A DNA stretch of 53,879 bases from Falsirhodobacter deserti (GTDB lineage: Bacteria > Pseudomonadota > Alphaproteobacteria > Rhodobacterales > Rhodobacteraceae). Location of the stretch: contig NZ_ML137219.1 of the NCBI RefSeq assembly GCF_004015795.1, positions 204,055 through 257,933 on the forward strand. The letters run 5' to 3'. Each line of letters starts with the position of its first letter. The first letter of the stretch is position 1. The position numbers and the translations under genes are program-made. The notes under the pieces are model-generated. The model saw nothing but the letters and a program-made list of their open reading frames with translations, was not told the DNA's origin and searched no databases. Positions 1 through 53,879 of this stretch are shown piece by piece.

Positions 1-116
1 CGATCTCCGGCACCGCCGCTGCTGCGTTCATGGGCAAGAAGGATCTGCAGCCGATCCTTCGCCAGTTGCGCACTTTTGGGCTGGGGCCGTTTGCGGACAA
101 AGCTGAACAGGTTCAT
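1..116 (-). CDS. minE: MinE, cell division topological specificity factor (partial)
   Basis: MinE stimulates MinD ATPase and sweeps MinCD off midcell, which sets the pole-to-pole oscillation. Only the first 38 or so residues are in the window. They start MNLFSFVRKRPQPKSAQLAK and continue with the DRLQILLAHER segment, the contact helix/strand by which MinE binds MinD. The ATG overlaps the minD stop codon in an ATGA arrangement, so translation is probably coupled. The gene is cut by the left window edge, not by a mutation. Order minC-minD-minE matches the usual min operon. Confidence 0.93.
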   Translation of the reverse strand, partial: MNLFSFVRKRPQPKSAQLAKDRLQILLAHERSSGGAGD

Positions 117-961
117 GATGCACGCCCGAACAGCCGCTGGAACAGGCCGGGGCGCGGCTCGCCCACGATGCGCATTTCGACCTGCGTGCCGGTCAGGCGG
201 GACACGGCATCCTCATAGGCCTGGGCGGCGGCGGACGGTCCGTCCAGCACGACGGGCGTGCCCACGTTCGATGCCTTCAGGATCGCCTTGCTTTCCGGGA
301 TGACGCCCAGCAGCGGCACCGCGAGGATTTCCAGCACATCCTCCACCGTCATCATCTCGCCGTTGTCGACGCGTGCCTGGTCATAACGGGTCAGCAGGAC
401 CTGCGCCTTGATCGGTTCGGCACCCTCGGTTTCGGCACGTTTCGTCTGGCTGCTCAGCAGTCCAAGAACGCGGTCGCTGTCGCGCACGGAGGACACTTCG
501 GGATTGGTCACGACCACCGCCTCATCGGCGAAATACATCGCCATCTGGGCACCACGCTCGATCCCGGCCGGGCTGTCGCAGATGATATAGTCGAACTCTG
601 CCTTCAGCTCTTTCAGGATTTCCTCGACGCCCTCTTTTGTCAGGGCATCCTTGTCGCGCGTCTGAGAGGTGGGCAGGATCGACAGCGTGTCCAGCCGCTT
701 GTCCTTGATCAGCGCCTGCTTCAGCTTGGCATCGCCCTGAATGACGTTGATGAAATCGAAAACGACGCGCCGTTCGCAGCCCATGATCATGTCAAGGTTG
801 CGCAGGCCCACGTCGAAGTCGATCACGACCGTCCTGAAGCCCTGCTTGGCCAGACCCGCCGAGATCGCCGCGGAAGAGGTTGTCTTGCCGACGCCCCCCT
901 TCCCCGAAGTGATCACGATGACCCGCCCGAGGGGCGGCTTTTCAGTGGCTTCCGTCGTCAT
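113..961 (-). CDS. minD: MinD, septum-site determining ATPase
   Basis: MinD is a membrane-binding ATPase that recruits MinC and, with MinE, restricts FtsZ assembly to midcell. The 282-residue product has the deviant Walker A motif GKGGVGKTT at residues 20-28 (signature lysine K21). It ends with an amphipathic tail (PGLFQRLFGRAS) that matches the C-terminal membrane-targeting helix of the family. About 13 extra residues precede the first strand compared with the E. coli protein. The start codon overlaps the minC stop (ATGA) and the stop overlaps the minE start, so minCDE form one translationally coupled operon. Confidence 0.97.
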   Translation of the reverse strand: MTTEATEKPPLGRVIVITSGKGGVGKTTSSAAISAGLAKQGFRTVVIDFDVGLRNLDMIMGCERRVVFDFINVIQGDAKLKQALIKDKRLDTLSILPTSQTRDKDALTKEGVEEILKELKAEFDYIICDSPAGIERGAQMAMYFADEAVVVTNPEVSSVRDSDRVLGLLSSQTKRAETEGAEPIKAQVLLTRYDQARVDNGEMMTVEDVLEILAVPLLGVIPESKAILKASNVGTPVVLDGPSAAAQAYEDAVSRLTGTQVEMRIVGEPRPGLFQRLFGRAS

Positions 962-1704
962 GCGATCACCTCCATTCGAAGTTTCTCGTCCTCTAGGTAA
1001 ATATGCGTGCAGCGTTGCCGCGCCGCATCCTCTATCGCCTCATTTGTCTGGTAAAGACCGGCAATGGCAACCAGTTCGGCGTTCAGGCTTTGGCAGAAGA
1101 TATGCGCGCCCTCGTCGCCATGACATCCGGCCATCGCGCGCCCGCGCAGGGTGCCATAGACATGGATGTTTCCTGCCGCGACCAGTTCGGCCCCCGAGGC
1201 GACGGAACCGATCACCGTCAGGTCCCCGTGTTCGGCCACCACCATCTGCCCCGACCGGATGGGAGAGCGGATGACCTTGTTCTTCAGCGGGCGCGGCACC
1301 TCGGCCGTGGGGGCGGCGGGTCCGGGGTCGGCCGGCAGCGGGGCGTCGCGGCCCGCGCTCAGCGTGATCAGGCCCAGTGCCTGCAGATCGGCTGCACCGA
1401 TGCCTGCGGCGTTCTGCACCCCGAAAACCCGCAATTCCCGCTTGCGCAGGCTGTCCACCAGATCGCGGATGCGGCCCGCGTCGCGAAAGCCGCCGGTATT
1501 GGCGAAATCCAGCACGATCGGCGCACCGGAAAAAAATTGTGGCGATCTGCCCAACTGTTCGTCAAGCTGCTCAAAGAAAAGATCGTCCGCACGCTCGGCA
1601 TCGATGCGAAGCGTCAGTGCAGTCAGGAAGCGACCGCGTACCTGAAACGCGGCTACCGTTGCCGGCGCGGGGTCATGCCGGGCCCGGGCGTATCGATCTG
1701 ACAC
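958..1704 (-). CDS. minC: MinC, septum-site determining inhibitor of FtsZ
   Basis: MinC is the FtsZ-polymer inhibitor delivered to the membrane by MinD. The 248-residue product has an N-terminal FtsZ-interacting domain (about residues 15-110), a proline/alanine-rich linker (about 120-140), and a C-terminal right-handed beta-helix domain. That last domain starts near RSPIRSGQ and carries the glycine-spaced turns GDLTVIGSV, GAELVAAGNIHVYGTLRG and EGAHIFCQSL. GTG at 1704 is used as start because no in-frame ATG precedes the conserved region; a good Shine-Dalgarno at ideal spacing is not obvious. It is the first gene of the min operon, so the promoter should lie in 1705-2039. Confidence 0.95.
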   Translation of the reverse strand: MSDRYARARHDPAPATVAAFQVRGRFLTALTLRIDAERADDLFFEQLDEQLGRSPQFFSGAPIVLDFANTGGFRDAGRIRDLVDSLRKRELRVFGVQNAAGIGAADLQALGLITLSAGRDAPLPADPGPAAPTAEVPRPLKNKVIRSPIRSGQMVVAEHGDLTVIGSVASGAELVAAGNIHVYGTLRGRAMAGCHGDEGAHIFCQSLNAELVAIAGLYQTNEAIEDAARQRCTHIYLEDEKLRMEVIA

Positions 1705-2039
1705 GTCGAAACTCTGCTCCTGCGTTGTGGCGGATCCACTCCGCTCTTACTTGATATGCACTCTCACGAAACGGCGGTCGCACAAAAGAAGCCGCTCGCG
1801 TCTTCAGCAGGAACCCGCCAACTTGTAAAGTCCGATGCACCATATCGAAGCCAGAAATTCCGTTCCAGCCATAGTTCGCGGTCCAAGCCGCCGCACACCC
1901 GCGTTGCCGGCAGGAAATCCGGCGAAAGGTTTCTTCTGGGCTGTCGATCAGAACCTATTGTTAACTTTGATTCGGTATGTCTCTTGATGTCGTTTGGAGC
2001 CAAGGGACAACGACTCGACCACTCACGAAGGGGTTTACG
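1705..2039. other. Intergenic region between divergent minC and folE2
   Basis: This 335-base gap separates divergent operons and should hold both promoters. I see no convincing gene, no RNA fold and no clear sigma-70 pair. An AT-richer patch (about 1948-1985) is the likeliest promoter position for folE2. A GAAGGGG purine run lies about 8 bases before the folE2 ATG. No obvious Zur-type palindrome is visible, although folE2 is zinc-regulated in many bacteria. Confidence 0.4.
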
Positions 2040-3107
2040 ATGAACATCCGTGCTGACCTTCCGCCGACGCGGGCCGAGGCGGAGGCCGCGCTTGCGGTTT
2101 TGCGCCACTATACGGCCAACGCGACGGAGGATGACGTTGCCGCGCTGCAGCTTCCCGCGGTTCTTCGCGCTTATCCGGAGCTGAGCCGCGCTTATCCTGC
2201 GGGTTTCACGGCCGATGCGGCCTACCGCGCGACGCTTCCCGATCTGCAGAACGGCCCGTCCAGCCTGATCGTGGGGGCGCAGGCCGTCATCCAGCATGTG
2301 GGCATTTCCAACTTCCGCCTGCCGATCCGGTACCGGCTGAAGGATGGCGGGGATGTGGTTCTGGAAACCTCGGTCACCGGCACCGTCAGCCTTGAGGCGG
2401 AAAAGAAGGGCATCAACATGAGCCGCATCATGCGGTCCTTTTATGCCCATGCCGAGCGTGACTGCTCGCTTGAAGTGATCGAGCACGCGCTGGAGGATTA
2501 CAAGCGCGACCTTGGCAGCTTCGATGCGCGCATCCAGATGCGGTTTTCCTTCCCCGCGCGCGTGCACTCGCTGCGGTCGGGGCTGACGGGGTGGCAGTAT
2601 TACGACATCGCGCTGGAACTGGTGGACGTGGCCGGCCAGCGCAAGAAGATGATGCATCTCGACTATGTTTACTCCTCCACCTGCCCGTGTTCGCTGGAAC
2701 TGTCCGAACATGCCCGCCAAACGCGGGGGCAGCTTGCCACGCCCCATTCGCAGCGGTCCGTCGCGCGCCTGTCGGTGGAAATGACGGGCGACCGGCTGTG
2801 GTTCGAGGATCTGATCGCGCTGGCCCGCACCGCCGTGCCGACCGAAACGCAGGTCATGGTCAAGCGCGAGGATGAACAGGCCTTTGCCGAACTGAACGCC
2901 GCCAACCCGATCTTCGTGGAAGACGCCGCCCGGTCCTTCTGCGCCGTGCTGCAGGCCGATCCGCGCGTACGCGATTTCCGCATCATCGCCAGCCATCAGG
3001 AATCGCTCCACTCCCACGACGCCGTTTCGGTCCTGACCGAGGGGCAGACCTTCGCACAGCAAAGCATCGACCCGAAGATGCTTGCAACGCTGGTCCACAG
3101 TGGCTGA
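2040..3107 (+). CDS. folE2: GTP cyclohydrolase FolE2 (type IB)
   Basis: It converts GTP to 7,8-dihydroneopterin triphosphate, the first step of folate (and queuosine-type deazapurine) synthesis. FolE2 is the isozyme that does not require zinc. The 355-residue protein is collinear with the family: an N-terminal RPTRAEAEAAL-like helix, the VGISNFRLPIRY segment, and the STCPCSLELSEH motif with the conserved active-site cysteine near residue 215. ATG 2040 is preferred over an in-frame upstream start at 1977 because of the purine run just upstream and the usual family N-terminus. It stands alone and is followed by a clear intrinsic terminator. Confidence 0.95.
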   Translation: MNIRADLPPTRAEAEAALAVLRHYTANATEDDVAALQLPAVLRAYPELSRAYPAGFTADAAYRATLPDLQNGPSSLIVGAQAVIQHVGISNFRLPIRYRLKDGGDVVLETSVTGTVSLEAEKKGINMSRIMRSFYAHAERDCSLEVIEHALEDYKRDLGSFDARIQMRFSFPARVHSLRSGLTGWQYYDIALELVDVAGQRKKMMHLDYVYSSTCPCSLELSEHARQTRGQLATPHSQRSVARLSVEMTGDRLWFEDLIALARTAVPTETQVMVKREDEQAFAELNAANPIFVEDAARSFCAVLQADPRVRDFRIIASHQESLHSHDAVSVLTEGQTFAQQSIDPKMLATLVHSG

Positions 3108-3137
3108 ACGGGCGCAAAAACAAACGGGGCTGGTGGG

Positions 3138-3161
3138 AAGACGCGGTAAATCCGCGTTTTT
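3138..3161 (+). terminator. Intrinsic terminator after folE2
   Basis: The inverted repeat ACGCGG (3141-3146) and CCGCGT (3152-3157) forms a hairpin with loop TAAAT. It runs into five T residues (3157-3161), and the stem can extend by A-T/G-U pairs on either side. It lies 30 bases after the folE2 stop. Confidence 0.85.
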
Positions 3162-3216
3162 CCTGACGGGGTCAGATGGCGTTCACCACTCGGAAACGGA
3201 TCAGTGAATAGGATTG

Positions 3217-3245
3217 TCGAAACACATTTCGAACAGGAACGTTCC
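3217..3245. promoter_or_regulatory. Two adjacent palindromes upstream of the interrupted periplasmic gene
   Basis: TCGAAA-CACA-TTTCGA (3217-3232) is a perfect inverted repeat. It is followed four bases later by the perfect 10-base palindrome GGAACGTTCC (3236-3245). They sit about 80-110 bases before the chosen start at 3325, where an operator would be expected. The binding protein is unknown. Confidence 0.35.
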
Positions 3246-3688
3246 AAAGGTGCCAGACAAGCCGAAGGAAGAACCATCCACGCCGTTCTTATTGCGGCCC
3301 TTGAAGGAAAGTGACGCAAGCCAGATGCCAGCCCTCAACGTTCTGCGCCTGATCAGTATCCTTTTCTGCCTTACGGCATTCGGCGCCGTGGCCAATGCCG
3401 ATGATCTTTCCGTGCCGCATGGCCGGGTGATATTGACCGTGTCCGGTAACATTGCGAAAACCAATGTCGGCAATACCGCTCAGTTCGACCGGAAAATGCT
3501 TGAGGATTTGGGCATGGTCGATGTCACCACCGCAACGCCCTGGCATAGCGGCAGGAACACCTTTTCCGGTGTGCCGGTTGCAAAACTTCTTCAGCATGTG
3601 CAAGCGCAGGGTGAAACGATCAAGGCGGTTGCGCTGAACGATTATGAGGTGGACATCCCACTTTCGGACGCATGGAAGACGGGCGTCA

Positions 3689-3696
3689 TCCTCGCG
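3689..3696. repeat. IS256 target-site duplication, left copy
   Basis: TCCTCGCG directly abuts the left inverted repeat and recurs at 5030-5037. Eight base pairs is the usual duplication length for IS256-family elements. Confidence 0.92.
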
Positions 3697-3720
3697 GGGA
3701 GTGTCTGAAACTCTGTGTAT
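3697..3720. repeat. IS256 element terminal inverted repeat (transposase 3' end)
   Basis: It begins GGGAGTGTCTGA and ends TCTGTGTAT. It pairs with the repeat at 5006-5029, with five mismatches in 24. Confidence 0.88.
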
Positions 3721-3751
3721 CTGACGGGGCGCATACGGTTTTCAGATACAG

Positions 3752-4966
3752 TCAGGCGTCGAAGCGCCCGGCGAACATTATGGCCAGCGGATTGCGGGCC
3801 GCAACCCATTCACGAACCGCCCGACCGCCCTTCTCGAAGTTGCGGATGGCCAGGTAGATCAGCTTGGTCGCGGCCTCCTCGGTGGGGAATGAGCCCTTGG
3901 TCTTCAGCGTCTTCCGCAGCACCCGGTTCAGCGACTCCACGGCGTTGGTGGTGTAGATGATCTTCCGGATCGCTGCGCTGAAGGCAAAGAACGGGATCAC
4001 CTCGGCCCAGGCCCGGCGCCAGGCCGGGGCAATGGAGGGGTATTTCCCGGCCCATTTCTCCTCGAACCCGTCCAACTGTCGGGCGGCCTCCTCCGCCGTC
4101 GGGGCCTGGTAGATCGGGCGCAGATCGGCGGCCACGGCCTTGCGGTCCTTCCAGCTGCAGAAGTTCATCGAATGCCGGATCAGGTGAACGATGCAGGTCT
4201 GAACTGTGGTATCCGGGAAGGCCGCTGTGATGGCTTGCGGGAAGCCCTTCAGGCCGTCCACGACCGCGATCAGGATGTCCTGAACCCCCCGGTTGCGCAG
4301 TTCGTTCATCACCGACAGCCAGAACTTGGCGCCCTCGTTGTCGGCGATCCAGAGTCCGAGGACCTCGCGCTCCCCATCCCTGGTGACACCCAGGGCGATG
4401 TAGACCGCCTTGTTCTTGACCATCCGACTGTCGGCATCGCGGATCTTGACCCTGAGCGCGTCGAAAATGACGATCGGATACATCCGGTCCAGCGCCCGGT
4501 GCTGCCACTCGCGCACCTCGTCCAGAACTGCATCGGTCACGCGGCTGATCAGGTCGGGCGAGACCCGCAGGCCATACAGATCCTCAAGATGGGACTGGAT
4601 GTCGCGCACCGACAAACCGGCGGCATAGAGCCCGATGATCTTGTCATCCACCCCGTCGATCCGGGTCTGACCCTTCTTCACCAGCTCAGGCTCAAAGCTG
4701 CCATCCCGGTCGCGCGGAACCGACAGCGGCACCTCGCCATCCGAACCCTTGACCCGCTTGGTTGAAATCCCGTTGCGGCGGTTGGATTGTTCCGGCGGGG
4801 CCTCGGCACCGGCCTCATAGCCCAGATGCGCGGTCAGTTCGGCCCCGAGCATCCGTTCCATCAGACGGATCGTCAGCTCCTTCATCAGCCCGGCCTCGCC
4901 AAGCAGATCGTCAGGCCGCTTGCAGCCCTTCAGCAGCTCGTCCAGCAATTCGTTCGAAATCGTCAT
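3752..4966 (-). CDS. IS256-family transposase (DDE)
   Basis: This 404-residue mutator-type transposase catalyses copy-out-paste-in movement of the surrounding element. The likely DDE triad is visible: D169 in VIFDALRVKI, D237 in VVDGLKGF and E344 in YTTNAVESLNR. The family hallmark block ARNPLAIMF lies near the C-terminus. The ATG at 4966 has an AGAGGAG ribosome-binding site 8 bases upstream. No frameshift or stop is present, so the enzyme should be functional. Confidence 0.97.
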   Translation of the reverse strand: MTISNELLDELLKGCKRPDDLLGEAGLMKELTIRLMERMLGAELTAHLGYEAGAEAPPEQSNRRNGISTKRVKGSDGEVPLSVPRDRDGSFEPELVKKGQTRIDGVDDKIIGLYAAGLSVRDIQSHLEDLYGLRVSPDLISRVTDAVLDEVREWQHRALDRMYPIVIFDALRVKIRDADSRMVKNKAVYIALGVTRDGEREVLGLWIADNEGAKFWLSVMNELRNRGVQDILIAVVDGLKGFPQAITAAFPDTTVQTCIVHLIRHSMNFCSWKDRKAVAADLRPIYQAPTAEEAARQLDGFEEKWAGKYPSIAPAWRRAWAEVIPFFAFSAAIRKIIYTTNAVESLNRVLRKTLKTKGSFPTEEAATKLIYLAIRNFEKGGRAVREWVAARNPLAIMFAGRFDA

Positions 4967-5005
4967 CAGCCGTGCTCCTCTCAGGAAGCATGGACCACAT
5001 CACGA

Positions 5006-5029
5006 ATACACAGAAGCTCGGACACTCTC
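5006..5029. repeat. IS256 element terminal inverted repeat (transposase 5' end)
   Basis: Read on the minus strand it begins GAGAGTGTCCGA and ends TCTGTGTAT. It matches the left repeat at 19 of 24 positions. Confidence 0.88.
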
Positions 5030-5037
5030 TCCTCGCG
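5030..5037. repeat. IS256 target-site duplication, right copy
   Basis: TCCTCGCG is identical to 3689-3696. The reading frame of the disrupted gene resumes at the ACA codon at 5038. Confidence 0.92.
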
Positions 5038-5186
5038 ACAAGGCTGAACGGGAACGAGATGACCGTTCGTGAAAAAGGCCCTGTCTTCGTCATTTATCCC
5101 TATGACAGCGCCGCAGCTATGGATACGCAAACCTACTATTCGCGATCTGCGTGGCAGGTCTCGCGTCTTATCATCAGGTAGCATCA

Positions 5187-7163
5187 TTGAGGCGTGCCCT
5201 TTACACCCTGATCGCATTGTTTATCGCAGCGACGATCTACCTGTTGAACACCGTCGGCGAACGCCAGGCGGTGCTGCGGCACGTTGCCCATCACAATGAT
5301 GCATGGGCCGTCAGTCAAACCGTGCAGGAACTGTTGCGCCTTGAAAGCGCGATGTCGCATTACCTGCTTGCCGATGCGCCGAAATCGCGCGCCAACATCC
5401 GCCTGCGCCTCGACATCGTGCTGAGCCGCCTGATCTCGTTGCAGGAAGGATCGTTGAAGGCGTTCCTGAACGAAATCCCCACGCGCCAGCAAACGCTTGC
5501 AAGCCTGACAGAAGCCGCGACCGACCTAGACGCAACACTTGAAACGATGGCCGATCAGCAGCTGCTTGCGGAAATCGAGCGTTTAAGCATGCTTGTCGGC
5601 CCGCTGACGAACCTGTCCTCGCAATCGGTGCAACACAGCTGGGCCGTGGCCGAAGAGAGTCTTGAAAGCCTTGAACGGCTTCACAAGATCTTCGGCGTCG
5701 TTGTCGCCTTCCTGATCTTGTGCTGGTGCGGGCTTCTGTTGCTTCTGCTGCGCCACAACCGCCTGCTCAACATCGCGCAAGAGCAGGGTAAAATCCTCAA
5801 TGACAGCCTGAATGCCGCCGGGAACGAGTTGCGCGACAAGAACCGCAGCCTTGAATATGCGGCGCATCACGACTCGCTGACGGCATTGCCGAACCGCACC
5901 CTTTTCTGGAACGAACTGGAAATGGCCCTCAGCGCACCGCTTGCCGGCGACACAACGGTCAGCCTGCTGCTTCTTGACCTTGATGAATTCAAGACCATCA
6001 ACGACACGATGGGCCACGATTTCGGCGACATGCTGCTGCATCAGGTCAGCGAGCGGATGCGCCGGTTCAGCGTGAAGCCGCACATGTTCTGCCGCCTTGG
6101 CGGGGACGAATTCGCCTGCCTTCTGCTTGGCAAAACGGGCGAGGAAAGCGCGGCTTATGCGCGCGATCTGGCGGTGGATATCGCTGCCCCCTACCAGCTG
6201 TCCGATCGCCGCGCCCAGATCGGATGCTCCATCGGCATCGCGACCACGGAAGCACCGCATGAAACCACGGCCCAGATGCTTTTCAAGCGGGCCGATATTG
6301 CGCTTTACCGGGCAAAGGCCGCCGATCAGGATCGCGTCTGCCTGTTCGAATGCTTCATGCAAAGAGAATACGATGACCGCAAGGTGCTGGAGGACGACCT
6401 TCGCACCGCCCTTGCACAGCAGTCGATCCAAGTCGAATACCAGATCCAGGTGGATGTTCAGTCCCGCGAACTTCGCGGGCTGGAGGCACTTGCGCGCTGG
6501 AACCACCCGACGCGCGGCCAAATTCCCCCTGCCGTTTTCATTCCCCTTGCCGAAGAAATCGGACTGATCCGGGATCTTGGACAGCTGATCCTGCTGGAGG
6601 CGTGCACCGAAGCGGCCAAGTGGCACCAGCCATTGAAGATCGCGGTCAACCTTTCGTCGATGCAGTTGCAGTCACCTGCCTTTCTGGGCGTCGTTCAGGA
6701 CGTTCTGCGCGCAACGGGGCTGGACCCCAAACGGCTTGAGCTGGAGATCACGGAATCCGTTCTGCTGGACAACCGTGAGGACGTTTTCCAGGCGCTTACC
6801 GATCTGAGGCTTCTGGGCGTCACGATCGCCATGGATGATTTCGGAACCGGCTATTCCTCGCTGGCGGTCCTGCGGGATATTCCCTTCGATACGATCAAGC
6901 TCGACAAGACCTTCGTTCGCGACATTGCCTGGGATCACGAAGCGCAGGCACTGGTGAAACTTGTCACCGATCTGGCTGGCCTTCTCCGCAAGGAAGTGAT
7001 CCTTGAGGGGATCGAGACAGAAGACCAGCACGACATCATCCGGCACCTTCGCTGCGATGTCGCGCAGGGCTTCCTTTTTGGCCGCCCCACGACCGCAGCC
7101 CAGCTTGACCACCTGCGGCGGAGCCGCGAACCAGAACCGGCAACCAACCATTGTGGAGCATGA
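5187..7163 (+). CDS. Membrane-anchored GGDEF-EAL protein (c-di-GMP synthase/phosphodiesterase)
   Basis: The protein is 658 residues from a TTG start at 5187. A first transmembrane helix sits at about residues 5-22, a periplasmic helical sensor region at about 23-165, and a second helix at about 168-188. The GGDEF domain follows (intact RLGGDEF), then an EAL domain with LEALARW, NLSSMQL, ELEITES, MDDFGTGYSS and LEGIET. All catalytic motifs of both activities are therefore present. TTG 5187 puts the first helix right after the start and has an AGG six to eight bases upstream; GTG 5151 is the alternative and would overlap the previous gene. It directly follows the IS-disrupted periplasmic gene (stop 5181), its probable former partner. 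Confidence 0.9.
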   Translation: MRRALYTLIALFIAATIYLLNTVGERQAVLRHVAHHNDAWAVSQTVQELLRLESAMSHYLLADAPKSRANIRLRLDIVLSRLISLQEGSLKAFLNEIPTRQQTLASLTEAATDLDATLETMADQQLLAEIERLSMLVGPLTNLSSQSVQHSWAVAEESLESLERLHKIFGVVVAFLILCWCGLLLLLLRHNRLLNIAQEQGKILNDSLNAAGNELRDKNRSLEYAAHHDSLTALPNRTLFWNELEMALSAPLAGDTTVSLLLLDLDEFKTINDTMGHDFGDMLLHQVSERMRRFSVKPHMFCRLGGDEFACLLLGKTGEESAAYARDLAVDIAAPYQLSDRRAQIGCSIGIATTEAPHETTAQMLFKRADIALYRAKAADQDRVCLFECFMQREYDDRKVLEDDLRTALAQQSIQVEYQIQVDVQSRELRGLEALARWNHPTRGQIPPAVFIPLAEEIGLIRDLGQLILLEACTEAAKWHQPLKIAVNLSSMQLQSPAFLGVVQDVLRATGLDPKRLELEITESVLLDNREDVFQALTDLRLLGVTIAMDDFGTGYSSLAVLRDIPFDTIKLDKTFVRDIAWDHEAQALVKLVTDLAGLLRKEVILEGIETEDQHDIIRHLRCDVAQGFLFGRPTTAAQLDHLRRSREPEPATNHCGA

Positions 7164-7164
7164 C

Positions 7165-7863
7165 ATGACAACAGACACCCCCCTGATGCTTCACGGCCTT
7201 CGCGTTCCGATCACGGAAGCCGACGTGTCGCCCATCATCTGGCGCGCGATGCAAAGCGGGGAGTATGAGGCGAAGGAAGCGCGAAGCGTGCGCAGCCTTC
7301 TGCATGCGGGCGACCGGGTTCTGGAACTCGGCTCCGGGCTCGGGATCATCACGTCGATCATGGCGCAAACGCCGGGTGTGCGGATCTGGTCGTTCGATGC
7401 GAACCCGCACCTGATCGCCCTGTCCCGCCGGATCGCCGAGGCGAACGGCATCGAGAATGCGACATTCGAACACGGCCTTCTGTCGGCGGGGGCGCCGGAA
7501 AACCATGTCTTCTACATCCGCCGCGACTTCTGGATGTCGTCGATGCTGGAAATGCAGGGCCCCTATGAAACGACGATTTCCGTGCAATCCTCCAACCTCG
7601 ATGATTTCATCGAGGCGCAGTCGGTCAACGTCCTCGTGATGGATATCGAGGGGGCCGAGCGGGATCTTCTTTCGGCGGCGCGCCTTGATGGGGTGGACTG
7701 CGTTTTCCTTGAACTGCACGATCATCTTTACGGATTGGCCGGCGTGCGGTCCATCTTCGCGTCGATGGACCGGCTGGGCTTTTCCTATGATCCGCGCGGA
7801 TCTTCCGGCCCCTGCGTCCTGTTCCGGCGCGATGACGGGCAGATCCGCCCGTACGAAGGGTAG
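7165..7863 (+). CDS. FkbM-family SAM-dependent methyltransferase
   Basis: This is a 232-residue putative methyltransferase. The SAM-binding glycine motif VLELGSGLG lies at residues 52-60, an acidic strand end (FDANPHL) follows, and the FkbM-type VLVMDIEGAE motif is near residue 155. The ATG at 7165 has GGAG six bases upstream. It starts one base after the stop of the c-di-GMP gene, so the two are almost certainly cotranscribed. The substrate is unknown; family members often O-methylate glycans or lipids, so a cell-surface target would fit a c-di-GMP-linked operon, but that is inference. Confidence 0.85.
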   Translation: MTTDTPLMLHGLRVPITEADVSPIIWRAMQSGEYEAKEARSVRSLLHAGDRVLELGSGLGIITSIMAQTPGVRIWSFDANPHLIALSRRIAEANGIENATFEHGLLSAGAPENHVFYIRRDFWMSSMLEMQGPYETTISVQSSNLDDFIEAQSVNVLVMDIEGAERDLLSAARLDGVDCVFLELHDHLYGLAGVRSIFASMDRLGFSYDPRGSSGPCVLFRRDDGQIRPYEG

Positions 7864-7869
7864 GCCCGC

Positions 7870-8637
7870 TTATTCCACGCCCACCACATCCGGCGTTTCC
7901 CAAGCCAGGTGCTGGCCCCCGTCCGGGCAGATAAGCTGCCCGGTCACCGCCCGCGCCCCCAGCAGGTAATCAAGGGCGGCGGCGATATCCTCGGGGCCCG
8001 CGCCGCGGCCCAGCACGGTGGCGGCGCGCTGACGGCGGAAGTCCTCCTCGGACTGCCGCGCCCCGGCCAGCGTCGGCCCGGGACCAATGGCGTTCACGCG
8101 AACATGCGGCGCCAGCGCCTGCGCGGCCGTCCGCGTCAGCGTCCACAAAGCGGCCTTGGCCAGCGTATAGGTCATGAATTGCGGGGTCAGCTTGTGCACC
8201 CGCTGGTCGATCATGTTCACCACCAGCCCCTGCGCCAACGGCTCCCCATCGCTTGCAGCCTTGGGAACCTGCGCGGCAAACCCCTGGATCAGCACGAACG
8301 GCGCGCGCAGGTTGGAGCCGATATGCCGGTCCCAGCTGCGGCGCGTTGCGGTTTCAAGGCTGTCCTCCTCAAAGATGGAGGCGTTGTTGACAAGCACCGT
8401 CAGCGGCCCCACCGCCCCGACCGCCCGGCCGATCAGGCCCTGCGTTGCGTCTTCGTCCAGAAGGTCGGCCTGAATGGCCTCGGCCTGGCGGCCCATTGCG
8501 CGGATTTCGGCAACCGTTTCAAAAGCCGCGTCCCGCGATCCCGAATAATGCACCGCGACATCGTAACCACGCCGGGCAAGATGCAGGGCCATCGCCCGAC
8601 CGATCCTTCGGCCTGCGCCGGTGACTAGTGCTGCCAT
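7870..8637 (-). CDS. Pteridine reductase-type SDR (PTR1/FolM-like)
   Basis: This 255-residue short-chain dehydrogenase has the NADPH motif TGAGRRIG (residues 6-13). The arginine pair is typical of NADPH-preferring pteridine reductases. The catalytic serine of ordinary SDRs is replaced by aspartate (D144 in NMIDQ), followed by Y157 and K161. This D-13-Y-4-K spacing is that of PTR1, where Asp, Tyr and Lys are catalytic. It may therefore reduce dihydrobiopterin, dihydromonapterin or dihydrofolate. ATG 8637 is chosen over an upstream extension because the Rossmann fold begins immediately. It is convergent with the methyltransferase gene, six bases apart. Confidence 0.82.
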   Translation of the reverse strand: MAALVTGAGRRIGRAMALHLARRGYDVAVHYSGSRDAAFETVAEIRAMGRQAEAIQADLLDEDATQGLIGRAVGAVGPLTVLVNNASIFEEDSLETATRRSWDRHIGSNLRAPFVLIQGFAAQVPKAASDGEPLAQGLVVNMIDQRVHKLTPQFMTYTLAKAALWTLTRTAAQALAPHVRVNAIGPGPTLAGARQSEEDFRRQRAATVLGRGAGPEDIAAALDYLLGARAVTGQLICPDGGQHLAWETPDVVGVE

Positions 8638-8754
8638 GCTGATCTTCTCATGATTGTCGTGGCGCCTGCGATGCTTCTGCGCCGAACGTGTTGGCATCGT
8701 TGCTGCCGGTGTTTCAGTGCAAGGTCCATGTCGCGGGCTTGATCCGTTTTTCCG

Positions 8755-8780
8755 ATAACATGTTATGGAATGAACATTCC
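8755..8780. promoter_or_regulatory. Two contiguous palindromes in the gap before the pteridine reductase gene
   Basis: The perfect 12-base palindrome ATAACATGTTAT (8755-8766) is joined directly to GGAATG-AA-CATTCC (8767-8780). They lie 118-143 bases upstream of the minus-strand SDR start and beyond the rhaI terminator. The rest of the 256-base gap 8638-8893 shows nothing else. The second site resembles the GGAA...TTCC type of IclR-family operators, but the binding protein is unknown. Confidence 0.4.
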
Positions 8781-8847
8781 CGAAACCTCAAGAGGGCGGG
8801 TTGTTCCGCAAGCACATCGGCAGGCAGGTCCGCCCCGAAATGCAACA

Positions 8848-8870
8848 CGGGGCGCGAAGATCGCGCCCCG
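8848..8870 (-). terminator. Hairpin terminator after rhaI
   Basis: The 10-bp stem CGGGGCGCGA/TCGCGCCCCG with loop AGA lies 24 bases after the rhaI stop. On the minus strand it is followed by a moderately T-rich stretch. Confidence 0.7.
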
Positions 8871-8893
8871 CGTGAAGGCCGGCCGCGGCAGGA

Positions 8894-10153
8894 TCAGACG
8901 ATGCCGCCGCCCCCGCCTGTGGAGACCGGACGCTGCGCCGCAACCCGCGCCCGATAGCCCGAGGCGCGGAACGCGGCGACGGGATCAACCGCCGCCCCCG
9001 CCTGAAGCCGCGCCATTTGCAGGATCGGCTCCACATCCGTGCGGAACGCCGCCCGCAGCGTGGCCGAGGCCATCAGCGCGTCGTTGTCCTGCTGATACCC
9101 CGCAAGCGCAGCTCGATCCACAAGGGTGGCCTGCACGAAGGCCCGCTGGATCTCCATGGCCGAGATCATCAGGCTTTCGATCGGGTCGGTCACGTTATGC
9201 GACTGGTCGATCATGTGCGACAAGCCCGCCGGATCGGCGTCCACCAGCTCGTTGAATACAAGGAACAGGCGGTAGGGCTCGATCGTGCCGGCATCCAGAT
9301 CGTCGTCACCGTACTTGGAATCGTTGAAGTGGAACCCGCCCAGCTTGCCCGCATGGATCAGGCGCGACACGATCATCTCGATGTTCACGTTGGGGGCGTG
9401 GTGGCCCAGATCCACAAGGCACATCGCCTTCTCCCCCAGCTCCTGCGCGGTCAGCAGGCTGGTGCCCCAGTCCTGCACCACGGTGCTGTAGAAGGCAGGC
9501 TCATAGATCTTGTGTTCCGAGAAGATGCGCCAGTCATCGGGCAGCGCCTTGTACACCTCTTTCATCGAGGCAAGATACCGCTCGAACTGCCGCGCCATGT
9601 TCGTCTGGCCGGGGAAGTTCGATCCGTCGCCGATCCAGACCGTCAGCGCCTTCGATCCGATGGCGCGGCCGATCTCGATGCATTCGATGTTGTGCTCGAT
9701 CGCCTGCCGGCGCGTTGCCGCATCGGTATGCGAAAGGGACCCGAACTTGTAGGAAAGCGTCCCCGTATCCTGAAAGGTGTTGGAGTTCATGGCGTCAAAG
9801 GTCACGCCAACCTCCTCGGCCTTGGCCAGCAGGTCGGCGGGATCGGCCTTGTCCCACGGGATGTGCAGGCTGACGGCAGGTGTCGCCGCCGTCAGTGCAT
9901 GGATCACGCCGCAATCGTCCAGCTTGTCGAAAATGTTCGCAGGCTCCCCCTGCCCCGGAAAGCGGGCAAAGCGGGTGCCGCCTGTGCCGGTGCCCCAGCT
10001 GGGCACGGCCACACCGAAGGCGGCGGCCTTGCGTGTCAGCGCGGCGATGTCCACGCCCCGCCGCGCCAGCTTTTCGCCAAGCGCGTCGTAATCGCGGCGC
10101 AGGTCGGCTTCGGCCTTGGCATTTTCGGCCTCGATGATCTGTTTCATGTCCAT
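8894..10153 (-). CDS. rhaI: L-rhamnose catabolism isomerase RhaI
   Basis: The sugar isomerase converts L-rhamnose to L-rhamnulose. The 419-residue TIM-barrel protein belongs to the rhizobial-type RhaI family, not the E. coli RhaA family. Metal- and substrate-binding segments are recognisable: SEHKIYEPAFYSTVVQDWG, VDLGHHAPNVNIE and FHFNDSKYGDDDLDAG. The ATG at 10153 overlaps the rhaD stop (TGATG), so rhaD and rhaI are translationally coupled; ATG 10147 is an alternative. It ends with a glycine-rich tail close to a hairpin terminator. Confidence 0.93.
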   Translation of the reverse strand: MDMKQIIEAENAKAEADLRRDYDALGEKLARRGVDIAALTRKAAAFGVAVPSWGTGTGGTRFARFPGQGEPANIFDKLDDCGVIHALTAATPAVSLHIPWDKADPADLLAKAEEVGVTFDAMNSNTFQDTGTLSYKFGSLSHTDAATRRQAIEHNIECIEIGRAIGSKALTVWIGDGSNFPGQTNMARQFERYLASMKEVYKALPDDWRIFSEHKIYEPAFYSTVVQDWGTSLLTAQELGEKAMCLVDLGHHAPNVNIEMIVSRLIHAGKLGGFHFNDSKYGDDDLDAGTIEPYRLFLVFNELVDADPAGLSHMIDQSHNVTDPIESLMISAMEIQRAFVQATLVDRAALAGYQQDNDALMASATLRAAFRTDVEPILQMARLQAGAAVDPVAAFRASGYRARVAAQRPVSTGGGGGIV

Positions 10154-12240
10154 CACCGCGTGAAAGCCTGCACATTGCCCGCATCGACGTTCAGGATGTT
10201 CCCCGTCGACTTGGCCGATTTTTCCGATGCGAAGAAATAGGCGGCCTCTGCAATATCCTCCGGCAGGACCGAACGCTTCAGCATGGAGCGGTTCCGGTAC
10301 ATCTCCTCCAGCCCCTCCTTGTCGGTCTTGTAGGTGGAGGCGCGCTGGTCCAGCCAGTCGCCTTCCCAGATCTTGGACCCGCGCAGCACGGCGTCGGGGT
10401 TGACCACGTTGACGCGGATACCAGCCTCTGCCCCTTCCAGCGCAAGGCAGCGGGCAAGGTGGATTTCCGAGGCCTTGGCCGTGCAATAGGCCGAGGCGTT
10501 GGGCGAGGCCGCAAGACCGTTCTTGGAAGCCACGAACACCACCGCGCCACCGATCCCCTGCGCGCGCATCAGCTTGAACGCCTCTCGCGAGACAAGGAAA
10601 TAGCCCGTGGACAGGATCGCCATGTTCTTGTTCCACAGATCCAGCGTCGTTTCCTCCACCGGGGCGGAAGATGCGATGCCGGCATTGGACACGAGGATAT
10701 CGACGCCGCCGAATTCCACCGCCGCATGGGCATAGGCCGCAGCAACCGCCGCCTCGTCCGTCACGTTCATCTTCACCGTGCGGACCACGTCCTTGCCGTG
10801 ACGCGACATCAGGTTCTGCGATGTCGTTTCCAGCGCGGCCTCGTCGATATCGGCCAGCATCACGCAGGCACCTTCGGCAAGGTAACGTTCGGCCGTGGCC
10901 GATCCGATACCGCCCGCGCCGCCCGTGACCAGCGCCACGCGGCCCGCCAGCGATTTCGGCTTCGGCATGCGCTGCAGCTTCGCTTCCTCCAGCAGCCAGT
11001 ATTCGATGTCGAAGGCCTCCTGCTCGGGCAGGCCCTGATATTCGGACACGGCAGAAGCGCCGCGCATCACGTTGATCGCGTTCACATAGAACTCGGCCGA
11101 GATGCGGGCCGTGGCCTTGTCCTTGGCGAAGGTGATCATCCCCACACCCGGCACCAGATAGACCACCGCGTTCGGATCGCGCAGTGCGGGGCTGTCGGCA
11201 TGTTTGCAGCGGTCGTAATAAGCGGCATACCCTTCGCGATAGGCCGCCACCTGTTCGGGCAGGTCGCGCAGCGTCGCCTCCACATCGCCGTCATATTCCA
11301 CCACCAGCGGGCGGATCTTGGTACGCAGGAAGTGGTCGGGGCAAGAGGTGCCAAGCGCCGCCAGATCGCGCATGTTGCGCGCGTTCACGAATTGCAGCAC
11401 GGCCTCGCTGTCGTCGAAATGGCCGACCATGTGCTGCTGGCCCGACACCATGCCGCGGATCGCGGGCATCAGCCTTGCCGCAACGGCGCGGCGGGCATCG
11501 GCGGGAAGCGCCTCGCGCACTGCGCCGCCAAAGGCGGGAACGCCCGCCGTCTTGCCCTCGAACCAGGCGATGGCCTTGTTGATGATCTCCAGCGTCAGCT
11601 CGTAGCAGGCCTTCGCGTCGTCATGCCATGTGAACAGCCCGTGCGATTCCAGCACCACGCCCTTGGCGTTCGGGTTCTTCAGGCAGAAATCCTCCAGCCA
11701 CAGGCCCAGCTCGTATCCCGGCTTCTTCCATGGCAGCCAGCCGATCTCTCCGCCGAAGATCTCCTGCGTCAAGTCCTGCGAGTTCTGGGACGCGGCGATG
11801 GCGATGATCGCGTCGGGGTGCATGTGGTCCACGTGCTTGCGCGGAACATAGGCGTGCAGAGGCGTGTCGATGGAGGCCGCGCGCGGGTTCAGGTTGAACG
11901 TGCAGAAGGGCAGATAGCCCACCATCTCGTCCTCATGCTCCACGCCCCGGTACTTGCCCTTCAGCGCGCGCAGCTTGTCCATGTAAAGCGTGGCGAAGCC
12001 GTCCATCTTGATGGAGCCGACATCCCCGCCCGATCCCTTGACCCACAGCACTTCCACCTGCTCGCCTGTCAGCGGATCGGTTTCCATCGCCTTGGCCGAG
12101 GTGTTGCCCCCGCCATAGTTGGTGACGCGCTTGTCCGAACCAAGAAGGTTGGACCGGTACAGCAGCTTTTCGGCTTCGGTCATGCCGGCGGCTTTCGCGT
12201 CATCCCAAAGCGAGGGCAGGCGCGAGGATGCGATGGTCAT
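10153..12240 (-). CDS. rhaD: Bifunctional rhamnulose-1-phosphate aldolase / lactaldehyde dehydrogenase RhaD
   Basis: This 695-residue fusion has a class II aldolase domain (about residues 10-420) and a short-chain dehydrogenase domain (about 430-695). The aldolase half shows GGGNTSAK, the metal-binding HMH at 139-141 and the second histidine in ESHGLFTW (H200). The SDR half has TGGAGGIG (439-446), S572, Y585 and K589. The aldolase gives DHAP plus L-lactaldehyde; in characterised relatives the SDR half oxidises the lactaldehyde to lactate. ATG 12240 has a GGAGGAG site just upstream. It is the first gene of the rhaDI operon, divergent from rhaR. Confidence 0.95.
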   Translation of the reverse strand: MTIASSRLPSLWDDAKAAGMTEAEKLLYRSNLLGSDKRVTNYGGGNTSAKAMETDPLTGEQVEVLWVKGSGGDVGSIKMDGFATLYMDKLRALKGKYRGVEHEDEMVGYLPFCTFNLNPRAASIDTPLHAYVPRKHVDHMHPDAIIAIAASQNSQDLTQEIFGGEIGWLPWKKPGYELGLWLEDFCLKNPNAKGVVLESHGLFTWHDDAKACYELTLEIINKAIAWFEGKTAGVPAFGGAVREALPADARRAVAARLMPAIRGMVSGQQHMVGHFDDSEAVLQFVNARNMRDLAALGTSCPDHFLRTKIRPLVVEYDGDVEATLRDLPEQVAAYREGYAAYYDRCKHADSPALRDPNAVVYLVPGVGMITFAKDKATARISAEFYVNAINVMRGASAVSEYQGLPEQEAFDIEYWLLEEAKLQRMPKPKSLAGRVALVTGGAGGIGSATAERYLAEGACVMLADIDEAALETTSQNLMSRHGKDVVRTVKMNVTDEAAVAAAYAHAAVEFGGVDILVSNAGIASSAPVEETTLDLWNKNMAILSTGYFLVSREAFKLMRAQGIGGAVVFVASKNGLAASPNASAYCTAKASEIHLARCLALEGAEAGIRVNVVNPDAVLRGSKIWEGDWLDQRASTYKTDKEGLEEMYRNRSMLKRSVLPEDIAEAAYFFASEKSAKSTGNILNVDAGNVQAFTR

Positions 12241-12290
12241 GGTGATCTCCTCCCGATCGATATGGGGCGAAGGGTGCTGCGGACCTCGCG

Positions 12291-12358
12291 CATTGTCAAT
12301 CATCTTCGCGCATAATCCGTCATCATGTTCAGTATCTGACGAAATATGATTGACAATG
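12291..12358. promoter_or_regulatory. Divergent rhaD/rhaR control region with 13-bp perfect inverted repeat
   Basis: CATTGTCAATCAT (12291-12303) and its exact reverse complement ATGATTGACAATG (12346-12358) flank 42 bases. Each arm contains an outward-reading TTGACA, the consensus -35 hexamer (minus strand 12299-12294; plus strand 12350-12355). A smaller palindrome TCAG-TAT-CTGA (12329-12339) lies inside. Clear -10 boxes are harder to call. The likely reader is the DeoR-family RhaR encoded next door, which could block both promoters at once. Confidence 0.75.
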
Positions 12359-12397
12359 ACCGCTTTCCTGCCAGTCTGACCGCAGCAGGAGGACGCG

Positions 12398-13198
12398 ATG
12401 CACGAAAAGGAACGCCACAGGATCATCTTGTCAGGGGTGCAGGACCGCCCCGTGGTGACCGTGGCCGATCTGTGCGGGCTGACCGGCGCGTCCGAGGCGA
12501 CCATCCGCCGCGACATCGCCGCCCTGCATGTGCAAAAGAAGTTGCGCCGCGTGCGTGGCGGGGCCGAGGCGATCAATCCGAACCGCTTTCCCGGCCTTGC
12601 CGGCCGCCCGTTCAGCGTGAACGAAACGCTACAGATCGAACAGAAACGCGCCATCGCCCGTGCCGCGGTGGACCTGTGCGAGGATGGCGATTCCGTCATC
12701 ATCAACGGCGGCACGACCACGTTCCAGATGGTGCATCCGCTGGCGAACCGGCGCTGCCAGGTGTTCACCAATTCGTTCCCGATCGCGGAACATCTGCTGA
12801 AGCATTCCAAGAACTCCGTTCTGCTGCCGGGCGGGGTGGTTTATCCCGAACAGAACATCATCCTGTCGCCCTTCGACAATGACGTGACGCGCAACTTCTA
12901 TGCCCGCCGCATGTTCATGGGCGCGCAGGGCGTCGGCCCCCTTGGCATCATGGAGGCGGACCCACTTCTGATCCAGGCCGAACAGAAACTGATCGGACAG
13001 GCGGATGAACTGGTGCTGCTGGTGGATTCCACCAAGTTCGAGGCGCGATCCAGCCTTGTGCTGTGCGCGCTGTCCCGGATCGACGTGCTGATCACGGATG
13101 AGGGGATTTCCGATCGCGCAGCCTCCATGCTGGAGGCTGCGGATGTGAAGCTGGTCGTGGCGCGCCCGAACGCCACGAGGGAGGACGCTGCGTCCTAG
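12398..13198 (+). CDS. rhaR: DeoR-family rhamnose regulator RhaR
   Basis: This 266-residue DeoR-type regulator has an N-terminal winged helix-turn-helix (about residues 5-60, with the ATIRRDIAAL recognition helix). Its C-terminal sugar-phosphate sensor domain contains NGGTTTFQM and VDSTKF, typical of the family. An AGGAGG run lies just upstream of the ATG. It is the first gene of the plus-strand rhamnose operon and is divergent from rhaD across the inverted-repeat region. By family analogy it would repress the rha genes until a phosphorylated intermediate appears; the direction of regulation here is inferred. Confidence 0.93.
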   Translation: MHEKERHRIILSGVQDRPVVTVADLCGLTGASEATIRRDIAALHVQKKLRRVRGGAEAINPNRFPGLAGRPFSVNETLQIEQKRAIARAAVDLCEDGDSVIINGGTTTFQMVHPLANRRCQVFTNSFPIAEHLLKHSKNSVLLPGGVVYPEQNIILSPFDNDVTRNFYARRMFMGAQGVGPLGIMEADPLLIQAEQKLIGQADELVLLVDSTKFEARSSLVLCALSRIDVLITDEGISDRAASMLEAADVKLVVARPNATREDAAS

Positions 13199-13236
13199 AC
13201 GCCTTTCGGGCGGATTGAGACAGGGGAGGAGTTCTC

Positions 13237-14217
13237 ATGACGCTGAAAACACTTTTGGCCACCGCGGCCATTCTTGCCGCCACCGGCGCATCGGCGCAGG
13301 ACATGCGCATCGCCATCGTTGCCAAATCGCTGGGCAACGGCTTCTTCGAGGCCGCGCATCGCGGCGCGCAGGAAGCGGCGGAAGAACTGGGCGGGGTGGA
13401 GATCATCTATACCGGCCCAACCACCACGACCGCCGAAGGGCAGATCGAGGTGATCAACTCGCTCATCGCGCAGCGGGTGGATGCCATCGCCATTTCGGCC
13501 AATGATCCCGATGCCGTGGTTCCGGCCCTGAAACGCGCCATGCAGCGCGGCATCGCCGTCATCAGCTGGGATTCGGGCGTGGCGGAAGAAGGGCGGATGA
13601 TGCACCTTTCCCCGTCTTCGGATGATCTGGTGGGCCAGACGATCATCAAGCTGGCGGCAGACCACCTGCCCGAAGGCGGCCAGGTCGCGCTTTTGTCCGC
13701 CACCTCCACCTCCACGAACCAGAACCTCTGGATCGAGGCGATGAAGCAGCATCTGCCCGAATATCCGAACATCGAGCTGGTCGCGACGGTTTACGGCGAC
13801 GATCTTGCCGACAAGTCCTATCGCGAAACGCAGGGGCTGATGCAGTCCTATCCCGATCTAGACGCAATCATCGCGCCCACCTCGGTCGGGATCGTGGCGG
13901 CGGCGCAGGCGGTGGCCGATGCGGGCAAGATCGGACAGGTGAACGTGACGGGCCTTGGCCTGCCATCCGAAATGGCGGGGGCGGTCGCATCCGGCGCCTC
14001 CAAAAGCTTCGCCATCTGGAACCCGGTCGATCTGGGATATTCGGCCACGATGATCGCCTATCACCTTGCCAAGGAAGACGTGACCGCCGAACCCGGCGCC
14101 ACCATCCCGATCGGCCGCATGGGCGAGGTGACGCTGGACGACACCAACTCCGCCCCGATGAGCGAGCCGTTCACCTACGACTCCTCGAACATCGACGAGT
14201 TCAAGAGCGTGTTCTGA
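13237..14217 (+). CDS. rhaS: Rhamnose ABC transporter substrate-binding protein RhaS
   Basis: This is the periplasmic sugar-binding protein (326 residues, pentose/hexose-binding-protein fold). A signal peptide (MTLKTLLATAAILAATGASA) is cleaved before Q21. The mature domain begins DMRIAIVAKSLGNGFF and contains the hinge-region motifs ISANDPDAVVPAL and VISWDSGVAEEGR. A GGGGAGGAG site precedes the ATG. A strong hairpin follows the gene at 14226-14247, which should raise its level relative to the downstream ABC genes. The name follows rhizobial usage and is unrelated to the E. coli RhaS activator. Confidence 0.93.
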   Translation: MTLKTLLATAAILAATGASAQDMRIAIVAKSLGNGFFEAAHRGAQEAAEELGGVEIIYTGPTTTTAEGQIEVINSLIAQRVDAIAISANDPDAVVPALKRAMQRGIAVISWDSGVAEEGRMMHLSPSSDDLVGQTIIKLAADHLPEGGQVALLSATSTSTNQNLWIEAMKQHLPEYPNIELVATVYGDDLADKSYRETQGLMQSYPDLDAIIAPTSVGIVAAAQAVADAGKIGQVNVTGLGLPSEMAGAVASGASKSFAIWNPVDLGYSATMIAYHLAKEDVTAEPGATIPIGRMGEVTLDDTNSAPMSEPFTYDSSNIDEFKSVF

Positions 14218-14225
14218 GAAACACG

Positions 14226-14247
14226 GCGGGGGCCACCGCGCCCCCGC
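14226..14247 (+). terminator. GC hairpin between rhaS and rhaT (attenuator or mRNA stabiliser)
   Basis: GCGGGGGC (14226-14233) and GCCCCCGC (14240-14247) form an 8-bp all-GC stem with a 6-base loop, 8 bases after the rhaS stop. No T-run follows. It therefore looks more like a partial attenuator or 3'-end stabiliser than a full terminator. Confidence 0.55.
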
Positions 14248-14266
14248 ATCCCCACAGGTGATTTCC

Positions 14267-15775
14267 ATGACCACAGACACAGGCGCTGTTCTGGCGCTCG
14301 ACGGTGTGACGAAAACTTTTCCGGGCGTGAAGGCGCTGGACGGCGTGCGGCTGGAACTTCATGCCGGCGAGGTGACCGCCCTGATCGGTGAAAACGGTGC
14401 GGGCAAATCCACCGTGGTGAAGATCCTGACCGGCATCTATCAGCCCGATGGTGGCAGCATCACCATCGACGGCCGGCCCGTGCGTTTTCCCACCGCGCAG
14501 GCGGCGGCGGATGCGGGCGTGACCGCGATCCACCAGGAAACCGTGCTGTTTGACGAACTTTCGGTGGCCGAGAACATCTTCCTTGGCCACGCCCCCCGCG
14601 CCCGTTTCGGCCTGATCGACCGGCGCGCGATGATGAACCGCGCCCGCGACATCCTGACCGGCATCGGCGCAAGGATCGATCCGGCAACGCGGCTGAAGGA
14701 TCTGTCCATCGCCTCGCGCCATCTTGTCGCCATTGCGCGCGCCCTGTCGATCGACGCGCGCGTCGTGATCATGGACGAACCCACCGCAGCCCTGTCCCAG
14801 ACCGAGATCGAGGAGCTTTACACGCTGGTCGATCAGCTGAAGGCGCAGGGAAAGGCGATCCTGTTCATCAGCCACAAATTCGACGAGATCTTCCGCATCG
14901 CCGACCGCTTCACCGTGTTCCGCGACGGCCAGTTCGTCGGCGCGGGCCGGATGGCCGAGATAGACGAGGCCGCCCTGGTGCGCATGATGGTGGGCCGCAG
15001 CGTGGACCAGATCTTTCCCAAGCGCGCGGCAAAGGTCGGCGATGAAGTGCTGCGCGTGCAGGGTTATTGCCACCCGACCGAGTTCGACGACATCACCTTC
15101 ACCCTTCGTCGGGGGGAAATCCTTGGTTTCTACGGTCTTGTCGGCGCGGGCCGGACGGAATTCATGCAATCGCTGATCGGCATCACCCGCCCTTCGAAGG
15201 GCGTCACGCGCATCGACGGGACGATCCGCACGATCCGGTCCCCCGCGCAGGCGATCGAGGCGGGCATCGTTTATGTGCCCGAAGATCGCGGCAAGCAGGG
15301 CGCGATCCTTGACATGCCGATCTTCCAGAACGTCACGCTGCCTTCGCTTGGGCGCACGTCGCGGGCGGGTTTCACCCGCATGGCCAATGAATTCGCGCTG
15401 GCACGGGAATACACCCGCCGGCTGGACCTGCGCGCCGCCGCACTGGATGCCAATGTGGGCACGCTTTCGGGCGGCAACCAGCAAAAGGTGGTCATCGCCA
15501 AGTGGCTGGCCGTGAAACCGCGCGTCATCATCCTGGACGAACCGACCAAGGGCATCGACATCGGATCGAAGGCGGCCGTGCATGAATTCATGTCCGAACT
15601 TGCGGCCGAAGGGCTGTCGGTCATCATGGTCAGCTCTGAGATTCCTGAAATCCTTGGCATGTCGGACCGCGTGATCGTCATGCGCGAAGGCCGCATCGCG
15701 GCCGAACTGGCGGGCGCCGACCTGACACCGGAAACCCTTGTCCGCTACGCCGCCGGCATCGGGAGGGCAGCATGA
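14267..15775 (+). CDS. rhaT: Rhamnose ABC transporter ATPase RhaT (two nucleotide-binding domains)
   Basis: This cytoplasmic ATPase energises rhamnose import. The 502-residue protein has two ABC domains. The first has Walker A GENGAGKST at 41-49 and an aspartate-rich Walker B (VVIMDEPTAAL). The second has a degenerate Walker A (GLVGAGRTE near 290), as usual in sugar ABC ATPases, plus the LSGGNQQK signature and IILDEPTKGID. ATG 14267 is chosen because AGGTGA lies six bases upstream; an in-frame GTG is at 14258. The stop overlaps the rhaP start (ATGA). Confidence 0.93.
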   Translation: MTTDTGAVLALDGVTKTFPGVKALDGVRLELHAGEVTALIGENGAGKSTVVKILTGIYQPDGGSITIDGRPVRFPTAQAAADAGVTAIHQETVLFDELSVAENIFLGHAPRARFGLIDRRAMMNRARDILTGIGARIDPATRLKDLSIASRHLVAIARALSIDARVVIMDEPTAALSQTEIEELYTLVDQLKAQGKAILFISHKFDEIFRIADRFTVFRDGQFVGAGRMAEIDEAALVRMMVGRSVDQIFPKRAAKVGDEVLRVQGYCHPTEFDDITFTLRRGEILGFYGLVGAGRTEFMQSLIGITRPSKGVTRIDGTIRTIRSPAQAIEAGIVYVPEDRGKQGAILDMPIFQNVTLPSLGRTSRAGFTRMANEFALAREYTRRLDLRAAALDANVGTLSGGNQQKVVIAKWLAVKPRVIILDEPTKGIDIGSKAAVHEFMSELAAEGLSVIMVSSEIPEILGMSDRVIVMREGRIAAELAGADLTPETLVRYAAGIGRAA

Positions 15776-16740
15776 TATCGCGCGAGTCCATTCTTTCCGC
15801 CGCGATCATCGCGTTGCTTGCGCTGATCGCCACGCGTTTCGCGGGCTTTGTCGCCCCCGGAAACCTTGCCGCCGTGTTCACCGACACTGCGCCGCTGATC
15901 ATCCTTGCCCTTGGCCAGATGGTCGTGATCCTGACGCGCTGCATCGATCTTTCAGTGGCCGCCAACCTTGCGCTGACGGGCATGGTCTGCGCCATGCTGA
16001 ACACCGCGATGCCGGGCCTGCCCGTCGCGCTGACGCTGGCGCTGGCCATCGGAATGGGCGCGGGCCTTGGCGCGATCAACGGGCTGCTGGTGTGGAAGCT
16101 GGCCATCCCGTCCATCGTCGTCACCCTTGGCACGATGACGATCTTCCGCGGATCTATCTTCCTGCTTTCGGGCGGCGAATGGGTCAACGCGTTCGAGATG
16201 AGCGCAAGCTTCACCGGCTTTCCCCGCACCGTGATCCTTGGCCTGCCGGTTCTGGGCTGGATCGCCATCGTCATCATCGCGGGCCTTGCGCTTATGCTGT
16301 CGCGCAGCACGCAGGGCCGCGCCTTCTTTGCCGTGGGGGGAAATCCGCATGCCGCCGTTTATGCAGGCATCGATGTGGGGCGGACGCAGTTCCTGGCCTT
16401 CACCCTTTCGGGCGCGCTGGCGGGGCTGACGGGATACCTGTGGGTTGCCCGCTATGCCGTTGCCTATACCGATATCGCCGGCGGGTTCGAACTTGACGTT
16501 GTGGCGGCCTGCGTGATCGGCGGCATTTCCATCGCGGGCGGCATCGGCAGCGTGGGCGGCGCGGTTCTGGGCGCGCTGTTCCTTGGCGTGATCAAGAACG
16601 CGCTGCCGGTCGTCGGCATCTCTCCGTTCTGGCAGATGGCGATTTCGGGCGCCGCAATCATCGTGGCCGTGGCTGCCAATTCCCGTGCGGGCCGCAGCAA
16701 GGGCCGCATCATCCTCAAGCAGGCCGAGGTGCGCCAATGA
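15772..16740 (+). CDS. rhaP: Rhamnose ABC transporter permease RhaP
   Basis: This inner-membrane permease (322 residues) has eight to ten predicted membrane helices. The family motif is visible in ALTLALAIGMGAGLGAINGL, followed by SIVVTLGTMTIFRG and the late CVIGGISIAGGIGSVGG loop of ribose/rhamnose-type permeases. It overlaps rhaT upstream and rhaQ downstream by four bases each. Two related but distinct permeases (RhaP, RhaQ) indicate a heterodimeric channel. Confidence 0.92.
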   Translation: MISRESILSAAIIALLALIATRFAGFVAPGNLAAVFTDTAPLIILALGQMVVILTRCIDLSVAANLALTGMVCAMLNTAMPGLPVALTLALAIGMGAGLGAINGLLVWKLAIPSIVVTLGTMTIFRGSIFLLSGGEWVNAFEMSASFTGFPRTVILGLPVLGWIAIVIIAGLALMLSRSTQGRAFFAVGGNPHAAVYAGIDVGRTQFLAFTLSGALAGLTGYLWVARYAVAYTDIAGGFELDVVAACVIGGISIAGGIGSVGGAVLGALFLGVIKNALPVVGISPFWQMAISGAAIIVAVAANSRAGRSKGRIILKQAEVRQ

Positions 16741-17735
16741 CCGCTTCCCCCACGGGCCGCATCGTTCCCGACCGGCTGGCCAGCCCCACATCGCGCGCCC
16801 TGAAAAGCTGGGAATCGCTGCTGGCGCTGGTGGCCATCGCCATCTTCATCGCCAACAGCTTCGCCTCGCCCTATTTCCTTGATCCGTGGAACCTCTCGGA
16901 CGCCACGTTCAACTTCACCGAAAAGGCGATGATCGCCTTGGCGATGGCGCTGCTGATCATCTCGGGGGAGATTGACCTTTCCGTCGCCTCCATCGTCGCG
17001 CTGGCTTCCACTGCGATGGGGCTGATGATGCAGGCGGGCTTCGGCACGCCCGCCATCGTGCTGACGGGGCTTGGCACGGGGCTGATCTGCGGTGCGTTCA
17101 ACGGGCTGCTGGTCACGCGCCTTGGGCTGCCCTCCATCGTCGTGACCATCGGCACGATGAGCTTGTTTCGCGGCATCAGCTATATCGTGCTGGGCGATAC
17201 CGCCTTCACGGGATACCCCGCCTCGTTCGGCTGGTTCGGGCAGGGTTACGTGGTCTGGGTCATCACCGTGGAACTGGCGATCTTCGCGCTGCTGGCCGTG
17301 ATCTATGGCATCGTCCTGCACAAGACGAACTTCGGCCGCGGGGTTTATGCCGCGGGCAACAACCCCACCGCCGCGATGTTTTCGGGCGTGCGCGTGGGGC
17401 GGGTGAAGTTCATCCTGTTCCTGCTGACGGGGCTGATGTCCGGCCTCGCCTCGGTCTGCCTGACATCGCGCCTCGGCTCCACCCGCCCCTCCATCGGCGC
17501 GGGAATGGAGCTTGAGGTGGTGACGGTGGTCGTTCTGGGCGGTGTCAGCATCCTTGGCGGGTCGGGGTCCATCCCCGGCGTGGTGATCGCGGCGCTGGTC
17601 ATGGGGCTGGTGACCTTCGGGCTGGGCCTTCTGAACGTGCCCGGCATCGTCATGTCCATCGTGATCGGGGTGCTGCTGATCGGCGTGATCGCGCTGCCCC
17701 GCATCTGGCAAAAGGCAAGAGCATGGAAAAAGTAG
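16737..17735 (+). CDS. rhaQ: Rhamnose ABC transporter permease RhaQ
   Basis: This is the second inner-membrane permease (332 residues) of the rhamnose importer. About 30 cytoplasmic N-terminal residues precede the first helix. It carries [31 protein letters not shown] and the [17 protein letters not shown] loop. It overlaps rhaP by four bases at its start and the rhaU coding region by 13 bases at its end, so the operon is very compact. Confidence 0.92.
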
Positions 17736-18034
17736 CGTTCCGCATGACCCTGAACCCCGGCCAGCTTGACGAGTACCGCAAGCGGCATGACGAGATATGG
17801 CCCGAGCTTTCGGCCCTGCTGAAGGATGCCGGGGTGCAGGATTATTCCATTCACTATGATCCCGAAACGCGGGCGTTGTTCGCCGTCATGTGGCGGCGGC
17901 CTGGCGGCACCGATGCCCTGCCCGATCATCCGGTGATGCAGCGGTGGTGGGCCCACATGGCCGACATCATGCAAACCCATCCCGACAACCGACCGGTGGA
18001 GGTTCCCCTGCAAATGGTGTTCCACCTGCCATGA
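17723..18034 (+). CDS. rhaU: L-rhamnose mutarotase RhaU
   Basis: It interconverts the alpha and beta anomers of L-rhamnose. The 103-residue protein has the family length and motifs: [20 protein letters not shown] with the catalytic histidine, YSIHYD, the WRRPGG stretch and the [15 protein letters not shown] block with its tryptophan pair. It overlaps rhaQ by 13 bases and rhaK by four, and is therefore translationally coupled to both. Confidence 0.95.
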
Positions 18035-19371
18035 CCCCGCGCCACATTGCCGTGATCGACGTGGGCAAGACCAATGCCAAGCTGGCGCTGGTCGATGCCG
18101 CCACCCTGACCGAGATCGCCGTCACCACCCGCCCGAACACCGTCCTGCCCGGCCCGCCCTATCCCCATTTCGATCTGGAGGGGCACTGGCAGTTCTTCCT
18201 GGACGGCCTTGCCGCCTTTCACCGCGATCACGGCATCGACGCCATTTCCATCACCACCCACGGGGCGGCCGCCGTGCTGCTGTCGGCAGATGGCACGCTG
18301 GCCACGCCGATGCTGGATTACGAACACGATATCGGCGCGGATGCCGGATATGATGCGATCCGTCCGGATTTCGCCACCACCGGCAGCCCGCGCCTGCCCT
18401 GCGGGCTGAACCTTGGATCGCAGCTTCACTGGCTGCTGGCGGATCCGGACATTGCAGCGCGCACGTCCCATGTGCTGACCTATCCGCAATACTGGGCATG
18501 GCGGCTGACGGGGGTGATGGCCAGCGATGTCACCTCGCTTGGCTGCCACACCGATCTGTGGAACCCGTGGGAGGGCAGCTTTTCGCCCCTCGTGGACAGG
18601 CTGGGGCTGGACGGGAAGATGGCCCCGGCGCGCAGTTCTTCGGACGTGCTGGGAAAGGTGCGCGGCGGGCTTGGCCTGCCGCCGGTGCCGGTGGTGTGCG
18701 GCATCCATGATTCCAACGCCTCGCTTCTGCCATATGTGCTGGGTCGATGGGCGCCGTTTTCGGTTGTGTCCACCGGCACATGGGTGGTGGTGATGGGCGG
18801 AACGGCCACCGATCTTGATCCGGCGCGCGATGTGCTGGTGAACGTGAACGCACTTGGCCGCGCCGTTCCCTCGGCCCGCTTCATGGGCGGGCGCGAATAC
18901 GAGGTGATCCGGCAGGGCGGCGATCCGGCCACCACACCCAAGGACCGCGCCGCCGTTCTTGCCGCTGGCGCGATGATCCTGCCCGCGGTGGAGCCGAAAT
19001 CGGGCCCCTTCGCAGGCCAAGCGATGCGCTGGATCAACGAGCCTTCCGCGCAGGGCGAACGCATGGTTGCACTTGGCCATTACCTTGCACTTGTCACCAA
19101 GACTTGCCTTGATCTGATCGGTTCCCGGGGGCCCGCCATCGTGGAGGGTCCCTTCGCCCGCAATCCCGATTATCTGGACATGCTGGCAGCCATTCATGAT
19201 GCGGGGGTGGAGGTCGCGGCCTCGGCCACCGGCACAAGCGTCGGGGCGGCGCTTCTGTTTGCCGAAGATGCCACGCCCCCTGCCACGCGCCGCGTTGCGC
19301 CCGCCGATGCCGAAGCCCTGCGCGCCCTTGCCGCGCGCTGGCACCAGTTGAAGGACACCCCATGCGACTGA
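18031..19371 (+). CDS. rhaK: L-rhamnulose kinase RhaK (FGGY family)
   Basis: It phosphorylates L-rhamnulose to rhamnulose-1-phosphate, the substrate of RhaD. The 446-residue FGGY-type carbohydrate kinase starts with the phosphate-1 loop [15 protein letters not shown] and contains [12 protein letters not shown] and STGTWVVVM of the second ATP-binding lobe. ATG 18031 overlaps the rhaU stop (ATGA). In rhizobia RhaK is also needed for transport activity of the RhaSTPQ system; whether that holds here is unknown. It overlaps the next gene by ten bases. Confidence 0.92.
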
Positions 19372-20513
19372 GCCATTGCCACAACTTTCACGACTTCCAG
19401 GACCTTGCCCGCCGCCGCCTGCCCGCGCCCATCTACAACTATATCGCCGGCGGCGCGGATGACGAGGTGACGCTGCGGCGCAACGCCGCCAGCTTCGAGG
19501 CGGTGGATCTGGTGCCGAACGTGCTGCGCGGCGTGGCGGATGTGGATCTTTCGACCACGATCATGGGCCAGGAGATCGACCTGCCCGTTTATCTTTCCCC
19601 CACCGCGCTGCAACGGCTGTTCCACCATCAGGGTGAACGGGCCACAGCGGCGGCGGCGGAACGCTTCGGAACGATGTTCGGGGTTTCCTCCCTCGGCACC
19701 GTATCGATGGAGGAGTTGGCGAAGAAACATTCCAACCCGCAGGTTTATCAGTTCTATTTCCACAAGGACCGGGCACTGAATTCGGCCATGATGGCGCGGG
19801 CCAAGGAATCCGGCATCAAGGTGATGATGCTGACGGTGGACAGCATCACCGGCGGCAACCGCGAACGCGACCTGCGCACCGGATTTTCCATCCCCTTCCG
19901 CCTGACCCCGGCCGCGCTGGCGCAGTTCGTGATGAAGCCTGCATGGGGCATCAACTATGTCACGCACGAGAAGTTCTCGTTGCCGCAGCTGGATGCACAT
20001 ATAGACATGAAGGGCGATACGCTGACCATCGGACGGTATTTCACTGAAATGCTGGACCCGTCGATGACGTGGGACGATGTGGCGGCGATGGTGGCCGAAT
20101 GGAACGGCCCCTTCTGCCTGAAAGGCGTGATGAGCGTGGAGGACGCCCGCCGCGCCGCCGATATCGGCTGCACCGGCATCGTGCTGTCGAACCATGGCGG
20201 GCGGCAGCTTGACGGATCGCGCACAGGCTTCGACCAGCTGGACGAAATCGTTCAGGCCGTGGGCGACCGGATGGACGTGATGATGGACGGTGGCGTCACG
20301 CGCGGCACGCATGTGCTGAAGGCGCTGGCCCTTGGGGCGAAGGCGGTCGGCCTTGGCCGTTACTACCTGTTCCCGCTGGCGGCGGCAGGCCAGCCCGGCA
20401 TCGAACGGGCGCTTGGCCAGATGAAGGCGGAACTGGTGCGCGGGATGCGCCTGATGGGGTGCACCCGGATCGACCAGCTGACGCCTGACATGCTGCGCCT
20501 CCGGCAGGGGTGA
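19362..20513 (+). CDS. lldD: FMN-dependent alpha-hydroxy-acid oxidase, L-lactate dehydrogenase type
   Basis: This 383-residue TIM-barrel flavoenzyme belongs to the L-lactate/glycolate/mandelate oxidase family. Family residues are present: the YNYIAGGADDEVTLRRN start, YQFYFHKD (active-site tyrosine region), MLTVDSI (aspartate), and SNHGGRQLDG with the catalytic histidine and arginine. DGGVTRGTHVLKALALGA binds the FMN phosphate. It overlaps rhaK by ten bases and closes the rha operon. A role oxidising the lactate made from lactaldehyde to pyruvate fits well. That substrate is inferred from context and could be another 2-hydroxy acid. Confidence 0.87.
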   Translation: MRLSHCHNFHDFQDLARRRLPAPIYNYIAGGADDEVTLRRNAASFEAVDLVPNVLRGVADVDLSTTIMGQEIDLPVYLSPTALQRLFHHQGERATAAAAERFGTMFGVSSLGTVSMEELAKKHSNPQVYQFYFHKDRALNSAMMARAKESGIKVMMLTVDSITGGNRERDLRTGFSIPFRLTPAALAQFVMKPAWGINYVTHEKFSLPQLDAHIDMKGDTLTIGRYFTEMLDPSMTWDDVAAMVAEWNGPFCLKGVMSVEDARRAADIGCTGIVLSNHGGRQLDGSRTGFDQLDEIVQAVGDRMDVMMDGGVTRGTHVLKALALGAKAVGLGRYYLFPLAAAGQPGIERALGQMKAELVRGMRLMGCTRIDQLTPDMLRLRQG

Positions 20514-20534
20514 TCCCGCCGGAGGGGCGGGGTC
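20512..20534. terminator. Bidirectional hairpin between the lactate oxidase gene and kduI
   Basis: GATCCCGCC (20512-20520) pairs with GGCGGGGTC (20526-20534): nine pairs including one G-U, with a 5-base loop. It sits exactly between the two convergent stop codons and could serve both operons. T-runs are weak. Confidence 0.65.
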
Positions 20535-21359
20535 TTACCGCATGTCGGCAGGCTGGATGAACTCCATATCGGTATAGTCGATATTGTCGCCGGCCATCGC
20601 CCAGATGAACGTGTACTCCCCGATCCCTGCACCCGAATGGATCGACCACGGCGGCGAAAGCACGCCTTCCTCGTTCGCGATGAACAGGTGGCGCGTTTCC
20701 GTTGGCTCTCCCATCAGATGCAGCACGCGGGCTTCGGGGGCCATGCCCCAATACAGATACGCCTCCATTCGGCGGTCATGGATGTGGCTGGGAATGGTGT
20801 TCCAGACCGATCCTTCCTCCAGCGAGGTATAGCCGAGGATCAGCTGGCAGCTTTCCATCACCTTGGGGTGGATGAACTGCTTGATCGTGCGCTTGTTGGA
20901 ACTGGCGGCATCGCCCATCTTCACTTCGATGCAGTCGGCCAGCGTCACCAGCTTCGACGGGAAGGCCTTATGCGCCGGGGCCGAGGTGATGTAGAACCGC
21001 CCCTTGCCCGAAAATGTCACCGCGCCCGAACCCATGCCCAGATACAGCACGTCGCCGCGGTTCATGGTATAGGTTTCGCCGCCAGCCTTGACGGTGCCGG
21101 TATCGCCGATGTTCACGATGCCCATCTCGCGGCGGTCCAGGAAGGAGGGGGTCTTGGTTTCCTCCACCGCGTCCAGCACCAGATCGAAGGCACCGGGCAC
21201 CGCGCCCCCCATCACGAAGCGGTCGTAATGGGAATAAACAAGGCGGATCTCCCCATCCGCGAACATGCCCTGCGTCAGGAAGTTCGCGCGAAGGGCGGCG
21301 GTGTCCATGCCCTTGGCATGTTCGGGGTGGATCGCGTGGCGGGTTTCGACAGTCAGCAT
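20535..21359 (-). CDS. kduI: 5-dehydro-4-deoxy-D-glucuronate isomerase KduI
   Basis: It isomerises 5-keto-4-deoxyuronate (the open form of unsaturated galacturonate) to 3-deoxy-D-glycero-2,5-hexodiulosonate. The 274-residue cupin protein has the zinc-binding cluster SHIHDRRMEAYLYW (two histidines and a glutamate) with the later histidine in WSIHSGAG. It is the last gene of the GH105-TRAP operon, nine bases after the TRAP large permease. The following enzymes (KduD, KdgK, KDPG aldolase) are not in the window. Confidence 0.95.
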   Translation of the reverse strand: MLTVETRHAIHPEHAKGMDTAALRANFLTQGMFADGEIRLVYSHYDRFVMGGAVPGAFDLVLDAVEETKTPSFLDRREMGIVNIGDTGTVKAGGETYTMNRGDVLYLGMGSGAVTFSGKGRFYITSAPAHKAFPSKLVTLADCIEVKMGDAASSNKRTIKQFIHPKVMESCQLILGYTSLEEGSVWNTIPSHIHDRRMEAYLYWGMAPEARVLHLMGEPTETRHLFIANEEGVLSPPWSIHSGAGIGEYTFIWAMAGDNIDYTDMEFIQPADMR

Positions 21360-21368
21360 GTTTCCTCC

Positions 21369-22667
21369 TTAGATGCCAAGCCATTGCGGCAGCGACAGGG
21401 TCAGCGCGGGCCAATAGGTGATCAGAAGCAGCAACCCGATCAGCAGCAGATAGAACGGGCCAAGCGCGCGGATGGCGCGTTCGACCCGCACCTTCGCCAC
21501 GGCCGCGCCCACGAACAGGCCGGTGCCCACGGGCGGGGTGATCGTTCCGATGGCAAGGTTGAACACCATGATCACGCCGAAATGCACCGGATCGACACCG
21601 ACCTTGGCCGCGATGGGCAGCAGGATCGGCGTGAAGATCAGGATGGCCGGCCCGACATCCATGAAGCAGCCGACAACCAGCAGCAGGATGTTGATGATCA
21701 GCATCACCATGATCGGGTTTTCGGAAATGCCCAGAATGGCCGCCGTGATCGCCGCCGGGATGCCGGTGAAGGCCATCGCAAAGCTTAGCGCGGCCGAAGC
21801 GGCAAGAAGCAGCATGATGGCGCCCGTGATCTGGGCGGTTTCCACAAGAAAGAACCCAAGGTCGCGCGGCGCGGTGGTGCGATGGATCACGAAGGCCAGC
21901 AGCAGGGTATAAACCACCGCGATGCCCGACGCCTCCACCGCGGTGAACACGCCCATGACGATGCCCCCGATGACGATCACGATCAGCAGAAGCGATGGGA
22001 TCGCCTCGGCCACGATCTTCAGCGCATCGCGCAGGGGCACGCCCGCGGCAACGGGATAACCACGCCGCCGCGCCATCACGACGGTCATCACCATCATGCA
22101 AAGGCCCCACAGGATGCCCGCGACCGCGCCCGCCATGAACAGCGCCGCGATGGAGGTGCCACCCGCCACCAGCGAATAGATGATGAACGCCGTGGTCGGC
22201 GGGATCAGCATTCCCGTCGGCGCCGAGGCGATGTTGACGGCGGCGGCGAAGTCGCGGTCATACCCCTCTTTCGCCTGCATCGGCACCATCACCCCGCCGA
22301 TGGAGGTGGAAGCCGCGATGGCCGAACCGGAAATGCAGCCGAACAGCATGTTGCCGGCGATGTTCGTTTGCGCCAGCGAACCGGGAATGCGCCCCGCGAT
22401 CAGCTGGGCAAAGCGCACCAGCCGGATCGCGATCCCGCCCGAGTTCATGATCACGCCCGACAGGATGAAGAACGGCACCGCCAGCAGCGTGAAGCTGTCA
22501 AGGCTGGCCATCATCTTCTGGGCCGAGGTGAACAGCGCCATGTCGGGCGGCGTGATCAGCGAAACGGCCGCCAACGCCGCCGCCACGATGGAAATGGCCA
22601 GCGGCAGGCCCAGAAAGGCGGTGACGGCGAAAACCAGAAGCAGGATCAGGCTTGCAGTGACGGCCAT
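21369..22667 (-). CDS. TRAP transporter large permease (DctM family)
   Basis: This 432-residue integral membrane protein has roughly 12 helices. It forms the ion-coupled translocation channel of a tripartite ATP-independent periplasmic transporter. Recognisable DctM features include FLGLPLAISIVAA, PFFILSGVIMNSGGI, the SGSAIAASTSIGGVMVPMQ substrate loop and the GTITPPVGTGLFVGAAVA C-half motif. It lies one base after the small-permease stop. Gene context (GH105, KduI) points to unsaturated uronide oligosaccharides as substrate; this is inference. Confidence 0.93.
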   Translation of the reverse strand: MAVTASLILLLVFAVTAFLGLPLAISIVAAALAAVSLITPPDMALFTSAQKMMASLDSFTLLAVPFFILSGVIMNSGGIAIRLVRFAQLIAGRIPGSLAQTNIAGNMLFGCISGSAIAASTSIGGVMVPMQAKEGYDRDFAAAVNIASAPTGMLIPPTTAFIIYSLVAGGTSIAALFMAGAVAGILWGLCMMVMTVVMARRRGYPVAAGVPLRDALKIVAEAIPSLLLIVIVIGGIVMGVFTAVEASGIAVVYTLLLAFVIHRTTAPRDLGFFLVETAQITGAIMLLLAASAALSFAMAFTGIPAAITAAILGISENPIMVMLIINILLLVVGCFMDVGPAILIFTPILLPIAAKVGVDPVHFGVIMVFNLAIGTITPPVGTGLFVGAAVAKVRVERAIRALGPFYLLLIGLLLLITYWPALTLSLPQWLGI

Positions 22668-22668
22668 G

Positions 22669-23181
22669 TCATTCCACCGCGCTCAGCGCTTTTTCGAAGC
22701 TGTCGGGGCGTCCGCGTGTGCCGCGCAGAAGGTCGATCAGGTTCAGAAGGCTGTAAAGGATCATAAGAACGCCCGAAACGGGCAGGCTGGCATAAACCCA
22801 GCCCATCGGAATGCGCAGCACGGGGCTGACCTGCCGCGAGGCAATCTCTACCCCGCGCATCCCGCCGATCACCAGCACCGCCAGCGCGAACAGGATGAAG
22901 CCCACCGGCACAAGGATTTCCAGCAACTGCCGCGTGCGGCCGGTGGCAAGGTTGCGGGCAAGGTCGATCGTCATGTGCGTGCCGCGCCCGGTGGCATAGG
23001 CCGCCCCCAGAAGCGACAGCCAGATCACGCCGAAGCGCAGGGTTTCCTCGGTCAGGGTGGATGGTGCGTTCAGCGCATAGCGGCTGATCACCTGCCAGCA
23101 CAAAACCACCACCAGCGCCGCCAGCAGGACGGCGCAGACAGAGCCGACGCAAAGGTCCAGAAGGCGGCGCAGGCGGATCAT
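22669..23181 (-). CDS. TRAP transporter small permease (DctQ family)
   Basis: This 170-residue protein has four hydrophobic helices (about residues 10-32, 48-66, 85-107 and 125-147) and the WLSLLGAAYATGRGTHMTID motif of TRAP small subunits. It stabilises the large permease. ATG 23181 overlaps the dctP stop (TGATG). A GTG one codon upstream is possible but the ATG gives the standard coupling. Confidence 0.9.
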   Translation of the reverse strand: MIRLRRLLDLCVGSVCAVLLAALVVVLCWQVISRYALNAPSTLTEETLRFGVIWLSLLGAAYATGRGTHMTIDLARNLATGRTRQLLEILVPVGFILFALAVLVIGGMRGVEIASRQVSPVLRIPMGWVYASLPVSGVLMILYSLLNLIDLLRGTRGRPDSFEKALSAVE

Positions 23182-24146
23182 CACATCCCCTCGCCCTTGG
23201 CGCGGATGGCTTCCACGGTCGGGGCGATCGCCTCGGGCATGTCGTCATACATCGGCTTCACCGCGTCCTGGAACGGGGCGATGTCGGGATAGGTGAAGGT
23301 CACGCCGAATTCGGTTTCGGCCTCTTCGCGCGCGGCATCGACGGAATCGCCCCAGATGCCCTTGTGAAACTCGGTCGATTCGCGCGCTGCCTCGCGGATC
23401 GCCTGCTGCTGATCCTCGGTCAGCCGGTCCAGCGTGGCAGAGGAGATCAGCATCACGTCCGGAATGCGGGTGTGCATGTCATAGGAAAATGCCTTCGCGA
23501 CTTCCGCATGGCGGGCGACGGTCAGGGCGAATTCGTTGTTTTCAGCCCCGTCCAGAACCCCCTGCTGGATAGAGGTGTAAACCTCGGCCTGGCTCATGGC
23601 GATGGGGGATGCGCCCAGCACTTCGACCATGCGGATCAGCGTGGGCGATTGCAGAACGCGGATCTTCAGGCCGGCCAGGTCGGCCGGCTTTTCGATGGCC
23701 TTGTCCTCGGTATAGAAAGACCGCGCGCCGGAGTTGTAGTAGGTCAGCCCCACCATCCCCTGATCCGCCGTCGCCTGATACACCGGGTCCATCACGGCCG
23801 CATCGTCCAGCGCGGCATAGAAGTGATCTTCGTCATCGAAAAGATAGGGCATGGAGAACGCGCCGTAGATGGGCGAGAAGCTTTCCATCAGCCCGCCCGA
23901 CACCTTGGTCATGTCCAGAAGGCCGCCCTGAACCAGTTCCACCAGCTCGCGCTCTCCGCCCAGCTGGCCGTCGGGGAAGAACTGGACGGTCACGTCGCCA
24001 TCCGTCTTCTCCTCCACCAGCCGTGCGAATTCCTTCATCGCCTCCACCGTGGGCGTGGCATTCTCGGCATAGCCGAAGCGCAGCGTTTCGGCCCCGGCGG
24101 CACCGGCCAGTGCGATCAGCGCGGCCGTCGTCAAAAGCATCTTCAT
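23181..24146 (-). CDS. TRAP transporter solute-binding protein (DctP family)
   Basis: This 321-residue periplasmic receptor has a signal peptide (MKMLLTTAALIALAGAAGA) cleaved before E20. It contains the family-defining region ADLAGLKIRVLQSPTLIRMV with the arginine that usually clamps a substrate carboxylate, and MSQAEVYTSIQQGVLDGAENN. A carboxylated sugar such as an unsaturated galacturonate-rhamnose disaccharide would suit that arginine. Next come the small and large permeases, with overlap or one-base spacing. Confidence 0.93.
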   Translation of the reverse strand: MKMLLTTAALIALAGAAGAETLRFGYAENATPTVEAMKEFARLVEEKTDGDVTVQFFPDGQLGGERELVELVQGGLLDMTKVSGGLMESFSPIYGAFSMPYLFDDEDHFYAALDDAAVMDPVYQATADQGMVGLTYYNSGARSFYTEDKAIEKPADLAGLKIRVLQSPTLIRMVEVLGASPIAMSQAEVYTSIQQGVLDGAENNEFALTVARHAEVAKAFSYDMHTRIPDVMLISSATLDRLTEDQQQAIREAARESTEFHKGIWGDSVDAAREEAETEFGVTFTYPDIAPFQDAVKPMYDDMPEAIAPTVEAIRAKGEGM

Positions 24147-24167
24147 GTCGTTCCTCCCCAGGCAACG

Positions 24168-25286
24168 TCAGATGTAAGTGCGTAAAAACTCCGACAGGCA
24201 GAACATCGCCATCGCCTGCCCGTAGGGCATCGAGGTCAGCTTGATCTGCCGATAGTAATCCAGATCCGATCCCATGGCGGTGCCGAACGACACGTTCTGC
24301 AATTCGCCATTGGCGTCGATATTGTCGATCACGGCCTTGACCGCGCGTTCGGCCACGGGCGCATATTCCGGGCCGATATACCGCTTGCGCACGCCCTTCA
24401 GCAGGCCATAGGCAAAGCCCGCCGTGGCCGAAGCCTCCAGATAGCTGGACTTGTCATCCAGCAGCGTGTGCCACAGCCCGCTTTCATGCTGGCACTGCGC
24501 CAGCGCCTCGGCCTGCCGGCCCAGAAGGGCGATCAGGTGGCGGCGGACGGGATCGTTCGCGGGCAGGTCCAGAAGTTCGATGAACTCGGGGATCACGATG
24601 GTGACCCAGCTGTTGCCCCGTGCCCAAAGGGCATTGGCGAAGTTGTGGTTTCCTTCGAACGTCCAGCCGTGGAACCAAAGGCCCGTGCGCGTGTCCATCA
24701 GGTACTGCGCATGGGTCAGGAACTGGTATTTCGCCTCCTCCACATATTCGGGCCGGTTCAGCAGCAGGCCGATCTTGGCCAGCGGCACCACCGACATCAT
24801 CAGCGTGTCATCCCACATCTGCTGATGATTGACCGAGTTGTAGACGATGTGCTGCAGCCCGCCGTCGCGCACGCGGGGCATTTCGTGCATCACCCATTCG
24901 GCCCATGTGTCCAGATACGGAAGCCATGCCGGATCGCGGTCCATCTCGTACAGGTGCGCGGCGGTCAGGAAGGGGGCAACGGTGTTGATGTTCTTGGTCG
25001 GCGTGCCTTCGGCCAGCCGGTCGCGGAACCAGCCCTTCACGATGTCCATCGCGCGGGCATTGCCGGTCAGCTGCCAGTATTTCAAAAGGCCGTAAAGGCC
25101 GATGCCGTGGGTCCATTCCCAGCCGGCCCAGCCCTTGGTGTCGATGACCCGGCCATCCTCAAGCCGCAGCAGAAACTCCCCCGTCTCGTCGGTGATGTTG
25201 ACAAGGTTGTCCGTCAGCCGGTCGATCAGGGCGCAAACCTCGGCCCGGGGAAGGATGTGGTCCTTCTGCCGCAAAAGCGGATGCAT
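24168..25286 (-). CDS. GH105-family unsaturated rhamnogalacturonyl hydrolase
   Basis: This 372-residue (alpha/alpha)6-barrel hydrolase is similar to YteR/RhiN. It removes the unsaturated galacturonate from rhamnogalacturonan disaccharide, releasing rhamnose. Key pieces are the GWEWTHGIGLYGLL segment, HQQMWDDTLMM with the proposed catalytic aspartate, WFHGW, ANALWARGNSW and GLWHTLLDDKSSYLEASATAGFAYGL. No signal peptide is visible, so it acts on imported disaccharide in the cytoplasm. ATG 25286 has GGAGGAG upstream. It is the first gene of the operon and divergent from the IclR-type regulator. Confidence 0.92.
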   Translation of the reverse strand: MHPLLRQKDHILPRAEVCALIDRLTDNLVNITDETGEFLLRLEDGRVIDTKGWAGWEWTHGIGLYGLLKYWQLTGNARAMDIVKGWFRDRLAEGTPTKNINTVAPFLTAAHLYEMDRDPAWLPYLDTWAEWVMHEMPRVRDGGLQHIVYNSVNHQQMWDDTLMMSVVPLAKIGLLLNRPEYVEEAKYQFLTHAQYLMDTRTGLWFHGWTFEGNHNFANALWARGNSWVTIVIPEFIELLDLPANDPVRRHLIALLGRQAEALAQCQHESGLWHTLLDDKSSYLEASATAGFAYGLLKGVRKRYIGPEYAPVAERAVKAVIDNIDANGELQNVSFGTAMGSDLDYYRQIKLTSMPYGQAMAMFCLSEFLRTYI

Positions 25287-25319
25287 GTCGTCTCCTCCCA
25301 AAGACTGGCGTCTGAATCC

Positions 25320-25332
25320 GGAACGCCGTTCC
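25320..25332. promoter_or_regulatory. Palindromic operator candidate before the GH105 operon
   Basis: GGAACG-C-CGTTCC is a perfect 13-base palindrome 34 bases upstream of the GH105 start. Its right half continues as GTTCCAGA, which recurs at 25408-25415 just downstream of the regulator promoter. Both copies are probably sites for the IclR-family protein encoded next door. Confidence 0.55.
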
Positions 25333-25375
25333 AGATGAACCGAACCACAACCGGCATGGGTAAGGCAAGCACGAA

Positions 25376-25404
25376 TTGACTTTCCGGTCCAAAACTTTCA
25401 GAAT
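25376..25404 (+). promoter_or_regulatory. Sigma-70-type promoter of the IclR-family regulator gene
   Basis: A -35 box TTGACT (25376-25381), 17-base spacer and -10 box CAGAAT (25399-25404) precede the GTG start at 25431 by 26 bases. The GTTCCAGA repeat at 25408-25415 falls at the expected transcription start, which suggests autoregulation. Confidence 0.6.
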
Positions 25405-25430
25405 AGTGTTCCAGAAAAAGGGATGATGGC

Positions 25431-26207
25431 GTGCAGTCAGGCAAAGCGGATAATGTCGCGTCGGTTCTGAAGGTGTTTTCCGTGCTGGAAACACTGGCCG
25501 AGGATCGTCAGGCCAGCCTTGGAACCATCGCGCAAAAGGCGATGACCTCCAAAAGCACGACGCACCGCCTGCTGCAAACCATGGTCGATCTGGGATATGT
25601 CGAACAGGACATGGAAACAGAGCGTTACGGCCTGACGCTGAAGCTGTTTTCCATCGCCGCCCGCGCCATCGATCCGTCGCAGCTTCTGACGCATGCCGAC
25701 CGTGCGATGGCCACCCTGTCGCGCGCCACCGGCGAATCGATCAACCTTGGCGTTATCGACGGGCAGGAGGAGAAGGTCGTTTATGTCCACCACATCGAAT
25801 CTGTCTACGGCCTTTCGATGAAAAGCACGGTGGGCCAGCGCAATCCGCTCAGCTCCACCTCGCTGGGCAAGGCGCTGTTGGCCTGGCGCGAGGCAGAGGA
25901 GATCGAGGCCCGGATCGCCCGCATGCCCTTCGATCCCGCCGGCCCCAATGCCATCCGCGATGCCGCCCGCCTGCGCGACGAACTTGCCCGCACCCGCGAA
26001 CAGGGCTTTGCCGAGGAGATAGAGGAAGCCGAAGCCGGCGTGCGCTGCCTTGCCGCCCCGGTATTCGATCATCTGGGCCGGCCGGTCGCGGCGATTTCGA
26101 TGGCGTTCCCCTTGTTCCGCTTCGACGAGGCGCGCAAGCCCGACTATGTCGCGCGCCTGCAGGCGGCGGCGCGCGAAACCTCGGCCGCGCTTGGCCACCG
26201 GCCCTAG
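25431..26207 (+). CDS. IclR-family transcriptional regulator (KdgR-like)
   Basis: This 258-residue regulator has an N-terminal winged helix (about residues 8-70, with the SKSTTHRLLQTMVDLGYV recognition region). Its C-terminal effector domain contains GKALLAW and the GVRCLAAPVFDHLGRPVAAISM block of IclR proteins. The start is GTG with an AAGGGA site upstream; nearby ATGs are out of frame. Divergence from the GH105-TRAP-kduI operon, with shared repeats between, marks it as that operon's regulator. A KDG-type effector is likely by analogy with KdgR but unproven. Confidence 0.9.
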   Translation: MQSGKADNVASVLKVFSVLETLAEDRQASLGTIAQKAMTSKSTTHRLLQTMVDLGYVEQDMETERYGLTLKLFSIAARAIDPSQLLTHADRAMATLSRATGESINLGVIDGQEEKVVYVHHIESVYGLSMKSTVGQRNPLSSTSLGKALLAWREAEEIEARIARMPFDPAGPNAIRDAARLRDELARTREQGFAEEIEEAEAGVRCLAAPVFDHLGRPVAAISMAFPLFRFDEARKPDYVARLQAAARETSAALGHRP

Positions 26208-27292
26208 GGCACGGGCACGAATTCCACCCATGTTGGGCCCGTGCCAACACGAACGCGGGCGGTTTGCGCCAGATGCCCGGTTTCGGGATCAATCGCATAA
26301 AGCGTCATCCGGTCCGATCGTTCGCCCGCGGCCGCCAAGAAGCGCCCGTCCGGCGACATGCCGATCTTGCGCGGCTGCTTTTCGGTGGCGAAGGTTTCGA
26401 TCAGGCGCATCCCGCCGCCGGTGTCGATCAGGCTTATGCGGCTGGTGGTGCGTTCGGTGACGTAAAGGAACCGGCCATCGGGGGTGATCAGGATATCGGC
26501 CGCCCAGATGCGGGGCACCCCGTCACGCTTCACCAGCGGCGGCAGGCCATTCTGCAGGGCCGTCCCTTCGGGCAGGATCGACACGCGGCCCATCTCGGCC
26601 AGGCCGTTCGCAGTGACGTCGAAGCGCACCACCTCCCCCGAAAATTCGGTCACGACGTAAAGGCGGTCCCCTGCGGGCGAGAATACGAGGTGGCGCGGGC
26701 CGGACCCTGCCCCTGTTTCCGCCTCATCCAGCGGTGTCAGCATCCCGCTGTCTGCGTCGATGGTGAAGCGGATCACCTCGTCCGTGCCAAGCGCGGTGGA
26801 AAAGGCGACACGCCCCGCAGCATCGGTCCGGATCGCATGGGCGTTGCGGCCTGCGGGCTGCACCTGCCGCGGGCCGGCAGTGATCAGCCCGTCCTGCCCC
26901 ACCGGCAGCGTGACCACCGCACCCCCGGCATACGATGCCCCCAGCAGCGTTCGCCCCGCCGGATCAAGGCTGACATAGGCGAAGTTCTCGAACGTGGGGG
27001 CAACCGCCTTCTGCGCCAGCGTGCCGGTCAGCGGATCGATGGCCAGCGTCACGACATGATAGGGCGGCTTGCGAACGGCGGCGTAAAGATGCGCGCGGTC
27101 GGGGCTGACGGCCATCGGCCCCACACCTGCGCCGACGCGAGCCGTGGAAACTGGGGAAAGCACCCCTTCCGTATTCATGCGGAAGACGTCGATCACGCCG
27201 CCCACTGTGGCGGCAACATAAACATAGGTGTCAGCCAAGGCGGCAACCGGCAAAAGCCATGCCAGAACCGCGGCGCGCAGGATGGCGGACAT
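26204..27292 (-). CDS. Periplasmic lactonase-family beta-propeller protein
   Basis: This 362-residue protein has a signal peptide (MSAILRAAVLAWLLPVAALA) followed by seven-bladed propeller repeats. They resemble the 6-phosphogluconolactonase (YbhE-type) family: repeated SPDRAHLYAA, SLDPAGRTLLG, SPAGDRLYVV, TPDGRFLYVT and SPDGRFLAAA motifs. Because it is exported, the cytosolic phosphogluconolactonase role is unlikely; the true substrate is unknown. It is convergent with the IclR gene and overlaps its stop by four bases through a shared CTAG. Confidence 0.85.
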   Translation of the reverse strand: MSAILRAAVLAWLLPVAALADTYVYVAATVGGVIDVFRMNTEGVLSPVSTARVGAGVGPMAVSPDRAHLYAAVRKPPYHVVTLAIDPLTGTLAQKAVAPTFENFAYVSLDPAGRTLLGASYAGGAVVTLPVGQDGLITAGPRQVQPAGRNAHAIRTDAAGRVAFSTALGTDEVIRFTIDADSGMLTPLDEAETGAGSGPRHLVFSPAGDRLYVVTEFSGEVVRFDVTANGLAEMGRVSILPEGTALQNGLPPLVKRDGVPRIWAADILITPDGRFLYVTERTTSRISLIDTGGGMRLIETFATEKQPRKIGMSPDGRFLAAAGERSDRMTLYAIDPETGHLAQTARVRVGTGPTWVEFVPVP

Positions 27293-27304
27293 CTCTGAAT
27301 CCTC

Positions 27305-30300
27305 TCATTTCAGTTCCACGAGCAGGTCTTTTGCGTCGATCTGTGCGCCTTGCGTGACGTGGATGGTTTTCACGGTTGCGTCGCGTTCGGCGTGCAGGGC
27401 GGTTTCCATTTTCATCGCCTCGATCGTCAGAAGCAGATCTCCGGCCTTGACCTTCTGGCCCGGCTGCACGGCGATGGTGGCGACGACGCCGGGCATGGGC
27501 GCGCCGATATGGTCGGGATTGCCGGCCGCGGCACGGGGGCGGGCGGTGCGGGCGGCGGCGGCGCGGTTGGGCACGCGGATCACGCGCGGCTGGCCGTTCA
27601 GCTCGAAGAACACGCGCACATCGCCTTCATCGGTGGTTTCGCCCACGGTTTGCAGGCGGATTTCCAGCGTCTTGCCTTCGTCCAGCGCGGCCTCGATCTC
27701 TTCTCCCGGGGCCATCCCGTAAAGGAAGGTGCGGGTGGGCAGAACGCGCACGGGGCCATATTGGCGGTGGCGGCGCGCATAATCGGCGAACACCTTGGGA
27801 TACATCAGATAGCCCTGCAGATCCTCGTCCGTGGGAACGAAGGGCTCCTCCTCGGTGCCGATCTCGGCGGCAAGCCTGGCGCGCATGGCGTTCATGTCCA
27901 CGGGCGGCAGATGCGCGCCGGGACGGGCGGTGGAGGGCTGCGCCCCCTTCAGCACCTTCTTCATGATCCCTTCGGGCCAGCCCCCGTGCGGCTGGCCAAG
28001 ATTGCCCTTCAGCATGTCCACCACGCTGTCGGGGAAGCTGACCTCCACGGCGGGATCCTCCACCTGCGCGCGGGTCAGCCCCTGGGCCACCATCATCAGC
28101 GCCATGTCCCCCACCACCTTGGAGGACGGCGTGACCTTCACGATATCGCCGAACATGGCGTTCACATCGGCATAGGCCTGCGCCACCTCGTGCCAGCGAT
28201 CCTCCAGCCCTATGCTGCGCGCCTGCGCCTTGAGGTTGGTGAACTGGCCCCCCGGCATCTCGTGCAGCCACACCTCGGAGGCGGGGGCCTGAAGCCCGCT
28301 TTCAAAGGCCGCATATTGCCCGCGCACCTGTTCCCAATAGTTCGAGATCGCACGGATCGCGGCGATATCCAGGCCGGTATCGCGCGGCGTGCCGCGCAGG
28401 GCCTCCACGATCGACCCCAGCGGCGGCTGGGACGTCCCGCCCGAGAAGGCGTCCATCGCGGCATCGACCGCATCCACCCCCGCCTCGGCCGCGGCAAGGA
28501 TCGTGGCCCCGCCAAGCCCGCCGGTGTCATGGGTGTGCAAGTGGATCGGCAGGCCCACCTCCTCTTTCAGGGTGCGGATCAGGATGCGGGCGGCGGCCGG
28601 CTTCAGAACGCCCGCCATGTCCTTCACCCCCAGAACATGCGCACCCGCATCGCGCAGATCGCGCGCCAGCGCCACGTAATAGCCCAGGTCATACTTTGCC
28701 CGGTCGGGGTTCTGGATATCGCCGGTATAGCAGAGCGTGCCTTCGCAGATCTTGCCGCTTTGAACCACGGCATCCATCGCCACGCGCATGTTCTCCACCC
28801 AGTTCAGGCTGTCGAACACGCGGAACACATCCACGCCCGAGGCCGCCGCCTGCGCCACGAAGCCCTGCACCACGTTGTCGGGATAATTGGTGTAACCCAC
28901 CCCGTTCGCGCTGCGCAGCAGCATCTGCGTCATCACGTTGGGCAAGCGTTCGCGGATGTCGCGCAGGCGCTGCCAGGGATCTTCCTGCAGGAAGCGATAG
29001 GCGACATCGAACGTCGCCCCGCCCCAGCATTCCACACTGAAGAGCCCGCCCATGTTCGCAGCATAAGCGGGCGCGGCCCGGATCATGTCCACCGACCGCA
29101 TGCGCGTGGCCAGCAGCGACTGGTGCCCGTCGCGCATGGTCGTGTCGGTCACCAGCAGCCGGTCCTGCGCCAGCATCCAGTCGGCCACGGCCTTGGGCCC
29201 CTTCGCCTCCAGCAGGGTGCGGGTGCCGGGCGGGGGCGGCCCCCCGGGCTGCGGCGGGCGCGGCGCCTTCGCCTCGGCCGGTTTGGGGCGGCCGGCGGTT
29301 TCGGGATGCCCGTTCACCGTGATGTCGGCGATATAGGTCAGGATCCTGGTCGCACTGTCCTTGCGCCGGCTGAACCGGAACAACTCAGGCGAGGTGTCGA
29401 TGAACTTCGTTGTGTATTCGTTCGACAGGAAGGTCTGGTGCTTCAGCAGGTTGATGACAAAGTCGATATTGGTGGAAACGCCCCGGATGCGGAATTCGCG
29501 CAAGGCGCGATCCATGCGGGCAATGGCGGCCTCGGGCGTCTGGGCCCATGCCGTCACCTTCACCAGAAGCGAATCGTAAAACCGCGTCACCACCGATCCG
29601 GAATAGGCCGTGCCCCCATCCAGCCGGATGCCCATGCCCGTGGCACTGCGATAGGCGGTGATGCGGCCGTAATCGGGGATGAAGTTGTTCTGCGGATCTT
29701 CCGTGGTCACGCGGCACTGAACGGCATGGCCCGACAGGTGGATGTCGTCCTGCGAGGCGGCGCCCGTCGCCTCGGCCAGCGTCGCGCCTTCCGCGATGCG
29801 GATCTGCGCCTGCACGATGTCGATGCCCGTCACCTCTTCCGTGACGGTGTGTTCAACCTGAACGCGGGGGTTCACCTCGATGAAGAAGAACCGCCCCGTG
29901 TCCATGTCCATCAGGAACTCCACCGTTCCTGCGCATTCATAGCCGACATGGGCGCAGATGCGGCGGCCCAGATCGCACACCTCGGCCCGCTGCGCATCGG
30001 TCAGATAAGGCGCGGGCGCGCGTTCCACGACCTTCTGGTTGCGCCGCTGCACCGTGCAGTCCCGCTCGAACAGGTGATAGATGTTGCCATGGCTGTCGCC
30101 AAGGATCTGCACCTCCACGTGGCGGGCGCGCTGGATCATCTTTTCCAGATACCCCTCGCCATTGCCAAAGGCCGCCTCCGCCTCGCGCCGGCCCTCGCGC
30201 ACCTTTTCCACCAGCTCCGCCTCGGAATGGATGGGCCGCATCCCGCGACCGCCCCCGCCCCAGCTGGCCTTCAGCATCAGCGGATAGCCGATCTGCGCCG

Positions 30301-30751
30301 CCTCGGCCCGGATCGCGTCCCAATCCTCGCCCAGGACCCCCGTGGCCGGAATCACGGGCACCCCCGCCTCGATCGCCACCCGGCGCGCGCTGGCCTTGTC
30401 GCCCAGGGCACGCATGGTGTCCGCCTTCGGCCCGATAAAGGCGATGCCCGCCGCATCGCACGCCTCCACGAAGTCAGGGTTCTCCGACAAAAGGCCATAA
30501 CCGGGATGAATCGCATCCGCCCCGCACATCTTCGCCACGCGGATGATCTCGGGGATCGATAGATACGCGCCAACAGGGCTCAGCCCCTCGCCGATCCGAT
30601 ACGCCTCGTCCGCCTTAAAACGGTGAAGGCCAAGCTTGTCCTCCTCGGCGTAAACAGCAACCGTCCGCTTCCCAAGCTCGTTCGCCGCACGCAAAACACG
30701 GATCGCAATCTCACCACGGTTCGCTACAAGTAGCTTCTTGAACATACGCAT
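27305..30751 (-). CDS. pyc: Pyruvate carboxylase
   Basis: This biotin enzyme carboxylates pyruvate to oxaloacetate. The single 1148-residue chain has the biotin carboxylase domain first (LLVANRGEIAIRV start, ATP-grasp loop GGGGRGMR, EVNPRVQVEHTVTEE). The carboxyltransferase TIM barrel follows (near DTTMRDGHQSLLATRMR), then the C-terminal biotinyl domain with EAMKMET carrying the modified lysine. ATG 30751 is taken as start; ATG 30745 is an alternative. It supplies oxaloacetate when cells grow on lactate, alanine or rhamnose, all of which enter as pyruvate in this neighbourhood. Confidence 0.96.
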   Translation of the reverse strand: MRMFKKLLVANRGEIAIRVLRAANELGKRTVAVYAEEDKLGLHRFKADEAYRIGEGLSPVGAYLSIPEIIRVAKMCGADAIHPGYGLLSENPDFVEACDAAGIAFIGPKADTMRALGDKASARRVAIEAGVPVIPATGVLGEDWDAIRAEAAQIGYPLMLKASWGGGGRGMRPIHSEAELVEKVREGRREAEAAFGNGEGYLEKMIQRARHVEVQILGDSHGNIYHLFERDCTVQRRNQKVVERAPAPYLTDAQRAEVCDLGRRICAHVGYECAGTVEFLMDMDTGRFFFIEVNPRVQVEHTVTEEVTGIDIVQAQIRIAEGATLAEATGAASQDDIHLSGHAVQCRVTTEDPQNNFIPDYGRITAYRSATGMGIRLDGGTAYSGSVVTRFYDSLLVKVTAWAQTPEAAIARMDRALREFRIRGVSTNIDFVINLLKHQTFLSNEYTTKFIDTSPELFRFSRRKDSATRILTYIADITVNGHPETAGRPKPAEAKAPRPPQPGGPPPPGTRTLLEAKGPKAVADWMLAQDRLLVTDTTMRDGHQSLLATRMRSVDMIRAAPAYAANMGGLFSVECWGGATFDVAYRFLQEDPWQRLRDIRERLPNVMTQMLLRSANGVGYTNYPDNVVQGFVAQAAASGVDVFRVFDSLNWVENMRVAMDAVVQSGKICEGTLCYTGDIQNPDRAKYDLGYYVALARDLRDAGAHVLGVKDMAGVLKPAAARILIRTLKEEVGLPIHLHTHDTGGLGGATILAAAEAGVDAVDAAMDAFSGGTSQPPLGSIVEALRGTPRDTGLDIAAIRAISNYWEQVRGQYAAFESGLQAPASEVWLHEMPGGQFTNLKAQARSIGLEDRWHEVAQAYADVNAMFGDIVKVTPSSKVVGDMALMMVAQGLTRAQVEDPAVEVSFPDSVVDMLKGNLGQPHGGWPEGIMKKVLKGAQPSTARPGAHLPPVDMNAMRARLAAEIGTEEEPFVPTDEDLQGYLMYPKVFADYARRHRQYGPVRVLPTRTFLYGMAPGEEIEAALDEGKTLEIRLQTVGETTDEGDVRVFFELNGQPRVIRVPNRAAAARTARPRAAAGNPDHIGAPMPGVVATIAVQPGQKVKAGDLLLTIEAMKMETALHAERDATVKTIHVTQGAQIDAKDLLVELK

Positions 30752-30832
30752 AACAACGACCCCCAATCCCTTGCATGAACGTCGCACCACTGCGGGCCTT
30801 GCGTCCAGAGGAATAAGGGGCCGTCTGCCGTT

Positions 30833-31948
30833 TCAGATCGAAAGCGCCTCCTTTGCGGGCGTGACATCCAGCCCAAGCGCCGCGCCAACGGCCGCATAGG
30901 TCAGCCGCCCCGCATGGGTGTTCAGCCCTGCCAGCAGGTGCGGATCATCCCCGCAGGCCTTGCGCCAGCCCTTGTCGGCGATGGCCAGCATGAAGGGCAG
31001 CGTGGCATTGCCAAGCGCAAGCGTGGAGGTGCGCGCAACCGCCCCCGGCATGTTGGCCACGCAATAATGCATGATGCCGTCCACCTCATAGATCGGGTCC
31101 TGATGCGTGGTCGGCCGCGAGGTTTCGAAGCAGCCGCCCTGATCGATCGCCACATCCACAATGGCCGCGCCGGGCTTCATGCTGCCAAGCTGGCTGCGCG
31201 ACACCAGCTTGGGCGCGGCGGCGCCGGGCACCAGAACCGCGCCGATGACCATGTCGGCAGCGGCCACCAGTTCCGCCGTGTTCGCTTCGGAGGCATAGAT
31301 CGCCTTGAAGTCCCGCGCGAACCCTTCGTCCAGCTGCCGCAGGCGGGGAAGCGAACGGTCCAGAACCGTCACATCCGCGCCCATTCCCGCCGCCACCCGC
31401 GCGGCATGGGTGCCCACGACGCCGCCGCCGATCACCACAACCTTCGCAGGGGCCACGCCGGGCACGCCACCCATCAGCACGCCGCGCCCGCCATTGGCCT
31501 TTTGCAGCGTCCATGCCCCGACCTGCGGGGCAAGGCGGCCCGCAACCTCGGACATGGGGGCCAGAAGCGGCAGCCCGCCCGCGCAGTCCGTCACGGTTTC
31601 ATAGGCGATGGCCGTCACGCCCGAAGCCAGCAGATCGCGCGTCTGGTCGGGATCGGGCGCAAGGTGAAGATAGGTGAACAAGATCTGCCCTTCGCGCAGC
31701 CGCGCGCGTTCGGCCGCCTGCGGCTCTTTCACCTTCACGACCAGTTCGGCCTGCGCGAACACTTCCTCCACGCAAACAAGTTTTGCGCCCGCCGCGGCAT
31801 AGGCATCATCGGCGAAGCCCGCGCCCACCCCTGCGCCGGCCTCCACCAATACCTCGTGTCCGTGGGAAACGGCTTCCTGCACGGCCGCCGGGGTCAGCCC
31901 CACGCGGAATTCCTGCGGCTTGATCTCTTTCGGACATCCGATTTTCAT
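30833..31948 (-). CDS. ald: Alanine dehydrogenase
   Basis: It catalyses NAD-dependent oxidative deamination of L-alanine to pyruvate and ammonia. The 371-residue protein opens with MKIGCPKEIKPQEFRVGLTP and has the NAD-binding motif VVVIGGGVVGTHAARVAAGMGADV. The substrate-site blocks VKVKEPQ and TYLHLAPD are also present. A GAGGAGGAG site precedes the ATG at 31948. It is transcribed toward pyc, whose start lies 81 bases downstream; the two may form a unit, but no clear terminator or promoter was seen between them. It is divergent from the chromate transporter across a 216-base gap. Confidence 0.95.
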   Translation of the reverse strand: MKIGCPKEIKPQEFRVGLTPAAVQEAVSHGHEVLVEAGAGVGAGFADDAYAAAGAKLVCVEEVFAQAELVVKVKEPQAAERARLREGQILFTYLHLAPDPDQTRDLLASGVTAIAYETVTDCAGGLPLLAPMSEVAGRLAPQVGAWTLQKANGGRGVLMGGVPGVAPAKVVVIGGGVVGTHAARVAAGMGADVTVLDRSLPRLRQLDEGFARDFKAIYASEANTAELVAAADMVIGAVLVPGAAAPKLVSRSQLGSMKPGAAIVDVAIDQGGCFETSRPTTHQDPIYEVDGIMHYCVANMPGAVARTSTLALGNATLPFMLAIADKGWRKACGDDPHLLAGLNTHAGRLTYAAVGAALGLDVTPAKEALSI

Positions 31949-32164
31949 ATGAGTCTCCTCCTCATTCCTGGCAGTTTCGGGCAGGTCGTGCAGCGATGCA
32001 TCCTTCTTTAGTGGCCTGCAGGAAGGTTCCGGCGAAGATATCGCGGCGCCGCACCCGTCCGGCGCAAAAGGCTTCGAAGATTGCTTCGATCTTGCCGATT
32101 GTCCGGCGTGGGCGCTTCCGCTTAGGCTGCGCCCGAAATCAGGCGGATGAAGGGCGAGACGAAC

Positions 32165-33331
32165 ATGAAAGGCAGCGTGGCAGAGGTGTTCGGCGCATTC
32201 CTCAGGCTCGGCCTCACCTCGTTCGGGGGGCCTGTCGCGCATCTTGGCTATTTCCGAGAGGAGCTGGTGATCCGCCGCAAATGGCTGACCGAACCCGCCT
32301 ATGCCGAAATTGTCGCCCTGTGCCAGTTCCTGCCCGGCCCCGCTTCCAGCCAGGTGGGGTTCGCGCTTGGCCTCGTGCGGGCGGGATGGGGCGGCGCGCT
32401 GGCGGCGTTCGTGGCCTTCACCTTGCCTTCGGCCGTGCTGCTGGTGGCGCTGGCCTATGCCTCGTTGCAATCGGCGGGGCCGCTGGCAGGCGGGGCGCTG
32501 CACGGGCTGAAGATCGTGGCGGTGGCCATCGTCGCGCAGGCCGTCTGGGGCATGGCGAAGGCGCTTTGTCCCGACGGGCCGCGGGCGGGCATCGCGGTGG
32601 CGGCGGTGGCGCTGCTGGCCGTGCTGCCGGGGGCGGCCGGAATGATGGGCGCGATCGGGCTGGGGGCGCTGGCGGGGCTGGCCCTGCGGCGCGGGCAGGC
32701 GTCCGGCGCCCCGCCCCTGCCGGTGCCCGTGTCGCGCAAGGCAGGTCTTGCGGCGCTGGTGGTGTTCCTGATCCTTCTGGCCGGCCTGCCGCTTCTGGCG
32801 CCGGCCGGCCAGCCCCTTGCCGTGATCGACGGCTTTTACCGCGCAGGTTCGCTTGTGTTCGGCGGCGGGCACGTGGTGCTGCCGCTGCTTCAGGCCGAAA
32901 CCGCCCCTTGGGTGACCGAAGATGCCTTTCTTGCCGGTTACGGCCTTGCGCAGGCGGTGCCCGGCCCGCTGTTCACCTTCGCCGCTTGGCTGGGCGCCGT
33001 CATGGACCCTGCGCCGAACGGGATCGCGGGGGCGATCATCGCGCTGCTGGCGCTGTTCCTGCCCGGCTTTCTGATCCTGATCGCCGCGCTGCCCTTCTGG
33101 GGCCGGATACGGCAGCGGCGTGCGGCGCAATCGGCCATGCAGGGGGCGAACGCGGCGGTGGTCGGCATTCTTGGCGCGGCGCTTTACGATCCGGTCTTCA
33201 CCAGCGCCATTGTGGGGCGCGCGGATCTTGCCCTGGCGCTTGTTTGTTTCGTGGCGCTGACGGTGTGGAGATTGCCGCCCTGGCTGGTTGTCGGGATCGC
33301 GGCGGCAGGTGGCATCCTGCTGCACGGCTGA
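32165..33331 (+). CDS. chrA: ChrA-family chromate transporter (two-domain)
   Basis: This 388-residue integral membrane protein is built of two homologous CHR halves. Each starts with the family signature: LRLGLTSFGGPVAHLGYFRE with CQFLPGPASSQVGF in the first half, then FGGGHVVLPLL with GLAQAVPGPLFTFAAWLG in the second. Relatives export chromate, giving resistance. ATG 32165 has a GGGCGAG run at plausible distance; ATG 32147, six codons earlier, is equally possible. The 222-base region after it shows no gene and probably holds the promoter of the glucosylglycerol operon. Confidence 0.9.
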   Translation: MKGSVAEVFGAFLRLGLTSFGGPVAHLGYFREELVIRRKWLTEPAYAEIVALCQFLPGPASSQVGFALGLVRAGWGGALAAFVAFTLPSAVLLVALAYASLQSAGPLAGGALHGLKIVAVAIVAQAVWGMAKALCPDGPRAGIAVAAVALLAVLPGAAGMMGAIGLGALAGLALRRGQASGAPPLPVPVSRKAGLAALVVFLILLAGLPLLAPAGQPLAVIDGFYRAGSLVFGGGHVVLPLLQAETAPWVTEDAFLAGYGLAQAVPGPLFTFAAWLGAVMDPAPNGIAGAIIALLALFLPGFLILIAALPFWGRIRQRRAAQSAMQGANAAVVGILGAALYDPVFTSAIVGRADLALALVCFVALTVWRLPPWLVVGIAAAGGILLHG

Positions 33332-33553
33332 TCCGCGCCCGAATGGCGCTGCGTGACAAAAAAGGCACATAATGTTTGATTCCGCCCGGTTTCCCGCTAC
33401 GTTTGGGCCTCATGCCACTGCTGCACGGGCTGCGCTTTCACCGGCAGGCGATCTTCGGATCGTTGCAACGCGCGCCCGACTGCCCTGCAAAAGCGGGGCC
33501 GCAAACACCCGATTGCCGGCCTTCGGGCCGCGCGCAAGAAAGGCTTGTTATTG

Positions 33554-34327
33554 ATGACCGAACGACGTCCCTCCGACTGGAGTTTCGTGCTTGCCACCGA
33601 TCTGGACGGCACATTCCTGGGCGGATCCGATGAAATGCGCCGCACCCTTTACGACTGGATCGAGGAACGGCGAGAGGATGTCGGGCTGATCTTCGTGACA
33701 GGGCGCGACCCCGATTTCATCGCGGATCTTTGCAGCACGGGCCGCGCGCCCTGGCCCGATTTCGTGGTGGGGGATGTGGGCACCACCATCGCCGGCATCA
33801 AGAACGGCACCGTCACCCCCCTCGAGGATCTTGAGGCGCATATCCGCAATGCATGGGGCGATCGTTCCGCCTTTGTGCGCGAAACACTGAAAGGGGCGCC
33901 GGGGCTGGTGGAACAGGACACGCCCTTCCGCCACCGCATCAGCTATCACTGGGATCCCGAAACCTATGACCCGGCCAGCGTGAAACCGCTGGAAGATGCG
34001 GGTTTCGATATCCTCATCTCGCACGGGTGCTTCCTTGACGTGCTGCCGGGGGGCGTCAGCAAGGGCCCGTCGCTGCTGCGCCTGCTGGACCAGCTTGGCA
34101 TCGACCGCGAACGCGTTCTGGTGGCGGGCGATACGCTGAACGATCTGTCGATGTTCCAGACGGGGCTGCACGGTGCGGTGGTTGGCGAAAGCGAACAGGG
34201 GCTGCTGGACGCCACGCGCGATCTGCCCCGCGCGCGCCATTGCACCCTGCCCGGCACCGGCGGCATTGCCGAAACGATCCGCGCCGCCCGCCTGCATCCC
34301 ACCCCGCCAAAAGAGGTCGCACAATGA
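33554..34327 (+). CDS. ggpP: HAD-superfamily phosphatase, likely glucosylglycerol-3-phosphatase
   Basis: This 257-residue HAD-IIB phosphatase has motif I DLDGT (nucleophile D16, acid/base D18) and motif IV GDTLND at 192-197. The lysine of GGVSKGPSL serves as motif III. It overlaps the following synthase by four bases (ATGA), so it should dephosphorylate that enzyme's product. On that basis I call it the glucosylglycerol-phosphate phosphatase. Synechocystis StpA is a different-looking protein, so the assignment rests on fold plus context. ATG 33554 is chosen with AAGAAAGG upstream; an in-frame TTG is at 33545. Confidence 0.8.
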   Translation: MTERRPSDWSFVLATDLDGTFLGGSDEMRRTLYDWIEERREDVGLIFVTGRDPDFIADLCSTGRAPWPDFVVGDVGTTIAGIKNGTVTPLEDLEAHIRNAWGDRSAFVRETLKGAPGLVEQDTPFRHRISYHWDPETYDPASVKPLEDAGFDILISHGCFLDVLPGGVSKGPSLLRLLDQLGIDRERVLVAGDTLNDLSMFQTGLHGAVVGESEQGLLDATRDLPRARHCTLPGTGGIAETIRAARLHPTPPKEVAQ

Positions 34328-35835
34328 GCGATAAGTCCGATCTTGTCGTCGTGTATCACCGCCAGCCTTATGAAGAAGTCGAGCTGGAGGATGGCACGGT
34401 CGAGCTGCGCGAGAACAAATCTCCCAACGGGATCGTGCCGACGCTGAAGGGCGTCATGGGCCGCATGGGCAAGGGCGCGTGGGTGGCATGGAAACATGCC
34501 GAGGATCCCGCCAACCCCGATTTCGAGCGCGTGATCGAGATCGACGATTCCTATGGCAAATACAAGGTCAGCCGCCTGCCGCTGACGCCGGAACAGGTGA
34601 AAAGCTTCTATCACGTCACCTCGAAGGAAGCGTTCTGGCCGATCCTGCACGGGTTCAAGGAACGCTACAATTATGACCCCGTGGACTGGCCGACCTTCCG
34701 CGAGGTGAACCTGGCCTTCGCCGAAGCCGCCGCGAACGAGGTGTCGGACAATGGCGTGGTCTGGGTGCACGATTACAACCTTTGGCTGGTTCCCGGCTTT
34801 CTGCGCCAGATCAAGCCGGAGGCGAAGATCGCCTTCTTCCACCACACGCCCTTCCCTTCGGCCGACATGTTCAACGTGCTGCCCTGGCGGGAGGAGATCA
34901 TCCGCAGCCTTCTGGCCTGTGACAGCGTGGGCTTCCACATCCCCCGCTATGCCCAGAACTTCGCATCCGTCGCCCACTCGCTGACGCGCGCGCGCACGGT
35001 GTCGGACGAATTCACCGACGAATCGATGACGCCTCGGGGCACCGCGCTGTCCGAACGCTTCACCCCCGTCACGATGGAACATCGCGGCCGCCGCATCCGG
35101 ATCGAGGTGAACCCCGTCGGCGCCAATTCCGATTACCTTGCCGAGATCGCCGACCAGCCCGAGGTGGACGAAAAGGTTGCCGCCATCCGCGAATGGGTGG
35201 GCGATTGCCAGATGGTCCTTTCGGTCAGCCGCACCGATTACACCAAGGGCAATGTCGAACAGCTTGAAACGTTCGAAAGGTTGCTGGCCCGCCGCCCCGA
35301 ACTGCACGGGAAGGTACGCCTGATGATGGTATCCGTCGGGGCGAACCGCGCCATGACGGCCTATGAGGAAGTGCAGCAGAAGATCGAAGAACTGACGGGC
35401 CGCATCAACGGCACCTATGGCAGCTTCGAATGGCAGCCGATCTCGCTTCTGTCCTCGGCGTTGCCGCTGGCGGAACTGGTGGCCTATTACCGCGCGGCGG
35501 ATGTCGCCTCCATCACGCCGCTGGCGGACGGGCTGAACCTTGTGGCGGCGGAATATGTCATGGCCAAGGGCGACAACGGGATCGGGGCGCTGATCCTTTC
35601 GGAATTCGCCGGCTGCGCCGTGCTGCTGAACGGTGCGATTCCGGTGAACCCCTTCTCGCACGCGTCGATGGACAAGGCGCTGGATCAGGCGCTGGCGATG
35701 GGCGAGGAGGAGAAGCTGTCGCGCATGGCCGCTCTGCGCCAGTCCACCCGCCGCTGGAACATCACGGCGTGGCGCGATCACACGACGCGCCATTTCAAGG
35801 AACTGCGTGCCACACCCGAAGGCACGATCACCTGA
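34324..35835 (+). CDS. ggpS: Glucosylglycerol-phosphate synthase
   Basis: It transfers glucose from ADP-glucose (or another NDP-glucose) to glycerol-3-phosphate, making the compatible solute precursor glucosylglycerol phosphate. The 503-residue GT20-type enzyme is related to trehalose-phosphate synthase but carries GgpS hallmarks: VVVYHRQPYEEV, ENKSPNGIVPTL, FYHVTSKEAFWPILHGF, WVHDYNLWLVPGF, FFHHTPFPSADMFNVLPWRE, then TPLADGLNLVAAEYV and ILSEFAGCA. The N-terminal half is closer to cyanobacterial GgpS than to OtsA. It forms a two-gene operon with the upstream phosphatase. Confidence 0.92.
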   Translation: MSDKSDLVVVYHRQPYEEVELEDGTVELRENKSPNGIVPTLKGVMGRMGKGAWVAWKHAEDPANPDFERVIEIDDSYGKYKVSRLPLTPEQVKSFYHVTSKEAFWPILHGFKERYNYDPVDWPTFREVNLAFAEAAANEVSDNGVVWVHDYNLWLVPGFLRQIKPEAKIAFFHHTPFPSADMFNVLPWREEIIRSLLACDSVGFHIPRYAQNFASVAHSLTRARTVSDEFTDESMTPRGTALSERFTPVTMEHRGRRIRIEVNPVGANSDYLAEIADQPEVDEKVAAIREWVGDCQMVLSVSRTDYTKGNVEQLETFERLLARRPELHGKVRLMMVSVGANRAMTAYEEVQQKIEELTGRINGTYGSFEWQPISLLSSALPLAELVAYYRAADVASITPLADGLNLVAAEYVMAKGDNGIGALILSEFAGCAVLLNGAIPVNPFSHASMDKALDQALAMGEEEKLSRMAALRQSTRRWNITAWRDHTTRHFKELRATPEGTIT

Positions 35836-35843
35836 ACGAAAAG

Positions 35844-35864
35844 GCCCCCGCCGATGGCGGGGGC
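35844..35864. terminator. Bidirectional terminator between ggpS and the aldo/keto reductase gene
   Basis: GCCCCCGCC (35844-35852), loop GAT and GGCGGGGGC (35856-35864) form a perfect 9-bp stem between the convergent genes. On the minus strand the stem runs into CCTTTTCG, a short T-run. Confidence 0.85.
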
Positions 35865-35871
35865 TGCATCC

Positions 35872-36699
35872 TCAGTCCCAGGCGGGGGCAAGGTTCTGCG
35901 GGCTGACGATGCGTCCGTCGGGACGCGCCATGCCGTGGATCGCCTGCATCTCCTCCTCCGTCAGTTCGAAATCGAAGATCGCAAGGTTTTCGGCCAGCCG
36001 TTCCACCTTTGCCGTCTTGGACAGGGTGATGACGCCGGGCTGCTGCACCTGCCAGCGCAGGGCCACCTGTGCCGCCGTCTTGCCGTGGCGTGCGCCGATT
36101 TCGGCCAGCGTGGGATCGGTGGCGGATTTGCCATCGGCCATCGCGTAATAGGCCGTCAATGACATCCCGAGTTCCCGCGCCGCATCCAGCACAGCCTTTT
36201 GCGACAGCCACGGATGGTATTCCACCTGGTTGGTCGCGATGGGCGCCGCGCTGAGACGGGCCGCTTCGCGCATTTGCGCACTGGAATAGTTGGAGATGCC
36301 GATATGCCGCGTCATCCCGGCATCGCGCGCCTTGTTCAGCTGTTCGATCTGAACCTCGCGCGGGGTGTCGCTGCCACCGGGCCAGTGCAGAAGCAGCAGG
36401 TCCACATGGTCGGTCCCCAGTTTCTTCAGGCTTTCCTCTACCGAGGGAAGGAAGGCATCGGCGGCGAACTTGTCCACCCAAACCTTGGTGGTCAGGAACA
36501 CCTCGTTCCGGGCAACGCCGGAGTCCTTGATGGCCTGCCCGACGGCCGCCTCGTTGCCATAGATCTGCGCGGTGTCCACGTGGCGGAAGCCAAGGCGCAG
36601 GGCCTCGGGCAGGACGGCTGCCACCTCCCCCTCGTCCATGCGGAAGGTGCCGAAGCCAAGGGCGGGAATGGACGCGCCGTTTGCAGTAACGTCATGCAT
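35872..36699 (-). CDS. Aldo/keto reductase
   Basis: This 275-residue NADPH-dependent aldehyde/ketone reductase has an (alpha/beta)8 barrel. The catalytic tetrad is complete: D42 and Y47 in VDTAQIYGNE, K72 in LTTKVW and H105 in LLLLHWPG. The C-terminal cofactor region includes VITLSKTAKVERLAENL, a variant of the usual IPKSxxxxRxxEN motif. ATG 36699 has a strong AAGGAGAA site. The remains of an MFS gene end 13 bases upstream in the same direction, so this gene was probably second in an MFS-AKR operon. Substrate unknown (2,5-diketogluconate reductase-like). Confidence 0.9.
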   Translation of the reverse strand: MHDVTANGASIPALGFGTFRMDEGEVAAVLPEALRLGFRHVDTAQIYGNEAAVGQAIKDSGVARNEVFLTTKVWVDKFAADAFLPSVEESLKKLGTDHVDLLLLHWPGGSDTPREVQIEQLNKARDAGMTRHIGISNYSSAQMREAARLSAAPIATNQVEYHPWLSQKAVLDAARELGMSLTAYYAMADGKSATDPTLAEIGARHGKTAAQVALRWQVQQPGVITLSKTAKVERLAENLAIFDFELTEEEMQAIHGMARPDGRIVSPQNLAPAWD

Positions 36700-36712
36700 G
36701 ATCGTTCTCCTT

Positions 36713-37050
36713 TCACGCGGTAAGTGTGGGTTGCGCAAGGCCGCGGTCCAGTGCCGCGCTGCGCAGCGTCAGAAGAACTGCGCCCACTGCCAGGATTCCG
36801 GCCACCCAAGGCGCCGCCTCCAAACCCCCTGAACCAGCAGCAACCGCCCGCTGGTCAGCAGGCGAAGCTGCGCGCGGGGGGCGGCTGCCGGACGGTCGAT
36901 TTCGCGCGGCAACAGCAGGGCACTGCCCGCCATCGCCACCGCGCCCAGCCAGAAGGTCGCGCGCCAGCCGAAGCTTTGGCAGACCAGAGTGACAAGCGGA
37001 CGCCGGTTACGATGGCGAGGGTCAGCCCCATGAACATCAGTGCGCTGGCT
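36713..37050 (-). pseudogene. Remnant of an MFS efflux transporter (deleted and frameshifted)
   Basis: On the minus strand one frame reads ALMFMGLTLAIVTGV near 37040-36995. After an apparent one-base loss the next frame continues CQSFGWRATFWLGAVAMAG... LLTSGRLLLVQGV, which is the middle of the N-terminal half of a Bcr/AraJ-type sugar or drug exporter. That then jumps frame at a G-run (about 36825) straight to GLEAAPWVAGILAVGAVLLT and a normal C-terminus (stop TGA, 36715-36713). Roughly 200 central residues, and the residues before the first fragment, are missing. Sequence 37051-37240 upstream shows no recognisable domain. Confidence 0.8.
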
Positions 37051-37240
37051 GGCGACGTGGTCGTTGCCGCCGGCCGGCTGGTGGAGGTTCTGGCAGAACC
37101 CGCCCCTCCCGTGCCCGAAGCCCTTGAAGCGGTGTTCGCGGGCCACCCGCACATGGTCAGCAGCATCCCCGCCTTGTCGCTTTTCTGGAAGCGAACCTGC
37201 TGGACGGGCGCGCCGGCCACCGCTAGGCTGCGCGCGAACA

Positions 37241-37336
37241 CTATCCGTTGGGGTGTCCCGTCGCGGGGCTGAGAGGTGCAATGCGCGCCGACCCATCGAA
37301 CCTGATCCGGGTCATGCCGGCGTAGGGAACGGATAG
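37241..37336 (+). ncRNA. TPP riboswitch (THI element)
   Basis: It carries the conserved thiamine-pyrophosphate aptamer parts: GGGTGTCC, then GGGGCTGAGAGG, CCGACCC, GAACCTGATCCGGGT and CGTAGGGA. The closing stem P1 is CTATCCGTT (37241-37249) with AACGGATAG (37328-37336), nine perfect pairs. It lies 115 bases upstream of thiY and should turn the thiY-tenA-thiX operon off when TPP is plentiful. The perfect palindrome GGCACCATGGTGCC (37346-37359) immediately after it may be part of the expression platform. Confidence 0.97.
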
Positions 37337-37345
37337 GCACATGGC

Positions 37346-37359
37346 GGCACCATGGTGCC
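37346..37359 (+). promoter_or_regulatory. Palindrome in the TPP riboswitch expression platform
   Basis: GGCACCATGGTGCC is fully self-complementary and starts ten bases after the aptamer. It could form the regulated hairpin. No T-run follows it, so a classical terminator is not evident. Confidence 0.45.
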
Positions 37360-37451
37360 TTCCGTCTGCCGTCTGACCCCTGCCTGTCATCCCGCCAAGA
37401 CGCGAGGGGGCCGCCCGGTCCCGTTCGCCCGCATACTGAACGGAGACAGAC

Positions 37452-38381
37452 ATGAGACTGCTTGCAATGGCCTTCGCGCTGGCCGCCTCGCCCGCCTTCG
37501 CGGCGGACCGGATGACACTGATGCTGGACTGGTTCGTGAACCCCGACCACGCCCCCATCATCATCGCCGACGAAATGGGCTTTTTCGCCGATGAAGGGCT
37601 GGAGGTGGAGATCGTCGCCCCTGCCGATCCGTCCGATCCGCCGAAGATGGTCGCTTCGGGGCAGGTGGATCTGGCGGTGGGATACCAGCCGCAACTGCAC
37701 CTTCAGGTGCATGAAGGCCTGCCGCTGCGCCGCGTGGCCACGCTGGTCGCCACGCCCCTGAACTGCCTGACCGTGGTGGCTGACGGGCCCGTGCAATCGG
37801 TGGCCGACCTGAAGGGCCGCAAGGTTGGATATTCCGTGCCGGGCATGGAAACCGCGCTGATGGGGGCGATGCTGGAACATGCCGGCCTTGCCGCCGGCGA
37901 TGTGGAACTTGTCAACGTGAACTGGTCGCTGACGCCCGCACTGATCACGGGGCAGGTGGATGCGACCCTTGGCGGATACCGCAATTTCGAACTGACGCAG
38001 ATGCGGATCGAAGGCGTGGAAGGCCGCTGCCTTTTCGTGGAGGAGAACGGCATCCCCGCCTATGACGAACTGGTGGTTCTGGCCAACCCGGACAGCATGG
38101 ACGCCGATGCCACCCGCCGCTTCGTGCGCGCGATGGAACGGGGGGCGCATTACGTGCTGAACCACCCGGACGAGGCATGGGCCGCCTTCATCGCCGCCCA
38201 TCCCGATCTGGATGACCAGCTGAACCGCGAGGCCTGGACCGCCACCGTTCCGCGCTTTTCCCAAAGCCCCGGCGCCGTCGACCATGGGCGGTACAAGCGG
38301 TTCGAGGAGTTCATGAAGGAAACCGGCATGATCGACAGCATCCGGCCCGTCAGCGATTTCGCGGTGGATCCCGCAGCATGA
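37452..38381 (+). CDS. thiY: Thiamine-precursor ABC transporter binding protein ThiY
   Basis: This periplasmic receptor for N-formyl-4-amino-5-aminomethyl-2-methylpyrimidine, a salvageable thiamine fragment, is 309 residues long. A signal peptide MRLLAMAFALAASPAFA is followed by the family motif MLDWFVNPDHAPIIIADEMG. The NMT1/THI5-like fold features VAPADPSDPPKMVASGQVDLAVGYQPQ are present. A GGAGA site precedes the ATG. It is the first gene after the TPP riboswitch and overlaps tenA by four bases. Confidence 0.94.
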   Translation: MRLLAMAFALAASPAFAADRMTLMLDWFVNPDHAPIIIADEMGFFADEGLEVEIVAPADPSDPPKMVASGQVDLAVGYQPQLHLQVHEGLPLRRVATLVATPLNCLTVVADGPVQSVADLKGRKVGYSVPGMETALMGAMLEHAGLAAGDVELVNVNWSLTPALITGQVDATLGGYRNFELTQMRIEGVEGRCLFVEENGIPAYDELVVLANPDSMDADATRRFVRAMERGAHYVLNHPDEAWAAFIAAHPDLDDQLNREAWTATVPRFSQSPGAVDHGRYKRFEEFMKETGMIDSIRPVSDFAVDPAA

Positions 38382-39040
38382 CCTATGGCACCACGTTCCC
38401 GCTTTGGCGCGCCGCCGCCCCCGACTGGGACGCCTATACCCGGGCGCCGTTCGTGCAGGCGCTGGCCGACGGCTCTCTGCCCCGCGCGTCGTTCCTGACC
38501 TATCTGGCGCAGGATTACGTGTTCCTGATCCATTTTTCACGCGCATGGGCCCTGGCCACTGCCAAGGCGGGCACGATCGGGGAAATGCGCGCCTGCGCGG
38601 CCACCGTTCACGCCCTGCTGCAAACCGAAACGCGCCTGCATGTCGGCATCTGCGCCGAAGCCGGCATTTCCGAGGAAGCGCTGCTGGCCACGGTCGAGGC
38701 GCCGCAGAACCTTGCCTACACGCGTTACGTGCTGGAGGCAGGATACAGCGGCGATTTCCTTGACCTGCTGGCCGCGCTGATGCCCTGCGTGCTTGGCTAT
38801 GGCGAAATCGGCGCGCGGCTGATGCGCGAAGGGCACGATCCGGCCTATGCCGCGTGGATCGAGGCCTATGGCGGCAGCGATTACCAGGCGTTGTGCCACG
38901 ATGCGGCGGCCCTTCTGGACGGCGCGATCGCACGGCGGCTGGGGCCAGGCGCGCCCTCGATCCCCCGCTGGACGGAACTTGCCGGCCGCTTCGCCACCGC
39001 CACGCGGCTGGAGGCCGCTTTCTGGACGCTGGCCGCATGA
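38378..39040 (+). CDS. tenA: TenA family aminopyrimidine aminohydrolase
   Basis: It hydrolyses aminopyrimidine thiamine-breakdown products to HMP for reuse. The 220-residue all-helical protein shows SFLTYLAQDYVFLIHFSRAW, the YTRYVLEAG block and the active-site cysteine in LMPCVLGYGEIG. The thiaminase-II/TenA_C assignment is therefore solid. It sits between the receptor and permease genes of the precursor transporter, with ATGA overlaps on both sides. Confidence 0.94.
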   Translation: MTYGTTFPLWRAAAPDWDAYTRAPFVQALADGSLPRASFLTYLAQDYVFLIHFSRAWALATAKAGTIGEMRACAATVHALLQTETRLHVGICAEAGISEEALLATVEAPQNLAYTRYVLEAGYSGDFLDLLAALMPCVLGYGEIGARLMREGHDPAYAAWIEAYGGSDYQALCHDAAALLDGAIARRLGPGAPSIPRWTELAGRFATATRLEAAFWTLAA

Positions 39041-39747
39041 TCCGGATCGCCCTTTGCCTGCTGGCGTTGTGGCAGGGGGCGGTCCTTCTGCTGGATCTTC
39101 CGCGCTTTCTGTTGCCGGGGCCGGTGGCCGTGGCCCGCGCAGCTTGGGCCGAACAGGCCGTTCTGGCCCATGCCGCCACCATCACCCTGACCGAAATCGG
39201 GGCCGGCTTCGCCATCGGCGCGGGGCTTGGCACGGTGCTGGCCCCGCTTCTGGCGCTGCTGCCGCCGCTGCGGCGGATCACCGAACCTGTGCTGACACTC
39301 AGCCAGACGATCCCGATCTTCGCCTTTGCCCCGCTGCTGACGCTGTGGCTGGGATACGGGATGGCGCCCAAGATCGCGATCGTGGCGCTGATCGTGTTCT
39401 TTCCCGTCGCCTCGGCCTTTCTGGACGGGCTGACACGCACGCCGAAAGTGCTGGTCGAACTGGGCGAAAGCATGGGCGCAACGCCCCTGTGCGCCATGCG
39501 GATCATCCGCATCCCCGCCGCGCTGCCCGATCTGGCCAGCGGGCTGCGCATCGCGTCAGTCTATGCCCCCGCCGGGGCGGTGATCGGGGAATGGGTGGGC
39601 GGATCGAAGGGCCTTGGCGCACTGATGATCCATGCCAACGGGCGGATGAAAACCGACCAGATGTTCGCCGCGCTGGCGGCCACGGTTCTGGCGGCGCTGG
39701 CCTTCCGCTTTGTCATCGGGCTGATCGCGGCACGGCTGGAGCGATAG
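39037..39747 (+). CDS. thiX: Thiamine-precursor ABC transporter permease ThiX
   Basis: This 236-residue BPD-type permease has five to six membrane helices. The coupling-loop motif for the ATPase is ELGESMGATPLCAMRIIRIPAALPDLASGLR (EAA type). ATG 39037 overlaps the tenA stop. The expected partner ATPase gene thiZ does not follow: the next gene starts 163 bases later behind its own upstream region and is metQ. The permease must use an ATPase encoded elsewhere, or the system is inactive. Confidence 0.92.
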   Translation: MIRIALCLLALWQGAVLLLDLPRFLLPGPVAVARAAWAEQAVLAHAATITLTEIGAGFAIGAGLGTVLAPLLALLPPLRRITEPVLTLSQTIPIFAFAPLLTLWLGYGMAPKIAIVALIVFFPVASAFLDGLTRTPKVLVELGESMGATPLCAMRIIRIPAALPDLASGLRIASVYAPAGAVIGEWVGGSKGLGALMIHANGRMKTDQMFAALAATVLAALAFRFVIGLIAARLER

Positions 39748-39910
39748 CGATTCGCACCGCTTGCACGAATGTTCCGCCGCCATGGGGGTGATGCAGGCGC
39801 CTTTTCCGTGCCCGTCCGCGCATTCGGGCAAATATTTGCGGCACAAATCTTGTGTTGTGGGCGCTTTTCATACGATATGCTCGGCCAGAACCGCAGAGGG
39901 AGCCCCTGCC

Positions 39911-40708
39911 ATGACTTTCCTTCCGACCCGCCGCCGCCTTCTTGCCATGACCGCGGCCGCCGCCATGCTGACCACGCCCGCCTTCGCGCAGGACACCACC
40001 GTTCGCGTCGGCATCATGGGCGGCGAGGACGAGGTTGTCTGGGACGCCGTTGCCGCCGAAGGCAAGAAGCGCGGGCTGGACATCCAGATCTCTCTTTTCA
40101 ACGATTACACCCAGCCGAACGAAGCGCTTTCGAACGGTGATATCGATGCCAACGCCTTCCAGCACCAGCCCTATCTGGACGCCCAGATCGAGGCGATGGG
40201 ATATGAGATCACCAACGTCGCCGACACGGTGATCCAGCCGATCGGGGTTTATTCGGCCAAGCACGATGCGATCGAAGATCTGCCCGATGGCGCCGTGATC
40301 GGCGTGCCGAACGATCCGTCCAATGGCGGGCGGGCGCTGAAGGTTCTGGAACAGCTTGGCCTGATCAAGCTGGACGAAGATGCAGGCATCCTTGCCACCA
40401 CGCTGGACGTTACCGAAAACCCGCATGATTTCGATCTGCGCGAACTGGATGCGGGCGTCGTGGGCCGCGCGATCACCGATCTGGACGCGGCGGTCGTGAA
40501 CACCGACTGGGCGCTGAAGGCGGGCCTGCAGGACCACCGGATCGCGCAGGAATCGGGCGAAAACAACCCCTACATGAACCTGATCGCCGTACGCACCGAA
40601 GACAAGGACGCGCCATGGGTGTCCACCCTGATCGAGGCGTTCCACACCGACAGCGTGAAGGAAGCCTATGCCACCGCCTACAAGGGTGCTGCCGTCACCT
40701 CCTGGTAA
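39911..40708 (+). CDS. metQ: Methionine ABC transporter substrate-binding protein MetQ
   Basis: This 265-residue NlpA/MetQ-type receptor has an N-terminus (TRRRLLAMTAAAAMLTTPAFA) that resembles a twin-arginine signal cleaved before Q27. It has no lipobox cysteine, unlike the lipoprotein MetQ of E. coli. The mature part has VRVGIMGGEDEVVWD, NDYTQPNEALSNGDIDANAFQH and the NDPSNGGRALKVLE region of the family. A plausible sigma-70 promoter (TTGTGT and CGATAT, 17-base spacing) lies at 39850-39878. An attenuator-like hairpin separates it from metN. Confidence 0.92.
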   Translation: MTFLPTRRRLLAMTAAAAMLTTPAFAQDTTVRVGIMGGEDEVVWDAVAAEGKKRGLDIQISLFNDYTQPNEALSNGDIDANAFQHQPYLDAQIEAMGYEITNVADTVIQPIGVYSAKHDAIEDLPDGAVIGVPNDPSNGGRALKVLEQLGLIKLDEDAGILATTLDVTENPHDFDLRELDAGVVGRAITDLDAAVVNTDWALKAGLQDHRIAQESGENNPYMNLIAVRTEDKDAPWVSTLIEAFHTDSVKEAYATAYKGAAVTSW

Positions 40709-40732
40709 GGCCGCCTTTTTTCGGGCTTGTCA

Positions 40733-40766
40733 GGGCGCGGGTTTCCCCCGCGCCCTTCATTCTTTT
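40733..40766 (+). terminator. Hairpin with T-rich tail between metQ and metN
   Basis: GGGCGCGGG (40733-40741) and CCCGCGCCC (40747-40755) form a 9-bp stem with a 5-base loop, followed by TTCATTCTTTT. As metN starts only 14 bases later, it probably acts as a leaky terminator giving more metQ than metNI message. Confidence 0.75.
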
Positions 40767-40779
40767 CAACGGAACGCCA

Positions 40780-41817
40780 ATGACACAGCATCCGGTCGTC
40801 GTTCTTGACCACGTGACGCGCCGATTTTCCGCCGCGCCCGCGCTGGACGACATCACCCTTTCCATCGATCGGGGGGAAATCGTCGGGCTGATCGGGCGCA
40901 GCGGCGCGGGCAAGTCCACGCTGATCCGCTGCCTGAACGGGCTGGACAAGCCGCAGGCGGGCCGCGTGCTGATCGACGGGCAGGACATCACCCCGCTGGG
41001 CGAAAACGCGCTGCAACCCGTGCGCCGCCGCATCGGCATGATCTTCCAGCACTTCAACCTTCTGTCGGCCAAGACGGTGGCGGACAACGTGGCCCTGCCG
41101 ATGAAGATCGCGGGCCGCCCCGCCGCAAAGCGCCGCAAGCGGGTGCTGGAACTGCTGGATATGGTCGGGCTGGCCGACAAGGCCGACGTCTGGCCCTCGC
41201 AGCTTTCGGGCGGGCAGAAGCAGCGCGTGGGCATCGCGCGGGCGCTGGCCTCGGACCCGCTGCTGCTGCTGTCGGACGAAGCGACATCCGCGCTGGATCC
41301 CGAAACCACGCAGTCGATCCTTGATCTTCTGGCCAAGGTGAACCGCGATCTGGGCCTGACCGTTCTGATGATCACCCACGAGATCGAGGTGGTGCGCCAG
41401 ATCGCCAGCCGCGTGATCGTTCTGGATCGCGGACGGGTGGTGGAGGAAGGTCCCGTCGCACGGGTCATGGCCTCGCCGCAGGCCGATACCACGCGCAGCC
41501 TGCTGCGCGGGCTGTCCCCCACCCTGCCCCGCGATCTGGCCGCGCTGCTGGCCCCCGCGGGCGATCAGGCGCTGGTGCGGCTGGACGTGCATGGGCCCGA
41601 TGCCCGCCGCCCGCTGCTGGACATGATCGCGCAGGCCACCGGCCACCCCGCGCGGCTGCTGCATGGCGGGCTGAACGATGTTCAGGGCATCCCCTATGGC
41701 CGGCTGTTCATCGCGCTTGGCACGGCCAATCCGCAAAAGGTGCAGGCCGCCCTCGCCGCACTTACCCCCCACACCACAGCGATCGAGGTTCTGGGCCATG
41801 TCCCCCGCGATGTTTGA
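40780..41817 (+). CDS. metN: Methionine ABC transporter ATP-binding protein MetN
   Basis: This 345-residue ATPase has Walker A GRSGAGKST at 39-47, the FQHFNLLS Q-loop, signature LSGGQKQRVGIARAL and Walker B LLLLSDEATSALD. After about residue 265 comes a C-terminal NIL regulatory domain, which in MetN binds methionine and mediates transinhibition. It overlaps metI by 20 bases. The C-terminal domain makes clear it belongs to the methionine importer and not to the ThiXY system upstream. Confidence 0.94.
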   Translation: MTQHPVVVLDHVTRRFSAAPALDDITLSIDRGEIVGLIGRSGAGKSTLIRCLNGLDKPQAGRVLIDGQDITPLGENALQPVRRRIGMIFQHFNLLSAKTVADNVALPMKIAGRPAAKRRKRVLELLDMVGLADKADVWPSQLSGGQKQRVGIARALASDPLLLLSDEATSALDPETTQSILDLLAKVNRDLGLTVLMITHEIEVVRQIASRVIVLDRGRVVEEGPVARVMASPQADTTRSLLRGLSPTLPRDLAALLAPAGDQALVRLDVHGPDARRPLLDMIAQATGHPARLLHGGLNDVQGIPYGRLFIALGTANPQKVQAALAALTPHTTAIEVLGHVPRDV

Positions 41818-42451
41818 CCTGCTTTTGCGCGGCCTGAAGGAAACGCTGATCATGACCGGCGTTTCGGGGCTGCTGTCCTTCCTGATCGGCCTGCCGCTGG
41901 CGCTGGTCCTTGTGACCACCGACCGTGGCGGCATCTTCGAGGCGGTGACCCTGAACCGTGTTCTGGGGCTGGTGGTGAACGGGCTGCGGTCGGTTCCCTT
42001 CATCATCCTGCTGGTGGCGGTGATCCCGCTGACGCGGCTGATCGTGGGGTCGGCCATCGGCATCGCGGCGGCCATCGTGCCGCTGACCATTGCCGCTGCC
42101 CCCTATTTCGCCCGCGTCGCCGAGGTGAGCCTGCGCGAGGTGGAACGCCCGCTGATCGACGCCGCCCGCGCGATGGGCGCCACGCGCTGGACCATCGTGC
42201 GCGAGGTGCTGATCCCCGAAGCGCTGCCCGGCATCGTGTCGGGCTTCACCGTCACGCTTGTCACGCTGGTCGGGGCTTCGGCCATGGCGGGCGCTGTGGG
42301 CGCGGGCGGGCTGGGCGATATCGCCATCCGCTATGGCTATCAACGGTTCGAAACCGAGGTGATGGTGGCCGTGGTTGCCATCCTTGTCGTGCTGGTCTGC
42401 GGGATGCAATGGCTGGGCGACCGGCTGGCGCGGGCGCTCGATCACCACTGA
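41798..42451 (+). CDS. metI: Methionine ABC transporter permease MetI
   Basis: This 217-residue inner-membrane permease has five helices. The motif LREVERPLIDAARAMGATRWTIVREVLIPEALPGIVSG contains the EAA coupling loop, and the late GAGGLGDIAIRYGYQRF signature is typical of MetI. ATG 41798 inside metN is used because it gives the common family length; ATG 41810 is four codons further on. It is convergent with the CDF transporter gene, four bases apart. Confidence 0.93.
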   Translation: MSPAMFDLLLRGLKETLIMTGVSGLLSFLIGLPLALVLVTTDRGGIFEAVTLNRVLGLVVNGLRSVPFIILLVAVIPLTRLIVGSAIGIAAAIVPLTIAAAPYFARVAEVSLREVERPLIDAARAMGATRWTIVREVLIPEALPGIVSGFTVTLVTLVGASAMAGAVGAGGLGDIAIRYGYQRFETEVMVAVVAILVVLVCGMQWLGDRLARALDHH

Positions 42452-42455
42452 TCGG

Positions 42456-43406
42456 TCATTCGGCCCAGATGATGTCGCTGGTGAAGGTGATCGTCAGCCA
42501 GCGATCCGGCCCCTTGCCGCCAATCGCCTCGCCCAGCTCCTCGCGCAGGGCGTCCCATTCGGCAAGGGGCTTTGTTGCCTCCGCCTCGGGCACGATGACG
42601 TAAACGGTGATGTTGCGCGACCGGCCCACCTTGGAGACATAGGACCGGAAACCGTCAAAGCCGTGCCGTTCCACGAAGTCGGCCGACACGGCCGCCACGT
42701 GGTCGCGCAGGTCGGCGGGGGTGACCAGCAGGATTTCCGACAGCGCATCGCGCACGGTTTTCAGCGGCAGCGGGATCAGCACGATGCACACCACCCCAAG
42801 GATGATCGGGTCGATATAGGGGACCATCCAGTTCCACTGCGTCCCCTCGATCATCCAGGCGATGGAAAAGGCCGCAAGAAGCGCGCCGGTGATGCCCGAG
42901 GCCATGATCCAGCCCTGGATGTCCAGCGACACAAGCGCCGATCCGACGCGGCGGTTTGCCACCACCTCCACCACCGCCATCGCCACGCAGATCACCAGCG
43001 TGACCGCGGCATATCCGATGGCCGCGCCCAGATGCAGATCCGTGCCCCCGTCCAGCGCGCTGCTGATCGCGTTGATCAGCGCATAGGTGGCCACGCTGAT
43101 CAGCAGGATGCCGTTCACCCCCAGCACGATGGGTTCAAGGTGCCAGAACCCCATCGAAAACCGCTGCCGCAGCTTTTCGGGCAGGTTGCCGGCATTGGTA
43201 TCGGCGATGATCAGCTTTGCCACCATCAGGGACATCAGGCTCATCACCACGTCCAGCAGCGAATAGATCCCGTCGAACATGATGGAGAAGGAGCCCGACA
43301 GAACCCCCAGCAGGATGCCCAGCGTGGCGACCAGAATCGTCATCGATATGGAAAAGCGCAGCAGCCCCCGCTCGTCCCCGAGGTCGTAGAACCTTCCGAT
43401 GGCCAT
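42456..43406 (-). CDS. Cation diffusion facilitator family transporter
   Basis: This 316-residue membrane protein has six helices and a C-terminal cytosolic domain (about residues 225-316). Metal-site candidates typical of CDF exporters are the aspartates in MFDGIYSLLDVVMSL (helix II) and in SLDIQGWIMASGI (helix V). These exchange protons for divalent metal such as Zn, Co, Fe or Mn. Metal specificity cannot be read from the sequence; the helix V pattern differs from the classical HxxxD of ZitB-type zinc exporters. It is a single gene. Confidence 0.85.
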   Translation of the reverse strand: MAIGRFYDLGDERGLLRFSISMTILVATLGILLGVLSGSFSIMFDGIYSLLDVVMSLMSLMVAKLIIADTNAGNLPEKLRQRFSMGFWHLEPIVLGVNGILLISVATYALINAISSALDGGTDLHLGAAIGYAAVTLVICVAMAVVEVVANRRVGSALVSLDIQGWIMASGITGALLAAFSIAWMIEGTQWNWMVPYIDPIILGVVCIVLIPLPLKTVRDALSEILLVTPADLRDHVAAVSADFVERHGFDGFRSYVSKVGRSRNITVYVIVPEAEATKPLAEWDALREELGEAIGGKGPDRWLTITFTSDIIWAE

Positions 43407-43476
43407 TCCCGTCTCCGCTTTTTGCCGCTTTGTTGTGCAGGTTCCTATATCAGGCGGGGGCGGATGGCCAATGGCG

Positions 43477-43959
43477 TCACCTTTCGAAGGTGCCGTTCAG
43501 GTTCTCCACCTCCCATCGCAGGGTTTCAGGCGGGTTTTCCACCAATGCGCTGGTATCGGTGCCGCGAATGGCCTGCGGCAGGGGGCGGCACTCTTGCCAG
43601 TCGCGGCCCGGGGGCAGAATGCGGGCGGCGACATAGCCGCGGGTGCGGTAAAGCGGGATGCTGTGCCCCGCGCGATAGGCAGAGATGTCGAACCGGGCCA
43701 GCCGAAGCGTTCGGTCGGCGGTGTTGTGCAGCGCCATGCGGATGGGCCGGCCTTCGGCGCAGGTCGGATCAAAGGCGACGCGGGCGACCAGCGCGGCATC
43801 CAGCCGCGCTGCCTGCCGCTGGCGCTGCGCGTCATAGGCCAGATAGATGCCGACGCTGACAAAGAACAGCGCCACCAGCACCGCCATGACAACGATTGTC
43901 CGACGGGTAAACCCGATGACAAGCAGCACGATGATCGCGGCGGCGACGATGAAGCCCAT
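43477..43959 (-). CDS. Membrane-anchored protein of unknown function
   Basis: I do not recognise the family of this 160-residue protein. Two adjacent hydrophobic helices (about residues 3-17 and 22-45) lead into a basic linker (YDAQRQRQAAR). A soluble domain of about 110 residues follows, rich in beta-strand-like stretches and with two cysteines (in DPTCAEGRP and WQECRPL) that could form a periplasmic disulphide. It stands alone between the CDF transporter and an MDR reductase on the same strand, without overlaps. Codon use is normal for the region, so it is probably real. Confidence 0.7.
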   Translation of the reverse strand: MGFIVAAAIIVLLVIGFTRRTIVVMAVLVALFFVSVGIYLAYDAQRQRQAARLDAALVARVAFDPTCAEGRPIRMALHNTADRTLRLARFDISAYRAGHSIPLYRTRGYVAARILPPGRDWQECRPLPQAIRGTDTSALVENPPETLRWEVENLNGTFER

Positions 43960-44007
43960 GGTCTTTCCTTCCTGTTCCCCCTGCGCCGGCCCGCAAGGGG
44001 CAGGTCA

Positions 44008-45036
44008 TCAAAGATCGGCCAGCTTCACGATCAGCTTGCCGAAGTTCATTCCTTCCAGCATCCCGATGAACGCTTCGGGGGCATTTTCCAACCCTTCCAC
44101 CATATCCTCGCGCCAGTGGATGCGGCCATCGGCAATCCAGCCGGCGGTGTCCTTCAGGAAATCCTCCATCTGATCGTGCATGAATTCGGACATGATGAAA
44201 CCGCGCACCGTCAGGCTTTTCTTCAGCACGGTTCCCATCATCGCCGGCAGGCGGTCGGGGCCAGAGGCGTCGCCGCGATCGTTGTAATGCGCCACCAGCC
44301 CGCAAACCGGAACGCGGGCAAAGGTGTTCAGCAGCGGCTGCACCGCATCCCAGACGGGGCCGCCCACATTCTCGAAATAGACGTCGATGCCGTCCGGGCA
44401 GGCTTGCGCCAGCTTTTCCGCGAAATCGGGGGCGCGGTGATCGACAACGGCGTCAAAGCCCAGCTCGTCCGTCACGAAGGCGCATTTGTCCGGCCCGCCC
44501 GCAATGCCCACCGCCCGCGCGCCCTTGATGCGCGCGATCTGCCCGACCATTGATCCCACGGGCCCGCTCGCCGCCGCCACGACCACGGTTTCGCCCGCCT
44601 TCGGCTTGCCGATGGTCAGCAGCCCGGCATAGGCGGTGAAGCCCGTCATCCCCAGCACATGCAGCGCGGTTGATGGCGGGGCCGCATCGGCGTCCAGACG
44701 CCGCAGCCCCTTGCCGTCCGAAATCACGTGTGTCTGCCAGCCCGCCCCCGACAGGACAAGATCGCCTTCCGTCCAGTCGGGATGGCGCGAACGTGCCACG
44801 CGCGACACGGTGCCGCCCACCATCACATCGCCCAGTTCCACCGGATCGGCATAGGACGGGCCGGCATCCATCCGCCCGCGCATATATGGATCAAGCGACA
44901 GGTAAAGCGTTTCCAGAAGCACCTGCCCTTCGGCAGGTTCGTCCAGCATCACCTCCTCGGTGCGGAAATCGGACGGTTGGGGCCGCCCCTCGGGGCGGTT
45001 GGCCAGAACGATGCGGGTGTTGCGAATGCCAGTCAT
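44008..45036 (-). CDS. NADP-dependent MDR-family reductase without zinc (CurA/leukotriene B4 reductase-like)
   Basis: This 342-residue medium-chain reductase has an N-terminal GroES-like domain (YLSLDPYMRGRM) and a Rossmann domain (VVVAAASGPVGSMVGQIARIKGARAVGIAGG). It lacks the zinc-ligand cysteines of alcohol dehydrogenases. Relatives such as CurA and YncB reduce alkenals and alkenones, which are products of lipid peroxidation. FENVGGPVWDAVQPLL and GLVAHYND are family motifs. ATG 45036 has AAGGAA upstream. It diverges from manganese catalase, so an oxidative-stress role is plausible but not shown. Confidence 0.88.
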   Translation of the reverse strand: MTGIRNTRIVLANRPEGRPQPSDFRTEEVMLDEPAEGQVLLETLYLSLDPYMRGRMDAGPSYADPVELGDVMVGGTVSRVARSRHPDWTEGDLVLSGAGWQTHVISDGKGLRRLDADAAPPSTALHVLGMTGFTAYAGLLTIGKPKAGETVVVAAASGPVGSMVGQIARIKGARAVGIAGGPDKCAFVTDELGFDAVVDHRAPDFAEKLAQACPDGIDVYFENVGGPVWDAVQPLLNTFARVPVCGLVAHYNDRGDASGPDRLPAMMGTVLKKSLTVRGFIMSEFMHDQMEDFLKDTAGWIADGRIHWREDMVEGLENAPEAFIGMLEGMNFGKLIVKLADL

Positions 45037-45100
45037 GAGCGGTTCCTTTCCTGTTCGGACCTGTAACGCACAAGGCGGCGCGTGGTTCGCCACATCGGGC

Positions 45101-45125
45101 GGAACAACACTGCGGCCTTCATGTT
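45101..45125 (+). promoter_or_regulatory. Possible general-stress (EcfG-type) promoter before manganese catalase
   Basis: GGAAC (45101-45105), a 16-base spacer and TGTT (45122-45125) resemble the alphaproteobacterial EcfG pattern GGAAC-N16/17-CGTT, but with a mismatch in the -10. Many Rhodobacterales lack EcfG, so this is weak. Confidence 0.25.
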
Positions 45126-45201
45126 GCACACTGGCTGGCCGTGCAACCGCCGCCCCAGCCTCGCGCCCTGCGCCGCGATCTTTTTTTCACAGGAGCAAAG
45201 C

Positions 45202-46080
45202 ATGTTCTTCAGAACCAACAAGTTCCAGTACAACGCCCGCCCCGAAAAGCCGGATCCCATCTTCGCCAAGCAGCTTCAGGAAGTGCTGGGCGGCCAGTGG
45301 GGCGAGATGAGCGTCATGATCTCCTATCTTTTCCAGGGCTGGAATTGCCGTGGCCCGCAGAAGTACAAGGACATGATCATGGACATCGGCACCGAAGAGA
45401 TCAGCCATGTCGAGATGCTGGCAACCATGATCGCGCGCCTTCTTGAAAGCTCCCCCGTCGAAGCGCAGGAGGATGCGGCCAAGGATTCCTTCGTGGGCGC
45501 GATCATGGGCGGCACCCAGATCGAGGACGTGATCCTTGGCGGCATGAACCCCCAGCACGCCATCGTCACCGGCCTTGGCGCCGCCCCGACCGACAGCAAC
45601 GGGTATCCCTGGAACTCGCGCTATACCATCGCAAGCGGCAACCTGATGGCCGATTTCCGCTTCAACGTCACGGCCGAAAGCCAGGGGCGCCTGCAGGTCT
45701 GCCGCCTTTACAACCTGACCGAGGACAAGGGCGTTCGCGACATGCTGGGCTTCATGATCGCCCGCGACACGATGCACCAGAACCAGTGGCTGGCCGCCAT
45801 CCGCGAGCTGGAGGAGGACGGCCTTGAAGAAACGCCCGTCCCGTCGAACTTCCCCGAGGCGCTGGAAAACCAGGCGGTGCGCAGCCAGTTCTGGAACTGT
45901 TCGCAAGGAACGGAAAGCGCCGAAGGGGGCTGGGCCAGCGGCCCGACGCCGGACGGCAAGGGCCAGTTCGAATACCTCGCCGATCCCCTGCCGATGAGCG
46001 ATGACGAAGGACAGCTCGGCACAGTCGATCCACGGGTTTATGGCACGCCGAAGATGCCGGTTCCCAAAAGCGCATCGTGA
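45202..46080 (+). CDS. Manganese catalase
   Basis: This is a non-haem dimanganese catalase of 292 residues. The metal ligands align exactly with the Lactobacillus plantarum enzyme positions: E35, E66 and H69 (in GTEEISHVEM), E159 and H192 (ARDTMHQNQW). It should be cytoplasmic, as no signal peptide is present. AGGAG lies seven bases before the ATG. It is followed by a textbook intrinsic terminator, so it is transcribed alone. Confidence 0.95.
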   Translation: MFFRTNKFQYNARPEKPDPIFAKQLQEVLGGQWGEMSVMISYLFQGWNCRGPQKYKDMIMDIGTEEISHVEMLATMIARLLESSPVEAQEDAAKDSFVGAIMGGTQIEDVILGGMNPQHAIVTGLGAAPTDSNGYPWNSRYTIASGNLMADFRFNVTAESQGRLQVCRLYNLTEDKGVRDMLGFMIARDTMHQNQWLAAIRELEEDGLEETPVPSNFPEALENQAVRSQFWNCSQGTESAEGGWASGPTPDGKGQFEYLADPLPMSDDEGQLGTVDPRVYGTPKMPVPKSAS

Positions 46081-46087
46081 CGATCCG

Positions 46088-46118
46088 GCGCCCGGCATCC
46101 CGCCGCCGGGCGCTTTTT
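46088..46118 (+). terminator. Intrinsic terminator after manganese catalase
   Basis: GCGCCCGGC (46088-46096) and GCCGGGCGC (46105-46113) form a perfect 9-bp stem with an 8-base loop, directly followed by TTTTT (46114-46118). Confidence 0.93.
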
Positions 46119-46293
46119 CCGACGGGGCTGCCTGCCACGGGAAGGCCACGGTTCCGCCACCTGCAGCTTGCGCGGGACGATGTTGGCCGAACCGGCGGCC
46201 TTGCGCGCTGATTTCCCTTTCGCTGCCGGGCTTCTTAAACCTGCCTGCCAGAACAGATAGATCCACGGCAGCATATTACATCGGAGAAGCGCC

Positions 46294-47682
46294 ATGGCGC
46301 CTGTCATCATCAACCTTCTTATCTTTGCGGCGCTGTTATACGGGCTGTACAGCCTGGGCCGCGGAAAGCTGTCGCTTTCGGTCCGCGTGTTCATCGCGCT
46401 GGTGGCAGGCACGATCTTCGGGATCGTCCTGCAGCTGGCATGGGGCCACGGCACCGACACCGTGCAATCCACGATCGAGTGGATCAACGTCATCGGCACC
46501 GGCTATGTCCGCCTGCTGCAGATGATCGTGATGCCGCTGGTCTTCGTGGCCATCCTGAACGCGGTGTCCAAGCTGCATGACGCATCGGCCCTTGGCCGCA
46601 TTTCGGCCCTGACGCTGGGCACGCTGCTGGGAACCACGGCCATTGCCGCCGTTGTGGGCATCCTGATGTCGCTGGCCTTTGGGCTGACGGCGCAGGGCCT
46701 TGTGCAGGGCACGGCGGAAACCGCCCGCCTTTCGACGCTGCAGAACAACTATGCTCCGCAGGTGTCCGACCTGACGGTGCCAGAGCTGATCCTGTCCTTC
46801 ATCCCGCGCAACCCCTTTGCCGAACTGACGGGCGCCAACCCCACGTCGATCATCGCGGTGGTGGTGTTCGCGGCCTTTCTGGGCGTGGCCGCCATCCGGC
46901 TGATGCGGCGCGATGCGGAAAAAGGCGCAAGCCTTCTGTCGCTGATCGACCTGCTGCAATCGTGGATCGGCCAGCTTGTCCGCCTGATCATGGCGCTGAC
47001 ACCCTTCGGCGTTCTGGCGCTGATGACGCGCATGGCCGCCACCTCTAACGCGGGTGATATCCTCAACCTCGGCAAGTTCGTGATCGCCTCGTATATCGGG
47101 CTGGGGATCATGTTCGGCGTGCATGCGACGCTTCTGGTTCTGACCGGCGTCAGCCCGCTGGCATTTTTCCGCAAGATCCTGCCCGCGCTCAGCTTCGCGT
47201 TCTCCAGCCGCTCCAGCGCGGCGACGATCCCGCTGAACGTGGAAATCCAGACCCGCCGCTTGGGCGTGCCGGCCACCATCGCGTCGTTCTCGGCCTCGTT
47301 CGGGGCGACGATCGGGCAGAACGGATGCGCAGGGCTTTATCCGGCGATGCTGGCGGTGATGGTTGCGCCCACTGTCGGGATCAACCCGCTTGATCCGGGC
47401 TGGATCGCGACGCTGATCGCCATCGTCACGCTATCCTCGGCCGGGGTTGCCGGCGTGGGCGGCGGGGCCACGATGGCCGCGCTGATCGTGCTGCCCGCGA
47501 TGGGCCTGCCGGTGACGCTGGTCGCACTTCTGATCTCGGTGGAGCCGCTGATCGACATGGGCCGCACCGCGCTGAACGTGTCCGGCTCCATGACGGCGGG
47601 CACCGTCACCTCGCAACTGCTGGGGCAGACGGATCGCAGGATCCTGTCGCGCCGCGAGGACGAGGATCTGGCCGGCGCCTGA
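46294..47682 (+). CDS. tcyP: Dicarboxylate/amino acid:cation symporter, L-cystine (TcyP) type
   Basis: This 462-residue DAACS-family carrier has eight transmembrane helices plus re-entrant loops. It has the hairpin-1 serine motif [16 protein letters not shown] and the late loop [19 protein letters not shown]. The [16 protein letters not shown] stretch replaces the NMDGT motif of glutamate carriers and is characteristic of the TcyP/YdjN cystine branch. A GGAGA site precedes the ATG. It probably imports cystine with sodium or protons. Adjacent metNIQ gives a loose sulphur-amino-acid theme. It is convergent with the RHH gene. Confidence 0.88.
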
Positions 47683-47685
47683 TCG

Positions 47686-48069
47686 TTAATGCTGGCGGCC
47701 CGCAGCGGCGGGCCGCTTCCGCCGCGCAAGATGCGCCTCTGCCTCCAGCCGCAGGATGTCGTCGGTCTGCAGGGGCGCCGCGACGGTTTCCGCCTGCACC
47801 AGCCCCTTCAGCCGCAGGTCGATGAAACGCAGGCAGCACACCCGCAGGAACGAGGTGAAGTTGCCCAGATCATGCCCCTCATCGATGGATTCGTTGTAAA
47901 GCTGGTGTAAAAGCTGCGGCACGTTCATCTCGTCCCGCGCGGCGATGTCTTCCAGCACCATCCAGAACATGTTTTCCAGCCGCACGCTGGTGACCATCCC
48001 GTCCATGCGGATGGAACGCGTCTGGCTTTCCCACAAATGGGGGTCGGCGCCGATGAACAGCCTGCACAT
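47686..48069 (-). CDS. Ribbon-helix-helix domain protein
   Basis: This 127-residue protein has a predicted ribbon-helix-helix DNA-binding fold of the RHH_4 type. The strand MDGMVTSVRLENMFW is followed by helices with LEDIAARDEMNVPQLLHQLYNE and the conserved GHDLGNFTSFLRVCCLRF block. Its C-terminus is charged and disordered-looking. Related proteins are widespread in alphaproteobacteria beside metabolic genes, mostly without assigned targets. It is a single gene located after the GMC dehydrogenase terminator. Confidence 0.85.
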   Translation of the reverse strand: MCRLFIGADPHLWESQTRSIRMDGMVTSVRLENMFWMVLEDIAARDEMNVPQLLHQLYNESIDEGHDLGNFTSFLRVCCLRFIDLRLKGLVQAETVAAPLQTDDILRLEAEAHLARRKRPAAAGRQH

Positions 48070-48083
48070 GTGGTTCTCCTTAT

Positions 48084-48109
48084 GAAAAGGCGGGCCTGCG
48101 CGGCCCGCC
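48084..48109 (-). terminator. Intrinsic terminator after the GMC dehydrogenase operon
   Basis: GGCGGGCC and GGCCCGCC (48089-48096 and 48102-48109) form an 8-bp stem with loop TGCGC. Read on the minus strand it runs into TTTTC, a few bases after the gene's stop at 48116. Confidence 0.85.
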
Positions 48110-48115
48110 GCGCCG

Positions 48116-49681
48116 TCACAGATTGCCGCGCTTCAATTCCGCGGCGATGTATTCGGCCTGACGGATCGCCAGCGCCACGATGGTCAGCGTGGGGTTCGCC
48201 GCCGCCCCAGTTGTCATCACCGAACCGTCCGAGACGAACAGGTTCGGCACGTCATGGGCCCGTCCCCAGCGATCCACCACGCCATCCTCGGGCCGCTCGC
48301 TCATCCGGCAGGTGCCAAGGTTGTGGGTTGATGGATAGGGGGGCGTGCGGTGGCATCCCGTCGCGCCAACAGCCTCATACAGCTTTTCCGCCTTGCCATA
48401 GGCATAGTTGCGCATCGCGACATCATTGGCGTGATCGTCGAAATGCACGTTGGCCACCGGCAGGTCCCACTGGTCGCGCATCGTTTGCGAAAGGGTGACG
48501 CGGTTCGTGGCCTGGGGCATATCCTCGCCCACGATCCACATGCCGGCAGTATTGGCATATGCTTCCATGATGCGCGTGAAGTCGGGGCCCCACGCCCCCG
48601 GCTCCACGAAGGCGGCAAGAAAGGCCGGCCCAAGCGAGATGGTTTCCATGTAATACCCGCCCACGAACCCGCGCGAAGGGTCGTGCTGCGCCTCGTCGGC
48701 GATGATGCCGGCCATTGTTTCGCCCCGGTACATCCGCACGGGCTTATCGAAGCGGGCATAAACCGATCCCGTCAGGTGCCGCATGTAGTTGCGCCCCACC
48801 TGGTCCGAGCTGTTGGCAAGCCCCTTGGGGAACATTGCGCTGTCGCTCAGCAGCAGCAGCCGCGCCGTTTCGATGGAGTTTCCGGCAACGCAGACGATCT
48901 TCGCCTCCTGGCGGTGCAGCTGCCCGTCCTTGTCGGCATAGATCACGCCATCCGCCCTGCCCGACGGATCATGCGTGATGCGCACCACGTGGCTGTCGGG
49001 GCGCAGGTCCAGCAGGCCGGTTTCCAGCGCGCGGGGAATCTCGCGCACCATGATCGACCATTTCGCGCCGCTTTTGTCCCCCTGGAAGTTGAACCCGTCC
49101 TGGATGGAGGCGGGCCGCCCGTCATAGGGTTCGGCATTGGTGGCATAAGGGCCGGTGGCATAAAGCTTGTAGCCCACCCGCTCTGCTCCGTTGGCAAAAA
49201 CCTTGTAGTTGTTGTTGGCCGGCAGCGCGGGGCGGCCGTGGCGGTGGGTCGATCCCATCGCGATCTCGGCCCGGTCATAGTAAGGCTCCATCTCCTCCAG
49301 CGTGATGGGCCAGTCCAGCAGGCTTGCGCCCTCCACCTCGCCATAGGTGCTGCGGGCCTTGAATTCGTAATCCTTGAAGCGCGGCGTGGCGCCGGACCAG
49401 TGGGTCGTGGTGCCACCCACCGCCTTCACGATCCATGCCGGAAGGGCGGGAAAATCCCGGGCGATCCGCCATGATCCCGACGTGGTGCGCGGATCCAGCC
49501 ATGCCATCTGGTGGAAGGCCTTCCACTCGTCATTCTCGTAATCTTCGTTCTTCAGGTAAGGGCCGGCTTCCAGCACCACGCATTCGATGCCCGCCTTTGT
49601 CAGCTCATAGGCCAGCGTGCCGCCGCCCGCGCCCGATCCGATGATGACAACCGCCGCTTCGTCGAGGGGGATGGATTTCAT
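48116..49681 (-). CDS. GMC-family FAD-dependent dehydrogenase, large subunit
   Basis: This 521-residue flavoprotein is of the gluconate 2-dehydrogenase/sorbose dehydrogenase type. The FAD-binding dinucleotide motif IIGSGAGGGTLAYEL begins near residue 13, with VGGTTTHWSGATPRF and the C-terminal catalytic region STHNLGTCRM...VSDGSVMTTGAAANPTLT. Together these mark a GMC oxidoreductase that oxidises a sugar or polyol hydroxyl. No export signal is visible. It overlaps its small partner gene by four bases. The cytochrome subunit of classical membrane gluconate dehydrogenase is absent. Confidence 0.9.
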   Translation of the reverse strand: MKSIPLDEAAVVIIGSGAGGGTLAYELTKAGIECVVLEAGPYLKNEDYENDEWKAFHQMAWLDPRTTSGSWRIARDFPALPAWIVKAVGGTTTHWSGATPRFKDYEFKARSTYGEVEGASLLDWPITLEEMEPYYDRAEIAMGSTHRHGRPALPANNNYKVFANGAERVGYKLYATGPYATNAEPYDGRPASIQDGFNFQGDKSGAKWSIMVREIPRALETGLLDLRPDSHVVRITHDPSGRADGVIYADKDGQLHRQEAKIVCVAGNSIETARLLLLSDSAMFPKGLANSSDQVGRNYMRHLTGSVYARFDKPVRMYRGETMAGIIADEAQHDPSRGFVGGYYMETISLGPAFLAAFVEPGAWGPDFTRIMEAYANTAGMWIVGEDMPQATNRVTLSQTMRDQWDLPVANVHFDDHANDVAMRNYAYGKAEKLYEAVGATGCHRTPPYPSTHNLGTCRMSERPEDGVVDRWGRAHDVPNLFVSDGSVMTTGAAANPTLTIVALAIRQAEYIAAELKRGNL

Positions 49682-50178
49682 TGCTCGCCTCCGTATTCCT
49701 CGATCCGCGGATCGGGCAGCCAGTCCAGATCGTTGAAGCCGCGGTCGATGTAACCGCCCTTGTCGAAGCTTTCCCCTTCATATCCCAGAAGGGACCACAC
49801 CTCGGGATCGTCGTAGAACGCCAGAAGGGCGCGGCCCTGCACCTGCTTGAAGAAATCGGTCTGCGCGATTCCCTTGAGGTGTTCCAGCGCGGCATCGTCG
49901 TCCAGCGTTTCGAACGACATGTTCATCAGTTCCTGGATCGCGGCGGCGAAGGCCACCTGCCGGCCCGGCTTTTCGCAGGCCAGCGCCAGAACCGCCTCGG
50001 CGGCGCGTTCATAGGGCGCATCGCCAAAGTTCTTGTGCGGGAACATCACGCGCAGCATCCGCTTCAGCATCTTGCGCGAACCCGATCCGCGTTCCAGCCC
50101 CAGCGGGATGCGGCGATAGCCGTCCTCGGCAACCGTCGACACCGCGACGGAGGACGCACTGCCTTTCGTCAACTCCAT
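49678..50178 (-). CDS. Gluconate 2-dehydrogenase subunit 3-family protein
   Basis: This 166-residue small partner of GMC dehydrogenases is helical. Its core RMLRVMFPHKNFGDAPYERAAEAVL resembles the family, and the C-terminal YIDRGFNDLDWLPDPRIEEYGGE resembles the interface segment. In the classical enzyme this subunit carries the Tat signal that exports the complex; here residues 1-35 have no twin-arginine hydrophobic signal. The complex therefore appears to stay in the cytoplasm. The stop overlaps the dehydrogenase start (ATGA). Confidence 0.82.
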   Translation of the reverse strand: MELTKGSASSVAVSTVAEDGYRRIPLGLERGSGSRKMLKRMLRVMFPHKNFGDAPYERAAEAVLALACEKPGRQVAFAAAIQELMNMSFETLDDDAALEHLKGIAQTDFFKQVQGRALLAFYDDPEVWSLLGYEGESFDKGGYIDRGFNDLDWLPDPRIEEYGGEQ

Positions 50179-50200
50179 TATCCTCTCCTCCCTTCCAAGG

Positions 50201-50224
50201 CGGCGGCCCCTCCCAAGGCCGCCG
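50201..50224 (-). terminator. Hairpin after the glyoxalase-like gene
   Basis: CGGCGGCC (50201-50208) pairs with GGCCGCCG (50217-50224) over an 8-base loop, immediately after the minus-strand stop at 50230. It separates this gene from the GMC operon. The T-run is poor. Confidence 0.5.
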
Positions 50225-50229
50225 GTCAG

Positions 50230-50625
50230 TCAGCGAAAGCGCCCGCCTTTTCCGATTACCTCGATCTCGTATCCATCCGGATCCCGAACGAAGAAGAACC
50301 GCGCCAGCGTCTTGCCGTCATGCTGGAAATCCACCAGCTTGCGCGGGGCGAAGCCTTCGCGTTCGAACCGTGCATGTTCGGCATCGACATCATCCACCAC
50401 GAAGGCGGCATGGCCATAGCCCTTGCCAAGGTCATAGGGCTCGCTCGTGCCCTTGTTCACCGTCAGCTCCAGCTCGAAGCTGTTTTCGGGGTTGGACAGG
50501 TAAACCAGCGTGAAACCGTCGAAATCCAGCCGTTCCGCAACCTTCAGGCCGAAAGCGCGGTCATAGAAATCGACCGATCTCGCCTCGTCCACCACGCGGA
50601 TCATGCTGTGTACGAATTTTGCCAA
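50230..50625 (-). CDS. gloA: Glyoxalase I-like VOC protein (lactoylglutathione lyase)
   Basis: This 131-residue vicinal-oxygen-chelate protein aligns with E. coli GloA. All four metal ligands are conserved: H6 (FVHSMIRV), E53 (FELELT), H72 (GYGHAAF) and E122 (DGYEIEVI). The family reaction isomerises the methylglyoxal-glutathione hemithioacetal to S-D-lactoylglutathione. It is divergent from a D-lactate dehydrogenase gene, which would finish the route to pyruvate after a glyoxalase II (not in the window). The ligand set supports glyoxalase I more than a generic VOC role. Confidence 0.85.
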   Translation of the reverse strand: MAKFVHSMIRVVDEARSVDFYDRAFGLKVAERLDFDGFTLVYLSNPENSFELELTVNKGTSEPYDLGKGYGHAAFVVDDVDAEHARFEREGFAPRKLVDFQHDGKTLARFFFVRDPDGYEIEVIGKGGRFR

Positions 50626-50754
50626 GGGGTTTCTCCTTCATTTCCGTATCGATCAGGTTAAGCGCGAAGATCGCATGAAAGGTATTATGTCGCTACTACC
50701 CGCAAGGCGAAGGTGGAAATATGCTGGCACGGGGGAAAAGCGGGAGGAGACATC

Positions 50755-52479
50755 ATGCACAGCGACACGCTGATCGCCGCGCTGCGCGACATCGTCGGCG
50801 CACGCCACTGCCTGACGGGCGAAAAACAGACCGAGCGTTTCCGCAAGGGCTTCCGTTCGGGCGAGGGGGAGGCCATCGCCGTCGTGATCCCCGGCACGCT
50901 GGTGCAGATGTGGCGCGTGCTTCAGGCGGCGGTGGCGGCCGATTGCATCGTGATCATGCAGGCGGCCAATACCGGCCTGACGGAAGGGTCCACCCCCAAG
51001 GGACGATACGACCGGCGCGTGATCGTCATTTCCACCCTGCGGCTGGACGGGCTGCACCTGCTGGAGGGCGGCCGGCAGGTGATCAGCCTTCCGGGCGGCA
51101 CGCTGTTCAGCCTTGAAAAGCTGCTGGCGCGGCACGGGCGGCAGGCCCATTCGGTAATCGGATCGTCCTGCCTTGGCGCATCCATCGTGGGCGGGGTTTG
51201 CAACAATTCGGGCGGCGCGCTGGTGCGGCGGGGGCCGGTTTTCACCGAACTGTCGCTGTTCGCGCGGGTGCAGGAAGATGGGCAGCTGGTGCTGGTGAAC
51301 CATCTTGGCATCGACCTTGGCACCACCCCGGAAGAGATCCTTGGCCGGCTGGACCGGGGAGAGATCGACCCCGCCGCCGTGCGCCACGATGCGGGCCGCG
51401 CTTCGGATCACGGATATGCCGAACGGGTGCGCGATGTGGATGCGCCCACGCCCGCCCGCTTCAACGCCGATCCGCGGGGGTTGCACGAAGCCTCCGGCTC
51501 GGCCGGGAAGGTGGCGGTTTTCGCCGTGCGGCTGGACACCTTCCCCGCCGAGACGGGGGAGCAGGTGTTCTATGCCGGCAGCAACGACACCGCCGCCTTC
51601 AGCGCCCTGCGGCGCCGCCTGCTGACCGAATTGCCGGAACTTCCCGTCAGCGGCGAATACCTGCACCGCGATTGTTTCGACATCGCGCACCGCTATGGCA
51701 AGGATACGCTGCTGATGATCCACTGGCTGGGCACGGACCGGCTGCCGGCCTTCTTTGCGCTGAAGGGCGCGATCGATGCGCGGCTGAACAAGCTGCCCTT
51801 CCTGCCGCGCAACCTGACCGACCGCGTCCTGCAGGCCCTTTCGCGGCTGGCGCCCGAAGCGCTGCCCCGCCGCATGCTGGATTTCCGCGCCCGCTTCGAC
51901 CACCACCTGATCCTGAAGGTTTCGGGCGCAACCGCCGCGCAAACGCAGGCGATCCTGACCGACACGGTGGGCGATGGCTGGTTCGCCTGCACGAAGGCAG
52001 AGGCGGGAAAGGCCATGCTGCACCGCTTTGCCGCCGCCGGGGCCGCCGTCCGTTACGGCGCGGTGCATCCTGCGCAAACCGAAGCCATCCTCGCGCTGGA
52101 CATCGCGCTGCGCCGCAACGATCCCGACTGGCTGGAGGAGCTGCCACCCGAGCTTGACGGCCAGATCGCGCGCAAGCTGTATTACGGGCACTTCATGTGC
52201 CACGTGCTGCATCAGGATTACGTGGTGAAGAAGGGCTGCGACGCCAACGCGCTGAAGGCCGCGATGCTGGCGCATCTGGATGCGCGCGGGGCCGAATATC
52301 CGGCCGAACACAATGTCGGCCATCTTTACGCCGCCAAGCCCGCCCTGCGCGCCCATTACGAAACGCTGGATCCCACCAACAGCTTCAATCCCGGCATCGG
52401 CAAGACATCGCGCGAACGCTGCCACGGGCGGCCCTGCGGCTTCGATGCGCCGCAGGGCAAAGGGGATCAGCTGAACTGA
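50755..52479 (+). CDS. dld: Quinone-dependent D-lactate dehydrogenase Dld
   Basis: This 574-residue peripheral membrane FAD enzyme oxidises D-lactate to pyruvate and reduces quinone. The FAD_binding_4 segment includes IVIMQAANTGLTEGSTP and SCLGASIVGGVCNNSGGALV. The membrane-binding and cap regions of the Dld family follow, then the C-terminal YPAEHNVGHLY ... TNSFNPGIGKTS motif. ATG 50755 has a strong GGGAGGAGA site and is preferred over ATG 50713. The 3' end overlaps the convergent SDR gene by 13 bases. Confidence 0.93.
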   Translation: MHSDTLIAALRDIVGARHCLTGEKQTERFRKGFRSGEGEAIAVVIPGTLVQMWRVLQAAVAADCIVIMQAANTGLTEGSTPKGRYDRRVIVISTLRLDGLHLLEGGRQVISLPGGTLFSLEKLLARHGRQAHSVIGSSCLGASIVGGVCNNSGGALVRRGPVFTELSLFARVQEDGQLVLVNHLGIDLGTTPEEILGRLDRGEIDPAAVRHDAGRASDHGYAERVRDVDAPTPARFNADPRGLHEASGSAGKVAVFAVRLDTFPAETGEQVFYAGSNDTAAFSALRRRLLTELPELPVSGEYLHRDCFDIAHRYGKDTLLMIHWLGTDRLPAFFALKGAIDARLNKLPFLPRNLTDRVLQALSRLAPEALPRRMLDFRARFDHHLILKVSGATAAQTQAILTDTVGDGWFACTKAEAGKAMLHRFAAAGAAVRYGAVHPAQTEAILALDIALRRNDPDWLEELPPELDGQIARKLYYGHFMCHVLHQDYVVKKGCDANALKAAMLAHLDARGAEYPAEHNVGHLYAAKPALRAHYETLDPTNSFNPGIGKTSRERCHGRPCGFDAPQGKGDQLN

Positions 52480-53240
52480 ATGCCCCCGTCGATCATGATC
52501 GACTGGCCCGTCATGTAATCGCTGTCGGGCGAGGCGAGGTAGGATACCAGCTTGGCCACATCCTCGGGCACCGAAACGCGGCCAAGGGCGATGCTTTCGG
52601 AATATTTCTTCAGCGCCTCGCCGCGCTGAAGGCCTTCCTCGCGCGCCAGCTTTTCATCGATCAGGTCCCACATGTCGGTGCCGACGATGCCGGGGCAATA
52701 GGCGTTAACCGTGATGCCGTGCTTGGCCCATTCCATCGCCGCGCCCTGCGTCAGCCCCCGCACACCCAACTTGGAGGCCGAATAGTGCGACAACAGCGCG
52801 AACGGCCGATACGCCACGATAGAGGCCGCGCCGATGATCTTGCCGCCGCCGCCCTGCGCGATCATCTGTTTCGCCGCCTCGCGGTAACACAAGAACACGC
52901 CGCGCATGTTCACGGCCATCACCTGATCCCATTCATCGGCCTCCATCTCCAGCAACGAGGTGACGCGGGCGATGCCGGCATTGGCGACCATGATGTTCAG
53001 CGCGCCCTGATCGGCCACGACCTTGCGGACCATCTCGGTCACTTCATCGGGCTTGGACACATCGGCCAGCGCGGTCGAAACCTTGCGGCCCGTGGCGCGC
53101 AGTTCCTCGGCCGTTTGTTCCAGCATGTCGGAATTGGCGGCGATGTCGTTGATGGCGATATCGTGGCCATCTTCGGCCAGGCGCCTTGCGATGGCCTTGC
53201 CGATGCCGCGCCCCGCGCCGGTGATCAGTGCAGTGGTCAT
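52467..53240 (-). CDS. SDR oxidoreductase, acetoin/diacetyl reductase type
   Basis: This 257-residue classical short-chain dehydrogenase has the cofactor motif TGAGRGIG at 7-14, the NAG motif (MVANAGIA) and the catalytic Ser-Tyr-Lys in GAASIVAY...SHYSASKLGV. The segment NAYCPGIVGTDMWDLIDEKL is typical of the BudC-like acetoin reductase / meso-2,3-butanediol dehydrogenase branch, so NADH-dependent acetoin reduction is the best guess. ATG 53240 is taken because it precedes the Rossmann fold directly. It is on the same strand as the copper-type genes but separated from them by a hairpin. Confidence 0.87.
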   Translation of the reverse strand: MTTALITGAGRGIGKAIARRLAEDGHDIAINDIAANSDMLEQTAEELRATGRKVSTALADVSKPDEVTEMVRKVVADQGALNIMVANAGIARVTSLLEMEADEWDQVMAVNMRGVFLCYREAAKQMIAQGGGGKIIGAASIVAYRPFALLSHYSASKLGVRGLTQGAAMEWAKHGITVNAYCPGIVGTDMWDLIDEKLAREEGLQRGEALKKYSESIALGRVSVPEDVAKLVSYLASPDSDYMTGQSIMIDGGIQFS

Positions 53241-53264
53241 GTCGTCATGCTCCTCCGTGTGAAA

Positions 53265-53284
53265 CCCGGCCACGCGGGGCCGGG
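53265..53284 (-). terminator. Hairpin after the DUF305 gene
   Basis: CCCGGCC (53265-53271) and GGCCGGG (53278-53284) form a 7-bp stem. On the minus strand it is followed by TTTC. It lies between the DUF305 stop and the SDR start. Confidence 0.65.
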
Positions 53285-53301
53285 TCATCCGGCGATGAAG
53301 A

Positions 53302-53637
53302 TCAGTGGCCGCGTTCCGCCAGCCATTCCTTCATGAAGGCGATTTCCCGCTCCTGCGCTGCGATCACCTCTTCGGCCAGCGCGCGCACTTCGGGGTCGCG
53401 CCCGTGGTCCAGCACGACGCGGGCCATGTCGATCGCGCCCTGATGATGGGGGATCATGCCGCGCATGAAATCGACATCGGCATCGCCCGTCGGCTCCACC
53501 TCCATCGCGGAATGCATCCGGTGGTTCACCTCGCGGAACGCGTCCTCCGCGGAAGCCGCACCGTGATGCGCGTGATCCTGCGCCTGCGCCGCGCCCGCCA
53601 TCCCAAGCGTGGCAACCAGAACCAGCGCCCGCATCAT
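53302..53637 (-). CDS. DUF305 periplasmic protein
   Basis: This 111-residue protein has a signal peptide ([19 protein letters not shown]) followed by a histidine-rich start ([10 protein letters not shown]) and the DUF305 ferritin-like helical core. The core includes [20 protein letters not shown] and [16 protein letters not shown]. The family includes the periplasmic copper-binding protein CopM, and histidines and methionines here would suit copper. The start overlaps the stop of the CopZ-like gene (ATGA), which supports a copper-handling pair. Confidence 0.9.
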
Positions 53638-53828
53638 GCGGCCTGCGCCGGATAACCGGCCTTGGCCAGCGCCGCCTGAATCTCGGCCTGCGAGGCGGTG
53701 CTGCGCACCTCGATGTTGCGGGCGGGCATGTCGGCTTCCACCGTGGCGGCGGGATCAAGGCCCCTGATCGTTTCGGTGATCGTGCCAAGGCATCCGCCGC
53801 AGGCCATCTTCGCGATATGCAAGTGCAT
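53634..53828 (-). CDS. copZ: CopZ-like heavy-metal-associated domain protein
   Basis: This 64-residue HMA-domain copper chaperone has the metal site MACGGC (residues 8-13, MxCxxC). ATG 53828 is chosen because AAGGAG lies six bases upstream; an ATG two codons earlier would touch the ribosome-binding site. It is coupled to the DUF305 gene by ATGA overlap. A cytosolic copper chaperone paired with a periplasmic binder is a sensible detoxification unit; a P-type ATPase may lie beyond the right edge. No clear CueR operator is visible in the 51 bases left. Confidence 0.88.
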
Positions 53829-53879
53829 CGTCATCTCCTTCAGGATGGTCGTGCCATGCAATGTGGGGCTTCCCACCAT

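Follow-up and report, generated by a model that had tools for sequence, protein, structure and literature searches.

An IS256-family insertion in the predicted pruR gene of a PruR-DcpA pterin cassette in Falsirhodobacter deserti

Gene content of the locus and identity of the split gene

The window analysed here, a stretch of 53,879 nucleotides (G000:C2:204055-257933) from the 2.98-Mb genome of Falsirhodobacter deserti, which is assembled in 7 contigs, carries a gene that is split by an IS256-family insertion sequence and lies between folE2 and a gene for a GGDEF-EAL protein; genes for an FkbM-family methyltransferase and, on the opposite strand, a predicted pteridine reductase follow (Table 1). 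Removal of the element and of one copy of the target-site repeat joins the flanks to one continuous reading frame, 3325-5181, with 171 codons, as an earlier note based on the DNA sequence had proposed. As it stands today, the interrupted frame encodes 127 residues, 124 of them native, and stops three codons inside the element.

Table 1. Features around the split gene (positions within the window)
Feature	Position	Strand	Evidence
folE2, GTP cyclohydrolase FolE2 (first pterin-synthesis step)	2040..3107	+	NCBIfam NF010200 E 1.3e-85, over cut-off
pruR 5' part (codons 1-124); contains Tyr107 and, by eye, the signal region	3325..3696	+	phmmer to 7kos E 5.6e-28
Target-site duplication TCCTCGCG, 8 bp	left copy 3689..3696, right copy 5030..5037	+	exact direct repeat
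IS256-family insertion sequence, 1,333 bp	3697..5029	-	ends by repeat script, Pfam/NCBIfam matches
Left terminal inverted repeat	3697..3720		19/24 matches to right one
IS256-family transposase, 404 aa	3752..4966	-	Pfam PF00872 E 2.8e-124; NCBIfam NF033543 E 1.8e-123
Outward open frame from the right element end (ATG at 4990) to the pruR stop	4990..5181	+	in frame with pruR 3' part
Right terminal inverted repeat	5006..5029		imperfect partner of left repeat
pruR 3' part, codons 125-171, with Trp163	5038..5181	+	joined frame, alignment
dcpA, GGDEF-EAL protein; by eye, two hydrophobic stretches enclose its N-terminal periplasmic domain	5187..7163	+	Pfam GGDEF E 1.1e-39, EAL E 1e-65; WX7E
FkbM-family methyltransferase, conserved third cassette gene	7165..7863	+	NCBIfam TIGR01444 E 7.5e-13, over cut-off; adjacency
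pruA-type pteridine reductase (SDR), TGX3RXG and YX3K	7870..8637	-	NCBIfam NF006597 E 8.1e-112; PDB 5tgd 'FolM' E 2.1e-64

The 5' piece on its own finds the PDB entry 7kos, 'Pterin Binding Protein', which is PruR from A. tumefaciens (PMC13259868), and the intact homologue of the genus mate G006 matches the same entry with E 1.1e-52 and 7rkb with E 2.9e-47. PruR proteins are described as about 170 residues long and equipped with secretion signals; a Trp stands where the molybdenum-ligating Cys would be, and the pterin site is mostly occupied by a Tyr (PMC13259868). The two pieces together comprise 171 codons with Tyr107 and Trp163, the N-terminus is hydrophobic by eye and may be a secretion signal, and the Tyr and Trp columns are kept in 45 of 45 aligned PruR rows, the joined interrupted row included. 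As the 5' piece matches 7kos and intact homologues are located directly before GGDEF-EAL genes in 9/9 other cassettes, the frame represents a real gene, and on the strength of its sequence this gene is pruR, whose predicted product is a periplasmic protein that binds pterins and regulates the c-di-GMP enzyme DcpA. The molybdopterin-type fold suggested by the earlier note holds insofar as the protein belongs to the molybdopterin/sulfite-oxidase family; PruR, however, binds small pterins and is likely unable to accommodate the molybdenum cofactor (PMC13259868). A subunit of a molybdenum enzyme was rejected as identity of the split gene, as the Pfam Oxidored_molyb match of the 5' piece is below cut-off, which is weak evidence for a query that is a gene piece, and the PruR structures match far better. 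The G+C content is 0.55 for the joined pruR, 0.595 for dcpA and 0.644 for the whole window.

Genes for PruR are described as located immediately upstream of dcpA (PMC13259868). Here, the GGDEF-EAL protein is encoded directly 3' of pruR and has a periplasmic domain with WX7E in its N-terminal stretch, followed by intact GGDEF, EAL and DDFGTG motifs, in line with the catalytic integrity noted before; judged by these features it is DcpA-type, and a dual cyclase/phosphodiesterase activity set by PruR is predicted from the motifs. Thus, what had been described as the periplasmic partner of a GGDEF-EAL protein can be named a PruR-DcpA pair, an arrangement shared by all nine other cassettes. The product of 7870-8637 is an SDR protein with TGX3RXG and YX3K in its translation, and is thus a putative pteridine reductase of the PruA type.

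dcpA starts with TTG at a distance of 5 nt from the pruR stop, and a TTG or GTG start 3-9 nt past the pruR stop is present in 13/13 cassettes read (14 were tried, G365 being unmatched by the pattern; where several starts were possible, the choice was made by eye so as to agree with the aligned proteins). Weak starts so close to the pruR stop suggest translational coupling of the two genes. A classification of the G002 dcpA as pseudogene was dropped, as one TAG is listed, yet the frame is open over 641 aa.

The inserted element, its age and a second pruR

The inserted element contains a transposase of the IS256 family, has terminal inverted repeats and is flanked by a target duplication in the 8-9 bp range. 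The 8-bp duplication that was said to bound it to the base is exact, and a script run on the element flanks, with offsets from -3 to +3 allowed, yielded no other exact repeat 4-12 bp long; the 24-bp inverted repeats claimed alongside are present, but they are imperfect, with 19/24 positions alike. Like other members of the IS256 family (Mutator-type transposases), the element combines a 404-aa transposase with imperfect terminal repeats, 8-9 bp duplications and many genomic copies, and it shows nothing unusual. The host genome has 13 PF00872 matches in 2.98 Mb, two of which are halves of one place. Of the eight other near-full copies with which the inserted element was compared, five are identical, and the others differ from these by 1, 6 and 27 nt. 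The copy in pruR deviates from the five identical ones at 5/1,333 nt, of which 4 are changed in none of the other copies compared, and therefore does not belong to the newest burst. Target duplications at the eight other copies are exact over 8 bp in three cases (script) and 9 bp long in two (read from printed flanks); one further copy has a 7/8 match and two stand as a pair. The nearest copies on plasmids are Paracoccus elements with 87-89% DNA identity.

That the insertion is a recent event, as proposed earlier, agrees with the state of the gene. A leave-one-out comparison of 41 PruR rows (45 minus L113-L116) shows that the joined interrupted PruR deviates at 0/38 positions that are conserved in >=90% of the other rows, so that pruR had experienced full constraint up to the insertion. 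At the same threshold the nine cassette PruRs show 0-4 deviations (all-row mean 1.6), the second PruR of the host, PruR2, 3/38 and an orphan PruR of G006 5/39. At 80%, the interrupted PruR deviates at 1/50 positions, the cassette PruRs at 1-6 of 50-51 and the orphans at 5/50 (PruR2) and 6/51 (G006). With the rest of the gene undecayed, the insertion into pruR looks recent. The orphan PruRs may be relaxed or altered in specificity, and their deviations at the strict threshold speak mildly against an unchanged role, although the excess fades at 80%.

The second pruR, pruR2, is full length, located on the largest contig (C1:2084138-2084653, minus strand), and its product is 65% identical to the joined interrupted PruR. 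It keeps the Tyr and the Trp, its frame is intact, and a signal and a ribosome site were identified by eye. Directly after its stop a stretch similar to the start of dcpA follows, then the similarity ends. This remnant agrees with the dcpA start of G006 at 32/48 nt and with that of the host locus at 30/48 nt (0/5,000 codon shuffles as good in either case), and with those of G002 and G324 at 27/48 nt each (1 and 2 of 5,000 shuffles, respectively). Thus, pruR2 is apparently what is left of a second pair that lost its dcpA, so that the host is in a reciprocal state, with dcpA lacking a functional pruR at one locus and pruR2 lacking dcpA at the other. A search of the host genome with the G006 periplasmic domain, with matches considered up to E 10, yielded no DcpA-type domain beyond that of the DcpA encoded at 5187-7163, and hence no other partner for pruR2 within that genome. 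As pruR2 is an orphan and just one DcpA-type periplasmic domain was detected in the genome, its product could work on that DcpA in trans. In G006, too, an orphan pruR exists in addition to the complete pair; it adjoins an EamA-family transporter gene.

The pN/pS ratios, calculated by hand, are 0.35-0.49 for pruR2 against 11 other PruRs and 0.35-0.48 for the PruR of the G006 cassette when compared with nine rows from cassettes or the interrupted gene; as synonymous sites are near saturation (pS 0.53-0.90), these values support a coarse statement only. A PruR tree places the interrupted PruR, the two orphans and the nine PruRs from cassettes in one group with weak support (88/81), the inner order of which is unresolved except for four Paracoccus rows, so the tree does not distinguish between duplication and transfer as origin of pruR2.

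Distribution of the cassette and the FkbM-family gene

The genome collections searched contain one genome per species. Three of the seven genus genomes have dcpA (E <= 1e-100), and the same three have pruR (E <= 0.001). The earlier note had named two outcomes that would count against it, namely sister genomes with the same split gene but no empty-site version, and the lack of homologues of the rejoined protein in front of GGDEF-EAL genes; what is found is an intact pruR in two genus mates of the host and homologues before GGDEF-EAL genes. One of these mates, G006, carries the sequence of the Falsirhodobacter sp. 20TX0035 contig (L017 is contained letter for letter in L009), which puts the host locus into that genus group, close to Paracoccus. 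Within the Paracoccus group a close orthologue of FkbM is present in 7/125 genomes (E <= 1e-45, 61-73% identity), and the same seven carry the DcpA periplasmic domain at 49-54% identity. Four further genomes of this group have a weak match to the periplasmic domain (25-32% identity, one of the four detected in just one of the searches) beside a pruR match, and no FkbM at threshold, indicating that PruR systems without FkbM are common. In all ten Falsirhodobacter/Paracoccus cassettes, i.e. the host locus, G002, G006 and the seven of the Paracoccus group, the order is pruR, dcpA, fkbM on one strand.

The FkbM-family gene is linked to PruR-type receptors on plasmids as well. A tblastn search of plasmids with the FkbM protein gave 22 records at E <= 1e-30, and at 13 of the 16 loci fetched FkbM is clustered with pruR or a pruR-like gene. 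Seven of the 16 have pruR-dcpA-fkbM, among them a Paracoccus liaowanqingii plasmid locus with the same sequence as G365, and six have the order response regulator, fkbM, pruR-like gene, sensor kinase. At L138 fkbM is in two pieces beside dcpA pieces and pruR was not detected, and two Shinella plasmid loci (FkbM 36-41% identity) have neither the pruR-dcpA nor the pruR-like/kinase arrangement. Two of the seven pruR-dcpA-fkbM loci are broken as well, with pruR in two pieces at L137 and both fkbM and the dcpA start region in two pieces each at L135. The six plasmid pruR-like genes are weak matches, with 24-29% identity and E 3e-9 to 6e-5 in a small database, and the two products run against Pfam hit Oxidored_molyb below cut-off; all six have a Trp in an RNSIWV stretch and, judged by motif, a Phe at the position of the PruR Tyr.

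This link has its limits. One PruR searched against plasmids by tblastn gave 116 records, so that FkbM, with 22 records, is confined to a subset of PruR systems (at most 22/116). In a spread of 337 genomes of the class, FkbM was found at E <= 1e-40 solely in the host genome, and in 295 genomes of the family the FkbM matches outside the host, among the matches listed, are <= 43% identical. At 29 such loci no pruR match was found within 1.5 kb on each side, which limits the PruR link to close FkbM orthologues.

Consequences of the insertion and their interpretation

In Agrobacterium PruA provides a reduced pterin that is bound by the periplasmic PruR; in its pterin-loaded form PruR docks to DcpA on the periplasmic side and shifts this enzyme towards c-di-GMP breakdown. 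DcpA is mainly a c-di-GMP phosphodiesterase in a PruA-dependent manner, and deletion of pruR, pruA or dcpA increases adhesive polysaccharide and biofilm (PMC13259868). The system described here shares with its Agrobacterium counterpart the two-gene operon with pruR first, a PruR of about 170 residues with Tyr and Trp, a DcpA that combines GGDEF and EAL with a WX7E-containing periplasmic domain, and a PruA-type pteridine reductase. It differs in that pruR is interrupted, an FkbM-family methyltransferase follows dcpA and an orphan second pruR exists, as well as in the presence of folE2 and pruA near the pair, each in 7/10 cassettes within the fetched stretches, with varying order and strand (for G006 the folE2 count refers to a gene end at the contig edge). 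In PruR-DTB systems, which consist of PruR and a sensor kinase (PMC13259868), a PruR-type protein is likewise paired with a membrane sensor; here, however, the partner is a GGDEF-EAL enzyme, and the proteins encoded in the FkbM-linked kinase operons on plasmids are only weakly PruR-like (24-29% identity).

Based on these findings we consider it probable, at about 0.78, that folE2, pruR, dcpA, fkbM and pruA form a PruR-DcpA pterin cassette in which pruR was recently destroyed by an IS256-family element. As the 47 lost residues include the pterin-site Trp163, which lies beyond the insertion and is absent from the protein as now encoded, the interrupted copy should be dead. The truncated PruR of 124 native residues would no longer bind the pterin and dock on DcpA, and, without a replacement, DcpA would lose its bias towards breakdown, so that c-di-GMP and attachment should rise, the direction of this change being carried across genera from Agrobacterium. 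Translation of dcpA is probably lowered, too, as its weak start codon lies a few bases past the pruR stop, and this would push in the same direction as the loss of PruR, i.e. to more c-di-GMP and attachment. The coupling could nevertheless survive if the region is transcribed, since the outward frame from the ATG at 4990 reaches the pruR stop. A sigma-70-type scan of 3108-5300, which is a weak test for this group, returned neither a promoter (0.5 expected from shuffled sequence) nor a terminator (1.7 expected), and the idea of a promoter or terminator inside the element was dropped. Whether DcpA has been disconnected from its periplasmic input, as the earlier note had suggested, is uncertain, because the intact second pruR, which has no dcpA of its own, may serve DcpA in trans.

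The insertion may have been nearly silent if PruR2, which would be one possible substitute, replaces PruR in trans and two damaged pairs thereby make up one working system after reciprocal loss. This scenario, to which we give less than even odds, is favoured by the intact frame of pruR2 with Tyr, Trp, signal and ribosome site, the loss of its own dcpA past the first codons, the dcpA product at 5187-7163 being the sole bearer of a DcpA-type periplasmic domain found in the genome, and a pN/pS similar to that of the G006 cassette PruR. PruR2 is, however, only 65% identical to the lost PruR and changed at three near-invariant residues, and the orphan beside an intact pair in G006 implies that orphans need not be replacements. 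Conversely, the insertion could be polar and silence dcpA as well, switching off both halves of the pathway at the locus. The tight pruR-dcpA spacing with non-ATG starts in all 13 cassettes read would fit, as would an element that lies antisense and terminates the pruR frame, but the open outward frame extending to the pruR stop, the intact dcpA frame and the lack of a terminator-like site in 3108-5300 make such polarity rather unlikely. It is similarly doubtful that an IS256-family expansion in the strain has simply knocked out a dispensable accessory cassette in the course of neutral decay. The element family is numerous in this 3-Mb genome (13 PF00872 matches, two from one place), dcpA and pruR are missing from 4/7 genus genomes at the thresholds used, the close FkbM orthologue and likewise the DcpA domain at 49-54% identity are missing from 118/125 Paracoccus-group genomes, and other broken cassette versions exist on plasmids; against decay, the frames of dcpA, fkbM, pruA and folE2 are open, with family matches and, where read, their motifs.

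In staphylococci, IS256 inserts into ica genes, and precise exit of the element has been proposed to restore the gene (PMC4322838). The perfect 8-bp duplication and the full-length transposase would allow such a reversible switch in pruR, but in 0/120 clinical isolates was IS256 found inside ica, and natural switching has been doubted (PMC4322838), so that we regard it as very improbable here. In both cases an element of the IS256 type inactivates a biofilm-related gene; the ica insertions turn off matrix synthesis (PMC4322838), whereas here a regulator is removed, the loss of which should raise attachment. That the split pruR is an artefact of assembly or culture is hardly credible: the assembly does contain a 10-N join, 3.7 kb before the element, at which a 2.3-kb repeat was left unmerged, but the 4 private differences of the inserted copy together with a perfect target duplication argue against a collapsed repeat.

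The conserved third gene of the cassette leads to a further question, namely which ligand PruR recognizes. A pterin of A. tumefaciens that is absent without pruA has been proposed to be 2'-O-methylmonapterin, and the in vivo pterin bound by PruR is called unclear in the same review (PMC13259868). Given its tight gene link to PruR-type receptors, the FkbM-family methyltransferase is a natural candidate, and in the METHYLTRANSFERASE idea it is, by gene context, a candidate pterin methyltransferase. We tentatively speculate, at odds well below even, that the FkbM enzyme makes the ligand of PruR here, such as a tetrahydromonapterin carrying an O-methyl group, similar to the Agrobacterium compound, that the same enzyme has been recruited twice, the second time on Mesorhizobium-type plasmids, in operons that pair a histidine kinase with a PruR-like protein, and that in the host the signal would persist while its dedicated receptor is cut and DcpA is left to the orphan PruR of another pair. 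Other substrates of FkbM, such as a sugar or a protein, are possible. A substrate guess by fold comparison was dropped, as the AlphaFold model of the FkbM protein (mean pLDDT 83.7) gave generic SAM methyltransferase matches only. The word 'methyltransferase' does not occur in the main text of the PruR review (PMC13259868), which within the literature collection searched is the only text containing 'methylmonapterin'; for monapterin and methyltransferase no relevant title beyond it was among the matches listed, and no paper on FkbM, pterin and methyltransferase was found in that collection.

Taken together, the insertion is real, recent and of an ordinary type, and it has broken the sensor of a known but young pathway while a spare sensor was kept. 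What the present analysis adds to the earlier note is that the split gene is identified as pruR, that the two pairs show reciprocal loss and that a methyltransferase is conserved in the cassette. A natural pruR knock-out with dcpA in place and a possible replacement elsewhere offers a clean test of PruR/DcpA function across pairs, and a methyltransferase tied to PruR receptors provides a concrete enzyme for the question, left open by the review, of which pterin PruR binds in vivo.

Origin and integrity of the pruR-dcpA cassette

With G+C contents of 0.55 and 0.595, respectively, pruR, which codes for the periplasmic pterin-binding regulator, and dcpA, which codes for its GGDEF-EAL partner, both lie below the value of the window (0.644; cassette at 3325-7163), and the distribution of the cassette within the genus is patchy. 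This combination would fit a horizontal arrival of the cassette.

Apparently broken cassettes are also found elsewhere, namely in the plasmid loci L135, L137 and L138, which were fetched as matches to the FkbM protein. In one Pseudochrobactrum algeriensis record pruR is in two pieces and dcpA is whole, and in two Phyllobacterium records dcpA or fkbM, the methyltransferase gene, is fragmented; two further P. algeriensis records have a pruR match in one piece. It is possible that these are further natural breaks, the alternative being sequencing errors.

Six other plasmid loci (L123, L124, L127, L128, L133 and L134), from Mesorhizobium, Chelativorans and Aquibium, each contain an FkbM orthologue in the gene order response regulator, FkbM, small PruR-like protein and sensor histidine kinase, and VirB-type or repABC genes lie inside the fetched stretch in five of them.

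Repeats in the window genome

Contig C1 of the window genome carries two copies of the insertion sequence found in pruR, both in the same orientation. The outer ends of this pair share a 9-bp repeat, an arrangement that resembles a composite transposon. Immediately 5' of the window start is a join of 10 N; the contig end before it exactly repeats window positions 4-2314 (2,311 bases), probably as an unmerged assembly overlap.

Orphan pruR genes

Locations of orphan pruR genes
Gene	Position	Genome
pruR2	L049:10138-10653	window genome (G000), contig C1
second orphan pruR	L093:1492-2010	genus mate (G006)

Behind pruR2, dcpA is reduced to its first codons, and the adjoining genes code for a protein with a LuxR-type domain and for a hydrolase of the serine beta-lactamase fold (PF00144). 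The orphan pruR of the genus mate is followed by a gene for an EamA-family transporter, which may be of interest because a review on PruR-DcpA signalling (PMC13259868) describes the route of pterins across the membrane as unknown.
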